Shown here in pieces: positions 1-64,000 of a stretch of 64,000 bases of DNA; position 1 is the first letter of the stretch, and each line of letters opens with the position of its first letter. This DNA is from Halothiobacillaceae bacterium. Lineage in GTDB: Bacteria > Pseudomonadota > Gammaproteobacteria > Halothiobacillales > Halothiobacillaceae. The notes under the pieces were generated by a model. The model was not told the origin of the DNA, did no database searches, and worked only from the letters and a program-made list of their open reading frames with translations. The DNA lies in NCBI GenBank assembly GCA_016938615.1, contig JAFGUH010000023.1:1-64000 (forward strand), read 5' to 3'. Position numbers and translations under genes: made by a program.

Positions 1-591
1 CATCGCGACGTAGACGCAGTAAACGCCCTTGCCCTTCTGGTTGATGATGGTGTCGATCGCGACAGCGGTCTTACCGGTCTGGCGGTCACCGATGATCAGC
101 TCACGCTGGCCGCGACCGATCGGGACCATCGAGTCGATGGCCTTGATGCCGGTCAGGATAGGCTCGTCGACGCTCTGACGCTCGATGACGCCCGGTGCGA
201 TCTTCTCGACCGGCGCGGTGAACTCGGTGTCGATCTCGCCGCGGCCGTCGATCGGCTGACCGAGGGTATTGACGACACGGCCCAGCAGCTCCTTGCCGAT
301 CGGCACTTCGAGGATGCGCTGCGTGCACTTGACCTGGTCGCCTTCGTTGAGGTGCTCGTAGTTGCCGAGCACCACGGCGCCGACCGAGTCGCGCTCGAGG
401 TTCATCGCCACGGCGAACGAACCGCCCGGCAACTCGAGCATCTCGCCGAGCATGGCTTCGCTCAGGCCGTGGATTTTGATGATGCCGTCACCCACCGAAA
501 CGATGGTGCCGACAGTTTGCGCTTCCGCGCCGGCATCGAAATTCTCGATGCGCTCTTTGATCAGACTGCTGATTTCAGACGGGTTGATCAT
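1..591 (-). CDS. atpA: F1Fo ATP synthase subunit alpha (N-terminal part; runs off window start)
   Basis: Minus-strand translation [37 protein letters not shown]... with P-loop GDRQTGKTA; start CAT at 589-591; first in the window of a canonical atp order. Confidence 0.95.
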
Positions 592-602
592 GGAAGATCT
601 CC

Positions 603-1139
603 TTAGCGACTCATTTGTACGGCAAGATGCTCGAGCTCTCCGCGCATCGATCCGTCGATCACCAAGTCACCGGCGCGAATGACTGCGCCACCGATCAGGT
701 CTTCGTCGACGGTAGTTTCGAGCTCCACGGTGCGATCGAGTCGCTTGCCGAGCGCTGTTTTGATTTGATTCGACTGCTCGTCGGTCAGGGGCTTGGCCGA
801 GACGACGGAGGCCACGATGCGGCGCTCCGCATCGGCTCGCAGCGCCTCGAACCCCGAGGCGACTTCCGGCAGCAGGTCAAGGCGATCACGTTCGCCGAGC
901 AGGCGCACGAGGTTGAGCGCCTGCTGGTCGACGGCATCCTCGACCACCTTGACGAAACCGGCGAGCCGCTCGGAGCGCGACCGCTTTTCGTCGCCGAGAA
1001 ACGCGACCATGTCGGCGTTCTGCGCGACAGCGGACAAGCCGGCGAGCGCCTCGGACCAGTGCTTGGCCTGCGTCGAATCGGCGCAGAGGTCATGCACGGC
1101 CTTCGCGTACGAGTTCGCGACTGTGGTGTCTTCAGACAT
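603..1139 (-). CDS. atpH: F1Fo ATP synthase subunit delta
   Basis: ORF translation and position between atpF and atpA. Confidence 0.93.
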
Positions 1140-1155
1140 AGGGCCTCCGCTTGCC

Positions 1156-1626
1156 TTAGATCCGGGCGATCAGATCTGAGATCGCGGACTCGTGGTCCTT
1201 GTCCGTCACCTCGCGTTTGAGAATGCGCTCGGCGCCGGTCGCGGCCACATCGGCCACCTGGGCACGAAGCTCTTCCTTGGCGCGATTGACCTCGCGGTCG
1301 ATCTCGGCGTTGGCCTGGGCAACGATGCGCTCGGCCTCGGTCTTGGCGTTCTCGCGCGCTTCTTCCAGGATCTGGTTAGAGCGCGTGTTCGCCTGAGCGA
1401 TGATGTCGTTCGCCTTGTCCTTGGCCTCGCGCAGGAGTTCGGTCGAACGCTCCTGAGCGAGCTTGAGCTCGTGCTTGCCGCGCTCGGAAGCGGACAGGCC
1501 GTCTGCGATCTTCTTGCGACGCGCTTCCATCAAGGCGGAAAGCGGCGCCCACAGGTATTTGTTGACCAGCCAGATCATTGCCACGAAGGCGATCAGCTGG
1601 GCAACCAGTGTGATCGAAATACTCAC
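1156..1626 (-). CDS. atpF: F1Fo ATP synthase subunit b
   Basis: N-terminal TM followed by long charged helix; atp operon order. Confidence 0.95.
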
Positions 1627-1723
1627 AATGTCCCCTCGCGTATCTACGGATTGGGTTTCCGGTCAGCACGACGCGGCAGGACGACCCGCCGCGCCAGTCG
1701 GACCATGGTCACGAAGACGCGAT

Positions 1724-2011
1724 TTAGAGGGCGCCGATCGCGCTGGTCAGGGCGCCGACGAACGGGTTCGCGAACAGGAACCACATCGCGAACGCGAGGA
1801 TGATGAACGGGAAGGACTCCATCAGGCCGGCGAAGATGAACATGTTGGTCATCAGTTGCGGACGCATCTCCGGCTGGCGCGCGATGCCCTCGAGGGTCTT
1901 GGAACAGATCAGGCCCCAACCGATGGCCGAACCCAGGCCGGCAGCGGCGAGGATGACGCCAACGCCAACAGCGGTGTAGGCATAGATGGTAGCGAGCATA
2001 TCGGGGGTCAT
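1724..2011 (-). CDS. atpE: F1Fo ATP synthase subunit c
   Basis: Glycine-rich hairpin protein GVGVILAAAGLGSAIGWG...ARQPE, 95 aa. Confidence 0.96.
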   Translation of the reverse strand: MTPDMLATIYAYTAVGVGVILAAAGLGSAIGWGLICSKTLEGIARQPEMRPQLMTNMFIFAGLMESFPFIILAFAMWFLFANPFVGALTSAIGAL

Positions 2012-2079
2012 GGCTTCTTCTCCTAATCAGAAAAACAAAGGGTCAAAGGAAACTGGGTCGAAAAACCGGGGTCGGTGTC

Positions 2080-3327
<1,248 letters not shown>

Positions 3328-3331
<4 letters not shown>

Positions 3332-3618
3332 GGGCGATCCGAATCCCGCGGTTCGTCGTCGCGTCCCATCGCCAGCAGCGAACGGCGGGCGTTACGCATC
3401 CCGCCGACAAAACCCAGCGCCCCGACGACCAGCATGAAGATGGGCGCGGTGTCCAGCCAGGCGTCGAGGCCGAAACCAATGACCAACCCGGCGATCACGC
3501 TAGAGGCAAACATGTTGCCCGCACCAACCTGCAGCAGCCCCCTGACACGCGACTGCCAGTAGCCACCGCCGGTCTTGCGCCGGTCGGCCGGATCGGGCGT
3601 GTTGTGCGGATCGGTCAT
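3328..3618 (-). CDS. AtpZ/AtpI family membrane protein
   Basis: Two-TM protein, GAGNMFASSVIAGLVIGFGLDAWLDTAPIFMLVVGALGFVGGMRN; start at MTDPHNT. Confidence 0.7.
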
Positions 3619-3787
3619 GTCGGGGCCCAAAAATTGGTGGCCAGTGTAGCGAGTCACTTGGCGCGCGACAAGCGAATACGGCTTGCCTCACTAAGGAAAT
3701 CGGGCAGGTGGCGGGTCGCCCTCGGGCCTGGAAAGCCATTCGTTCCTGTGCCCGTGCTCGGCACCGCCGGGGGTCGCCTGCGTCTCC

Positions 3788-4669
3788 CTAGTCAACCGCC
3801 GGACGATCCGATTCGCGTGATCCGACCAGGCGGTCGATCAGCCCGTCGAGCTGATCCAGGCTGTCGAAGGTCAGTGTGACGCGTCCCTTGCCACGACGAT
3901 TGGCATGGATGGCGACGGGCGTGCCCAGCGCTTCGCCCAGGCGGCGCTCCAGGGCACGGGTATCGGGGTCGTCGTCGATTGCCCCCCGGGTTGCGGGCTG
4001 CCGAAGATACCGGGTGACCATGGACTCGACCTGGCGCACCGTCAACGTCCGCGAGACCACCTTCTCGGCAATGCCGGCTTGTTCCTTTTTCGGCAGTGCG
4101 GCGAGGCTGCGAGCGTGGCCGGCCTCGATGCGGCGCTCTCGCAGGAGTTTCTGGACCGGCGCGGCCAAATCGAGCAGCCGCAGCGCATTGCTCACCGCCG
4201 GGCGCGACACGCCCAGCACGTCGGCGACCTGCTGATGGGTGAGCTCGAACTCCTTGATCAGGCGTTGCATGGCCTGGGCCTGCTCGATCGCGTCAAGGTC
4301 TTCACGCTGGAGGTTCTCGATCAGGGCCATCGCCGCGGCCTGATCGTCGTCGATCTCGCGGATGACCGCCGGGATGTGATCGAGACCGGCCTGCTGGGCG
4401 GCCCGCCAGCGACGTTCGCCGGCAATCAGCTCGTATTCGCCCGAGCGGCGGCGCACCACCACGGGCTGGATCACGCCCTGGGCGCGGATCGAGTCGGCCA
4501 GTTCGGCCAAGGCGGTTTCGTCGAACCGCTTGCGCGGCTGGAAGGGGTTGGGGTTGATCAGGTCGACGGCCAGCTCGCGCAGCTGCGCGCCGGCCTGCTG
4601 CTCGGGGCGATCAGCCGTTCCCAGCAGGGCGTCGAGTCCGCGACCGAGTCCCTTTCGTTTCGTGCTCAT
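3788..4669 (-). CDS. parB: ParB/Spo0J chromosome partitioning protein
   Basis: KRKGLGRGLDALLG...NPFQPRKRFDE...GERRWRAAQ...ENLQREDL motifs. Confidence 0.97.
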   Translation of the reverse strand: MSTKRKGLGRGLDALLGTADRPEQQAGAQLRELAVDLINPNPFQPRKRFDETALAELADSIRAQGVIQPVVVRRRSGEYELIAGERRWRAAQQAGLDHIPAVIREIDDDQAAAMALIENLQREDLDAIEQAQAMQRLIKEFELTHQQVADVLGVSRPAVSNALRLLDLAAPVQKLLRERRIEAGHARSLAALPKKEQAGIAEKVVSRTLTVRQVESMVTRYLRQPATRGAIDDDPDTRALERRLGEALGTPVAIHANRRGKGRVTLTFDSLDQLDGLIDRLVGSRESDRPAVD

Positions 4670-4693
4670 CGTCTACCCCTGTCTTCCACTCGA

Positions 4694-5536
4694 TCAACCG
4701 CGCTCGGCCCGGCCACCCGGGTGACCATTGCCCTCGTCGCGGAGGGCCGCCGGCCGGCCGAGCTTGCCACGCTTGCGCGCCCGTTTGACCAGCTCGCGCG
4801 CCACGTCGGCGTGCGCCTCCGCCCCGGTGGAGCTCTTGTCGTAGAACATGGCCGGCAGGCCGTGACTGGGCGCCTCGGCCAGTCGGACGTTGCGCGGCAC
4901 CAGGGCATCGAAGACCCGATCGCCGAAGTGGTGGCGCAACTGGGCGCTAACGTCCTGGGCCAACCGGTTGCGGGCATCATACAAGGTGCGCAACACCCCG
5001 GCGATCCCGAGGTCGGGATTGAGTGCGACACGCACCTGCTCGATGGTGTCCAGCAGCGCGGACAACCCCTCCAGGGCGAAATACTCGCACTGGACCGGGA
5101 TCAGGATGTCGTCGGCGGCGACCAGGCTGTTGATTGTCAGTGTGTTGAGCGCCGGCGGGCAGTCGATCAGGACGAAGTCGTAGTCGTCGACCAGCGGCGC
5201 CAGCGCCTGGCGGAGCTTGGTCTCCCGACCGATGCGGGTGACCAGCTGGAACTCCGACCCGGCCAGGTCGATGGTCGCCGGCAACAGGTCGAAGCCGCCG
5301 GGATCGGTGGGCAAGAGCGCCTGTTTGGCGGGAATCTCGTCGAGCAGCACCTGGCCGATGTGCCGCTCGATCGAGTGTTTCTGGTACCCCGAGCTGACGG
5401 TGGCGTTGCCCTGCGGGTCCATGTCGACCAGTAACACGCGTCGGCCGAAGGCCTGCAGCGCGGCGGCGAGGTTCACCGCGGTGGTGGTCTTGCCGACGCC
5501 ACCCTTCTGGTTGGTGACTGCGATCACCCAGCTCAT
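4694..5536 (-). CDS. parA: ParA/Soj ATPase
   Basis: Deviant Walker A KGGVGKTT, adjacent to parB. Confidence 0.96.
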   Translation of the reverse strand: MSWVIAVTNQKGGVGKTTTAVNLAAALQAFGRRVLLVDMDPQGNATVSSGYQKHSIERHIGQVLLDEIPAKQALLPTDPGGFDLLPATIDLAGSEFQLVTRIGRETKLRQALAPLVDDYDFVLIDCPPALNTLTINSLVAADDILIPVQCEYFALEGLSALLDTIEQVRVALNPDLGIAGVLRTLYDARNRLAQDVSAQLRHHFGDRVFDALVPRNVRLAEAPSHGLPAMFYDKSSTGAEAHADVARELVKRARKRGKLGRPAALRDEGNGHPGGRAERG

Positions 5537-6219
5537 GCGGGCCCCGCCCGCTCCACGACCAGCAGGTGGCGTTCGGCGTCCAGATCGGGGACGTCCAGCG
5601 CGTGCCGGCGGGAAACGACGAAACCTTCTGGCAATGCAGCGATCTCGTCATCGTTCAGCCGCCCCTTCATCGCGTACATCCGTCCGCCATCGGCCAGGAG
5701 CGGGGCGCCGAGTCGGACGAAATCGGCCAGCGAGGCGAAGGCGCGCGAGATAAGGCAATCGAAACGGGCGACCGGGTCGAGCTGCTCGACGCGTTCGCGG
5801 CAGACGCTCACGTTCGCCAGGCGCAACTCGCGCCGCGCGGTGGCGGCGAAACGCGTCATCTTGAGATTGGAGTCGACCAAGGTGACCTCACTGTCGGGGC
5901 GACAAACCCCGAGGATCATACCCGGTATGCCCGGACCACTGCCAATGTCCAACAGGCGTTGGCAGGCCGGCAGGTGCGGCAAGACCGCGAGCGAGTCGAG
6001 CAGGTGGCGGGTGACCATCGCCTCGGGGTCACGTACCGCCGTGAGGTTGTAGGCACGATTCCAGCGTGTCAGCAGGTCGAGGTAGTCGATCAGGCGCGCG
6101 CCTGCGTCCGAATCGAGCGACAGCCCAAGCCGCGTCACGCCGTCGAACAGTTGCCGTTCGAGTCGGTCGCGTCGCTCGCCGGGTCGCGCCGCGGGCATGC
6201 GCTCAGGCCGAGCGGGCAA
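5533..6219 (-). CDS. rsmG: 16S rRNA (guanine527-N7)-methyltransferase
   Basis: [13 protein letters not shown] motif; gid-par synteny. Confidence 0.95.
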
Positions 6220-8083
6220 GCTGGCCGCGGCGCTTGAGGTGCACCAGCAGCAGGGACACCGCGGCCGGGGTCACGCCGGGAATGCGACCGGCCTGACCGA
6301 CCGTGGCCGGACGCTGGGCGGAGAGCTTGTCACGCACCTCGTTGGACAGCCCCGAGATCTCGGCGTAATCGATATCCGACGGAATCGCCTGTTCTTCCTG
6401 CTTGACCGAGCGGGCGACTTCATCGCGTTGCCGGTCGATGTAGCCCGCGTACTTGGCCTCGATCTCGAGCTGTTCGATCACCGCCGGGGCCGGCATGACT
6501 TCGGGCGCCAACTCGTCGACCGCGATGATCTTCGCGTAGTCCAGCTCGGGGCGACGCAGCAGATCGAGCGCGGTGACGTTGCGCGACACAGAGCCCTCGA
6601 GCTTGTCGGCCGCCGGGTGACCCGGGTGGACCCAGATGTCCTTGAGCCGCCCGCGCTCGGCCTCGATCGCCTCCATCTTCTCGTTGAAGGCGCGCCAGCG
6701 GCACTCGTCGACCAGACCGAGCTCGCGGCCAATCGAGGTGAGGCGCTGGTCGGCGTTGTCCTCGCGCAGCATCAGGCGGTATTCCGCCCGGCTGGTGAAC
6801 ATGCGGTAGGGCTCGAGCGTGCCCTGGGTAGTGAGATCGTCCACCAGCACCCCGAGATACGCCTGGTCGCGGCGCAGGGTGAGCGGATCGCGGTCGAGCA
6901 CGCGCGCCGCGGCGTTCGCACCGGCCATCAGCCCCTGCGCGGCGGCCTCCTCGTAGCCGGTGGTGCCGTTGATCTGCCCGGCGAAGAACAGGCCCTCGAT
7001 GCCACGGGTCTCGAGCGTGGGCTTCAAGCCGCGTGGGTCGAAGAAGTCATACTCGATCGCGTAGCCCGGGCGCGTGATGTGCGCGTTCTCGAAGCCGCGG
7101 ATCGAGCGCACCAGCTCGATCTGCACGTCGAACGGCAGGCTGGTGGAGATGCCGTTGGGATAGACCTCGTGGGTATCCAGACCCTCCGGCTCGACGAAGA
7201 TCTGGTGCGAATTCTTGTCGGCGAAGCGGTGGATCTTGTCCTCGATCGACGGGCAGTAGCGCGGACCGATGCCCTCGATATTGCCGGTGAACATCGGCGA
7301 GCGATCAAGTCCGCCACGGATGATCTCGTGGGTGCGCTCGTTGGTGTGCGTGATGAAGCAATCGACCTGGCGCGGGTGCTCCTCGGGTGAGCCGAGAAAG
7401 GAGAACACCGGCGTGGGCGTGTCGCCCGGCTGGGCCTGCATCACGGAAAAGTCCAGGCTGCGTCCGTCGAGGCGCGGCGGGGTGCCGGTCTTCAGCCGCG
7501 CCACGCCCAGGTCGAGCGAGCGCAGCGTGTCGGCCAACCTCGATGCCGCGGGATCGCCGGCGCGGCCGCCCTCCGAGCGCTCCAGCCCGACGTGGATCTG
7601 CCCGGCGAGGAAGGTGCCGGCGGTCAGCACGACCGACTCGCCATAGAACTCGATACCGCCGGCGGTACGCACGCCTACAACCCGTTCGCCGTCGAGGATC
7701 AGGTCGTCGACGGCCTGCTGGAACAGGGTCAGATGGGGCTGGTTCTCCAGCATGTGGCGCACCGCGGCCTTGTAGCGCACGCGGTCGGCCTGGGCGCGGG
7801 TGGCTCGCACCGCCGGGCCCTTGCGGGCGTTGAGGATACGGAACTGGATGCCGCCGCGATCGGCAGCGTGCGCCATCGCCCCACCCAGCGCATCGATCTC
7901 CTTGACCAGATGCCCCTTGCCGATCCCGCCGATGGCCGGGTTGCAGCTCATCTGGCCGAGGGTCTCGATGTTGTGGGTGACCAGCAGGGTTTCCACGCCC
8001 ATGCGCGCGGAGGCCAGTGCCGCCTCGGTGCCGGCATGGCCGCCGCCGATGACGATCACGGGGAATCGATCTGGATAACGCAT
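6203..8083 (-). CDS. mnmG: tRNA uridine-5-carboxymethylaminomethyl modification enzyme MnmG
   Basis: [23 protein letters not shown]...[22 protein letters not shown]. Confidence 0.98.
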
Positions 8084-8168
8084 GGGAACCTCCTGCCGAC
8101 AGTACAGCTGACCACCCCGGCTCGAACGGGCGCGGCAGTATAACGGAAACCGCTGTCAAATCCAGCAG

Positions 8169-9665
8169 TTATCGCTCCCGGTCACGCACAGCGCTGACCC
8201 CGGGATCGCCTCGGTCGAAGGCGCGGCGCAACCGCTTGACGCCCCCGCGATAAGCAAGCGCATCCAGGCCGGCCCGCCGCATGCGCTCGGCCAGCAGCGG
8301 GGCGTTCGCCCCGCGCAGGCAGTAGAGCAGATAGGAGCGATCCGTCGGTAACGAGTCGATGCGGCGCGCCAGTTCGTCTGGCGGGACGTTGACCGCCCCG
8401 GGCAGATGCCAGTCGCGAAATCGCCGCGGCGGCTGACAGTCGATCACCTCGGCATCTGCCGCGATGGTCTCGGTGAGAACGGCCGGCTCGGTCAGCTCGT
8501 CCTCGGTCAGTCCGACCAGATCGATCTCGCGGGCCTCGGCCACCGCCCGCTCGAGCAGGGCGGCATCCAGCTTTTCCTCCTCGCGATCGATCCGCGCGCG
8601 CCGGCTGGCCACCAACGGCTTGCTCAGCGACAGGGCACAGAATTCCGGCACGCCCTCACAGAGCTCGTAGGTGCCGATCCGCCGGGCGAGCGTCATGATC
8701 TCGCTCTTGTCGAAGCCGATCAGGGGCCGCAGCACCGGCAGCTTGGCAACTGCATCGATACTGTTGAGGTTAGAGAGCGTCTGCGAGGAAACCTGCGAGA
8801 GCGCCTCGCCCGTGACCAACGCCTGTGCGCCGATCCGTCGCGCGATGCCCTCGCCGGCCCGGTACATCAGCCGCTTCAACACCACCTGCCAGACCTCGCC
8901 GGGCAGGCGGGCCCGCATGTCGGCGACCACCGGCAGGAAGTCGACCACGTACAGCCGTGGGCGGTCGCCGTACGCCCAGTCGCGAGTGAGGCGATGGGCG
9001 ATACGGGCGACCATGTGCTCATGCGTCACCCCGCCAAGATTGCAAAAGACGTAGTCGTTACCCACGCCGCGACGCATGGTGTACCAGGCGGCCACGGCCG
9101 AATCGAAGCCGCCGGACATCAGCGTCACCGCCCGGTCCTGCACGCCCAGCGGCACGCCGCCCGGTCCGGGACAACGTCGGGTGAACAGCCAGGCGCCGTC
9201 CTGGATCAGGTCGACCTCCACCCGCACATCCGGCCTGTCGAGATTGACCGTACCGAAGGCATTGAGTGCCGCACCCACTTGCCGTTCGACCGCACGCGTC
9301 GACAACCGCGCGCCGCCGTGGCGCTTGCAGCGCACCGCGTAGGTTCGGCCGCCGACAAGGCCAGCAAAACGGCGACGGGCCGCCTCGCACAACGCCTCTA
9401 TGCGAGGCTCGACCACGCCGTCGACCGGCGAGTAGGACGCCACGCCAAAAACCTGCCCGATCCGTTCGCCGGCATGCTCGACCGCGGGCGTGCTCACCAG
9501 CAATCGTCCCTGGTCGACACGGATCTCGTGCGGGAGGCCGACCAGGGCGGCATGCAGGTTGTTGATCAGGGCATTGCGAAAACGGCGACGCGTGTGCCAG
9601 GACTTGAGTTGCAACTCCGGGGCAGGCCGGACGATGATCGACTCGGGTGCGGTGAGTTCGGACAT
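8169..9665 (-). CDS. thiI: tRNA 4-thiouridine synthetase ThiI, long form with C-terminal rhodanese domain
   Basis: THUMP and PP-loop region (VTLMSGGFDSAVAAW) plus rhodanese-like end ...SYLLYCLRGANAPLLAERM. Confidence 0.94.
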   Translation of the reverse strand: MSELTAPESIIVRPAPELQLKSWHTRRRFRNALINNLHAALVGLPHEIRVDQGRLLVSTPAVEHAGERIGQVFGVASYSPVDGVVEPRIEALCEAARRRFAGLVGGRTYAVRCKRHGGARLSTRAVERQVGAALNAFGTVNLDRPDVRVEVDLIQDGAWLFTRRCPGPGGVPLGVQDRAVTLMSGGFDSAVAAWYTMRRGVGNDYVFCNLGGVTHEHMVARIAHRLTRDWAYGDRPRLYVVDFLPVVADMRARLPGEVWQVVLKRLMYRAGEGIARRIGAQALVTGEALSQVSSQTLSNLNSIDAVAKLPVLRPLIGFDKSEIMTLARRIGTYELCEGVPEFCALSLSKPLVASRRARIDREEEKLDAALLERAVAEAREIDLVGLTEDELTEPAVLTETIAADAEVIDCQPPRRFRDWHLPGAVNVPPDELARRIDSLPTDRSYLLYCLRGANAPLLAERMRRAGLDALAYRGGVKRLRRAFDRGDPGVSAVRDRER

Positions 9666-9743
9666 GCGCGCGTTGTTCAGAAAAACGTGGATTAACGTCG
9701 ATTAAGGGGCACCGGGCGTCGACGAAGAGGGGGCCACGGGCGA

Positions 9744-10595
9744 TCAGATCTCGCCCAGCGCTTCCTGCATGAACGGCGGCGTGGCCAAGAGGCCGCGGTG
9801 CAGGGCGGTGCTGTAATACCGCGTGGCGACGTCGTCGGCAAGAGGGCGGATCTCGTCGAGCGAACCGGTCTTCCGGGCGAGCGTGCCGGTGATCGAGCCG
9901 CCCGGATAGACCGGCTGCGGGAAGAGTAACGAACGGCGCTCGGCGAATCCCGCCGCGGCCATCGCCCGGTGGTAATCCAGCATCAACGGCAGGTGGTAGA
10001 ACGGCGACTCGCTCTGGCCGACCATGAGGCCGTCCTCGCGCAACACACGGTGGCAGTCGGCCAGAAACCCGGGGCCGAACAGCCCAGTGCCCGGCCCGAT
10101 GGGATCGGTCGAGTCGACGATGATCACGTCGACGCTCGCGCCCGGGGCGTCCTTCATCCAGGCCACGCCATCCTCGAAGCGAAGCGAGGCACGCGGGTCG
10201 TCGTTGCGGGCCGTCAGCTCCGGGAAAAAGCGCTCGGACGCCCTGGTAACGGCCTCGTCGATATCGATCTGAACGACCGATTCGACCTCGCGGTGCTTGA
10301 GTACCTCGCTCAACGTGCCGCAATCCCCGCCGCCGATGATCACCACCCGACGGGGAGCCGGATGGGTCTGTAACGCCGGGTGCGCCATCATCTCGTGGTA
10401 CAGGTAGTTCTCCAGCGAGGAGAGCATCATTACCCCGTCGAGCCGCATCAGGTTGCCCCAGTGCTCGGTGCGCCAGACCTCCAGGTGCTGATAGGGCGTC
10501 TGCTCGTCGAGCAGTTTCTCTGTGGCGCGAATGCCGAAGCGCGCGCCCATTTCCTCGACCGTCTCGTCAACCCACTCGCCATGCATGCCGGACAT
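9744..10595 (-). CDS. speE: Spermidine synthase
   Basis: MMAHPALQTHPAPRRVVIIGGGDCGTLSEVLKH; VIIVDSTDPIGPGTGLFG. Confidence 0.95.
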   Translation of the reverse strand: MSGMHGEWVDETVEEMGARFGIRATEKLLDEQTPYQHLEVWRTEHWGNLMRLDGVMMLSSLENYLYHEMMAHPALQTHPAPRRVVIIGGGDCGTLSEVLKHREVESVVQIDIDEAVTRASERFFPELTARNDDPRASLRFEDGVAWMKDAPGASVDVIIVDSTDPIGPGTGLFGPGFLADCHRVLREDGLMVGQSESPFYHLPLMLDYHRAMAAAGFAERRSLLFPQPVYPGGSITGTLARKTGSLDEIRPLADDVATRYYSTALHRGLLATPPFMQEALGEI

Positions 10596-10626
10596 GATCG
10601 TCTCCTTATCCGCAGATCAACCCGGG

Positions 10627-10670
10627 GATCGAACCTGGGCCCGCCTAGGATCAAACCTGGGCCCGCCTAG
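10627..10670. repeat. Two tandem 22-bp copies (GATCRAACCTGGGCCCGCCTAG x2)
   Basis: 10627-10648 and 10649-10670 differ at one base; 5' of speE. Confidence 0.9.
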
Positions 10671-10893
10671 CCCATCCCGGGTCATCGGGCCGGTGGCAAA
10701 TGTGACAGAATACCAGCCGCCCGCCTTCCCGTGACCCGTGGCATTCCCGCCCGTGCCGTCGGCGAAACGGGCGGACGAACGGCAGGCGGCGCCCGGCACG
10801 TCTATCTCGCCGGCACGCCAACCCGGGATCGGAACGATCCCGCACGATCGCTACACGACACCACACAACCAGCATGGATACAGACCAAACCCT

Positions 10894-11331
10894 ATGAAAA
10901 CCTGGCAGGACTCCCGACTCATCATCTTCCTCGTCACCGTCGGTCTCGCCGTCCTCGGCGCGTTGGCCGTCGGGGCGGTCTACGACACCCTCGATGCACG
11001 CTTCGCCCAGTTCGTCGCCTCGGCGGGCGTGATTCTCCTGGTCGCGCTGCTGGCCGCGAGACTGACGCGCCGCCCCGCCAGGCCCCAGTTGCGCCCCAAG
11101 GAAGTCGCCGTCGGGCATGACCCCGTGCGCGAGGTCGGCACTGTCAAGTGGTTCAATATCGACAAGGGCTTCGGCTTTATCATCCGCGAGAACGGTGAAG
11201 ACCTGTTTATCCACTTCCGCGCCATCAATGACGGCAGCGCCTCGCGACTGGACGAAGGGCAGAAGGTCGAGTACCAGATCGGCCAGGGACGCAAGGGACC
11301 ACAGGCCGAAGAGGTGGTCATTCTCGACTGA
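10894..11331 (+). CDS. Membrane protein with C-terminal cold-shock domain
   Basis: Two predicted TM helices then [27 protein letters not shown]. Confidence 0.85.
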
Positions 11332-12259
11332 GCGGCTCGCAGCAGGCCGGCAGCGTCTCCCGGATCGAGCGGGCCAGCACCTCGACGGCCCGGGGACGGG
11401 TGAAGCGCTTGCGGCTGGCCAGGGCAATGTCGCGGGTGGGGACGTCCCGTCCGAACGGCAGGTAGCGCACCAGCGCCCGGGTGCCCGCCGCCTCGCCGCC
11501 TTCGGTCGACGCGCAGGGGAGCACCGTGATGCCGGCGCCACTGGCCACCATCATCCGCATGGTCTCAAGCGAGCCGCCCTCGAGCGTTCGCTGCAATCGG
11601 CCGAAGGTGCGCCCGTCGTTGCAGCGCGGGCAGACCCCGAGCACTTGATCACGAAAGCAGTGTCCCCGGCCCAGTAGCAGGAGATCGTGCTCGGCAAGCT
11701 GATCGGGCTCGACCATCTCCTGGGCCGACAGGGGATGCCGGGCTGGGACGGCCACCATGAACGGTTCGCGGTAGACCGGCTCGATGATCATCCCCGGCGC
11801 GTCGAAGGGCAGCGAAAGCACCACCACGTCCAGTTCGCCGCGCTCAAGCTGTTCGGCCAGATCGGCGGTCATGCCCTCGGTGATCTCGATCGACATGCGT
11901 GGGGCGAGCTCGTGCAACCGACCGATCAGGCGGGGCAGCAGGTACGGGCCGACCGTGTGGATGAGGCCAACCCTCAGCGGCGCGGCCAGGGGATCGCGAC
12001 GGCTATGGGCCAGTTCCTCGAGACGCTCCATCTCGGCCAGCACCCGCTCGGCCTGCTCGACAATGCCGCGCCCCTCGGGGGTGACCTGCACCTCGGAGCG
12101 GCTGGCTCGCTCGAAGATCTGGACGCCCAGCGAATCCTCCAGGCGCTTGACCCCGACACTCAGGGTCGGCTGACTGACGAAACAGCGGGCAGCGGCCCGA
12201 CCGAAGTGGCGTTCGCGCGCGACGGCGACCACGTAGCGAAGTTCGGTCAATGAAGCCAT
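11318..12259 (-). CDS. oxyR: LysR-family hydrogen peroxide regulator OxyR
   Basis: N-terminal LysR HTH; OxyR-type [12 protein letters not shown] redox-cysteine segment. Confidence 0.88.
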
Positions 12260-12443
12260 GATCAGGAGCGGTACTTTTTGCGTCGAGGAGTGGGGCGGGC
12301 CATACTCGGGGCGTTCTGCCCCGACCGACCGGGTCGGCTGCCGGCAGAATAGCATCGCAGGACGCACCTGCTTGAAATACGGCGTCCGGGGATCAACAAT
12401 GCCGGTTAGGCATTAACAGTCACTGATATTTAGGAGTCATGCC

Positions 12444-12770
12444 GTGAGCGACAACATCGTCTACGTATCCGACGCGGATTTCGAAGCCCAGGTCGTCAAT
12501 AGCGACCAGCCGGTGCTGGTCGATTTCTGGGCCGAATGGTGCGGTCCCTGCAAGATGATCTCGCCGATCCTCGACGAAATTGCCGGGGACTACGCCGGCA
12601 AGCTCAAGATCGCCAAGGTCAACATCGACGAAAACCCGGAGACGCCGCGCCAGAACGGCATCCGCGGCATCCCGACCCTGATGCTGTTCAAGAACGGCAA
12701 GGTCGAGGGCACCAAGGTGGGTGCCGTCTCCAAGTCGCAGCTGACCGACTTCATCGATTCCGCACTCTGA
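12444..12770 (+). CDS. trxA: Thioredoxin 1 (GTG start)
   Basis: [20 protein letters not shown]. Confidence 0.97.
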
Positions 12771-13018
12771 CACTCCATCAGGGCGACCGCTGACCGGGCG
12801 GGGCTGCACGGCCCTGCTCGTCCCTGACGAAAATACTTGACATGTTTGGCAACCGGCCGGTTCTGTGCCAAACTCCTGCCAACTAACGACGACACGCCCC
12901 TTCTGTCGTCCGGTCGCACCTCGGCGACCTTCCGTTCTCCGTACTCGATTTCACCCTTCGACATCCCGTTGATCTCCCATCTGTGGCCCGCCGGGGTCCC
13001 CACGACGAATCCATCCGA

Positions 13019-14278
13019 ATGAACTTAACCGAACTCAAGAGCAAGCCCGTTCCGGAACTCATGGAACTGGCCCAGTCGATGGGACTGGAAAACATCGCCA
13101 GGACCCGCAAGCAGGACGTGATCTTCGCCCTGCTCAAGGCACATGCCAAGACGGGCGAATCAATCCACGGCGACGGCGTCCTGGAAATCCTCTCGGACGG
13201 ATTCGGCTTTCTGCGCAGCGCCGACGGCTCCTACCTCGCCGGGCCGGCAGACATCTACGTCTCGCCCTCGCAGATCCGGCGCTTCAACCTCCAGACCGGC
13301 GACACCATCAGCGGCACGATCCGCCCGCCGAAGGACAACGAGCGCTACTTCGCGCTGTTGAAGATCGAGAAGATCAACCTCGAGAAGCCCGAGGCCTCCA
13401 AGACCAAAATCCTGTTCGGTGACCTCACCCCGCTGCATGCCGAGAAGCGCATGCGCATGGAGCGCGGTAACGGCTCGACCGAGGACCTGACCGCGCGGAT
13501 CATCGACATCGTCGCGCCGGTCGGCAAGGGCCAGCGCGGCCTGATCGTCGCGCCGCCCAAGGCCGGCAAGACGATGCTCTTGCAGAACATCGCCCAGAGC
13601 ATCACCCACAATCACCCCGAGTGCGACCTGATCGTCCTCTTGATCGACGAGCGTCCGGAGGAGGTCACCGAGATGCAGCGCACCGTGCGCGGCGAGGTGG
13701 TCGCCTCGACCTTCGACGAGCCGGCCCCGCGCCACGTGCAGGTCGCCGAGATGGTGATCGAAAAAGCCAAGCGCCTGGTCGAGCACAAGCGCGACGTGGT
13801 GATCCTGCTCGACTCGATCACCCGCCTCGCGCGTGCCTACAACACCGTGGTGCCGTCCTCGGGCAAGGTGCTGACCGGCGGCGTGGACGCCAACGCCCTG
13901 CACCGGCCGAAACGCTTCTTCGGCGCGGCGCGCAACGTCGAGGAAGGCGGCAGCCTGACTATCCTCGCCACCGCGCTGGTCGATACCGGCTCGAAGATGG
14001 ACGAGGTGATCTACGAGGAATTCAAGGGCACCGGCAACATGGAGCTCCACCTCGATCGACGCATCGCGGAAAAGCGGGTCTACCCGGCCATCAACATCAA
14101 CCGATCCGGCACCCGTCGCGAGGAACTGCTCACGGATACCGAGGAGCTGCAGAAGATGTGGATCCTCCGCAAGTTCCTCCACCCGATGGGCGAACTCGAG
14201 GCGGTGGAATTCCTGCTCGACAAGCTCCAGCAGACCAAGACCAACAACGAATTCTACGACTCGATGCGCCGCGGCTGA
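13019..14278 (+). CDS. rho: Transcription termination factor Rho
   Basis: [44 protein letters not shown]. Confidence 0.98.
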
Positions 14279-14296
14279 CGCAGGCCAGCCCCGCTG

Positions 14297-14333
14297 AAAG
14301 AAAAACCCCGGCCTTGCGCCGGGGTTTTTCTTT
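14297..14333. terminator. Rho-independent terminator between convergent rho and crp/fnr-type gene
   Basis: AAAGAAAAACCCCGGCCTTGCGCCGGGGTTTTTCTTT. Confidence 0.92.
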
Positions 14334-14345
14334 GCACGCACCGGC

Positions 14346-14966
14346 TCAGTCGGCCAGCCACTCGATCCACCCGCCATCCTCATGGATCGCACCCGTCTCA
14401 CGCAGACGGCGCAGGGCGCGGTAGAGCGCCTCGTGGGTCAGGCCAAGCTCGGCCGCCCACTCCTTGCGGGTCGACCCGACCACTAAGCCGCGCCCATCCC
14501 CTTCCGTGAGAATGGCGTGCCGGATGCGCTCGGCCGCTGTCGGGCAGGCCAGTCGCTCGTTCCGCGATCGTGCTCGCCGCAGTTCCCCCGACAGGTGGAC
14601 GATCCACGCCTGGTTGAATTCCCGGGACTCGGTAAGCGCGGCCTCGAAGTCGCACCGGGGAAACACCAGCACCTTGCCACTCGCCCCCGCGATCAGGTCG
14701 CAGTGGTAGCAGGGCGCATCGAGACTCGCCTCGGCGACGAACCCCTCCTGCACGCGCTGCATTACCGTCTCCCGTCCGCTCGACGAGCGGCGCAGCAGGC
14801 GTACCTCTCCCGCCAGCACGAAGTACATCCCGGTCGGGGTCTCGCCTTGAAGGGCGAGACGCTCACCCGCAGTGACGCTACGCTCGACCACCCGCTCACG
14901 CAGGGTCGCCGGCAGGCCATCGAGAATTGGATAATCACGGCTCAATCGCGACCAGTCGATCATCAT
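14346..14966 (-). CDS. Crp/Fnr-family transcriptional regulator
   Basis: Cyclic-nucleotide-binding-like fold then C-terminal winged HTH TRKEWAAELGLTHEALYRALRRLRETGAI. Confidence 0.88.
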   Translation of the reverse strand: MMIDWSRLSRDYPILDGLPATLRERVVERSVTAGERLALQGETPTGMYFVLAGEVRLLRRSSSGRETVMQRVQEGFVAEASLDAPCYHCDLIAGASGKVLVFPRCDFEAALTESREFNQAWIVHLSGELRRARSRNERLACPTAAERIRHAILTEGDGRGLVVGSTRKEWAAELGLTHEALYRALRRLRETGAIHEDGGWIEWLAD

Positions 14967-14993
14967 CCCTTCGCTTTCCCTTTGCACCACCGA

Positions 14994-15007
14994 GTGATCC
15001 AGATCAT
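14994..15007. promoter_or_regulatory. FNR/CRP-family binding site GTGATCCAGATCAT
   Basis: Matches TTGAT-N4-ATCAA with perfect TGAT/ATCA half-sites; divergent intergenic region. Confidence 0.7.
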
Positions 15008-15065
15008 ATGAAATTCGCCTCCCGAGGCCTAGTATTGTGGTCCTCGAAGCACACGGAGACCCCCG

Positions 15066-15545
15066 ATGCAACTCTCTCGATTCCTGACGACCCTGACAAT
15101 CCTCAGCGGCATCACCCTGTCAGCACCGCTCAGCGCGGCACCCCCCAACGGTCATGCCGCCGAGAATGACGCTCGGCAGGCCGTGTCGCTGCCGGCACCC
15201 ATGCGCGCCCACATGTTGGCAAACATGCGCGACCACCTCGAGGCCATGGGCGAGATCCAGGCCGCGCTGGCCGACGAGGACTTCGCCACCGCGGCCGAAA
15301 TCGCCGAGGCCCGGCTGGGGATGAGCTCGATGGACGACCACGGCGCCTCGCGCATCGCGCGCTTCATGCCGGAAGGAATGCGCGAGATCGGTGTGCGCAT
15401 GCACCGCGCCGCCAGCGAGTTCGCGCGGATCAGTCGGGACGCGGAGATCACCGGCGACCTGCGCCCACCGCTGGAGGCGCTCGCCGGCGTGAACCGGCAG
15501 TGCGTCGCCTGCCACGCCGGCTACCGGGCGGTGGGCGCGGACTGA
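15066..15545 (+). CDS. Exported cytochrome c'/c556-like protein
   Basis: Signal peptide, helical body, C-terminal CVACH haem motif. Confidence 0.8.
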   Translation: MQLSRFLTTLTILSGITLSAPLSAAPPNGHAAENDARQAVSLPAPMRAHMLANMRDHLEAMGEIQAALADEDFATAAEIAEARLGMSSMDDHGASRIARFMPEGMREIGVRMHRAASEFARISRDAEITGDLRPPLEALAGVNRQCVACHAGYRAVGAD

Positions 15546-15591
15546 CCGTTAGTAACCCCAAGGACATCTCGACGACAGAAGGACTCGACAC

Positions 15592-16045
15592 ATGCCCGGA
15601 TCACACACCCCACGGGCTACCCGCCAACTGCTTCTGGCCGGCGTGCTCGCGCTCGCGCCCCTCCTGCCGTCCGGCGCGATGGCCAACGGACCCGCCGACT
15701 CGCGCGTCAATCTCGGGTTTACACTCGAAGAGAAGGCGACTTTTCTCGCGGACATGCACGTGATGCTCGGCAGCGTGCAGCAGATCATGCGAGGCATCAG
15801 CGAGGAGGATCGCGAGGCGATCATTGAAGCGGCGAGGCGCTCGGGCAACCGCATGCGCGCGAGACGCCCGCCTCCATCCGGGAAAAGACCCCGCCCGAGT
15901 TCAAGGCCATCGGCGGTCCGATGCATCTGGCCTTCGAGGAAATCGTCATTCGCGCGGAGACCGACCCGCTCGAGGACATCACGGCATGACCGCCGATGCC
16001 ATGAACCAGTGCATGGCCTGCCACGCGCAGTTCCGGGTGGACTAG
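15592..16045 (+). pseudogene. Frameshifted paralogous cytochrome c'/c556-like protein
   Basis: Coding similarity continues through three frames: signal peptide/N-term (frame of 15592), HARETPASIREKTPPEFKAIGGPMHLAFEEIVIRAETDPLEDITA (frame of 15852), MTADAMNQCMACHAQFRVD* (frame of 15824). Confidence 0.75.
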
Positions 16046-16059
16046 CGCCCAGTTAGCGC

Positions 16060-16596
16060 CTAGTTGCCTCTCAAGGCCCTGAGGTCATCGAGCACGTCCT
16101 TCACGTGCTCGTCGGGGTCCACCTTGCGATAGATCCGCGCAATGTTGCCCTCGGGATCGATGATGAAGGTCTGGCGCTTGGCGAATGTCACCACCAGGAA
16201 GTCGCTCAACGCCCCGTAGCGCTCGACGACCTCGCCCTCCGGATCGGCGAGCAGCGGGAAGGGCAGCTCGTGCTCGTCGGCGAAATCCGCATGGCTCTCC
16301 ACCGTATCCATGCTCACCCCCAATACCGCCGCATCCTGCGCGATCAGCCGGTTGATGTTGTCGCGGAAACTGCACGCCTCGGTCGTGCAACCCGGCGTGT
16401 CGTCCTTGGGGTAGAAGTACAGCACCAGCCACTGGCCGCGGTAGTCCGACAGCGAATGCGGCTCACTCCGTTGGTCGGGCAGGGTAAAGGCGGGGGCGGG
16501 ATCGCCAACGGCCAGCGATGGGCTGGCCGTCATCCCGGACCCGGCGAACAGGGCGGCGGTCAGGCTTATCAGCGACGTGAAGAGGCGTCGTGTCAT
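16060..16596 (-). CDS. Peroxiredoxin (BCP/PrxQ-like)
   Basis: FYPKDDTPGCTTEACSFRD motif with leader sequence. Confidence 0.9.
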   Translation of the reverse strand: MTRRLFTSLISLTAALFAGSGMTASPSLAVGDPAPAFTLPDQRSEPHSLSDYRGQWLVLYFYPKDDTPGCTTEACSFRDNINRLIAQDAAVLGVSMDTVESHADFADEHELPFPLLADPEGEVVERYGALSDFLVVTFAKRQTFIIDPEGNIARIYRKVDPDEHVKDVLDDLRALRGN

Positions 16597-17028
16597 GACG
16601 GGCGTACTCCGATGATGAATGGATAGCTACGGGAAAGGTCGCCCGACTCGATGGGATCCGTGTACCGCTTCCAGAGGGCCGGGCTGAGTTCGACATCACG
16701 GCCGCCGACATGATTCTGCGGAAAGACAGGGGTTGTTCAAGCTGGCCGGACCGGTTGCCTGCCCTCGATTTCGTCCCTGAGACAAAGCGAACGTGTTTTT
16801 TGCATGGACTGCACAGTGTCTCTCTGCCAAGGCGCGGCTCGGTCGCATATATTGCACGCAGAGTGTCGTATAGCAGGTTTCACCACCCTTCGCCCCAAAT
16901 GACTTCCAGATGATCTCCAGGCGACTGCCCGCCGTCGTTCAGAAAGAGGCATCGCCGCATCAAAACCAACGCCGGCAACCGGGAGCCGAGACCGCCCAGC
17001 CATCGGCGGCACAGCCATTTGCCCGAAT

Positions 17029-17046
17029 AGTTAGCCTAGGCTAACT
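17029..17046. promoter_or_regulatory. 18-bp perfect palindrome AGTTAGCCTAGGCTAACT, candidate DtxR/MntR-family operator
   Basis: Self-complementary; 36 bp upstream of mntH ATG. Confidence 0.75.
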
Positions 17047-17081
17047 TTAATTCCCTAACCAATTAATGCTTATGCCTACAC

Positions 17082-18317
17082 ATGACCTCACTCACCGCTT
17101 CGTCCTCCACACCGCCACGCACCGGGCTACGTCGCGCCTTGTTCATGGGGCCGGCGTTCATCGCGGCGATCGGCTACATCGATCCAGGCAACTACGCCAC
17201 GAATATCCAGGCCGGTGCCGACTTCGGCTACCTACTGCTCTGGGTGGTGATCTGGGCGAACCTGATGGCCGCGACCATCCAGCTGCTGTCGGCCAAGCTG
17301 GGTTTGGCGACCGGCGAAAGCCTGGCCTCGATGCTGGGCAGGCGCCTGCCGCACTGGGCGGTCTACCCCTACTGGATACAGGCCGAGATCATCGCCATGG
17401 CGACCGACTTGGCCGAGTTCGTCGGCGCGGCATTAGGCTTCAAGCTGCTGTTCGGCATGACGCTAATGCAGGGAGCGATGGCTACTGCGGTGATCAGCTG
17501 GGCAGTGTTGATGATGGAGGCGCGACACATGAAGCCGTTGCAGGCGATCATCGGCTCCATGCTGCTCGCGGTGGCCTCGATCTATGTGCTGGAGCTTTTC
17601 TTCAGCCACCCGGCACCCGTGTCGCTGTTCGAAGGCGCCCTGCTGCCGGGCTTCGAGGGACGCGACAGCATCTATCTGGCCGCTGGCATCCTGGGTGCGA
17701 CGGTGATGCCGCACGTGATCTACCTGCACTCGGCACTCAGCCGCGCCGACGTGCAGGCCTACGGTCGCTCGAACCGCAAGCACATCTTCCGAAGCAGCCG
17801 TTGGGACGTGGCGATCGCGATGAGCATTGCGGGCTTCGTGAACGTCGCGATGCTGGCGATGGCCGCGGCAGTATTCCATGGCTCGGACGTGACGGGGGTC
17901 GGCGACATCGAGATCGCGCACAAGACCCTCGAACCGCTGCTGGGCCCGTTCGCCAGCCAGGTGTTCGGTGCGAGCCTGCTGGTCGCCGGGCTGGCCTCGA
18001 CCATCGTCGGCACGCTCGCCGGTCAGGAAATCATGAGCGGCTTCGTCAATTTCCGCATCCCGCTAAGCATCCGCCGGGCGATCACCATGGCCCCGTCGTT
18101 CGTCGTCATCGGGCTGGGGCTGAACATCACCCACGTGCTGGTGATGAGCCAGGTGGTGCTGTCGTTCGGCATCGCCTTGACGCTGATCCCGCTGCTGCTC
18201 TTCACCAGCGACAGGAAGCTGATGCGCGGCTACGCCAACCCGACCTGGGTGAAGGCACTGGGATGGTCGATCGTGGGCGTGGTGGTAATACTGAACGGCT
18301 ACCTGCTGCTGAGCTGA
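17082..18317 (+). CDS. mntH: Nramp-family divalent metal (Mn2+/Fe2+) transporter
   Basis: GPAFIAAIGYIDPGNYATNIQAGA (DPGN motif), 11-TM-like. Confidence 0.94.
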   Translation: MTSLTASSSTPPRTGLRRALFMGPAFIAAIGYIDPGNYATNIQAGADFGYLLLWVVIWANLMAATIQLLSAKLGLATGESLASMLGRRLPHWAVYPYWIQAEIIAMATDLAEFVGAALGFKLLFGMTLMQGAMATAVISWAVLMMEARHMKPLQAIIGSMLLAVASIYVLELFFSHPAPVSLFEGALLPGFEGRDSIYLAAGILGATVMPHVIYLHSALSRADVQAYGRSNRKHIFRSSRWDVAIAMSIAGFVNVAMLAMAAAVFHGSDVTGVGDIEIAHKTLEPLLGPFASQVFGASLLVAGLASTIVGTLAGQEIMSGFVNFRIPLSIRRAITMAPSFVVIGLGLNITHVLVMSQVVLSFGIALTLIPLLLFTSDRKLMRGYANPTWVKALGWSIVGVVVILNGYLLLS

Positions 18318-18347
18318 TCCACGATCGTCTCGCCGGCGACCGGTCGA

Positions 18348-19619
18348 TCAGCGGCCGATCGCCCGCCAACCGATATCGCGGCGGCAGAAGCCGCCCTCGA
18401 AGTGCACCCGGTCCACACCCGCGTACGCGGCCCGCTGAGCCGCCTCGACAGTCTCGCCCAGCGCGGTGATGCAGAGCACCCGCCCGCCGTTGGTGACGAT
18501 CTGGCCGTCGGCCTCGGCGGTACCGGCGTGGAAGGCCTTCACGCCCTCGGGCAGGGCGTCGAGCCCCGTAATGACGTCGCCCTTCGACGAGCTTTCCGGG
18601 TACCCGGCGGAGGCCAGCACGACGCCCACGGCCGCTTTATCGGTCCAATCGGCGCCCACCTGGTCGAGCGTGCCGTCGACGCCCGCCTCGATCAGATCAA
18701 CCAGATCACTGTCCAGGCGCATGAGCACCGGCTGGGTCTCCGGGTCGCCGAAGCGGCAGTTGAATTCGAGCACCTGCGGCTCGCCCTCCGCGCCGATCAT
18801 CAGCCCGGCGTAGAGAAAGCCGGTGTAGGGCAGGCCGTCGAGGGCCATGCCCTTCACGGTCGGCTCGATCACCTGCTCCATCACCTTGGCGATCATGGCA
18901 TCACCGAGCACCGGGGCGGGCGAGTAGGCCCCCATGCCGCCGGTGTTGGGGCCCTTGTCACCGGCATCGCGCGCCTTGTGGTCCTGGCTGGAGGCCATCG
19001 GCAGGACGTGATCGCCGTCGACCATGACGATGAAGCTCGCCTCCTCGCCCGCAAGGAAGGATTCGACCACCACGCGCGCACCGGCCGCGCCGAACTGACC
19101 AGCGAAGATGTCACGGATGGCCGCCTCGGCCTCCTCGATGCTCTGGGCGACGATCACGCCCTTGCCGGCCGCCAGGCCGTCAGCCTTTACCACCACCGGC
19201 GCGCCATGCTCGTGGACGAAGTCGATCGCCGGGGCGGCGGTGTCGAATACCCGGTAGGTGGCGGTGGGGATGCCGTGGCGCTCCATGAAGTCCTTGGCGA
19301 AGGCCTTGGAACCCTCCAGCTGGGCGGCCTTCCGGGTCGGGCCGAAGATCGCCAGGCCGGCGTCACGGAAGGTGTCGACCACGCCTTCGACCAGCGGCGC
19401 CTCGGGGCCGACCACGGTCAAATCGACCGCGTGATCGGCCGCGAACGCAACCAGTTCGGCGACGTTAGTTGCAGAAATGGGCACGTTGCGACACTTGGCC
19501 TCCTCGGCCGTGCCGGGATTGCCGGGCGCGACAAAGACCGTCTCGACTCGCGCCGACTGGGCGATCTTCCATGCCAGGGCGTGCTCGCGGCCACCACCAC
19601 CGATTACCAGGACCTTCAT
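18348..19619 (-). CDS. purD: Phosphoribosylamine-glycine ligase
   Basis: [22 protein letters not shown]. Confidence 0.97.
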
Positions 19620-19771
19620 GCCGTCACCTCGATTCGACTCTGCTCGGTTCGCCCGACGAGTCTGGCGGGCGAATGAAACGTGGCCGGCATTCTACAACAG
19701 CCCCCGCGCCCCTTGTCCGCTGGTCCGCTGGTCGGCTACGGCGGCCGCGCCGGCTGGCCTACAATGCGGGA

Positions 19772-20233
19772 ATGCCATCGATCATGCTGTTCGAACCCGA
19801 AATCCCGCCGAACACGGGCAATCTGATCCGCCTGTGCGCCAACACCGGGGCGGCGCTGCACCTGGTCGAGCCACTCGGGTTTTCGCTCTCGGACAAGGCG
19901 CTGCGCCGCGCGGGACTGGATTACCACCAGCTCGCCCATGTCCACCGCCATGCCGATCTGGAACAGGCGCGGGCCAACGTGTCCGGTCGACTGCTGGCCT
20001 TTTCCACCCGCGGCAGCACACGCTACGACCGGGTCGCCTACCGCCCTGACGACGTCCTGCTGTTCGGCCCCGAAACCCGTGGCCTGCCCGATGCCGTACT
20101 CGAGGCGCTTCCCGAGTCGCAGCGCCTTTGCCTGCCGATGGTGCCGGGCTCGCGCAGCCTGAACCTGGCAAACGCGGCAGCGGTGGCATTCTTTGAGGCT
20201 TGGCGGCAACTGGATTTCGAGGGGGCATCGTGA
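19772..20233 (+). CDS. trmL: tRNA (cytidine/uridine-2'-O-)-methyltransferase TrmL
   Basis: IMLFEPEIPPNTGNLIRLCANTG...SLNLANAAAV SPOUT motifs. Confidence 0.95.
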   Translation: MPSIMLFEPEIPPNTGNLIRLCANTGAALHLVEPLGFSLSDKALRRAGLDYHQLAHVHRHADLEQARANVSGRLLAFSTRGSTRYDRVAYRPDDVLLFGPETRGLPDAVLEALPESQRLCLPMVPGSRSLNLANAAAVAFFEAWRQLDFEGAS

Positions 20234-20931
20234 GCGATCAATGGCAGATGGGCGCCATCGGGCACGTCGAGAGCCCTTACCGTGAAGGCTTCGGCATCCC
20301 GCGCCAATCGGGCATCGTGCCGGCGGCCAGGGGCGTTTTGGTGCCGACCACCGAGTGGGCGGACCCCGCTGCCTGGCAGGGCATCGAGGCATTCTCGCAC
20401 CTGTGGCTGGTATGGGCTTTCCACGCCAAGCGACGCATGCAGGCGGGCGACAGCAGCACGGTTCGGCCACCTCGGCTGGGCGGCAACGCCCGGGTGGGCG
20501 TGTTCGCCAGCCGGGCGCCCATCCGCCCGAACCCGATCGGATTGTCGGTGGTCCGACTGCTCGAGGTGCAACGCGACACGGCCGGCGTGCGGCTTCACCT
20601 GGGCGGGATCGACCTGCTCGACGGCACACCGATCCTGGACGTCAAACCGCACGTCCCCTACGCCGACTGCCCGCCCGACAGCCAGGCTGGCTGGGCGAAC
20701 CGAGCGCCGGAGCGGCTGGCCGTGGTCTGGGGTGCGGCGGAAGTTTGGCTGGAACGATTGGCTCCCGAGCGGCTGGCGCTGATCGAGCAGACCCTGGCGC
20801 AGGACCCGCGCCCGGCGTTCCACGACGACCCGGAGCGGGTCTACGGGGTGCGCATCGAGGAGATCGACGTGCGGTTCGTGGTGCGCGAGAAGCGCGCGGA
20901 GATCCGGGAAATCGTGACTGTCCACGACTGA
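20230..20931 (+). CDS. trmO: tRNA N6-threonylcarbamoyladenosine methyltransferase TrmO/TsaA (GTG start, overlaps trmL stop)
   Basis: IGHVESPYREGFGIPRQSGI...FASRAPIRPNPIGLSVVRLL. Confidence 0.92.
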   Translation: MSDQWQMGAIGHVESPYREGFGIPRQSGIVPAARGVLVPTTEWADPAAWQGIEAFSHLWLVWAFHAKRRMQAGDSSTVRPPRLGGNARVGVFASRAPIRPNPIGLSVVRLLEVQRDTAGVRLHLGGIDLLDGTPILDVKPHVPYADCPPDSQAGWANRAPERLAVVWGAAEVWLERLAPERLALIEQTLAQDPRPAFHDDPERVYGVRIEEIDVRFVVREKRAEIREIVTVHD

Positions 20932-20997
20932 TGCCGAACCGACGGCAGGGCGGCGCACGAGGGGAGGAAGCCGCACCGGCGGCGAGACGGACGAGAC

Positions 20998-22005
20998 TCA
21001 GTCCTCGGGGCGCGGGTCGCGCGCGAGCAACTCAGCGACGGCCTTCCGGGCCGGCAGGCCCTCGTAGAGCACGCGGTAGACCGCTTCGGTAATCGGCATT
21101 TCCTGGCCGTGGGCGATGGCCAGCCGGTGGCCTTCGCGCGCGGCGCTGATGCCCTCGACGGCCTGCCCGATCGCCGCCACCGCCGCCTCGGGCGACTCGC
21201 CGCGGGCCAGGCGCAGGCCGAACTGGCGGTTGCGCGAGTGATCGTCAGTGCAGGTCAGCACCAGGTCGCCCAGGCCCGCCAGACCGGTAAAGGTCTCCGT
21301 GCGGGCCCCCGCCGCCTCGCCCAGACGCGTGATCTCCGCCAACCCGCGCGTGATCAGAGCCGCCCGCGTGTTGGCACCGAAACCGAAGCCGTCGGAGACG
21401 CCCGCGGCGATCGCCAGCACGTTCTTCAAGCCGCCGGCCAGCTCGATGCCGACCACGTCGCTGCTGGGGTAGCAGCGCACATGGTCGTTGCGCAGGCATT
21501 GGGCGACGGTCTCGGCCACGGCCCGGTCGCGGCTGCCGACGGCCAGCGCCGCCGGGCGACCGTGGGCCACCTCGATGGCGAAGGTCGGACCGGAGACGAC
21601 CGCGAAGGCAACGTCACCGAGCGCATCGGCCACCAGCTGGTCGATACGCCGCCCGGTGCCTGGCTCGAATCCCTTCGAGGCCGTGACGTAGATCGCTGAT
21701 TTTGGCAGCAGTTCGCGGTGCTCGGCGAGAAAATCGCCCAGGACTTTGGTCGGCAGCACCAACCAGACCTGGTCGGCTCCCTCGACCGCCGTACCGAGGT
21801 CACAACCCGCGCGCAGCCGCTCGGGTAGGCTCACCCCGGGTAGGTAGCGGGGATTCTGGTGCTGACGGTCGATGGCAGCCGCCTGCTCGCAGTCGCGGGC
21901 CCAAAGGTGCACCGAGGCGCCGTTGAATGCCAGCAGCCCTGCCAACGCCGTGCCCCAGGAGCCGGCACCGAGCACCGCGATCCGCGTGGGTTCCTCCCCG
22001 CTCAT
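20998..22005 (-). CDS. gpsA: Glycerol-3-phosphate dehydrogenase [NAD(P)+]
   Basis: RIAVLGAGSWGTALAGLLA; synteny with secB. Confidence 0.96.
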   Translation of the reverse strand: MSGEEPTRIAVLGAGSWGTALAGLLAFNGASVHLWARDCEQAAAIDRQHQNPRYLPGVSLPERLRAGCDLGTAVEGADQVWLVLPTKVLGDFLAEHRELLPKSAIYVTASKGFEPGTGRRIDQLVADALGDVAFAVVSGPTFAIEVAHGRPAALAVGSRDRAVAETVAQCLRNDHVRCYPSSDVVGIELAGGLKNVLAIAAGVSDGFGFGANTRAALITRGLAEITRLGEAAGARTETFTGLAGLGDLVLTCTDDHSRNRQFGLRLARGESPEAAVAAIGQAVEGISAAREGHRLAIAHGQEMPITEAVYRVLYEGLPARKAVAELLARDPRPED

Positions 22006-22015
22006 GCCGGAACGA

Positions 22016-22543
22016 TCAGTTGGGGCGCGCGTCGCCGGCACCTTCGGCCTGCGCCGCGCGCTGCTGCTCGTGCTGGGCGTACAGGGCCTCGAAGTTTATC
22101 GGCTGGAGCACCATCTGCGGGAAACCGCCCTTCATCACCAGGTCCCCGACCGTCTCGCGGATGTAGGGGAAAATCAACGTCGGGCAGTAGGCGCCCAGTA
22201 GCTGGCGACGCGTGGCGTCGTCGAAGCCCTTGATGGTGAAAACGCCAGCGTACTGGACCTCGACGAGATAGATGGTCTTCTCGTCGTGAGTGGCGGTGAC
22301 GGTAATCGTCAGCTCGGTCTCGAAGGTGTGGTCGCTCAGTCGCGTGGCGTTGTTGCCCACCTGGACGTTGATCTCCGGTTTCCAGTCGTCACGCGTGAAG
22401 ATATCCGGCGCCTGCGGCGACTCGAAGGACAGGTCCTTGAGGTAGACCTTCTGCACGAAGAACTGCTGCTGGTTTTCCTCGCCTGCCTGCTCAGCTTGGC
22501 CTGCCTGGCCATTACCGGCGGCGTTGTTCTCACCTTCTGCCAT
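22016..22543 (-). CDS. secB: Protein-export chaperone SecB
   Basis: FFVQKVYLKDLSFESPQAP. Confidence 0.96.
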   Translation of the reverse strand: MAEGENNAAGNGQAGQAEQAGEENQQQFFVQKVYLKDLSFESPQAPDIFTRDDWKPEINVQVGNNATRLSDHTFETELTITVTATHDEKTIYLVEVQYAGVFTIKGFDDATRRQLLGAYCPTLIFPYIRETVGDLVMKGGFPQMVLQPINFEALYAQHEQQRAAQAEGAGDARPN

Positions 22544-22577
22544 GTCGGTGCTTCCTGATCGTTTTGATGGATGGTGT

Positions 22578-23015
22578 TCAGCGTATCCCGTGTCCGGCCA
22601 GCCACTGCGTGAGTTGCGCGGCCGGCAGGGCGCCGGAAAGACGGTCGACTTCGCGACCGCCGGAAAACAGGATCATCGTCGGGATGCTGCGGATGCCGAA
22701 GCGCGCCGAGACGTTGGCCGCACGCTCGGTCTCGACCTTGGCGACCACCAACCGACTGCGAAAATCGCGCGCCAGCTGATCGAAGGTGGGCGCCATCATC
22801 TTGCAGGGACCGCACCACTCGGCCCAGAAGTCGACCAGCACGGGCAGGTCGCTGCGGCCGATGTGCCGTTCGAAGCGGGATTCGTCGAGGGTCACCGGCA
22901 CGCCGGGAAACAGCGCCTTGCCGCAGCGCCCGCAGTTGCCGCCACCCAACCGCTCGGCGGGCAGCCGGTTGACCGCCCCGCAGGCGGGGCAGACCAGGTG
23001 TTTCGAATCACTCAT
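22578..23015 (-). CDS. trxC: Thioredoxin 2-like with N-terminal zinc-finger
   Basis: VCPACGAVN...NCGRCGKALF then [12 protein letters not shown]. Confidence 0.93.
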   Translation of the reverse strand: MSDSKHLVCPACGAVNRLPAERLGGGNCGRCGKALFPGVPVTLDESRFERHIGRSDLPVLVDFWAEWCGPCKMMAPTFDQLARDFRSRLVVAKVETERAANVSARFGIRSIPTMILFSGGREVDRLSGALPAAQLTQWLAGHGIR

Positions 23016-23079
23016 CGCGGGAAGTCCTGTCGTCGATCCCGGCGGCCATGATAGCGCGCCGAGCGACCCAAGGAAGGTT

Positions 23080-23418
23080 TCAGGCGCCGTCGACCGGCGG
23101 CTCGCCGGCCGCCCGGCGCGACTCGAGCTCCACCAGCGGCATCAGCTTGCCGGCGCGATCCAGTGCCGCCAGCTCGTCGTAGCCACCGACGTGGGTCTCG
23201 CCGATGAAGATCTGCGGCACGGTGACCCGCTTGGCCCGCTGGATCATCTCGTCCTTCTTCGCCGGCGAGAGCTGGACGTTGATCGACTCGAACGCCAGGT
23301 CGCGCTTTTTCAACAGCCGCTTGGCGAAATGGCAGAAGGGACAAAGCGGGCTCTGGTAGACCACGATGGGCGGCTGGTCGAGCGCCTGATCGCGCGCCTG
23401 GGGGTTCTCGTCGGTCAC
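23080..23418 (-). CDS. grxC: Glutaredoxin 3-like (putative GTG start)
   Basis: VYQSPLCPFCHFAKRLL; yibN-grxC-secB-gpsA synteny. Confidence 0.88.
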   Translation of the reverse strand: MTDENPQARDQALDQPPIVVYQSPLCPFCHFAKRLLKKRDLAFESINVQLSPAKKDEMIQRAKRVTVPQIFIGETHVGGYDELAALDRAGKLMPLVELESRRAAGEPPVDGA

Positions 23419-23425
23419 GAGGGTC

Positions 23426-23854
23426 TTACTTGCCCTTGGCGACGGGGTAGTTCTCGCCTTCCCAGGCGATAATGCCACCGCCGAGGTGGCTGACGTTCTC
23501 GAAACCGCCCTTGACGAGGAGGTTCGCCGCGGTCGCCGAACGGTTGCCCGAGCGACAGTAGAGCACCACCTCGTCGGGATTATCCCCCCGGATATCGCCC
23601 AGCTTGCTTTCCAGCTTCCCCAGGGGAATGTGGCGGGCCCCTTTGATGTGGCCGGCCTTCCACTCGTTGTCTTCGCGGACATCAATCAGGGCCACGCCGT
23701 CACGGCCCGCCTTGCGAGCGACTTCGGCAGGATCGAGGGTCTTGAATTTCTGCATACGACGCGAGAGTTCGTTGCTGATAAGCAGGATGACGAGGGCGAC
23801 CGCCACGAGGGACAGCACCCAGTGGCGCGTAAGGAAGTCGATAACGGAGTCCAT
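23426..23854 (-). CDS. Membrane-anchored rhodanese (YibN-like)
   Basis: N-terminal TM; VVLYCRSGNRSATAANLL active-site loop; synteny with grxC-secB-gpsA. Confidence 0.9.
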   Translation of the reverse strand: MDSVIDFLTRHWVLSLVAVALVILLISNELSRRMQKFKTLDPAEVARKAGRDGVALIDVREDNEWKAGHIKGARHIPLGKLESKLGDIRGDNPDEVVLYCRSGNRSATAANLLVKGGFENVSHLGGGIIAWEGENYPVAKGK

Positions 23855-23999
23855 GGACGGTTCTCGGAGTTCTTCTCGAATGACGGAGACGGGATACGTT
23901 GCGGCATACAATGGCCGCGGTGCGCAAAAAATTCAAGGCACCGTCGGCGTCGAGCCGAGGCGGTGCCTCGTGGCGGCGGGCTGACCGGAGACCAGGACA

Positions 24000-24245
24000 C
24001 CACCTCGGCGCGGATGCCAACCTGCTGCAACGCGTTTTGAGCCGGTAAGGGGGCGAGTCGAATGTCCGCCACGGCAGAGTCGTTTCACTTTCCCGAGGGC
24101 GACAACGCCGCGGATGCCAGGCTCTAAGCACGCCCGCGTGGCCATTCAAGCCGCCCGTCTCCGCGTTGAGTCGTCCGCACCACGAGTCTGGATCACGAAC
24201 GGCCCGACAAGCCGACGAAGCACGACCGTCGCGCCGAGGTTCGCC
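24000..24245. repeat. Dispersed intergenic inverted-repeat element, diverged copy 1
   Basis: Termini CACCTCGGCGCGGATGCC / GTCGCGCCGAGGTTCG; internal blocks TTTTGAGCCGG, GGGCGACAACGCCGCGGATGCCAGGCTC and GATCACGAACGGC..GACAAGCC shared with 33198-33466. Confidence 0.65.
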
Positions 24246-24286
24246 CAGCGACCGCGTCGGTCCCTCAGTAGGCGCTCAGCAGGCCC

Positions 24287-24499
24287 TCAGCAGGTGCGGC
24301 GCACACCCATCTTCGCCAGAATCGAATCCAGTGGGCAAAAGCGCGTGATGCCGCTCTGGAAAAGGTTCAGGCCGATGAATGCCGTTAGCCACAACCAGGA
24401 CAACTGGCCGAGGTTGGCCTGCCCGGTCACGTGGGCCAAGGCCAGTGTGACCAGGATCATCAGGCCGGCGACGATGCGAACGTAGCGGTCGGTAGTCAT
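24287..24499 (-). CDS. DUF2892 (YgaP transmembrane-like) family protein
   Basis: Two-TM 70-aa protein MTTDRYVRIVAGLMILVTLALAH...ITRFCPLDSILAKMGVRR. Confidence 0.8.
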   Translation of the reverse strand: MTTDRYVRIVAGLMILVTLALAHVTGQANLGQLSWLWLTAFIGLNLFQSGITRFCPLDSILAKMGVRRTC

Positions 24500-24647
24500 G
24501 GAGGTCCTCCGAGAATCGATCAAGCGGTCGTGCGGCGGGGTCCCGACACGACCGAATAGGTTTCTTTTATCCTACCACCAGTCCAATACCGCAGAAAATC
24601 CCCGCCGCGCACCCGGCCTGACAGCCATTCGTGGAGCCCCCCCCCTT

Positions 24648-24812
24648 AGCCCGGATATTTCATGAACGAGCACTGGAATTGCGCAGAGACTTGGTTTCAC
24701 AAGGAAACTTCCGAAGGAGTGTCGTATCGGTGACTACGGCCGACGGAGGAAATATGTCTCGTGGGATCGAGGATCAAGCAAGGTCGGTGCTGTTTGTGAA
24801 ATATCCGGGTCA
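24648..24812. mobile_element. 165-bp MITE-like element
   Basis: ~25-bp imperfect terminal inverted repeats AGCCCGGATATTTCATGAACGAGCAC / GTGCTGTTTGTGAAATATCCGGGTCA; no transposase ORF. Confidence 0.7.
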
Positions 24813-25093
24813 GGGACTCCCTGCACGAATCGATAGTGCCGGAAGCGGGACCGCCAAGGGTCCAGATGCAAGGCGCGGTGCGCGGGGAGTGGCCGTCGCC
24901 ATTTGCACACGCGTCAACGTCGCAGATGGGCCCTTGGTGGCCCGCCCGGACAGGGCTCGCGGGTTCGCTCGCACGCCGCAAAGCCGTCTCTCGACGGGCC
25001 CGTGTTATTGCCTTGGGCCCGTCTTCAAGCGGGCGCCGGACAAGCGAGCAAAACCCGCGAGCCAGAGGCGCCATCGATTCGTGCAGGGGTTCC
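24813..25093. mobile_element. ~281-bp MITE-like element abutting arsR stop codon
   Basis: TIRs GGACTCCCTGCACGAATCGATAGTGCC / GGCGCCATCGATTCGTGCAGGGGTTCC; internal inverted repeat GGCTCGCGGGTTCGCTCGC / GCGAGCAAAACCCGCGAGCC. Confidence 0.75.
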
Positions 25094-25423
25094 TTAGTTA
25101 AGCGGGCAAAACACTTCCTGCATCATGCCGATCAGCCGGAGCGTGCGGGCGTCCGAGACGCGGTAGAACACGCGGTTGGCGTCCTTTCGCGAGGCGAGTA
25201 TGCCCTTGTCGCGCAGGATGGCGAGGTGTTGGGAGATATTGCTCTGCGTGGTGCCAACCGACTCGACGATCTGCTGTACGCTCAGTTCGTTGTCACCCAG
25301 AACGCAGAGGATCTTCAGCCGCAACGGGTGCGACATGGCCTTGAGCGAGCGGGAGGCGCGCTCGATGTCTTCGGTACGACCCATCAGCCGGGTGGCGGGG
25401 TATTCCTCGGTATCCAGATTCAT
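25094..25423 (-). CDS. ArsR-family regulator resembling BigR/SqrR/YgaV persulfide sensors
   Basis: ArsR wHTH VGTTQSNISQHLAILRDKGILASRKDANRVFYRV; cysteines in LKILCVL and EVFCPLN-COOH. Confidence 0.8.
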   Translation of the reverse strand: MNLDTEEYPATRLMGRTEDIERASRSLKAMSHPLRLKILCVLGDNELSVQQIVESVGTTQSNISQHLAILRDKGILASRKDANRVFYRVSDARTLRLIGMMQEVFCPLN

Positions 25424-25726
25424 GGTTCGATCCAGGTGCTGTTTGTGCGACGCTCGTTTCACCCCGACGTCAGGCGGAACCCCGACCGAGACTGGGCGAA
25501 AACCGTTTGTTGTTTCCGTATACTACCGCTTTTCCGTCCATTTGTTGCAGCAAGCGCTTTACCCGCCGCCGTCCTCCGGGTAGGCGCCTGTCACTACCGG
25601 CTAGGGGACACCTTGCCACACCTCGCACGTGACCAAGCCACCTGTCATCCCGGATCGCGCCGCTCGGGGCGAATCCGGCACACGCGTCCATCTCCGCCGG
25701 GGGTGGGCGCGAGGCTGGGGTGGGCG

Positions 25727-26878
25727 ATGTTGGTGGCGATGACGGCCTGCCTCGCGGCGGCGCCCGCGCCTCGGGCCGCCGAACCGATCGAGAAACGGAT
25801 CGACGCCCAACGCCAAGTGATCGAATCGACACAGGCCGAACGGGAAGCGGCGAGACAGGCGCTGGCCGAGCAGAAGGAACGCCTGGCGTTTCTCGAGGCG
25901 AAGACCAAGGAGATCGCCTCCGAGCAGCAAGACCTCGAGGCTCAACAACGTCGGCTCAGCGAGCGTGAGGCGCGCCTGCGCGAGGAGCTCGCGCGACGCC
26001 GTGCGGAACTCGAGGCACACCTGCGCGCCGCCTACCCCCTTACTCGTGGCAGCGCCCTGCGAACCCTGCTGGGCGAAGGCGACGCCCTCCAGTCCGAACG
26101 CGACCTGCATTACTTGCGCGAGCTTATCCGCCCGGTACGCGAGGCCCAGCGCGCGCTAAAGGACAAGCAGGTCGAAGTCCGGGAGAACCGCGCCGCGCTC
26201 GCCGCGACCGAACGGCAGCTGGCGACGGCCGGGGATCGGCTTGACGAACACTACCGTGACCTGCGCGATAACCTGGAGGAACAGAGTCGCCTGCTCGCCA
26301 CGCTGGGCAAGACACTCGACGAGCAACAGCAGGCCCTGAAATCCATGCTCGAACGCAAGCGGCGCCTGGATCGCGAGGTGGCCGCAGCCCGGGCCGAGGA
26401 GGCCAGGCGGGAGGCGAGGCGAGCCAAACAGGCCGAGCAGGCCGAGCAGGCCGCCCCTCCTGTGCGCAAGGCGACTACCGAAATTGTCACGAGCGGCATT
26501 CCCGTGGTCGGATCGATCCAGCGTCGTTTCGGTGAGCGCCAGCCGCAGGGGAAGCTGCGCACCGAGGGCGTGGAATTCCGCGCACCGGCCGGCACCCCGG
26601 TTCACGCCATCGCCCCGGGCACCGTCGCCTATGCCGGTCCACTCAAGGGCTGGGGCAACCTGATCATGCTGCGCCATGCCGACGACTACCTGAGCCTGTA
26701 CGCCCACTGCCGCTCGCTCGCTGTCTCGAAGGGCCAGCGGGTCGCTCGCGGTCAGACCGTATGCCAGTCCGGCGTGATTGACGCCAATCGCGAAGGCCTT
26801 TATGTCGAAGTGCGCCGCGGCAATCGCCCGATCGACCCGACACGCTGGCCGGCCTGGGGCCGGGCGGTTGATGGCTGA
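25727..26878 (+). CDS. envC: Murein hydrolase activator EnvC (M23-domain)
   Basis: Coiled-coil then degenerate LytM domain ...GTVAYAGPLKGWGNLIMLRHADDYLSLYAHC; start site uncertain. Confidence 0.88.
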   Translation: MLVAMTACLAAAPAPRAAEPIEKRIDAQRQVIESTQAEREAARQALAEQKERLAFLEAKTKEIASEQQDLEAQQRRLSEREARLREELARRRAELEAHLRAAYPLTRGSALRTLLGEGDALQSERDLHYLRELIRPVREAQRALKDKQVEVRENRAALAATERQLATAGDRLDEHYRDLRDNLEEQSRLLATLGKTLDEQQQALKSMLERKRRLDREVAAARAEEARREARRAKQAEQAEQAAPPVRKATTEIVTSGIPVVGSIQRRFGERQPQGKLRTEGVEFRAPAGTPVHAIAPGTVAYAGPLKGWGNLIMLRHADDYLSLYAHCRSLAVSKGQRVARGQTVCQSGVIDANREGLYVEVRRGNRPIDPTRWPAWGRAVDG

Positions 26879-27036
26879 TCCTGCCGATCGGAGTCCTGGT
26901 GCGGCTCGCTCGGCTGCGGCAGGGAATTGCGCGGCAGGCATCGAAAAACGGGCCCCGCGTAACCGCTCGGGATACTCTCGCGGGTCTGTCAAGCGGCGGC
27001 CTTTCGGCACACCGACGACCATGTGAGTCCCGCCGA

Positions 27037-27170
27037 GGCATTCGTGCAGGGCTTCCTTGGCCGACCTTACCGAATGGGCGAAAGGCCCCTGCCATTCACC
27101 GCGCACGGCGCCATCGGCACGAAGCCGTCGCGGCCTCGCGTCAGACACGGACGGTTCGTGCAGACCGTCA
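27037..27170. repeat. Partial/rearranged copy of the intergenic element family
   Basis: Two same-orientation termini GGCATTCGTGCAGGGCTTCC (27037-27056) and GGTTCGTGCAGACCGTC, plus internal block GCCATTCACCGCGCACGGCGCC similar to the reverse complement of 24813-25093. Confidence 0.6.
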
Positions 27171-27379
27171 TTAGTGTCCTATGCTTCCCGGCAGCCCCGG
27201 CGCCCGTACCATGGAACGAGTCTGGACGCGGCGCGTGCTCGCGACTGCCCCCACTCCATGGCATAGTAGGTCGCTCGCGCATCGGTCTGCGGACCGGCGG
27301 ACAAGCGCGCCTTGGGTGCGGCGCTCACGACACATCCCGGTGGGCCCACAGGCCGACGAACATGCCTAGAGAGAACATC

Positions 27380-28744
27380 ATGACCAGTTGGATCCGCAAC
27401 ACCTCGAAGCTCGGCGTCGCCGCCTTTTTCGGGTTTGCCATTGCCATTGCCATCAACGCCGTGGCGGAACGACCGGCGGAGACCTCGAATCAGACCGAGG
27501 TGCCATTGGAGCAGCTGCGCACGTATTCCGACGTGCTCGACCGCGTCCGCTCCGACTACGTCGACGACATCAGCCAGGGCAAGCTGATCGAGAACTCCAT
27601 ACGCGGCATGATCTCGGAGCTTGATCCGCATTCGAGCTACCTCGACAAGGAGGAGTTCAAGAACCTGCGCGAATCGACCACCGGCGAGTTCGGCGGGCTG
27701 GGCATCCAGGTGGGCATGAAGGACGGCGTGCTGACCGTCATCGCCCCGATCGACGACACTCCGGCCAAGCGCGCCGGTCTCGAGGCGGGTGACAAGATCA
27801 TCCGCATCGACGGCGAGTTAACCCAGGACATGGACCTGGAAGAAGCCGTCAAGCTAATGCGTGGCAAGCCGGATACGGACATCGACCTGACCATCGCCCG
27901 CGAAGGCGAGAAGAAACCACTCGAGTTCACAATCACCCGCGCGATCATCAAGACCGAGTCGGTCCGCTCGCGCATGCTCGAGCCCGGCATGGGCTACATC
28001 CGCGTATCGCAATTTCAGTCGCGGACCGTCGAGCAGATGAACGAGGCCCTCGACACCTTGATCGAGGACAACGACGACAAGCCGCTCAAGGGACTGGTGC
28101 TCGATCTCAGGAACAACCCCGGCGGCGTGCTCGACGGGTCGGTCGAAATGGTCGACACCTTCCTCGACGACGGCCAGATCGTCTACACCAAAGGACGCGT
28201 CGCGGACGCCAAGATGAGCTTCGAGGCCAGCACCGGCGACCGCCTCGACGGCGCGCCGATGGTGGTCCTGGTCAATGGTGGGTCCGCCTCCGCCTCGGAG
28301 ATCGTGGCCGGGGCCCTGCAGGACAGCGGGCGGGCACTGATCATCGGCGAGCGGACCTTCGGCAAGGGCTCGGTCCAGTCGATCATGCCGCTGTCCAACG
28401 GCGGCGCGCTGCGACTCACCACGGCACGGTACTACACGCCCAGCGGCCGTTCGATCCAGGCCGAGGGCATCAAGCCCGACGTCACGGTTCACCAACTCAA
28501 GGTCAGCGATATCGAAGAGGTGTTCTCGATCACGGAGGCCAGCCTGGCCGGACACCTGACCAACGGCATGAGCGATAGCGAAGACGGCAAAACGAACGCC
28601 TCGAGCGACGCGACCCAATTTGACAAGGGCGACAAGGCCGACGAGGACGAGAAAGAACCGCTGGTTATCCGCGACTACCAACTCTACGAGGCATTGAACA
28701 TGCTCAAGGGCATGGTGATCGTGAGCAAGAAGAACGCCCGCTGA
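27380..28744 (+). CDS. S41 family C-terminal processing peptidase
   Basis: PDZ domain plus VLVNGGSASASEIVAGALQD catalytic motif. Confidence 0.94.
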   Translation: MTSWIRNTSKLGVAAFFGFAIAIAINAVAERPAETSNQTEVPLEQLRTYSDVLDRVRSDYVDDISQGKLIENSIRGMISELDPHSSYLDKEEFKNLRESTTGEFGGLGIQVGMKDGVLTVIAPIDDTPAKRAGLEAGDKIIRIDGELTQDMDLEEAVKLMRGKPDTDIDLTIAREGEKKPLEFTITRAIIKTESVRSRMLEPGMGYIRVSQFQSRTVEQMNEALDTLIEDNDDKPLKGLVLDLRNNPGGVLDGSVEMVDTFLDDGQIVYTKGRVADAKMSFEASTGDRLDGAPMVVLVNGGSASASEIVAGALQDSGRALIIGERTFGKGSVQSIMPLSNGGALRLTTARYYTPSGRSIQAEGIKPDVTVHQLKVSDIEEVFSITEASLAGHLTNGMSDSEDGKTNASSDATQFDKGDKADEDEKEPLVIRDYQLYEALNMLKGMVIVSKKNAR

Positions 28745-28778
28745 TCACCGCCGCCTGCCGGGAGGAGGAGACGACACC

Positions 28779-29333
28779 ATGGCAAGCAAGGCACTCATCC
28801 TGCTCGCCCCCGGGTTCGAAGACCTGGAGGCGATCTCGACCATCGATATCCTGCGGCGCGCAGGCGTTGAAGTTCAGGTGCTCTCGCTGCACGGGCACAA
28901 GGTGACCGGGTCTCGCGGAACCACCGTCATGACCGACAGCAACCTGGGATTGTTCGACGAGTTCGTCGAATTCGACGCCATCGTTCTGCCCGGGGGGCAA
29001 CCCGGTGCCGACAACCTCGCGGCCGATCCGCGAGTACTGGAGCGACTCCGAAAACAGTCCGCCGCAGGACGATGGATCGCCGCCGTCTGTGCCGCCCCGA
29101 AGGTGCTGGCCGTGGCCGACCTGCTCAAGGGACGACGGATCACTCATTTCCCCGGTGCGCTCGACGAGGAACAATCCCGGGGCGTCGAGATCCGGGACGA
29201 GGCGGTGGTCGTCGATGGCAACCTGGTGACCGGTCGGGGCCCGGGCGTCGCGATCGACTTCGCCCTCGCGCTGGTCGAACAACTAGAGGGTCGGGAGACC
29301 CGTGAGGCGGTTGAAGCCAAGCTTGCGCGCTGA
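28779..29333 (+). CDS. DJ-1/PfpI family protein (YajL-like)
   Basis: KALILLAPGFEDLEAISTIDILRRAGVEV...AAVCAAPKVLA. Confidence 0.92.
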   Translation: MASKALILLAPGFEDLEAISTIDILRRAGVEVQVLSLHGHKVTGSRGTTVMTDSNLGLFDEFVEFDAIVLPGGQPGADNLAADPRVLERLRKQSAAGRWIAAVCAAPKVLAVADLLKGRRITHFPGALDEEQSRGVEIRDEAVVVDGNLVTGRGPGVAIDFALALVEQLEGRETREAVEAKLAR

Positions 29334-29368
29334 TTCGACCGCTCGTAAACCCGTGTCTTCGCTTGTCA

Positions 29369-29398
29369 CGCCTGCCCTCGAGGCAGGCGTTTTCCTTT
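29369..29398 (+). terminator. Rho-independent terminator after DJ-1 gene
   Basis: CGCCTGCCCTCGAGGCAGGCGTTTTCCTTT. Confidence 0.85.
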
Positions 29399-29416
29399 GT
29401 TGATCCGGTGGTTGCC

Positions 29417-30043
29417 GTGTCCCAGAAAACTCGGACGGCGTCATTCTTCACGCCCGCCACGACGGTCGAGCGGGAACGTGAGGTGAAGAAAAGCCTTTTC
29501 ATCGCCCGAGCGGGGATGGCCGCATCTCGCGAAGCGGCCCTTGCCTTCGTCGAGTCGGTCCGCGCCGACTACCCGGATGCCCGGCACCACTGCTGGGCCT
29601 ACCTGCTCGGCAACCCGGCCTCGGCGGCCAGTGCCGCCATGAACGACGACGGTGAGCCGGGCGGCACGGCCGGCAAGCCGATTCTCAACGTCATCCAGCA
29701 CAAGCGGATCGGCGATGTGATCGTGGTGGTCACACGCTACTTCGGCGGCATCAAGCTGGGCGCCGGCGGCCTGGTGCGCGCCTACGCCGGGGCAACCCAG
29801 CAGGTACTCGCCGACTTGCCCCTGCTAGAACATCGCCCGCGCCGGCGGTACCGACTGCGATTCGATTTCGCGCGCGAACAGCCGCTTCGCCACTGGGCCG
29901 AGCAGCACCGGGCCGAGTTACTCTCGATCGATTACCACCAACAAATCGACGCCCGCGTAACAGTGCCCGAGGACCAGATCGATGCCTTCGAACGGTTCCT
30001 CGGTGCCCTCGACATCGTCGCCCTGGAGCGCGAGGCCGGCTGA
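29417..30043 (+). CDS. YigZ/IMPACT family protein (start uncertain)
   Basis: FIARAGMAASREAALAFVESVRADYPDARHHCWAY...VVVTRYFGGIKLGAGGLVRAY. Confidence 0.9.
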   Translation: MSQKTRTASFFTPATTVEREREVKKSLFIARAGMAASREAALAFVESVRADYPDARHHCWAYLLGNPASAASAAMNDDGEPGGTAGKPILNVIQHKRIGDVIVVVTRYFGGIKLGAGGLVRAYAGATQQVLADLPLLEHRPRRRYRLRFDFAREQPLRHWAEQHRAELLSIDYHQQIDARVTVPEDQIDAFERFLGALDIVALEREAG

Positions 30044-30066
30044 AGGCCACCAGAGCCCCGCAACGG

Positions 30067-30095
30067 AAAAGGCCCGAGCTTTCGCCCGGGCCTTT
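30067..30095. terminator. Bidirectional terminator-like hairpin
   Basis: AAAAGGCCCGAGCTTTCGCCCGGGCCTTT between convergent genes. Confidence 0.85.
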
Positions 30096-30141
30096 GTCAG
30101 TCTCGGCACCTCCGATGTGCCGCTGCCTCCGTTAAGCGTCC

Positions 30142-31386
<1,245 letters not shown>

Positions 31387-31401
31387 GGTGAAATCCTCCG
31401 C

Positions 31402-31761
<360 letters not shown>

Positions 31762-31796
31762 TCAAGGCCGGCCCATGAATCAGTCGGATGGAATGC

Positions 31797-32534
31797 TTAG
31801 AAGCTCTTGGACCAGCTGAGCCACAGCTTCAGGTCGTCGACGTTGTCGTCACCGAAGACCGGATTGTCCTTCTCGATGTCGGCCAGTTCGAGGTTCATGC
31901 CGAAGGAGCCGAATTCGCCGGCGTCCTTGGCAAGGCCGGCGCTCCAGTGGCCGTAATTGAGCTCGTTGGTCGAGCTATCGTTGTCGAAGGTGTAGTAGCC
32001 GTAGTACAGGCTGCCGCTGTAACCACTGTCGCCGAACGGCACGTCGACGCCCGCGTAGTAGTACACGTCACCGGTATCGAAGGCCGCGGTATCGCCGCTC
32101 GCCTGCGAGTTGACCGTGTAGGCAAGGCCCGCGGTGAGATAGCTGTAGCTCAGCGAACCGTAGATCTCGCCGAAGTCGAGATCGTCGCCGTCCGGGTAGG
32201 CGTAGTAGATGTAGCCGACGTCGTAGCCGAGATCGCCGACGCTGCCGCCGTAACCGCCGTAGAGGTCGAGCTCGTAGCTGGTGTCGTCGGAGGGGAAGTC
32301 GACCGTGGACGCCCAGGACCCGGCGTAGAAACCGGAGTCGCTCGCGTAGTCAACGCCGCCCTGAACGGCCGCGCTGTCGTCGGTCTGGGTCACGCCACGG
32401 AAGAAGTAGTTGGACACCACGCCGATGTTGGCGGACACCTCGGCGGCGGCCACGGACGGCAGGGCGAGGGCCGACAGGCCGAGCGCGGAAGCCATGGCGG
32501 TGGAAAGGCTGGTTGCGATCAGGGACTTTTTCAT
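31797..32534 (-). CDS. TorF/TIGR02001 family putative porin
   Basis: Signal peptide then EVSANIGVVSNYFFRGVTQTDDSAAVQGGVDY; co-oriented with glnK-amtB. Confidence 0.88.
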   Translation of the reverse strand: MKKSLIATSLSTAMASALGLSALALPSVAAAEVSANIGVVSNYFFRGVTQTDDSAAVQGGVDYASDSGFYAGSWASTVDFPSDDTSYELDLYGGYGGSVGDLGYDVGYIYYAYPDGDDLDFGEIYGSLSYSYLTAGLAYTVNSQASGDTAAFDTGDVYYYAGVDVPFGDSGYSGSLYYGYYTFDNDSSTNELNYGHWSAGLAKDAGEFGSFGMNLELADIEKDNPVFGDDNVDDLKLWLSWSKSF

Positions 32535-32580
32535 TATGGGGGCTCCATCAAGTGAACATTCGGGTTCGCCCTCCCGACAA

Positions 32581-32598
32581 AGCAGCCGCCGTGCCAAC
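32581..32598 (-). promoter_or_regulatory. Sigma54 (RpoN) -24/-12 promoter for porin-glnK-amtB
   Basis: Minus strand TTGGCACG-GCGG-CTGCT vs consensus TGGCACG-N4-TTGCT, ~50 bp upstream of porin ATG. Confidence 0.78.
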
Positions 32599-32888
32599 TT
32601 GAATTTTTACTGCGTTTACAATGGGTTAACCGCGGCCCCAGTGCCACTCTCACCGCGGCCCGCCACCCTGGCTCACCAAAACGGGGCCCGCCTGTTTGCG
32701 ACTGCCCCCACCTGGTGCAATCCGTGGGTCTGGCGCCGCCTCAAGGAAATCTCTGCCCGAATGCCGATCCCCCGAGGCGCGCCGGGCGCGGGCCAGCCCC
32801 CAAGACGACACCCCGAGTATTTGCATCTGCCCGGGGCATGCCCAACAATCGGCAGCGCGCCGACGACGAACCAGCACGAGGTACCGAG

Positions 32889-33179
32889 ATGTCCATCAGT
32901 CACACCATTGAAGAGCTGTCCCAACGCATCGAGCAGGCAATGCCCGAGAGCCTGCGCGAGGGCAAGCAGGAGTTCGAGAAGGCGGTACGTCAGGCCGTGA
33001 GCAACGGCTTTTCCCGCATGGATCTCGTGACGCGCGAGGAATTCGACGTCCAGACCCAGGTACTCGCGCGCACCCGTGCCAAGCTCGAGGCCCTCGAACA
33101 GCGCGTCAGCGACCTGGAACGTCGTCTCGACGGCCGTCGGTCCCACCCCGACTCCGAACAAGGCGACATCGCCAGCTGA
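32889..33179 (+). CDS. ubiK: Ubiquinone biosynthesis accessory factor UbiK (BMFP)
   Basis: Small coiled-coil with [28 protein letters not shown]. Confidence 0.88.
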
Positions 33180-33197
33180 GCGTTATCGGGTCGCAAA

Positions 33198-33466
33198 GAA
33201 ACCTCTGCACAAATGCCATACTGCTCTGCGTGCCTTGAGCCGGGCAGATGCCAGGCGCTCGTCCGCCGCGGAAGAGTCATTCTCGCGTCCTCGGACGACA
33301 ACGCAGCAGACGCCCGGCTCAAGGCGCGCCCTGCGGGGCTTGGCGAGTCGCCCGTGCTCCGCGTTACGATGTCTCGACGTTGCCACCGGCACGCCAGGGA
33401 CATCGCGCCTCGATCACGAAGGACTCGCCAAGCCTTCAGCGGCATGGCATTCGTGCAGAGGTTCTC
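33198..33466. mobile_element. ~269-bp MITE-like element, most complete copy
   Basis: TIRs GAAACCTCTGCACAAATGCCAT / ATGGCATTCGTGCAGAGGTTCTC; internal 14-bp perfect inverted repeat GCCTTGAGCCGGGC (33232-33245) / GCCCGGCTCAAGGC (33312-33325). Confidence 0.8.
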
Positions 33467-33521
33467 AAGCGGACGCGGAGGTCCGCTCGACACGCACACC
33501 ACCCAATCGAGGCATACGGAC

Positions 33522-35024
33522 ATGCCCATCGCCAAGATCCACAGCCGGGCGCTGCTCGGCATCGACGCGCCCACCGTGACCGTCGAGGCCCATGTCGCCC
33601 CGGGGCTGCCGGCCTTCACGCTAGTGGGGTTGCCGGAAACCGCGGTCCGCGAATCGCGTGACCGCGTCCGGGCCGCGATCCTCTCATCCGGCTTCGAATT
33701 CCCGCCGCGACGCTTGACCGTCAACCTCGCGCCGGCCGACCTGCCCAAGGAAAGCGCCCGTTTCGACCTCGCCATCGCCCTGGCGATCCTCGCCGCCACG
33801 GGGCAGCTCCCGGCTTCGGCTAACCAGCGTCTCGATGCGATCGAATGCCTTGGCGAACTGTCACTCGACGGCGGCGTACGACCCATCCGTGGCACCCTGT
33901 CTGCCGCACGCGCCACCCGGGATGCCGGTCGGGAACTGATCCTGCCTGCCCAGGGGCGAGGCGAGGCCGAATTGATCCCGGGCGTTCGCGGACGCGCGGT
34001 ATCGCACCTGTCAGAAGCGGTTGGCTACCTCGCCGGTGAACGCGAGCCCGAGCGGCTCGTCCATCGGCCGTTGCCCCCCGCCGATCCGGCCAAGGACGGT
34101 GACCTCGCGGACGTCCGGGGGCAACCAAGAGCCAAGCGTGCCCTCGCAATCGCCGCCGCCGGAGGACACAACCTCTTGCTGATCGGTCCGCCCGGTGCGG
34201 GCAAGAGCATGCTGGCCCAGCGACTGGCCGGGATCCTGCCTCCGCTGACCGAGACGGAAGCCCTCGCGGTCGCGGAGGTCGCCGCGGTGACCCCTAATGG
34301 CTTCGACCCGGCAACCTTCGGTCGTCGCCCGTTCCGGGCACCGCACCATTCGGCCTCGGCAGTCGCCCTGATCGGCGGCGGCTCGCAACCCGGACCCGGC
34401 GAGATTTCGCTTGCCCACCACGGCACCCTGTTTCTCGATGAACTGCCCGAATTCGACCGACGGGTCCTCGAGGCCTTGCGCGAGCCGATGGAGGTGGGCT
34501 CGGTGATGATCTCCCGCGCAGCGAGACAGGCGACCTTCCCCGCGGATTTCCAGCTGGTCGCGGCCATGAACCCCTCCCCGCAAGGGACCGAGATCCAGTC
34601 GAGGGCCGCGCAGCGGTACCGGGCGAAGGTCTCCGGGCCGCTGCTCGACCGGATCGACATTCATCTCGAAATCCCGCGCGTGCCGGCTGCCGACCTCGAC
34701 CGCCCAGCGGAGCCCGGGGAGGACAGCGCCACCATTCGCGACCGGGTGATAGCGGCGCGCCAGGGCATGCTGGATCGGCAAGGGGTGGTCAATGCCCGCC
34801 TCGGCGCGCGCGGCGTCGCCGAGCAGATCCGACTGGAAAGGACGGAGCGCGACATGCTCAACCGAGCAATCGAACAACTGCAGCTGTCCGGGCGGGCCCG
34901 CGAGCGCATCCTCAAGCTCGCGCGCAGCATCGCGGACTACGACCAGCGCCCCACGATCGATGCGACGGTGCTCGCCGAGGCGATCGGTTATCGCAACCTC
35001 GAGCGGATGTTCGCGGTCAGTTAG
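33522..35024 (+). CDS. comM: YifB/ComM family Mg-chelatase-like AAA+ ATPase
   Basis: MPIAKIHSRALLGIDAPTVTVEAHVAPGLPAFTLVGLPETAVRESRDRVRAAI; GPPGAGKSML. Confidence 0.96.
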   Translation: MPIAKIHSRALLGIDAPTVTVEAHVAPGLPAFTLVGLPETAVRESRDRVRAAILSSGFEFPPRRLTVNLAPADLPKESARFDLAIALAILAATGQLPASANQRLDAIECLGELSLDGGVRPIRGTLSAARATRDAGRELILPAQGRGEAELIPGVRGRAVSHLSEAVGYLAGEREPERLVHRPLPPADPAKDGDLADVRGQPRAKRALAIAAAGGHNLLLIGPPGAGKSMLAQRLAGILPPLTETEALAVAEVAAVTPNGFDPATFGRRPFRAPHHSASAVALIGGGSQPGPGEISLAHHGTLFLDELPEFDRRVLEALREPMEVGSVMISRAARQATFPADFQLVAAMNPSPQGTEIQSRAAQRYRAKVSGPLLDRIDIHLEIPRVPAADLDRPAEPGEDSATIRDRVIAARQGMLDRQGVVNARLGARGVAEQIRLERTERDMLNRAIEQLQLSGRARERILKLARSIADYDQRPTIDATVLAEAIGYRNLERMFAVS

Positions 35025-35118
35025 GGAAGGTCTGCACAGCTGGCATACCGCTCTGAGCGCCTTGATCACGAACGACTTGCCCAGCCTTCAGTGGCATGGC
35101 CATTCGTGCAGAGGTTCC
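35025..35118. mobile_element. 94-bp internally deleted copy of the MITE-like element directly after comM stop codon
   Basis: GGAAGGTCTGCACAGCTGGCAT ... GGCATGGCCATTCGTGCAGAGGTTCC; interior CCTTGATCACGAACGACTTGCCCAGCCTTCAGTGGCATGG matches right part of 33198-33466. Confidence 0.8.
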
Positions 35119-35240
35119 TGAGCCGATGCCGCTCTGCGTACCTTGAGCCGGGCGAATGCCGGGCGTACCGCCGCCGCGGAAGGGGCGTATTCTTTTGAAG
35201 GGCGACAACGCCGCCAGTGCACCCGCTCGTTGCGAGCCGC
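35119..35240. repeat. Left-half fragment of the same element family
   Basis: GCTCTGCGTACCTTGAGCCGGGCGAATGCCGGGCGTACCGCCGCCGCGGAA...GGGCGACAACGCC corresponds to 33222-33310. Confidence 0.7.
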
Positions 35241-35247
35241 GGTGCTC

Positions 35248-36246
35248 TTAGCTCGGGCGTCGCGCAGTAATGACCGCGCGACGCGGTGCGGGCAGGCCTT
35301 CGCGCGTGAGGCTGGGGTCGTCGGGGTCGAGGAAGTCGGGCAGTGACTGCCGGTCCCCGAACCAGTCGCTGCGGCGTTGCTCCTCGGTCGTGGTCACCGA
35401 CACGTCGACCAGCTCGGGGTCGACGAAACCCATGCGCCTGAGCCAGCCGATGACGGCATCCGGGCTCGGCAGAAACCAGACATTGCGCATGCCGGCGTAG
35501 CGGTTGGCGGGCGTCAGGATGGTGGTGGCATTGCCCTCGACCACCAAGGTCTCCAGCACCAGCTCGCCGCCGGGGCGCAGGCAGGCCTTGAGCTCACCGA
35601 GGTGCGTGAACGGGTCGCGTCGATGGTAGAGCACGCCCATGGAAAAAACGCTGTCGAAATACGGCCGGTGAGGAAAGTGCTCGAGCGCGGCGGGCACGAT
35701 GCCCGCCCGCGTCTCGCCCAACAGGTGGGCGACGGCATGGAACTGTGCGACGAACACCCAGGTCGGCTCGACCCCCAGGGCCAGATCCGCCCCCGCCCCG
35801 AGCATCCGCCAGAGGTGGTAGCCGTTGCCGCTGCCCACGTCGAGCACCCGTCGTCCGTCGAGGGGCTGGATGCGTTCGGCCAGGCGCGCCCACTTGAGAT
35901 CCGAGCGCCACTCCGTCTCGATCCGCACGCCAAAAAGGTCGAAGGGGCCCTTGCGCCACGGGATCAGCTCGCGCAGCGTGGCTTCAAGCCCCGGCAGGTC
36001 GGTGCTGGAGGCGGCCGTGACCGTCGCGATGTCCAAGTGGTTGACCGCGTCCGCGGGACGCTCGGGCAACGCCCCGATGGCCGCGAGCCACCGCGGCCAG
36101 TCACCGTGGTTGACGCAGGCCCAGTCCAGGGTCCGCCACCCCTCCATCGGCATGCGACGCGGGAGCCGGCCGAGCGCGGCACGAGACTGTCGCGCGATGC
36201 GCTCGATGCCGCGCGCTATACGGGCCGCGTTCGCCTCGTATGGCAT
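35248..36246 (-). CDS. cmoB: tRNA U34 carboxymethyltransferase CmoB
   Basis: LIPWRKGPFDLFGVRIETEWRSDLKWARL...RVLDVGSGNGYHLWRMLG. Confidence 0.95.
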   Translation of the reverse strand: MPYEANAARIARGIERIARQSRAALGRLPRRMPMEGWRTLDWACVNHGDWPRWLAAIGALPERPADAVNHLDIATVTAASSTDLPGLEATLRELIPWRKGPFDLFGVRIETEWRSDLKWARLAERIQPLDGRRVLDVGSGNGYHLWRMLGAGADLALGVEPTWVFVAQFHAVAHLLGETRAGIVPAALEHFPHRPYFDSVFSMGVLYHRRDPFTHLGELKACLRPGGELVLETLVVEGNATTILTPANRYAGMRNVWFLPSPDAVIGWLRRMGFVDPELVDVSVTTTEEQRRSDWFGDRQSLPDFLDPDDPSLTREGLPAPRRAVITARRPS

Positions 36247-36253
36247 CGGCCGA

Positions 36254-37297
36254 TCAGAATCGGTAGCCCAGACCGACCGCGAACAGCCCGGTGCGCTCGT
36301 CGTAGAAACGGATGTCGGAGTCGTTTTCAGACCACACCCCGTAGGCATTGACCGACCAGTTCGACCAGCCAAAGGGTTCAGCGTAACGGAGCCCGGCCAC
36401 GACGCCCATCTGCGAGCCATCGCGATACTGGTCGTAAATCGGTTGGCGGGCGTCGTAACGATCCACCCCGTAATAGCCGGTCATGGAAAACTGCCACTGG
36501 TCGATATCCAACTGGGCCGAGACCTGGGGACGGAGCAGCCAGCCGCGATTGGCCGCGCCATCCGCGTCGAGACGGCGGTACTGCACCCCGGGAATCAGGC
36601 TGAGGCGATCGGTGACCGCGAGGCGGTAGTTGACATCGACCCGATGCTCGTTGCCCTCGCGGGAGAGGCGACTCCGCTCGGCGGTGGACAGGCCCAATCC
36701 CATGCCGGAACGTTCCCGATCGATATCACGGCGGTAGAGTCGGTAGTCCACCGACAGCCCGGTGCCAAGGATGCCCGCAAGGCCGAGGCGAAGCCCGCGC
36801 CGATCGACATCAGTGGCGTCCCGACGCGAGCCCACGACGAACGGATCGGACCATACCTCGCTATCGGTCGCGGTAAAGGGAATCACGGCGGCAGTGAACA
36901 GGCCGACCCGGTCGATCAGGCTGCGCGAGCCGAACTCGACAGCAAGTTCCCCGTCGGCGAGGGCCGAGCGCGGTGTGCCGACGTACAGCGACAGTCGCTT
37001 GGGCACCAGGGTGTAATCCACCTCGCCGAGCACACCCCCGACCAGCCGCGTGTCGCGCGCGGAGAGGCTATAGAGCGAATCGATGCGTTTTTGGTCACTG
37101 GAGACGGCGAAATTGGAGCGACTCGACACGACCCCCACCAGCGGCATGATCTCACCGGAGACCCCCGTCTCCTCGGCGATCGGTCCCGCCATAGCCGCGG
37201 TCGTCATCGAGGTCGGCAGAACCGTCGACAGGGCGAAACCCAGCACGACGCCCATGCTTGCGAGAATCCTCACCACGCCTGTCTCAACCCGTTTCAT
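36254..37297 (-). CDS. DUF2860-like outer-membrane beta-barrel protein
   Basis: Signal peptide, alternating strands, C-terminal ...GLFAVGLGYRF. Confidence 0.6.
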   Translation of the reverse strand: MKRVETGVVRILASMGVVLGFALSTVLPTSMTTAAMAGPIAEETGVSGEIMPLVGVVSSRSNFAVSSDQKRIDSLYSLSARDTRLVGGVLGEVDYTLVPKRLSLYVGTPRSALADGELAVEFGSRSLIDRVGLFTAAVIPFTATDSEVWSDPFVVGSRRDATDVDRRGLRLGLAGILGTGLSVDYRLYRRDIDRERSGMGLGLSTAERSRLSREGNEHRVDVNYRLAVTDRLSLIPGVQYRRLDADGAANRGWLLRPQVSAQLDIDQWQFSMTGYYGVDRYDARQPIYDQYRDGSQMGVVAGLRYAEPFGWSNWSVNAYGVWSENDSDIRFYDERTGLFAVGLGYRF

Positions 37298-37400
37298 TTT
37301 GTTCCTTCCTGTTGTTCGACCGCAACACGGAGCACTGCCGCCCGGCTCGGTCACCATAGCTTAAAGAGTAAGTCGGCTGGCGCCATGCGCGGTTCCCCCG

Positions 37401-38207
37401 TCAGGGGCCTCCATCGGCTTCCGCCGTTGTTTTTCTGCATCGCCGGGCAAGCCAGAGACAGAAGCCATAGTGGCGCGACAGCATGACTACCTCGTCGAAA
37501 CCGGCGGCGCGCAGACGCGCCTCATGGGCCTCGACGGTCTCGCTGCGCAGGACGTTTTCCAATGCCTGGCGCTTGGCGGCGATCTCGAGTTCCGAGTAGC
37601 CGTTGGTTCGCTTGAAGTCGTGGTGCAGGTCGGTCATCAGGGCCTCGGCGGCGGCCTGTGGCTCATGCACCTTTTCGGCCAGCACCAGCACGCCACCGGG
37701 GAGCAACCCGTCATGAATCCGACCGATAACCGCGGCTCGGGCCTCGGGTGCGACGAACTGCAGGGTGTACCCCAGAACCACCATGGAGGCCTGATGTGGC
37801 TCGACCTCGGCGACATCGGCGCAGACGAGGTCCGTGCGATAGGGCGACTGGAATGCACCAAGCTGAGCGCGAGCGCGCTCGATCATCGCCGGCGAATTGT
37901 CCACGCCGATCAATTCCACTGCCGAGGGCGGATCGACCATGGCGGCGAGTGCCGAACGGATCGAGAGGGTCATGGCACCAAGCGAGCAACCCAGGTCGTA
38001 GACCCGGCTGCTCGGGCGCACGTATCGACGGGCGATGGCCGCCACCAGCTCCAGGTTGAAGCGGTATCCCGGCACCGAGCGCGAAATCATGTCGGGAAAG
38101 ACGGCTGCCACCGCGGCATCGAAACGGAACGCGGCGGGCGAGTGCGGCTCGCGGTACAGGTCGTCGCGACCATGACAGGGGTCGGGCAGTTCGCGCGAAT
38201 CCGGCAT
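37401..38207 (-). CDS. cmoA: Carboxy-S-adenosyl-L-methionine synthase CmoA
   Basis: FRFDAAVAAVFPDMISRSVPGYRFNLELVAAIARRYV...VYDLGCSLGAMTLSI; the listed longer ORF overextends upstream. Confidence 0.94.
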   Translation of the reverse strand: MPDSRELPDPCHGRDDLYREPHSPAAFRFDAAVAAVFPDMISRSVPGYRFNLELVAAIARRYVRPSSRVYDLGCSLGAMTLSIRSALAAMVDPPSAVELIGVDNSPAMIERARAQLGAFQSPYRTDLVCADVAEVEPHQASMVVLGYTLQFVAPEARAAVIGRIHDGLLPGGVLVLAEKVHEPQAAAEALMTDLHHDFKRTNGYSELEIAAKRQALENVLRSETVEAHEARLRAAGFDEVVMLSRHYGFCLWLARRCRKTTAEADGGP

Positions 38208-38281
38208 GACGGGCTCAAGGAATCCAGGGGCGGGAAAGTCTACCGCGCCACGCCCGGTGGAAACAGCCCCACCGGCTGCGC

Positions 38282-39421
38282 TCAGATCGGCTCGATCGGA
38301 CGCAGGCCGCGCGAGACCAGCTCCTCGGCGACGGCCTGTGGCGGACCGCTGAACACGATGCGGTCGCGTTTGTTCTCCAGCTGATAGTCGTACATGGGAT
38401 CGTAATAGCCCACCAGCATCTCGCGGATCAATGCGCGCAGGCCGTCGAGATCTTCCCGCTCGTACCAGGCGTCGAGCGCCTCGTCGGCCAGACCACGCAA
38501 CTGCGCGTGCCGCACTCCACCGAGCCGCTTGGCCACCTTGTCGAGCGCACCGAGGACGTGCGCCCGCACCTGCCCCGCCGCGCCCGCGGCATCCCTGCCC
38601 AGCACGCGCCGGTATCCGGCCTCTAGGTCGATGATGTAGTCCTTGAGACTCTGCTCGACTCGCTCCTCGAGTGGCCGCTCGATCACGACCAGCGGCGAGC
38701 GGGACATGCGCTCGAACAGGGGCGGCGGCACCTGACGGGCACCGACCATCTTGCCCTCGTCCTCCACCAGGACCGGTTCGTCTGGCGCCCGGTGGCGCAG
38801 CCGCAACAGATCGAGCGAGACCTGGTTCTCGAAATCGATCGGCGTGGGTTGCGGCTCCGGCTCGCGGCCGAATGCCGAGCCCTTGTGGCGCGCCCGGCCC
38901 TCGAGATCGATCCGACGCTCGAAACGATGCAGGTACGGCGTTTTGCCGACGCCAGTCCGCCCACCGAGCATGATCAACGGCGCATCGACCGACTGGGTCT
39001 CGATCGCATCCAACAGAAAACGCCGCATTGCCTTGTAGCCACCGGCAATGCGCGGCAGGACGATCCCGGTCTCCTCGAACAGCATCCGCTGGGTCAGCCG
39101 CGAGCGCAGCCCGCCACGAAAACAGTACAAGAGGCCGTCGGGGTGGGCCTCGGCGAAAGCCTGCCACTGGGCGACGCGACGAGCCTTTTCCGCGGCGTCG
39201 ACCAGGGAATAGCCGAGAGCAATAGCGGCATCCTGCCCCGCCTCTTTGTAGCGGATGCCCACCTGGTGTCGTTCCTCGTCCGATAGCAGCGGCCGATTCT
39301 CGGCGGCCGGAAACGCGCCCTGGGCGAACTCGACCGGGGCGCGCAGATCCATCAGCGGTCGATCGTCGAGAAAGACCGAGGCGATGTCCGTGACGATCGG
39401 CAGCGTGTTCGCGGCGCTCAC
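38282..39421 (-). CDS. mnmH: tRNA 2-selenouridine synthase
   Basis: Rhodanese domain ([13 protein letters not shown]) plus P-loop GGRTGVGKT; overlaps selD by 4 bp. Confidence 0.93.
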
Positions 39422-40485
39422 CGGGCGGCGGTCTCGTCGACGGTCACGCGGGGGCCATCACCCTCCGCCCGCATCTCGCCGATCGGCTCGGCGTACAGGC
39501 CCACCTCGGCCAGAAGGCGGGCGACCTGATCGGCCGCCTCAGGGCGGACGGCGACGAGCAGGCCGCCGGAGGTCTGCGGATCGCAGATCACGGTGCGCGT
39601 GAACTCGCTCATCTCGCCAAGTTCCGCGCCGTAACTGGCAACGTTGCGTCCGGTCCCACCGGGCAGCTGACCGGCCGCGATGTAGTCGGCGACCGACTCG
39701 ATCAGGGGCAATGCCGCCACCTCGATCGTCGCGTGCAGGCCGCTGCCGCGGCAGAGCTCGAGCAGATGCCCCGCCAGGCCAAACCCGGTGACATCCGTCA
39801 TCGCGGTGACCGCCTCGATCCCGGCGAGCTCTCGACCGATACGGTTCAGGCGCATCATGCTTTCGGGGGCCAGCTGGGCGTGTTCGGTCCGCAGCACGCC
39901 GTTCTTCTGCGCGGTGCTCAACACGCCCACACCCAGTGGTTTGGTCAGAAACAGACGATCGCCGGCACGGGCGGTATCGTTCCGCTTGAGCCGATCGACC
40001 TCAACGCGCCCGGTGACGGCCAGGCCGAAAATCGGCTCGGGGGCGTCGATCGAATGCCCGCCGGCCAGGGTGATACCTGCCTCCAGGCAGGCGCTGCGAC
40101 CGCCGTCGATCACGGCCGCCGCCACCTCCGGCCCAAGCTTGTCGATCGGCCAGCCGAGGATGGCGATCGCCAGGAGCGGATCCCCACCCATGGCGTAGAC
40201 GTCGCTGATGGCGTTGGTCGCAGCAATCCGGCCGAAAGTGAAGGGGTCGTCGACGATCGGCATGAAGAAGTCGGTGGTCGAGATCACCGCGCTGCCGTCG
40301 CCGAGATCGTAGACCGCCGCGTCGTCGCGCGAGTCGTTACCGACGATCAGGTGAGGATCCGGTCGGCTCGGCGTGAGCGTGGAGGCGAGCATTTCGTCGA
40401 GCAGCGCTGGCGAGATCTTGCAGCCGCAGCCCGCGCCGTGGCTGTACTGGGTGAGTCGAACGGGAGGAGTCGAGGGGTCGGTCAT
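39418..40485 (-). CDS. selD: Selenide, water dikinase
   Basis: [21 protein letters not shown]... Confidence 0.95.
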
Positions 40486-40539
40486 GTGTCGCGCTCGTTT
40501 GGCAGGGAAGCGATGGCACCCGGCGGGGCACGACCCCGG

Positions 40540-41337
40540 TCAGGGGAGCCGCGGTTCCGGCAGGGCCTCGAAGGCCGGTTTGGCGAACCAGTAGCCCTGG
40601 AACAGGCGGATGCCATATTCTCGCAGGGTCTCGTATTCCGCGGCCGTCTCCACGCCTTCGGCGACGAGATCGATGCCCATCTCCGCGCACATGATAGCCG
40701 TCGAACGGACCACGGCCTGCCGGCTCTTGTGCGAATCGATGCCGCGGACCAGGTTGAGGTCGACCTTGACCACGTCAGGCTCGAGTTCGATCAGGTGGTT
40801 GAGCCCGGCGAACCCCTCGCCGTAGTCGTCGATCGCGCGCAACAGACCGCGCTCGCGGTACTCGTCGAAGATCGATTTGAGATGGTTGCGATCGAGTATT
40901 TTCTCGGCCTCGGTCACCTCGAACATCAACCGATTCGGATCGATGCCGTAGATCGCCGCGGCTTCCATGGTAGCCCGGATGCAGGCCTGCGGCTTATAGA
41001 CGGCGTTGGGCATGAAGTTGATGCTCAAGACGCTGTCGATGCCGAGTTTACTGGCCAGCCGGATGGCGGTGACTCTCGCCGCCTGATCAAAATAGTAACG
41101 ATTGTGCTCGTCGACCTGAGACAGCACCGAGCCGGCCCCCTCGCCGTCGGGACCGCGCACGAGTGCCTCGTAGGCGAACACGCCCCCGGCCTCGACGTCG
41201 ACGATCGGTTGAAAGGCCATCGAGAAATCAAAGCCTAGTCGGTTCTTGGCATCGGCCAGACAGTTGCGGCAGGTGACCTGGCGAACCCCGTCGGGAAAGA
41301 CCTCGATATCCGGCGATGACGTGACGTGATCGGACAT
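40540..41337 (-). CDS. EAL-domain putative c-di-GMP phosphodiesterase with N-terminal CxxC
   Basis: YEALVRG, INFMPN, FEVTE, IDDYGEGFAGL, VKVDL, AEGVET, QGYWFAKP; N-terminal VTCRNCLADAKNRL. Confidence 0.9.
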   Translation of the reverse strand: MSDHVTSSPDIEVFPDGVRQVTCRNCLADAKNRLGFDFSMAFQPIVDVEAGGVFAYEALVRGPDGEGAGSVLSQVDEHNRYYFDQAARVTAIRLASKLGIDSVLSINFMPNAVYKPQACIRATMEAAAIYGIDPNRLMFEVTEAEKILDRNHLKSIFDEYRERGLLRAIDDYGEGFAGLNHLIELEPDVVKVDLNLVRGIDSHKSRQAVVRSTAIMCAEMGIDLVAEGVETAAEYETLREYGIRLFQGYWFAKPAFEALPEPRLP

Positions 41338-41379
41338 GGCTTGACACAACCTCCCAGGACCACGGCGCGCGTGGCGAAC

Positions 41380-42048
41380 TCACCTATTGATAGGTGGAGA
41401 GTCTACCAAACGTGCATTCAGTCCGGAGCGGCGCATCAGGTAGTCGTCCATGACGAAACCGGCTCCGATCGGCAGGCGATCACGACCGATGATGGCGAAG
41501 CCGGCACGGGCGTAGGCGCGAAGTGCAGCGTGATTGTGACGGTTGACGCGCAGGGTCACGGCATCATGCCCCCCGGCGGCAATCTCGCGGCAAGTCGCTT
41601 CGATAAGCCAACGGCCGAATCCCCGTCCGTGAAGGGAGGGCAGCAGATAGAGCTTGTCGAGGAAGGCCGACCCCGGCGTCGGTCGCCAGGCGGAAAAACC
41701 GACGCGGCAGGGCCCCATCCATAACAGTGAATAATGGGTCCCCGCCCGCCATGATGCCCGCAGGGCGGGCAAGGAGTAACCCCGGCCGAGCATGTAGTGA
41801 ACCTGGGCAGCGCCGATGATCGGCGGGTAGACCTGCCACCAGATCCGGTCGGCCAGTGCGGCGACCCACCGCAACCCGGCCTCACCGATCGGCTCAAGGG
41901 CGAGGCCGGACGGGGCCGGCGCGCGCGCGGGCAGGCGAGCGACCGGCTCGGTGGGAACACCGGCCCGGGTTGCCTCTGGGCTCGACGCGACGGTCAGCAG
42001 GCGTGCGAAACCGCTCGTCTCCCGCTTTTCAGGCCCCTTTGCACACAT
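41380..42048 (-). CDS. GNAT-family N-acetyltransferase (start uncertain)
   Basis: LYLLPSLHGRGFGRWLIEATCREIAAGGHDAVTLRVNRHNHAALRAYARAGF. Confidence 0.88.
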   Translation of the reverse strand: MCAKGPEKRETSGFARLLTVASSPEATRAGVPTEPVARLPARAPAPSGLALEPIGEAGLRWVAALADRIWWQVYPPIIGAAQVHYMLGRGYSLPALRASWRAGTHYSLLWMGPCRVGFSAWRPTPGSAFLDKLYLLPSLHGRGFGRWLIEATCREIAAGGHDAVTLRVNRHNHAALRAYARAGFAIIGRDRLPIGAGFVMDDYLMRRSGLNARLVDSPPINR

Positions 42049-42174
42049 GGATGTGCCTCTGGCTTTCGGGTTGGTTCGCGATCACGGCGCTGACTCGAAG
42101 ACGGGCCATTCCCCGCCGAGGGACGGCAACGACGAGCGCGGTCAAATCCGCACGTCCCACCAGGCCGAGGCGCC

Positions 42175-43521
42175 TCACTTGCCGATGCAGAAACTGCCGA
42201 ATATCTCGCCGAGCAGGTCGTCGGCCGTGTAGCGCCCGGTGATCGCTTCAAGCGCAGACTGCGCCCGCCGCAATGACTCCGCCGCCAGTTCGCCGGCCCC
42301 GTGCACGAGCGAGTCGGCTGCCTCGTCGAGCGCCGCGCGGGCGGTCTCAAGGGCCTCGAGGTGGCGACGTCGCGCGAGGAACGTATCTTGGTTATGGTCG
42401 GACACACCGGCAATGCGGCGCAATTCGTTCCTCAAGGCATCGACTCCCTCGCCCGTGCGCGCACTCAAGCGGAGGGTGTCGTCCTCGACCCGCTCGTCCG
42501 CCAGTTCGCCGGTCAGGTCGACCTTGTTGATCACCGTCAGGACCGGCTTGTCGGGCAGCCGCGCGAGGGTGGCCTCGTCGTCGGCCGATCGACCCCGTTG
42601 CCCGTCGATCAGCAGCAGGATGAGATCGGCGCGATCGATTTCCTCCCAGGCACGGCGAATGCCTTCCTGTTCGATCGGATCGCGACTCTCGCGCAGACCG
42701 GCCGTGTCGATCACGTGGACGGGCAAGCCGTCGAGCGTGATTTCGGCTCGCAGCACGTCGCGGGTGGTGCCCGCGATTTCGGTGACGATGGCGCGCGACT
42801 CGCCGGCCAATTGGTTAAGCAGGCTCGACTTGCCGGCGTTCGGTCGACCGACGATCACCAACTGCAACCCCTCGCGCAACCGCAGGCCCTCGCCGACCCG
42901 GCTCAACAGTTCGGCCAGTTCCTCGCGCAGGGATTCCATCTGGTCGCGCAGGCGGGTGTCCGTGAGGAAGTCGATCTCTTCCTCGGGAAAGTCGAGCGCG
43001 GCCTCGATATACATGCGCAGGTGAACCAGGTGCTCGACGAAGGCGTCGACGCGCGTGGAGAACACCCCGGTGAGCGAGCGGCGTGCGGCAGTGGCCGCCT
43101 GCACGGAACCGGCCTCGATCAGGTCGGCGACCGCCTCGGCCTGGGCCAGATCCATGCGCCCGTTGAGAAACGCTCGCTCGGTGAACTCGCCCGGGCGAGC
43201 CATTCGCGCTCCGCAACCGATCATCTCCGCCACCACGGCATCGAGCAGCACCGGGTTGCCATGCCCCTGCCACTCGACCACGTCCTCGCCCGTGTAGGAA
43301 TGCGGGCCGGGAAAGTACAGCAGGATGCCGTCGTCGAGCGTGGTCGGTTGGTCCCGTCGCCGAATCTCGACGTAATGGGCGTGGCGGGGGCGTGGCTCGA
43401 CGCCGGTAAGCCGACCGATGATAGAGCGCGCGTCGGGGCCGGAAAGACGCACTATCCCGACGCCGGCCCGGCCGGGGGAGGTGGCGGGGGCACAAATCGT
43501 GTCGCCGGAGGGCTCGGTCAT
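42175..43521 (-). CDS. mnmE: tRNA modification GTPase MnmE
   Basis: GRPNAGKSSLLNQLAGESRAIVTEIAGTTRDVL; C-terminal FCIGK. Confidence 0.98.
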   Translation of the reverse strand: MTEPSGDTICAPATSPGRAGVGIVRLSGPDARSIIGRLTGVEPRPRHAHYVEIRRRDQPTTLDDGILLYFPGPHSYTGEDVVEWQGHGNPVLLDAVVAEMIGCGARMARPGEFTERAFLNGRMDLAQAEAVADLIEAGSVQAATAARRSLTGVFSTRVDAFVEHLVHLRMYIEAALDFPEEEIDFLTDTRLRDQMESLREELAELLSRVGEGLRLREGLQLVIVGRPNAGKSSLLNQLAGESRAIVTEIAGTTRDVLRAEITLDGLPVHVIDTAGLRESRDPIEQEGIRRAWEEIDRADLILLLIDGQRGRSADDEATLARLPDKPVLTVINKVDLTGELADERVEDDTLRLSARTGEGVDALRNELRRIAGVSDHNQDTFLARRRHLEALETARAALDEAADSLVHGAGELAAESLRRAQSALEAITGRYTADDLLGEIFGSFCIGK

Positions 43522-43554
43522 GGCGCGAGTGGCGAGCCGGATCTAGCGCGTCGA

Positions 43555-43570
43555 TGTTTCACGGGAAACA
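43555..43570. promoter_or_regulatory. parS-like site TGTTTCACGGGAAACA
   Basis: 15/16 match to consensus TGTTTCACGTGAAACA; parAB in same window. Confidence 0.85.
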
Positions 43571-43579
43571 TCGACGCGG

Positions 43580-45283
43580 TCAGGAGGCCTTCTTCTCGGC
43601 CATCTGCCTCTCGACGCGACGCGTGATGATGGTCTGCTGAACGATCGAGAGCAGGTTGTTGACGAACCAGTACAGCACCAGACCGGCCGGGAAGAAGGAG
43701 AAGAACACCGTGAACACCACCGGCAACCACTGGAAGATCTTCTTCTGCATCGGGTCGACCGGGGCAGGGTTCAGGCGCTGCTGGATAAACATGGAGATGC
43801 CCATCAGCAACGGCAGGATGAAGTACGGGTCCTTCTGCGTGAGGTCGTTGATCCAAAGTATCCAAGGCGCCTGGCGCAACTCGACCGACTCAACCAAGAC
43901 CCAATACAGGGAGATGAAGACCGGGATCTGGATCACGATGGGCAGACAGCCACCCAGCGGATTGATCTTCTCCTTCTGATAGAGCTTCATCATCTCCTGC
44001 GACAGGCGCTGCTTGTCGTCGGCGAAACGTTCCTTGAGCGCCTGCATCTTGGGGGTCACGGCGCGCATGCGCGCCATCGAGCGATAGCTGATCGCCGATG
44101 GCCAAAGGAACAAGAGCTTGATCACCAGGGTAACCAGCACGATCGCCCAGCCCCAGTTGCCAACCCACTTGTGGAAAAACTGGAGCAGGTGGAAGATCGG
44201 CTCGGCGATGAAGGTCAGCATGCCGAAATCTACCGTCAGTTCGAGCCCCTGCGCCAATGGCGCGAGGTTTGACTGGATCTTGGGACCCACGTAGAGGATC
44301 GATTCGAGCGTCCGGCTCGACTGTGGTGCGACGGTGGTTACCGGCGACATCAGGCCGAGACTGAAGACGGTGAACCCGTCGTTGCGACTCTTGAGCGTGT
44401 AGTACTGGTTGACCTGCTCGGCGTCTGCGGGCACCCACGCGCTGAGAAAGTAGTGCTGGATGATCGCCGCCCAACCGTTTTGCAAGTCCCGCTGCAGCTT
44501 GAGCTTGCCCATCTCGTCGAGATCGACCTTCTCATAGGTGACGCGGTCACCGCCGCCGGCCGGGGTACCTGCGTAAACGCCCCCCGTATAGGTGTACATC
44601 AACTGCATACCCTGAGACGACGGCGAGCGCGTCAACTGGCGATACTGCTGCCCCCGCCATTCGGCCTGGGTGGTGTTCTCCACGCGATAGCGCAGGTCGA
44701 TCGCGTAGGAACCTCGCTTGAACAAATAGGTCTTGGTGACCTTGATGCCGTCGCGCTCCCAGGTCATCGGCACCTCGAGCACCGACTGGCCGTCTTCCAA
44801 CCGATAGACCGGCTTTTCCACCTGGAAAGCGGCGTGGTGATCCGGGGCCGGGGCGTTCTTCGCACCGATCAGACCGGACTGCGCGATATAGGTGAAACCG
44901 CTGCGATCCTCGAAAAGCGTGACCGGTTCCTCCGGTTGGTCGAGCGAGACGGGATACTCGAGCAGATCCGCCTCGCGAATGACACCGCCCTTCGGATCGA
45001 TCGTCATCGATAGCACGTCGGTCTCGACCCGGACCAGTTCCCCCGAGTCGGAGGCGGCGGAGCGATCGGCCGAACCGATGGCGGGCACGTCGGCCTGGTC
45101 GGGAGCCGTCGATGGCCCACCGGCCCTCGGTCGGTCCGCGGGCGGCTGATCGACCCCGGCCTGGGTCGTTTGCGCGGCGTCACCACCGGTAGCCGGCTGC
45201 TGGTTGTCCGCGAGCCAGGCCTGCCAGAGCAGGATCAGGACGAAACCCAGGGCGATGAGGAGGATCAGGCGACGTTGTTCCAT
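43580..45283 (-). CDS. yidC: Membrane protein insertase YidC
   Basis: RRLILLIALGFVLILLWQAW...; Oxa1 domain; synteny. Confidence 0.97.
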   Translation of the reverse strand: MEQRRLILLIALGFVLILLWQAWLADNQQPATGGDAAQTTQAGVDQPPADRPRAGGPSTAPDQADVPAIGSADRSAASDSGELVRVETDVLSMTIDPKGGVIREADLLEYPVSLDQPEEPVTLFEDRSGFTYIAQSGLIGAKNAPAPDHHAAFQVEKPVYRLEDGQSVLEVPMTWERDGIKVTKTYLFKRGSYAIDLRYRVENTTQAEWRGQQYRQLTRSPSSQGMQLMYTYTGGVYAGTPAGGGDRVTYEKVDLDEMGKLKLQRDLQNGWAAIIQHYFLSAWVPADAEQVNQYYTLKSRNDGFTVFSLGLMSPVTTVAPQSSRTLESILYVGPKIQSNLAPLAQGLELTVDFGMLTFIAEPIFHLLQFFHKWVGNWGWAIVLVTLVIKLLFLWPSAISYRSMARMRAVTPKMQALKERFADDKQRLSQEMMKLYQKEKINPLGGCLPIVIQIPVFISLYWVLVESVELRQAPWILWINDLTQKDPYFILPLLMGISMFIQQRLNPAPVDPMQKKIFQWLPVVFTVFFSFFPAGLVLYWFVNNLLSIVQQTIITRRVERQMAEKKAS

Positions 45284-45292
45284 GGGGGTGTT

Positions 45293-45616
45293 TCAGTCTC
45301 GCGGTTGGACGGCGTGTTGCCCGTGACGGGCTTTGACTGGGGTGTTCTTGGCCGGGGCGTTCTTGGCCGAGGCGGGCTCACCGGCGTCACTCGAACGGGA
45401 GCTTCGATCGGGTACGGGATCGACTCCGCCGGCGCAAAAGGGATGGCAACGGCCGATGCGCCGCAACGCTAGCCAGCCACCCCGCAGGGCCCCGTGTTTC
45501 GTAAGGGCCTCGACAGCATACTCGGAACAGCTGGGATAAAAACGGCAAGACGGCGGCAGCACTGGGCTGATGAACAGCCGGTAGCCATTCACCAGGGCGA
45601 TCAGGAGACGGCGCAT
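45293..45616 (-). CDS. yidD: Membrane protein insertion efficiency factor YidD
   Basis: [34 protein letters not shown]. Confidence 0.95.
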
Positions 45617-46020
45617 TTCCGACTCGCCTTGGTCAGCGCCAGCTTCATCTGACCGTGCAGTTCGGACAACGACAGTCCGTCCGCGCCCGGCTTGGCGAGG
45701 ACGACGATATCCATTCCCGGCAACTCGGCCAACGCGAGGCGGAATTGCTCGCGGGCCACGCGCTTGATCCGGTTGCGTTCATGGGCGAGTCGCACGCGCT
45801 TGCGGCTGACCGCCAGCCCGAGCCGGGCCGGGCCCAACGCCTGGCAACGCAAGGCGAGCATCAGGTGCGGCGTATGAACCCGCTCGCGACCGCGCATGAC
45901 CCCCTGATAGTCGTTCGCCGTGAGCAGACGCACCGCACGCGGAAACCGGCCGCCTGGAGGGGCGACCGGTTTGGCGTGTCGGGCCCGAGATGACCGGGCC
46001 TCGGGCGGTGCATCGATCAT
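45601..46020 (-). CDS. rnpA: Ribonuclease P protein component
   Basis: [29 protein letters not shown]. Confidence 0.94.
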
Positions 46021-46025
46021 GGGTC

Positions 46026-46160
46026 TCAGGCGGACAGGCGCTTGCGGCCCTTGGCGCGGCGCGCGTTGATGATGGCGCGACCACCGCGGGTCTTCATGCG
46101 GGCACGAAAGCCGTGGGTCCGCTTGCGACGCAGGTTGCTCGGCTGGAAGGTTCTTTTCAT
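46026..46160 (-). CDS. rpmH: 50S ribosomal protein L34
   Basis: [44 protein letters not shown]. Confidence 0.99.
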
Positions 46161-46416
46161 GACGACGTCTCGGTGTTGATCCAGGTGCAAGTGCGCGGAC
46201 CGGTCGCTACGATCGACCGATGTCGGCCGATTGGGCCGACGGTATCCGCTTGAAAAAGGGGCCGAATACTCCGACGAATCGGGGTGGTTTGTCAAGGCCC
46301 GCGCTGCCTCAGCGGCAACTCGACCGAGGCCCTGGCGCGGCCATGCCACATCCCGGCACTGCCGGGTGCAGAGCCCCAGCCAACGCGGGACACCAAAGCA
46401 TCACCGTAAATCGACT

Positions 46417-46425
46417 TGTGGATAA
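46417..46425 (-). promoter_or_regulatory. Perfect DnaA box (TTATCCACA on minus strand)
   Basis: TGTGGATAA upstream of dnaA. Confidence 0.85.
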
Positions 46426-46502
46426 GCTGTCGATCGTCAGGGGCGATGTTATCATCGGCCGTTCCCCAAAGCCCCCGGAAACACTGGAGAACCCCCGTCG
46501 CC

Positions 46503-47912
46503 ATGCAGCATTTCCCAATGTGGCAGCAATGCATCGATCGCCTGGCCCAGGAGTTGCCGAACGATCAGCTGACCATGTGGATATTTCCGTTGCAGGCCGA
46601 GCGGGCCAGCGACGATCAGTGGCTGCTGTGGGCGCCGAATCGCTTCGCCCTTGACTGGATCGAGCAGAAACTGCTCGAGCGTATCCGGCTGCACGCCCGC
46701 GAGATTTCCGGCCACCCGGAGCTTGACGTGTCGCTTCGCATCGGCGAGGCCGGTCGAACCGGCAACCCCGGCCCATCACGGGTCGCCGAGCCCCCGCGAT
46801 CCCAGCCACGCAGCAGTCCGTCGAAACCGAACCCGCCGAAACCGAATCCGCCGGATCCCGTCGAACCGGGCGACACGGCCGAAGAAGGTTTTTCACACAA
46901 CCTCAACCGCGGCTTTACCTTCGAGACGTTTGTCCAGGGCAAGTCGAACCAGCTTGCCTGCGCGGCCTCCCAGCAGGTCGCCGCCAATGCCGGGGCCAGC
47001 TACAACCCCTTGCTGATCTACGGTGGCGTGGGCCTGGGCAAGACCCACCTGATGCACGCGGTGGGCAACCAGATCATCGAGCAGCAAGGCGATCGGCGCG
47101 TGATCTACCTGCACAGCGAGCGCTACGTGCAGGAGATGATCACCGCGATTCGCAACAACAACACCGAGCAGTTCAAGAACTTCTATCGCGGTATCGACGC
47201 GCTGCTGATCGACGACATCCAGTTCTTCGCCACCAAGCCGCGCAGCCAGGAAGAATTCTTCCACACCTTCAACGCACTGATCGAACAGGGCAAGCAGATC
47301 GTGATGACCTGTGATCGCTACCCGAAAGAGATCGAGGGGCTCGAGGAGCGTTTGAAGTCACGTTTCGGCTGGGGCCTGACGGTGGCCGTCGAGCCACCCG
47401 ACATGGAAACCCGGGTCGCGATCCTGCACAGCAAGGCAGAACAATCCGGGATCGATCTCGACTCCGACGTCGCCTTCTTCATCGCGCGGCGTATCCAGGC
47501 CAACATCCGCGAACTCGAAGGTGCCCTCCGACGGGTGATCGTCACCACGCAGTTCTCCAAGCGACCGATCACCATCGAATCGACCAAGGATGCACTCAAG
47601 GACATGATCTCGGCACACGCCAAGATGATCACCCTGGATAACATCCAGCGCACCGTCGCCAAGTACTACAACGTCAAGATCCAGGACCTGACCGGGGCAC
47701 GGCGCACGCGCTCGATCGCCCGCCCCCGGCAGATCGCCATGGCGCTGGCCAAGGAACTGACCAACCACTCACTGCCGGAAATCGGGGAGTCATTCGGCGG
47801 ACGCGACCACACCACCGTGCTGCACGCCGTGCGAAAGATCGAGGAACTGCGTGAATCGGACAGCAAGATCGGCGATGACTACAACCTGTTGAGACACACG
47901 TTGAACGTCTGA
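46503..47912 (+). CDS. dnaA: Chromosomal replication initiator DnaA
   Basis: Walker A GGVGLGKTHLMHAVGN; domain IV GGRDHTTVLHAVRKIEEL. Confidence 0.99.
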   Translation: MQHFPMWQQCIDRLAQELPNDQLTMWIFPLQAERASDDQWLLWAPNRFALDWIEQKLLERIRLHAREISGHPELDVSLRIGEAGRTGNPGPSRVAEPPRSQPRSSPSKPNPPKPNPPDPVEPGDTAEEGFSHNLNRGFTFETFVQGKSNQLACAASQQVAANAGASYNPLLIYGGVGLGKTHLMHAVGNQIIEQQGDRRVIYLHSERYVQEMITAIRNNNTEQFKNFYRGIDALLIDDIQFFATKPRSQEEFFHTFNALIEQGKQIVMTCDRYPKEIEGLEERLKSRFGWGLTVAVEPPDMETRVAILHSKAEQSGIDLDSDVAFFIARRIQANIRELEGALRRVIVTTQFSKRPITIESTKDALKDMISAHAKMITLDNIQRTVAKYYNVKIQDLTGARRTRSIARPRQIAMALAKELTNHSLPEIGESFGGRDHTTVLHAVRKIEELRESDSKIGDDYNLLRHTLNV

Positions 47913-48176
47913 GCCCACACGGCTGGGGAAAATGCGTCGACGTCCATGGGATAGGGGCGGGAGAAACTGTGGATGGAACCGGCCAAAACGAGTTTTCCAC
48001 AAACCATCCCAAACCATACACAGGCAGTCCCATGGAGAACAGCTCAGCTATCCAACAACCAAACTGTTTGATAAAAAGCGAATTTTTAGACTTATCCCAA
48101 GGAAAGTCTCCCCTTCACATTCATCATCATCAACAGAACAAAAACATCTGTTACTGATTTAGAGGAATCGCGAGCC
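47913..48176. other. Candidate oriC (dnaA-dnaN intergenic region)
   Basis: Near-consensus DnaA boxes TTTTCCACA (47993-48001), TGTGGATGG (47968-47976), TTATCCCAA (48092-48100) flanking AT-rich stretch ~48061-48095; gene-orientation switch nearby. Confidence 0.7.
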
Positions 48177-49286
48177 ATGCAACTGACCGTCAATCGACCC
48201 GATTTGTTGGATGCCATCAACCGGGTCATCGGAGGGGTGGAAAAACGACAGACAATGCCGATCCTGGGCAACCTGCTGCTCGAAGCGCAGGCAGACCGAT
48301 TGAAGGTCACATCCACCGATCTGGAAATTCAGCTGGACAGCGACTGCCCGGCCGAAATCGGCCAAGCCGGTCGCACGACCGTCAACGCCCGCAAGCTTCA
48401 TGACATCGTTCGCGCAATCCCATCCGAATCGCAGATCGGATTGCGTCAGGAAGAAGGTTTCATCATCGTCCAGTCTGGTCAGAGCGTGTTCCGCCTCGCG
48501 TGCCTCGCCGCCGACGAGTTTCCACACATGGAAAGCACGACCGAGGAATACCGCCTGGTACTGCCCCAGGACCGACTGCGCGCCTTGCTGGAACAGACAC
48601 AGTTCTCGATGGCCCAACAGGACGTGCGTTATTTCCTCAACGGCCTGCTGTTCGAGGTCAGCCCGGATCGCATTCGCTGTGTCGCCACCGACGGTCACCG
48701 TCTCGCGCTTGCCGAAACGCAAAGCGAACAGACCGTCGGAGAGACGCTCCGCATCATCGTGCCGCGCAAGATGGTGATGGAACTGATGCGGGCACTCGAT
48801 CGCGACGACGACACGCCGATCGACTTGCTGGTCAGCACGCAGCAAATCGAACTCAAGCTCCCGCAGCAACGCATGGTCAGCAAGCTGATCGACGGACGTT
48901 TCCCCGATTACGACCGCGTCATTCCGAAAAACAACAGCAAGCAGGTTCACGTCGATCGAGAAACTCTCAAACAAGTGCTTCAACGAGCCGCCGTGTTGAA
49001 CACCGACCGGTTCGCCGGGGCTCATTACCACCTGCAATCGGACCGACTGGCAATCGAGGCGATCAATACCGATCAGGAAACGTCTCGCGAGGAGATCCCG
49101 GTGCACTACCACGGGGATAATCTCAAGATCGCCTTCAATATCAGCTACATGCTGGCGATCCTCTCCCATCTCGACGATATGCAGGTCCGGATGGACTTCG
49201 AAACCCCTGAATCCAGCGCGCTTATTCAACCGACCGACGAAGGGCCTGTTCGTACCCGCTACGTGCTGATGCCGATGAAGATATAA
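48177..49286 (+). CDS. dnaN: DNA polymerase III beta clamp
   Basis: MQLTVNRPDLLDAINRVIGGVEKRQTMPILGNLLLEA. Confidence 0.98.
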   Translation: MQLTVNRPDLLDAINRVIGGVEKRQTMPILGNLLLEAQADRLKVTSTDLEIQLDSDCPAEIGQAGRTTVNARKLHDIVRAIPSESQIGLRQEEGFIIVQSGQSVFRLACLAADEFPHMESTTEEYRLVLPQDRLRALLEQTQFSMAQQDVRYFLNGLLFEVSPDRIRCVATDGHRLALAETQSEQTVGETLRIIVPRKMVMELMRALDRDDDTPIDLLVSTQQIELKLPQQRMVSKLIDGRFPDYDRVIPKNNSKQVHVDRETLKQVLQRAAVLNTDRFAGAHYHLQSDRLAIEAINTDQETSREEIPVHYHGDNLKIAFNISYMLAILSHLDDMQVRMDFETPESSALIQPTDEGPVRTRYVLMPMKI

Positions 49287-49296
49287 CCCGCCCGAC

Positions 49297-50367
49297 GTGA
49301 CCCGACTGGCGCGCCTTCACGTCGAGCGTTTTCGCAACCTCGAGCCGATCGATCTAGAACCCGCCGCGGGCATCAACCTTGTTAGCGGAGCCAACGGGGC
49401 GGGCAAGACCAGTTTGCTCGAGGCCATCCACACCCTGAGCCTCGGTCGGTCCTTTCGAGGCAACAACCCCGGCGAGCTGATCCGCCACGGAGAGACTGAT
49501 TTTCTCTTGCGAGCCGAGGTCCAGGGACAAACACCGAGTCATCGCCATCGTCTCGGTCTGCTGCGCGATCGACGGGGCATGACCCTACGCGTGGACCAGG
49601 AGGCCGTCTCGCGTCTGAGCGAGCTCGCCCATCGGCTACCCGTTCTCGCACTCCACCCTCAGTCCGACGATCTCGTACTGGGCTCGCCGGAGTACCGGCG
49701 GCGGTTCCTCGACCGTGTCGGCTTTTACGCCCAGGCCGATTTCCATGCAATCCATCACGATTTCCAGCGCGCGCTGAGACAACGCAATGCCCTGCTGCGT
49801 CGCGCCCGACGAGAACCCGCCTGGGACCGCCTCTATCTACAAACTGCGATGGCGCTGGAAACGGCGAGGCGCGACGTGCTCGAAGGGCTCGAACGGGCGG
49901 TCCAGGTGTTGATCGATCCCATGTTGCCCGGGCATCGGCTTGGCCTGCGTTACCTGCCGGGCTATCGACAGGATCTCGAACTCGACCAGGCGCTACGCCA
50001 GGGTGCCGAACGGGAGCGGGATCAGCAGGTCAGCCTGTTCGGCCCTCATCGCGCGGACTTGCGGATCACGCTCGATGAGCACGACGCCCGTCAGGTTGCC
50101 TCTCGCGGGCAGATCAAGATGCTGGTTGTCGCGCTACATCTCGCGGTGCTCGACCTCTGGACGCAAGCACGTGGCGAGCCAGCGGTGGTGCTGTTCGACG
50201 ACCTGGCATCAGAACTCGACGCAGCCAATCGACGGCGTGTGCTGGGTCACCTCGGCGCAAGTGAGCATCAGGTGTTTGTCAGCGTGATTGCGCCGAATGC
50301 GATAGACGGCGACGGCGAGATCGGGGCCCGGTTCACCGTCGCCGGCGGGCGCTTGAGACCGGCCTGA
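49297..50367 (+). CDS. recF: RecF DNA repair/replication protein (GTG start)
   Basis: LARLHVERFRNLEPIDLEPAAGINLVSGANGAGKTSLLEAIHTL. Confidence 0.97.
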   Translation: MTRLARLHVERFRNLEPIDLEPAAGINLVSGANGAGKTSLLEAIHTLSLGRSFRGNNPGELIRHGETDFLLRAEVQGQTPSHRHRLGLLRDRRGMTLRVDQEAVSRLSELAHRLPVLALHPQSDDLVLGSPEYRRRFLDRVGFYAQADFHAIHHDFQRALRQRNALLRRARREPAWDRLYLQTAMALETARRDVLEGLERAVQVLIDPMLPGHRLGLRYLPGYRQDLELDQALRQGAERERDQQVSLFGPHRADLRITLDEHDARQVASRGQIKMLVVALHLAVLDLWTQARGEPAVVLFDDLASELDAANRRRVLGHLGASEHQVFVSVIAPNAIDGDGEIGARFTVAGGRLRPA

Positions 50368-50415
50368 CTCAGCCGCGACGGTGATCCGCGCAGCCGGGGG
50401 CCTGGTCCCCCCGAT

Positions 50416-50428
50416 GGGGGGGGGGGGG
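50416..50428 (+). repeat. 13-nt poly-G homopolymer upstream of gyrB
   Basis: CCCCCCGATGGGGGGGGGGGGGCGG read directly. Confidence 0.9.
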
Positions 50429-50526
50429 CGGTTCGAACTCGGGAGATGGTATGATCCGGGGATGGTTCGCCCGCATTCGATGCCATCCCGACCCAGTGCG
50501 GCGACACATCGTGTCACTCACGGTGA

Positions 50527-53100
<2,574 letters not shown>

Positions 53101-53160
53101 ACGGCGTTATCACGATCAACTGAAACCCGGTCGGACGGGTGGCTAAAAAGCGAGTGAAAC

Positions 53161-53733
53161 ATGGGTATCGCACTGTCGATCATCGTTTTCCTGCTGGTGC
53201 TGATCCTGATCTGGGGGATCATCATCTACAACGGCCTGGTGCGGCTCAAGCACAACGTCTCGGAGTCCTGGTCGAACATCGACGTGCTGCTGCGCCAACG
53301 CCACGACGAGCTGCCCAAGCTGGTCGAGACCGCCCGACAGTACATGCACTACGAGCGAGACACGCTGGAGCGGGTGATGGAGGCGCGTGCCGCGGTCAAC
53401 GATGCACAACAACGCGGTGATGTCGCTGCCCTGGGCGGCGCCGAACAGGGTCTGCGTCTTGGGTTGGGCAACCTGTTTGCCGTGGCCGAGGCCTATCCCG
53501 AACTCAAGGCCAACGAGACCTTCCAGCACCTGCAGCAGCGCATTACCGGCCTGGAAAACGAGATCGCCGATCGGCGCGAGTATTACAACGCTGCCGTGAA
53601 CACCAACAACATCCGCATCGAGCAGTTCCCCGACGTCATGGTGGCCCAGCTGTTCCGATTCCGTGCCTTCCGATTGCTGGAGTTCGACCGCAAGACCACG
53701 CAAGACGTCGACATGAAGACGCTGTTCGGCTGA
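53161..53733 (+). CDS. LemA family protein
   Basis: N-terminal TM, NGLVRLKHNVSESWSNIDVLLRQRHDELPKLVE. Confidence 0.93.
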   Translation: MGIALSIIVFLLVLILIWGIIIYNGLVRLKHNVSESWSNIDVLLRQRHDELPKLVETARQYMHYERDTLERVMEARAAVNDAQQRGDVAALGGAEQGLRLGLGNLFAVAEAYPELKANETFQHLQQRITGLENEIADRREYYNAAVNTNNIRIEQFPDVMVAQLFRFRAFRLLEFDRKTTQDVDMKTLFG

Positions 53734-53761
53734 GTCCGTCGGCGCTCCCCCTGCCCAGCCG

Positions 53762-54709
53762 ATGCTCGATGCCTTCCGCGACTGGCTGACCGGACTGGAC
53801 CCGGGGTTCTACCTCGTGCTCTGGGTGGGTGCGGCACTTCTCACGCTGGTCTGCCTGCTCCTCGGTTTTCGTCTACTGATCCTTGCCCGGATCATTGCCC
53901 ATACTCCCACCGCTCGGCTGCGCTCGGCCGCCCAGGGATTCAACGAGATCGAGGGGATTGGGCAGATCGTGGACGATCACCCGCTCTATTCGCCGCTTAC
54001 CTTCACGCCCTGCCTGTGGTTCGACATCACGATCGAACGACTCGACTCGAATGGCAAGAATCGACGCTGGACCACGGTGGAACGTCGCCGGAGCGATGAC
54101 GTCTTCCGCGTCGATGACGGCACTGCCAAGGCGTTTGTCGATCCCGATCATGCGCGGGTAATACCGCATTCCCGGCGCCGCTGGCGTGAGCGTGGCGCGC
54201 GACAAGCCTGGTCGACCGGCAGCGTTGCCGGTTTCGGCAGCGAGACGCACCGTTATACCGAGCAGTTGCTCCTTCCCGGTCAACCACTCTACGTGCTCGG
54301 CTGGCTGCAAACCCGCGGGCATCGCAACGGCGGCGTCGGCGATCACGAGGCCGTCGAGCACCGACGCCTGGATCTGTTGCGGGAGTGGAAGAACGACGAA
54401 TCGGCACGACAGCGGTTCGACCTGGATGGCGACGGCGAGATCACCGAACGCGAGTGGGCCTGGGCGATGCGTCTGGCGCGCGCCCAGGCAAGAAAGGAAG
54501 TCGGCGAAGCCGATCGCGAACGGGCAAACGGGAACCACCTCGTCCATCTGATGCGACGTCCCGACCATGGCGACCCGTTCATCATCTCCGGGGTGGCGCA
54601 GGAGACACTGGTCCGCCGCAAGACGCTCAAGGCCGGGGGATTCATTGCGGGATCGCTGGGGCTGTTCGTCTTCTGGCTGATCGCAGAGGGCACGCGTAGC
54701 CTTATCTGA
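53762..54709 (+). CDS. GIDE-domain-like membrane protein with embedded EF-hand
   Basis: TM helices at both ends; central FDLDGDGEITEREW EF-hand loop; adjacent to lemA. Confidence 0.7.
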   Translation: MLDAFRDWLTGLDPGFYLVLWVGAALLTLVCLLLGFRLLILARIIAHTPTARLRSAAQGFNEIEGIGQIVDDHPLYSPLTFTPCLWFDITIERLDSNGKNRRWTTVERRRSDDVFRVDDGTAKAFVDPDHARVIPHSRRRWRERGARQAWSTGSVAGFGSETHRYTEQLLLPGQPLYVLGWLQTRGHRNGGVGDHEAVEHRRLDLLREWKNDESARQRFDLDGDGEITEREWAWAMRLARAQARKEVGEADRERANGNHLVHLMRRPDHGDPFIISGVAQETLVRRKTLKAGGFIAGSLGLFVFWLIAEGTRSLI

Positions 54710-54789
54710 GCGGGCCGGTCACCTCGGCTGCCGTTTTTTGCGAAAATGAGCCCGGATTCAACAACCGGCCAGGTCCAAGGCTTCGTCAG

Positions 54790-55581
54790 ATGAATATCGC
54801 CAGCTGGAACGTCAACTCCCTGAAGGTTCGCCTGCCCCAGGTCCTGGAATGGCTTGAGAGCCAGCCCGACACTCTGCTAGGCCTGCAGGAGCTAAAGCAA
54901 CTTGACGAGTCGATCGATCGTGCGGGGATCGAGTCGAGCGGTTATCGCCTGATTGCCAACGGGCAGAAGACATACAATGGCGTGGCGTGGCTCTACCCGG
55001 CCGACTGGCCGGAGCCGACCGATATTGTCACCGATATCCCGGGATTCGAGGATCCGCAACGACGGGTGATAGCCGCGACGTTCGGTGACCTGCGGGTGAT
55101 CAACCTGTACGTGGTCAACGGCGAGGCCGTCGGCTCCGAGAAATTCCGGTACAAGCTCGACTGGTTGGCGGCGCTGACGCGGTGGCTTGCCGACGAGGCG
55201 GGACGTCACGAACGGCGCGTGGTGGTGGGCGATTTCAACATTGCTCCCTCGGATGCCGATGTCCACGATCCGGAGGCCTGGCGGGAACGTATCCTCTGCA
55301 GTACGCCGGAGCGTGACGCGCTCGACCGCATCCTCGAAACCGGACTGACCGACGCCTTTCGCGCCTTCGAACAACCCGAGGCCGCCTTTTCCTGGTGGGA
55401 CTATCGACAGGCGAACTTTCGCCGCAACCGTGGCTTGCGGATCGATCTGATTCTGATCAGCGAGGCGCTGCGCCCGCAGGCCCGTTCCTGCCGGATCGAC
55501 GTCGAACCACGCCGCTGGGAGCGCCCGTCCGACCACGCCCCCGTGGTGCTCGAACTCGACGTCGATCGTCCTTCTGACTGA
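54790..55581 (+). CDS. xth: Exodeoxyribonuclease III
   Basis: MNIASWNVNSLKVRLPQVLEWLESQPDTLLGLQELK; C-terminal SDHAPVVLEL. Confidence 0.95.
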   Translation: MNIASWNVNSLKVRLPQVLEWLESQPDTLLGLQELKQLDESIDRAGIESSGYRLIANGQKTYNGVAWLYPADWPEPTDIVTDIPGFEDPQRRVIAATFGDLRVINLYVVNGEAVGSEKFRYKLDWLAALTRWLADEAGRHERRVVVGDFNIAPSDADVHDPEAWRERILCSTPERDALDRILETGLTDAFRAFEQPEAAFSWWDYRQANFRRNRGLRIDLILISEALRPQARSCRIDVEPRRWERPSDHAPVVLELDVDRPSD

Positions 55582-55764
55582 GGTCGGCGACTTTGCCGCT
55601 CATCAGTCAACCCCCTGGCCATCCCTTGGCCACCCCCTGGCCACCTGGTCATCGCGGCTTGAAGATCGCACCGTGGCGATTGCCGGCGCGGATCAATCTC
55701 CGTCGGCACTCGGGTGTATCCGGCTGAGCCACCCCCGTCGTGCCGGTGGGCAACCGGGGCGAGA

Positions 55765-58638
55765 TCACGGCAGCTCGCGGTTCGATGTGCCGGGTGGTTT
55801 GCAGCCAAGCAGCGATTGCCATTGCTGCGTCACCACCTCGCGCTCGGTCTCGAATCCCTGGGCATCGACCACCGACCGGCAGCCCATCAAAGCCTGGTGA
55901 TGCCCGGCGTCGCGGAGATTCCGGTAGGCCTGCGTGAGAGCCTCTGCGGCCTGTGCGTCGATCAGCCCCGTCTCTTTGAGCGACTCGAGCTGGCGGATGT
56001 TGTCGGTGAACGCGAGAATCGGCGGGTGGCCGTGCGCGTGGCGTAGAAGCAGATATTGCACCAGGAACTCGATGTCGGTGATACCGCCAATGTCCTTCTT
56101 GAGATGGAACAGTCCCGCCGGGGTCGGGCTCTGGTTCTCGCGCATGCGGCGGCGCATGTTCACCACCGATTCGCGAAGCGCGTCGGTCTCTCGCGGCTGG
56201 GTGAGCGCGTCGTGCCGGATCGTCTCGAAGACCTTGCCGACCCGGGCGGTACCGGCGACGAAGCGCGCGCGGCACATCGCCTGGACCTCCCATACCCAGG
56301 CGTTTTCCGCCTGGTATTGGGCGAAGGCGGTCACCGAGGAGACCAGCAGCCCGCCCACGCCGTCGGGACGCAGTCGCGTGTCGACCTCGTAGAGCACCCC
56401 AGCGGGGGTGCGGATACTCAGGGTGTGGATGATCTTTTGCGCGAGACGGGCGAAGAACAGACTGTTGTCGATCGACTTCTCGCCGTCGGTCACCGCCTCG
56501 CTGTCGGTGGAGTCGTGCAGGAAGACCAGGTCGAGGTCCGAGCCGTAGCCGAGCTCGATCCCGCCAAGCTTGCCGTAGCCGATGATCGCAAGCCCCGGTG
56601 TGAAGGGCTTGCCGTCGGCACCTCGGGCCTGCGGGTGGCCGTAACGGCGCTCGATCTGGGCGTAGGTCCGTTCGTACACCGCTTCAAGAATGACCTCGGC
56701 GATCCAGGTCAATTGGTCTGAGACGCGCATCACCGGCAGAGCCCCGACCACGTCGGCGGCTGCCACCCGCAATGTTGCCAACTGCTTGAAACGGCGAAGC
56801 TCGTCGAGGCTTCGCTCCTCGTCGTTGGGGCACTTGGCCAGCAGCTCGTTGAGCTCGTCTGCCAGTTCCCTCTTGTCGGGGGGGGCGTAGAGGGTCTCCG
56901 GATCGATCAGCTCGTCGAGCAGGATCGGGTGCTGGGTAAGCAGTTCGGCGATCCAGGGGCTGCCGTGCACCAGGCGGACAAGTTGTCGCCGAGCCTGGGG
57001 TTGTTCGATCAGCAAGGCGACGTAGACAGAGCGTCGCAAGATCGCGGCCAGCAGGTCGAGCATGCGCGAGAGCACGGCCACCTGGTCGCGGTATTCGCTA
57101 ATGTCGCGCAACAGGTCGGGCATCAGTTGGTCGAGTCGCTGGGCGACCGTGCCGTTGATGGCGGTGCCTTGCTTGTCTCGCCAAGCCGACAGGAGTCGTT
57201 CGAGCGCGGCGGCGTCCTCGAAGTTGGCGCGTTCTAGGATCGCCACGCGATCGCTGGTTTCTCCCAGCCCGTTCCAGACCCGCTCGAGCGGGTCCTCGTC
57301 ATCGTCGCCGTCGTCTGGCAGGCGCAACACCTGGGAGAAATGACCATGGATGCGCTCGCGGTGTTGGTCGAGCGCGCGGAGGAACGCCCCCCAGTCTTCG
57401 AATCGCATCGCGGTCGCGAGGCGCAACTGGTCGAACTTGTTGTCAGGCAAGGTCTGGGTCTGCTGGTCGTGGAGCATCTGCAGGCGGTTCTCGGCACGCC
57501 GCAAAAAGTGGTAACCCGAGCTCAAGTCGGTGACTGTCTCCTCGTCCAGTTCACCCATCTCGGCGAGGGTTTCCAGGATCGGAATCAGACGTCGCCCCTG
57601 GAGTTCCGGCTCGCGACCGCCTCGCAACAGTTGGAAAAGCTGGCCGATGAACTCGATCTCGCGGATGCCGCCGGGACCGAGCTTGATGTTGTTGTGCATG
57701 GCCGCGTCGGTCATCTCGCGCTCGATCAGGCGTTTCATCTCGCGTAGTTGGCTGAACGCGCCGAAGTCGAGGTAGCGGCGGAAGACGAACGGCCGGAGCA
57801 TGTCCATCAATGTCGAGCCGGCTGCCACGTCGCCGGCGATCACGCGGGCCTTGATCCAGGCGTAGCGTTCCCACTCGCGTCCCTGGGTCGCATAGTAGAG
57901 TTCCAGTCCGTCGAAACTCATCGCCAGCGGCCCCTCGTCGCCATTGGGTCGCAGGCGCATGTCGACGCGGAACACGAAACCGTGCCCTGTCACCTCGTCG
58001 AGCGAGCGAATCAGCCGTTGCCCGAGCCGTATGAAATACTCGGCGTTGCTCAGCGGCTTGCGACCGTCGGTTTCCCCTTCCTCCGCGTAGGCGAAGATCA
58101 GATCGATGTCCGAGGAGTAGTTGAGCTCGTCACCCCCGAGCTTACCCATGCCGACGACGACCAGACCGACGGGATTTCCCAGGTGATCCAGCGGCTGGCC
58201 AAAGCGGGTCTGCAGGTGATGCTCGTGGAAGGCCAGCGCCTCCGCGACACAAAAGTCGGCCAGGCGTGACAGCGAGCGCAGGGTCGCATCGGTGTCGTCG
58301 ACGCCCAACAGGTCGCGCCAGGCGATCAGGATCATTTCTCGCCGTCGAAAGCGGCGCAACTCGCGGTTGAAATCGGCGGCATCCAGCGACAGGCGAGTCG
58401 CTCGTTTTCCGGACAAACCCGCCAGGCGTCGCTCGAGCCCGTCGCCCAGAAAGCCCTCTTCGGAACCGCTCAGTACGTACTCGAGTATGTCCGGCTCGGC
58501 ATTGAGGCTCTGCTGGATGAACGGACTGCATTGCAACACGAAGCGCAGCGAATCGTGGTGGCTCTCGCCATCGCTTGCCTGGGCAACCAGTCGGTCGACC
58601 AGTGCGTCGTCAGGGGTGATTTCGTCGATATCGGACAC
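55765..58638 (-). CDS. glnE: Bifunctional [glutamate-ammonia ligase] adenylyltransferase/deadenylase (start uncertain; GTG proposed)
   Basis: VVGMGKLGGDELNYSSDIDLIFAY...IIGYGKLGGIELGYGSDLDLVFLHD duplicated nucleotidyltransferase motifs. Confidence 0.95.
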   Translation of the reverse strand: MSDIDEITPDDALVDRLVAQASDGESHHDSLRFVLQCSPFIQQSLNAEPDILEYVLSGSEEGFLGDGLERRLAGLSGKRATRLSLDAADFNRELRRFRRREMILIAWRDLLGVDDTDATLRSLSRLADFCVAEALAFHEHHLQTRFGQPLDHLGNPVGLVVVGMGKLGGDELNYSSDIDLIFAYAEEGETDGRKPLSNAEYFIRLGQRLIRSLDEVTGHGFVFRVDMRLRPNGDEGPLAMSFDGLELYYATQGREWERYAWIKARVIAGDVAAGSTLMDMLRPFVFRRYLDFGAFSQLREMKRLIEREMTDAAMHNNIKLGPGGIREIEFIGQLFQLLRGGREPELQGRRLIPILETLAEMGELDEETVTDLSSGYHFLRRAENRLQMLHDQQTQTLPDNKFDQLRLATAMRFEDWGAFLRALDQHRERIHGHFSQVLRLPDDGDDDEDPLERVWNGLGETSDRVAILERANFEDAAALERLLSAWRDKQGTAINGTVAQRLDQLMPDLLRDISEYRDQVAVLSRMLDLLAAILRRSVYVALLIEQPQARRQLVRLVHGSPWIAELLTQHPILLDELIDPETLYAPPDKRELADELNELLAKCPNDEERSLDELRRFKQLATLRVAAADVVGALPVMRVSDQLTWIAEVILEAVYERTYAQIERRYGHPQARGADGKPFTPGLAIIGYGKLGGIELGYGSDLDLVFLHDSTDSEAVTDGEKSIDNSLFFARLAQKIIHTLSIRTPAGVLYEVDTRLRPDGVGGLLVSSVTAFAQYQAENAWVWEVQAMCRARFVAGTARVGKVFETIRHDALTQPRETDALRESVVNMRRRMRENQSPTPAGLFHLKKDIGGITDIEFLVQYLLLRHAHGHPPILAFTDNIRQLESLKETGLIDAQAAEALTQAYRNLRDAGHHQALMGCRSVVDAQGFETEREVVTQQWQSLLGCKPPGTSNRELP

Positions 58639-58756
58639 GGGTTCGTCGGCCTGTTTGTGGGTCTTGTCGATGATACGGCCCTTGATGATACGTCCCGAAG
58701 AGCGGCGTTTGCAGTGACCACCGGGACCTTGGGAGACTCCCTTGGCACGCCAATCG

Positions 58757-58782
58757 AAAAAACCCCGGCCGAGCGGCCGGGG
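58757..58782 (-). terminator. Rho-independent terminator downstream of DsrE-like gene
   Basis: Minus strand CCCCGGCCGCTCGGCCGGGGTTTTTT. Confidence 0.88.
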
Positions 58783-58822
58783 TCTGAAGTTGTCGCGAGG
58801 TCGCTCTTTCAGTCGGACCAGC

Positions 58823-59299
58823 TTACGGTCGGACCAGGATATAACCGGCTTCCACCAGGTCGAGGATCCGAGCGATGCCGGCCTCGACCGGCTGGGCCGC
58901 CGGGTTGAGCTTGGGTTCGTGGCCCAGTTTGCGGGTGGCCGCGGCGATCGAGTTCTTGCAGGCGGAGAAACGCACGCCTTGCTGCGACAGTGACTGGATG
59001 CGTTCGGCATGCGGGTTCTTTTCGAACATCATGCTGATGCCCGGGCCAAACGCGACCACCTCGACGTCGATCTGGTCCGGGCCGCCTCGGGCCGTGAGAA
59101 CGTTGCTGGCGACGTTGAGTACCAGGTTCTGGCGTTGCAGGTCGGCCTCCGTGATCTGGAGGACCAGGTGTTCTTGGGCAAGCGTGTTGCCGCCGACGGC
59201 CTCGATAGCCTTCTGGTCTGCCGCCTGGGCGGGGCCTGCGAGGGTGAGTGCCATGCCCAGCAACAGCGCGGCGGAACGAAGGGCGGTATGAACGGTCAT
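58823..59299 (-). CDS. Exported DsrE/F-like family protein
   Basis: Signal peptide; LVLNVASNVL...IDVEVVAFGPGISMMFE...VRFSACKNSI. Confidence 0.75.
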   Translation of the reverse strand: MTVHTALRSAALLLGMALTLAGPAQAADQKAIEAVGGNTLAQEHLVLQITEADLQRQNLVLNVASNVLTARGGPDQIDVEVVAFGPGISMMFEKNPHAERIQSLSQQGVRFSACKNSIAAATRKLGHEPKLNPAAQPVEAGIARILDLVEAGYILVRP

Positions 59300-59732
59300 G
59301 GGAACGACTCCTGGGTTGATTCGGTTCGGGGGTCGGTTGGATGGTCCGAAGGCTGTGATTGTCATTTTCTCTGCGCGACTCGCCCCGAGTTAGAGCATAC
59401 GCCGGATCGTGCGTTTTTGCCGCCTGGTGCCGTGAACTGTTGCGTTGATTGCGGGTCGACGACCAGCGTCGCCCGGACGGTCGGCGAGCCTGGTTCGACG
59501 AACGATGGACAGCCCTCGTGAGCGCGCAGGATCCTAGGCCCGATGACCCGGCCAAGCTATTGACCAGACGCTATTTTTTAGCGAACATACCGGTTTTCGA
59601 CGCTCGGGCCTTCCGCCGGTCCCCATCCATCTCGTGCCGTCCGGACAGGGCGCGAGGCAAGCTGGGCGGCCCGTCGACCCAATCAATCGGCCGCGGGGCT
59701 CGCTTCCCCTTGGCGCAGTCGTTGTTGCTGAC

Positions 59733-60590
59733 ATGACGTTATTCAAACAGCTGATGAAAAACCGGCGGGGACGCGACTTTATCGTCGGCGACTTGCATGG
59801 CAGCCGCGGGTTGCTGGAAAAGATCCTCGACAAGCACGGGTTTGCCCCGGAGCGTGACCGCGTCATTGCCGTCGGCGATTTGGTCGATTTCGGTGAGGCA
59901 TCGCTCGACACCCTGCGTCTGCTGGGTGAATCGTGGTTCTTCTCGGTGGCCGGCAACCACGAGCGGGTCCTTGCCGATCACCGTATCGTTTTGGCGGAAC
60001 GCACCCTCGGCGACGCCCAGCGCCGGGACCTCGAGGCGATGGGGGCCGGCTGGCTTCTCTCCGCCTACGACAAGCTCAACGACGACAAGTGGGATGACCT
60101 GATTACCGAGGTGATGAACCTGATCGGTCAGATGCCCCTCATGATCCAAGTGGGCAACGGGCCGTCGGCTGTCGGGGTCGTTCACGCGGAATTGCCGCTA
60201 TGGGATTGGGACCAGAACGTCGCCCGCCTCGAACGGGTCAAGAAGCTTGGCTACTGGACGAACCCCGGCGCCGACGCGTCCTTCGATCCCTTGCTGTGGG
60301 GCCGCAGTCAACTCAACGAGGTGCTGGGCGGCGGGCAGCCGGAGCGCAGCGTGGCAGGTATCGACTGGGTCATCGCCGGGCACACCGTCACCGACCGGCC
60401 GGTGCGCGACGGCAATCGCCTCTGGATCGACTGCGGCGGCTGGGAGAGGCGGCCCGGGCGCGGACTCGTGCTGGTCGAGGTTGGTGACACCCTGACGGTC
60501 AGCTCGCATTACCACGACCCGAGTGTGCGCACCCAGCGATTCGTTCGGCGTGGCCATCACACGCACACCGTGCTCAGCGCGACCGGGTGA
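59733..60590 (+). CDS. Calcineurin-like metallophosphatase (PrpA/ApaH-like)
   Basis: FIVGDLHGSRGLL, VGDLVDFG, GNHE, GHT motifs. Confidence 0.9.
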   Translation: MTLFKQLMKNRRGRDFIVGDLHGSRGLLEKILDKHGFAPERDRVIAVGDLVDFGEASLDTLRLLGESWFFSVAGNHERVLADHRIVLAERTLGDAQRRDLEAMGAGWLLSAYDKLNDDKWDDLITEVMNLIGQMPLMIQVGNGPSAVGVVHAELPLWDWDQNVARLERVKKLGYWTNPGADASFDPLLWGRSQLNEVLGGGQPERSVAGIDWVIAGHTVTDRPVRDGNRLWIDCGGWERRPGRGLVLVEVGDTLTVSSHYHDPSVRTQRFVRRGHHTHTVLSATG

Positions 60591-60778
60591 GCCGGGTGGA
60601 AGATCTCGATCGTTTTCCCTGGCAGGAATTGCGGGCCCTGGTCGACGCGGCCCGTGCCGAACTCGAACGGCGTGAAAGCACGCCACTCGACCTGGATACG
60701 GCCTGGAAGTCGCTGGAGCTAGACTTAAAGCGCCATCATCGCCGCAAGGACGAGGATCGCTTCAATCCGTTTGCCTGA
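60587..60778 (+). CDS. Small hypothetical protein overlapping metallophosphatase stop
   Basis: 63-aa ORF with 4-bp overlap suggesting translational coupling. Confidence 0.5.
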   Translation: MSRVEDLDRFPWQELRALVDAARAELERRESTPLDLDTAWKSLELDLKRHHRRKDEDRFNPFA

Positions 60779-60803
60779 CTCGGGCAAGCGTATACCGCCC
60801 GTG

Positions 60804-60834
60804 AAAAAGGCCCCTCGATTTCGAGGGGCCTTTT
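60804..60834. terminator. Bidirectional rho-independent terminator
   Basis: AAAAAGGCCCCTCGATTTCGAGGGGCCTTTT between convergent genes. Confidence 0.9.
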
Positions 60835-60874
60835 CGTGTCCGTGCCCTGCCCACTTCGCCGGGCCGAGCTGACC

Positions 60875-62437
60875 TCAGTGCCGGAAGTGGCGCATACCGG
60901 TGAACACCATGGCGATGCCATGCTCGTCGGCCGCGTCGATCACCTCCTGGTCGCGCATCGAACCGCCCGGCTGGATCACGGCCTTGATGCCCGCCTGGGC
61001 GGCGGCGTCGATGCCGTCGCGGAACGGGAAGAAGGCATCCGAGGCCATCACCGAGCCCTCGACCGGCAGGCCGGCATCGGCGGCCTTGATACCGGCGATG
61101 CGCGCCGAGTAGACGCGGCTCATCTGGCCGGCGCCGACGCCGATGGTTTGCTGGCCGCTGGCGTAGACGATGGCGTTCGACTTGACGAACTTGGCCACCT
61201 GCCAGGCGAACAGCAGATCACGGATCTCCGCCTCGTCCGGCGAGCGCTTGGTGACGATCTTCAGGTCCTTCTCGCCGACCACGCCGTGGTCGAAGTCCTG
61301 TACCAGCAGCCCGCCGCCGATACGCTTGAAGTCCATGCCCGGCGCCGGCTTGACCGACCAGTCGTCGATCGCCAGTGCGCGCACGTTCGGCTTGGCGGCC
61401 AGCTCGGAGGCGGCATCCGAGCCGATCTCCGGGGCAATGATCACCTCGACGAACTGGCGCTCGACAATGCTGCGGGCCGTATGCGCATCCAGTGGCCGGT
61501 TGAAGGCGATGATGCCGCCGAAGGCCGAGGTCGGGTCCGTGGCGAAGGCGCGCTCGTAGGCGGTGGTGATGTCGTCGCTGGTGGCCACGCCGCAGGGATT
61601 GGCGTGCTTGACGATCACGCAGGCCGGTTGGTCGAATTGCTTGACGCACTCGAGCGCGGCGTCGGCATCGGCGAGGTTGTTGAAAGACAAGGGCTTGCCC
61701 TGGACGATGCGGGCGCGGGCAAGCGTGCCCGGCGCGGCATCCGGCTCGACGTAGAACGCCGCGTTCTGGTGCGGGTTCTCGCCATAGCGCAGGTCCATCG
61801 ACTTGTTCAGCGGCAGGTGCCAGGTCGGGGCGAACTCGCTATCGCTGAACTGGCGGCCCAGGTAGTCGGCGATCATGCCGTCGTACTGGGCGGTGTGGCT
61901 GAAGGCCGCCCCGGCCAGGCGCTGGCGGGTGGCCATGGAGACGCCCTCGCCGTTGATCTCTTCAAGCACGACCTCGTAGTCGGCCGGATTGACCACGATC
62001 GCCACGTCGTTGTGGTTCTTGGCCGCGGCGCGGACCATCGCTGGCCCGCCGATGTCGATGTTCTCGATCGCCGTGGGCAGGTCGCAGTCCGGGTCGGCCA
62101 CGGTGCGGGCGAAGGGATAGAGGTTGACTACCACCAGATCGATCGGGGTGATGCCGTGGGTGGCCATCACCTCGTCGTCGGTGCCGCGGCGGCCGAGGAT
62201 GCCGCCGTGGATCAGCGGATTGAGCGTCTTGACCCGGCCGGCCATGATTTCCGGAAAGCCGGTCACGTCGCTGACCTCACGCACGGGCACGTCGTTCTCG
62301 CGCAGCAGGCGGGCCGTCCCGCCGGTGGACAGCAGTTCCACGCCGGCGGCGTGCAGGCCCTGGGCCAGGCCCAGGATTCCGGTCTTGTCGGAAACGCTCA
62401 GCAGGGCGCGGCGCGGCTTGACGGCATGATGGCTCAT
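60875..62437 (-). CDS. purH: Bifunctional AICAR formyltransferase/IMP cyclohydrolase
   Basis: [37 protein letters not shown]. Confidence 0.98.
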
Positions 62438-62609
62438 GGGAAATCCGGTGTATCAGCGGTGAATGGGCGTCAGGAAAGCGCGCATTGTAACCGCTTGCCG
62501 GGGCGATGTTGAGACCGCCCCAGGGAGAGCCCGAGGGAACCGCCCGAGGAGTCGCCGACGGGATCGCCACGGGATCGCCACGGGACCACTCTGGCGCTGG
62601 CGCATCCGC

Positions 62610-63479
62610 TCAGTGCGCGGTATCGCTGCGGCCGGGTTCGCGGACCACGCTTTCGAACAGGGCGGAGTAGTCGTGGTTGCCGTGACCGGCATAGACGCCC
62701 TCCTCCAGGACGTGCTGCAGCCCGATCAACAGGTGCGTGTCGATGCCCTGGCTGCCGGCACTCTGCGTGAACAGGCGGATGTCCTTGAGCAGGTGCTTCA
62801 ATGGAAAATTGGCCTGCTCGAAGGAGTGCTCGAGCATGTTGTCGAGCTTCTTGTCGAAGGTAGGCGCGTACAGGGCCGATTCGCGCAGCGTGGCCATGAA
62901 CTTCTCGACGTCGACGCCCTCGCGTTGCACCAGTCCGAGGCTCATGGAGAAGGCGGCGGTCAATGACCCGATCAGCTGGTTGAAGGCGAGCTTGGCGCCG
63001 GCCCCGCTGCGAATCGCGCCGAAGTGGGTCGGCGTGCCCAGTGCACGCAATCGATCGTCGAGCCGGACCGCCAAGGCCTCCGACCCGCCCAGCAGCAGTT
63101 GCAGGGTGCCGGTCGTCGCCTGGGGGATGGAGCCGAGCACCGGGGCCTCGAGGTACTCGCCGCCGAGCGCCTCGACGCGACGGGCGATTTCGGCTGACTC
63201 GGCCGGGGCGATGGTGGAGCTGTTGATCACGACGTGATCGCGGATGCCGGTCTCGCCCAGCGAGTCGATCACCTCGCGGCAGGCCGGAAAGTCGCTGATC
63301 ATCAACCAGAGGGTGCCCGCCCGCTCGGCCGTCTCCCCGAGGTTGTCGAGGGTCTCGATGCCCTCGACGTCGCGCGGGTGACGATTGTAGCCGATGACCG
63401 GCAGACCGCATTCTGCCAGCCGTCGAGCCATCGCGCTGCCCATCAGGCCCAGGCCGATCACTCCGATGGTCGTGTTCAT
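62610..63479 (-). CDS. NAD(P)-dependent oxidoreductase, 3-hydroxyisobutyrate dehydrogenase family
   Basis: IGVIGLGLMGSAMARRLAECGLPVIGYNR Rossmann motif. Confidence 0.9.
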   Translation of the reverse strand: MNTTIGVIGLGLMGSAMARRLAECGLPVIGYNRHPRDVEGIETLDNLGETAERAGTLWLMISDFPACREVIDSLGETGIRDHVVINSSTIAPAESAEIARRVEALGGEYLEAPVLGSIPQATTGTLQLLLGGSEALAVRLDDRLRALGTPTHFGAIRSGAGAKLAFNQLIGSLTAAFSMSLGLVQREGVDVEKFMATLRESALYAPTFDKKLDNMLEHSFEQANFPLKHLLKDIRLFTQSAGSQGIDTHLLIGLQHVLEEGVYAGHGNHDYSALFESVVREPGRSDTAH

Positions 63480-63771
63480 GGTGGCGCCCTCTTCGATGTT
63501 CGTCTGCGGTGGTTCTCGCCGCCGCCATCACTAGGGCACGTTCCATCGTCGGGTGGATTGCGGCGGGTATGGGGTTATGCTTCGTCCAACGGTAGCCGAC
63601 CCCCCTGCGGCTGTGGGCGGCTGTGGCCCGAGCGGGCCGAGCAACGGTGCGTTCGGCCCCGTTCCAGTCGGGCTCACAGAGGCTAGCAGAACCGCGGCGT
63701 GGTTGCCCGGCGGTGTCGCCCAACGTAGCCGCTTGGGGGTCGCGATTCATACCAACGCACGAGGAGCCCCG

Positions 63772-64000
63772 ATGAGGCAGGATCTCGACAGACATTGGCG
63801 TAGATGGCTCAACCCCGGACGGCGTCGTCCCGGCAGCGGTCTGAGCGGCCAGCACGATCAGCCCCGGACCGCGATCGAGCGCGACTATGACCGGGTGCTC
63901 TTCTCCACGCCAGTGCGGCGCATGGCCGACAAGACCCAGGTCTTTCCGCTCGATCGCTCCGACAGCGTGCGCACCCGCCTGACCCATTCCCACGAAGTGG
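63772..64000 (+). CDS. dGTP triphosphohydrolase-like HD protein (5' part, truncated by window end)
   Basis: ...ERDYDRVLFSTPVRRMADKTQVFPLDRSDSVRTRLTHSHEV. Confidence 0.85.
   Translation, partial: MRQDLDRHWRRWLNPGRRRPGSGLSGQHDQPRTAIERDYDRVLFSTPVRRMADKTQVFPLDRSDSVRTRLTHSHEV

Follow-up and report, generated by a model that had tools for sequence, protein, structure and literature searches.

A MITE with IS5-group ends and a folded core that recurs with unrelated ends in other genera

The insertion sequences of the IS5 group (IS5, ISPsy2, ISEc68 and the element L112 described below) make a 4-bp YTAR target duplication and have ends of the form GGAA(N)(N)TCTG or GGAAGGTGCG. The intergenic block analyzed here is like them in both respects but has no transposase gene, measures 268 bp rather than ~1.2 kb and has a structured interior. 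MITEPsy1 of Pseudomonas syringae is an IS5-type MITE with ends GGAAGGTCTGAAAAAGCC that transposes and is found at CTAG or YTAA targets (PMC3189936). Its ends and target are of the same kind as those of the block family, but it is 100 bp long with 18-bp ends, which places it nearer in size to 91-94 bp derivatives of the family, and no two-arm core has been described for it (PMC3189936). The intergenic repeats R0, R2, R178 (101 bp), R200 (320 bp) and R26 (352 bp) of Pseudomonas fluorescens are likewise MITE-like and located between genes but of other sizes, and the ends of R0 and R2 are also those of resident insertion sequences (PMC2718517). A relation of the core reported here to R200 or R178 is possible; no sequence comparison was made. 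ERIC, Correia and other folded bacterial MITEs are small, have inverted-repeat ends and give transcripts that are predicted to fold, and the block family is similarly small and inverted-repeat-ended. To our knowledge each of these MITEs is restricted to a single kind of end and to a narrow range of hosts, and a review of folded MITEs (PMC10969869) describes no portable core in the sections bearing on it. No published description of the family was found in the literature searched, which did not include a comparison with ISfinder.

A mobile MITE family in Guyparkeria

The window (the whole analyzed stretch of 64,000 nucleotides) belongs to a 2.4-Mb draft genome of 267 contigs in the genus Guyparkeria. 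The block is flanked by a BMFP-domain gene on one side and comM (Mg-chelatase-like) on the other, and it lacks coding capacity. A first-pass annotation, made from sequence alone, had placed a MITE-like repeat at 33198-33466 with inverted ends of ~22 bp and nested inverted arms. Block, ends and arms (GCCTTGAGCCGGGC / GCCCGGCTCAAGGC) were all confirmed in the sequence, the terminal inverted repeats extending over 26 bp (33200-33225 / 33438-33463, complementarity 88%). The right end had been set one base too far as the flanks are CAAA (33194-33197) and CAAG (33466-33469), leaving an element of 33198-33465. Its predicted fold has a free energy of -164 kcal/mol (z = -11.5 relative to dinucleotide shuffles), and an Rfam search returned no family matching the element. 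The features of the block are as follows.

33198..33465, + strand: complete MITE copy of subfamily S1, 268 bp (ends, length class, alignment with other copies)
33194..33197, no strand: left copy of the target duplication, CAAA (YTAR-type duplication in the family)
33466..33469, no strand: right copy of the target duplication, CAAG (YTAR-type duplication in the family)
33198..33225, + strand: left terminal inverted repeat, forming the outer stem (repeat and fold analyses)
33438..33465, - strand: right terminal inverted repeat, forming the outer stem (repeat and fold analyses)
33226..33331, + strand: arm A, a hairpin with loop motifs AGATGC(A/C)AGGCGC and CAACGCAGCAGA (covariance model 82.7 bits; fold)
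33329..33337, no strand: central mini-hairpin CCC-TGC-GGG between the arms (helix 5, unbroken in all 26 aligned elements)
33335..33439, - strand: arm B, the homologue of arm A in inverted order (covariance model 34.3 bits on the minus strand; fold)

Elsewhere in the window, a sub-threshold Rfam match to the BjrC68 sRNA (26.8 bits, cut-off 39) was observed at 30061-30134 (-), immediately downstream of a gene resembling an ammonium transporter.

Related copies in the window had also been proposed and were recovered with blastn and the covariance model, though several are degenerate or partial.

24814..25093, + strand: second full copy, subfamily S3, 280 bp, flanks TCAG/TTAG (alignment; covariance-model arm at 24843-24947)
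24002..24242, + strand: degenerate S1 copy (blastn 65.7%; arm 24025-24135, weak covariance-model match)
27037..27170, - strand: partial copy (blastn; arm at 27044-27133, weak covariance-model match)
35025..35118, + strand: short-class derivative, 94 bp (blastn 35057-35117 at 90%)
35119..35246, + strand: arm-only remnant directly abutting the short copy (blastn 35126-35246, 70%; weak arm match 35134-35239)

The TAG stop codon of comM forms part of the TTAG target (35021-35024) of the short copy, and an open reading frame ends at the duplicated TAG or TAA on 30 of 276 element sides. A preference for stop codons was considered and rejected, the rate per stop codon being about background by a rough estimate; stop codons at the duplicated TAR result from the YTAR target, apparently as a by-product in a GC-rich genome.

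The proposal that all copies lie within 24-35 kb is true of the window only. Searched against its own genome the block gave 69 BLAST matches, 18 of them covering >=95% of its length, and more than 100 end sequences of its type are present there. At the DNA level the element is carried by 10 of the 11 genomes of the genus, the exception (G004) being 64% complete, and it was not detected in other genera of the host family. The block's end pattern was seen in no named genomes other than those of Guyparkeria and two MAGs labelled Halothiobacillus. G172, a genome from a different family, holds S3-like elements of 265, 266, 338 and 339 bp. No match to the Guyparkeria type was obtained when phages, plasmids and viral contigs were searched as possible carriers. 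An absence of further copies would have refuted the first-pass reading; many were found in the genome and its relatives.

From these and other sequences 158 end-paired elements were extracted, mostly from the genus. They fall into discrete size classes (42, 57-69, 91-94, 161-180, 193-245, 264-271, 276-280 and 332-350 bp) with a sharp length peak at 266. A 4-bp target duplication of consensus YTAR is exact in 39 of the 158, and the two sides agree at a mean of 2.65 of 4 positions compared to 0.98 in the next four bases outward, the counts at each flank position reading C/T-T-A-G/A. Two elements were found abutting at a shared CTAG (L007:1499-1765 and 1768-2046). The orthologous BMFP-comM gap, which is 342 bp in the window, is 65, 66 and 167 bp in G006, G005 and G010, respectively, and inspection of the sequences showed the site without the element in G001, G002, G003, G008 and G009 as well. 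With the orthologous site free of the element in eight relatives, the block is inserted and not ancestral intergenic sequence. Inverted ends, YTAR duplications, empty sites and genus-wide copies together establish it as one copy of a MITE.

Several further observations were made on the family. Contigs frequently break inside elements, at contig ends of the host genome G000 (e.g. C34:1-247, C265:9395-9641, C24 and C23) and in many contigs of G222, so draft genomes under-count them. Very short derivatives, end pairs of 42-69 and 91-94 bp, occur in G003, G000 and others (e.g. L051:380-421), the shortest being two joined ends with a ctag/ctag duplication. These may mean that ends suffice for movement or that the interior was lost later. 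One copy (L022:1499-1765) has its arm A interior turned round with respect to all other copies, as is expected when palindrome arms undergo recombination or template switching.

IS5-group ends and the search for a transposase

The end pattern GGAANNTCTG is common to the block family and to transposase-bearing IS5-group elements, the inner part of the end being different. The ends compared were the following.

L112 (G019), transposase-bearing IS5-group element: end GGAAGGTCTG, TTAA duplication
L111, transposase-bearing IS5-group element: end GGAACCTCTG, one end seen
L148, transposase-bearing IS5-group element: end GGAAACTCTG, ctaa duplication
L149, which is ISPsy2, transposase-bearing IS5-group element: ends GGAAATTCTG/GGAAGGTCTG, ctaa duplication
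IS5 itself: end GGAAGGTGCG

The L112 transposase contains the domains DUF772 and DDE_Tnp_1; its identity to plasmid-borne IS5-group transposases is 46-58%. As end pattern and YTAR target are shared with IS5-group elements and with MITEPsy1, the ends of the block family are of IS5-group type. The leading idea of the first-pass annotation, a non-autonomous IS5-related element, is accordingly supported by the YTAR duplication, the IS5-group end match and the empty sites.

That no transposase is present in the window was not contradicted, and a partner was not found in the genus either. A search of the genus for PF01609 matched a single genome (G002), where the ends are unlike those of the block, and a search for PF05598 returned only one broken gene, in G004. 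Using the L112 transposase as query in G172 yielded no partner with matching ends. The only intact DDE_Tnp_1 transposase of the genus, which we take to be IS4-like, is located in L038 (G002:C10:37507-38220); this locus was rejected as partner, its ends GAATGGCGCTAAGTTAAGC being unrelated to those of the block. A 3.6-kb end pair in G003 (L039) was rejected as an autonomous element on account of mismatched flanks, ctaa/caag.

The folded core and its apparently interchangeable ends

The interior of the element is a core of ~206 bp in which two homologous hairpin arms stand in inverted order around the mini-hairpin, forming a cloverleaf with the ends, and one covariance model matches both arm A and arm B. 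The consensus of 84 copies of 264-271 bp (alignment A1) folds into an outer stem and two arms. Double changes are found in 43 of its 70 pairs, and 96.8% of cells pair, compared to 79.8% in shuffles and 31-40% with partners slid. The stems of subfamilies S1, S2 and S3 differ throughout, with the loops AGATGCAAGGCG, CAACGC-GCAGAT, GCGTTGC and GCGCCTTGAT unchanged. The same was evaluated in 26 elements of 51% mean identity, of which 21 come from genomes other than those of the genus and G172 (alignment A4). In one common cloverleaf 93.4% of cells pair, compared to 59.6% shuffled and 37-43% slid; double changes occur in 89 of 99 pairs with a covariation score of 0.85 vs 0.21, and column conservation is highest in the loop motifs and the central CCC/GGG. 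The shuffles control incompletely for kinship of the sequences, which the slid control retains. Stems have thus been rewritten by paired changes while loop motifs stayed fixed, a result obtained without a phylogeny-aware test. A conserved folded structure, raised in the first-pass annotation as an alternative to a mobile element, is therefore also supported by covariation among aligned copies, and the two ideas are compatible. Private stem mutations within the genus are mostly uncompensated, for which reason single copies look free to decay.

A longer form of 338-340 bp was observed in two unrelated families (L133:1505-1842 and L137:1505-1843 in G172; L257:1501-1840 and L276:1130-1469 in G337). 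It carries an insert of ~72 bp that in each case follows directly on GTTG in arm B and contains about three small hairpins, the first with loop ACATCC(C/G)TGT. Read on the other strand this loop, ACA(G/C)GGATGT, resembles the binding motif of CsrA/RsmA.

Distribution of the core was investigated with an arm covariance model (R1) at a threshold of E <= 1e-4. Because R1 derives from a single genus plus one relative, distant members are under-counted; its calibration is short. Matches were obtained in 89 of 369 gammaproteobacterial genomes, representing 70 of 271 genera, and in 45 of 399 genomes of a phylum sample, of which 20 lie outside the class, mostly in one family. Outside the Gammaproteobacteria, matches were observed to concentrate in family f207 (15 genomes, several genera). 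The core pattern was not found in viral contigs. Among 48 loci outside the genus, two oppositely oriented arms separated by a few bases were found in 36 and paired inverted ends around the arms in 40. The 42 elements measured, of which 38 come from outside the genus, have a near-constant total length, with a mean of 267.6 bp and most at 264-272. Hosts of the core include Pseudomonas, Halomonas, Azotobacter and Pseudoalteromonas. The element is intergenic in all 5 annotated plasmid or chromid cases (Pseudomonas aeruginosa PA83, Azotobacter and three Pseudoalteromonas), a count that leaves out the Halomonas sp. PA16-9 record, which has no usable gene annotation. The genes on either side of the PA83 and hisS-ispG copies are co-directional, a setting in which read-through is likely. 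Two Pseudoalteromonas species were seen to share the hisS-ispG site (L310:1502-1763 and L311:1502-1752), indicating that the element can persist in place; the two copies differ by few changes.

The ends found around the core are of several types.

GGAAACGCTGATTAATTCG: L228
GGGCACCTCTATTAATAGC: L231
TAGTACTCTTTCAAGGTAATAA: L237, L243, L245
TAGTGTAGTGCGTCACTCTTGG: L240
GAACGTGTT: L283, L299
GAGCGTGTT: L289
GGGCCTGTTGACG: L307
TATACCCAA-CTACCTCAAGATG: L304, L309
GGAAGGTGCGAATAAGTCC, the ends of IS5 itself: L302

No copy of the IS5-ended L302 element was found in Escherichia coli genomes and plasmids. Elements with TAGTACTC-type ends measure 266-269, 340, 245 and 108 bp and mostly stand in CTAG; a plasmid search for a transposase with this end alone found nothing, and none of the unpaired ends at the examined loci leads into an evident transposase, judged only by the length and start of the longest open reading frame. 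The core of L242 is 83-85% identical to those of L240 and L236 at an end identity of 42-46% (random best-shift 37%), and for L296 and L292 the corresponding values are 75% and 38%. The same core is thus joined to several unrelated end types in dozens of genera at an almost constant length, which could not have been seen in one window. As similar cores carry dissimilar ends, it is likely that ends have been exchanged on one core; the route of exchange is inferred and was not observed. Sharing across genera with quite different ends also suggests that the interior fold itself is the selected part.

Role of the fold and rival explanations

Whether one strand is favored was evaluated from mispairs. 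In copies from the genus, the mispairs G·T and A·C occur at equal frequency over the whole element with no strand asymmetry, in part explained by the dyad symmetry of the arms. Inversion of the arms means that on either strand one arm is read in each sense, which makes it necessary to test the arms separately. In the comparison across genera, for which only Watson-Crick matches were used to define pairs, arm A read 5'-GCAAGGCGC..GCAACGC-3' showed 86 G·T and 23 A·C (30 sequences vs 4), and arm B, located by its ends and not by the model, 76 and 45 (24 sequences vs 8). A reversed control gave the mirror image of the ratio. The search model favors G·U, so the arm A figure is inflated and arm B is the fairer estimate. 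An excess of G·T in both arms in the same sense suggests that a folded single strand, RNA or single-stranded DNA, is under selection, although the test within the genus shows no excess.

The explanation we lean towards, by a small margin, is a MITE with IS5-group ends and a persistent, portable folded core. An IS5-group DDE transposase, now missing or only occasionally met, would have moved the element in trans, and the core would be a persistent lineage that swaps ends to use whichever transposase is present. Two roles for the core are envisaged. A role at the RNA level is ranked first on the basis of same-direction intergenic settings and strand symmetry, and, in the absence of transcript or binding data, we give it slightly less than even odds. 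A read-through transcript would fold into a stable cloverleaf, to which a host protein binds or which lets an intergenic insertion be tolerated. With arms in inverted order, either strand would carry one arm in the active sense whatever the orientation of the element. Ranked second, a role as folded single-stranded DNA aiding copying or excision is possible. Against the overall explanation stand the absence of a transposase with matching ends in the genus and G172 and the possibility that template switching upholds the fold in part. A bolder reading, which we hold to be somewhat less likely than not, has one core lineage in Gammaproteobacteria and some other Pseudomonadota exchanging ends repeatedly and in this way being moved by unrelated transposases, with the dyad-symmetric cloverleaf, legible on both strands, selected, probably as RNA.

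One rival explanation is an ordinary IS5-derived MITE with palindromes kept by mutation alone, template switching between the arms producing paired changes in a functionless fold. It is favored by paired private changes even in the outermost end bases, where pairing as such is not known to have a role in DDE transposition, by the equality of G·T and A·C within the genus and by the L022 copy with its inverted arm interior. We nevertheless consider it unlikely. Unpaired internal-loop motifs and fixed mismatches persist at 51% identity, where palindrome correction should erase them, the excess of G·T over A·C across genera has the same sense in both arms, and the shared core with different ends is left unexplained. 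It is also possible that the core works as DNA, with single-stranded hairpins or a cruciform binding a host or transposase factor and thereby helping copying or excision. The arms are very stable, their dyad symmetry suits double-stranded DNA, and DNA hairpins tolerate G·T pairs better than A·C. However, internal hairpins are not known to be required for DDE transposition in the IS5 group, and derivatives of 42-94 bp with target duplications have no arms.

Two other readings can be practically ruled out. If the block were a non-mobile gene for a conserved structured RNA, or an intergenic terminator, and the repeats its paralogues, the very stable fold and the intergenic position would be accounted for. 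This reading is opposed by the target duplications, the abutting L007 elements at CTAG, the many loci per genome and the lack of an Rfam match, and the empty sites contradict it as a complete explanation. Alternatively, the likeness across genera could have arisen by convergence, or the covariance model, given its narrow origin and short calibration, could have over-reached on GC-rich hairpins. Yet matches are full-length with E down to 1e-19, they sit in elements that have two arms, a constant length and inverted ends, the last being absent from the model, 280 of the 369 class genomes have no match and the loop motifs are near invariant.

MITEs are usually viewed as shrunken copies of insertion sequences with an irrelevant interior; here the interior is conserved and the ends are replaceable. 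The arm model also provides a search tool for a large class of intergenic repeats that were unannotated where seen here. If the explanation we favor, a MITE with a persistent portable core, is true, the purpose of a MITE interior becomes testable by swapping arms and ends, and a MITE can constitute an independent, long-lived lineage instead of the debris of an insertion sequence.
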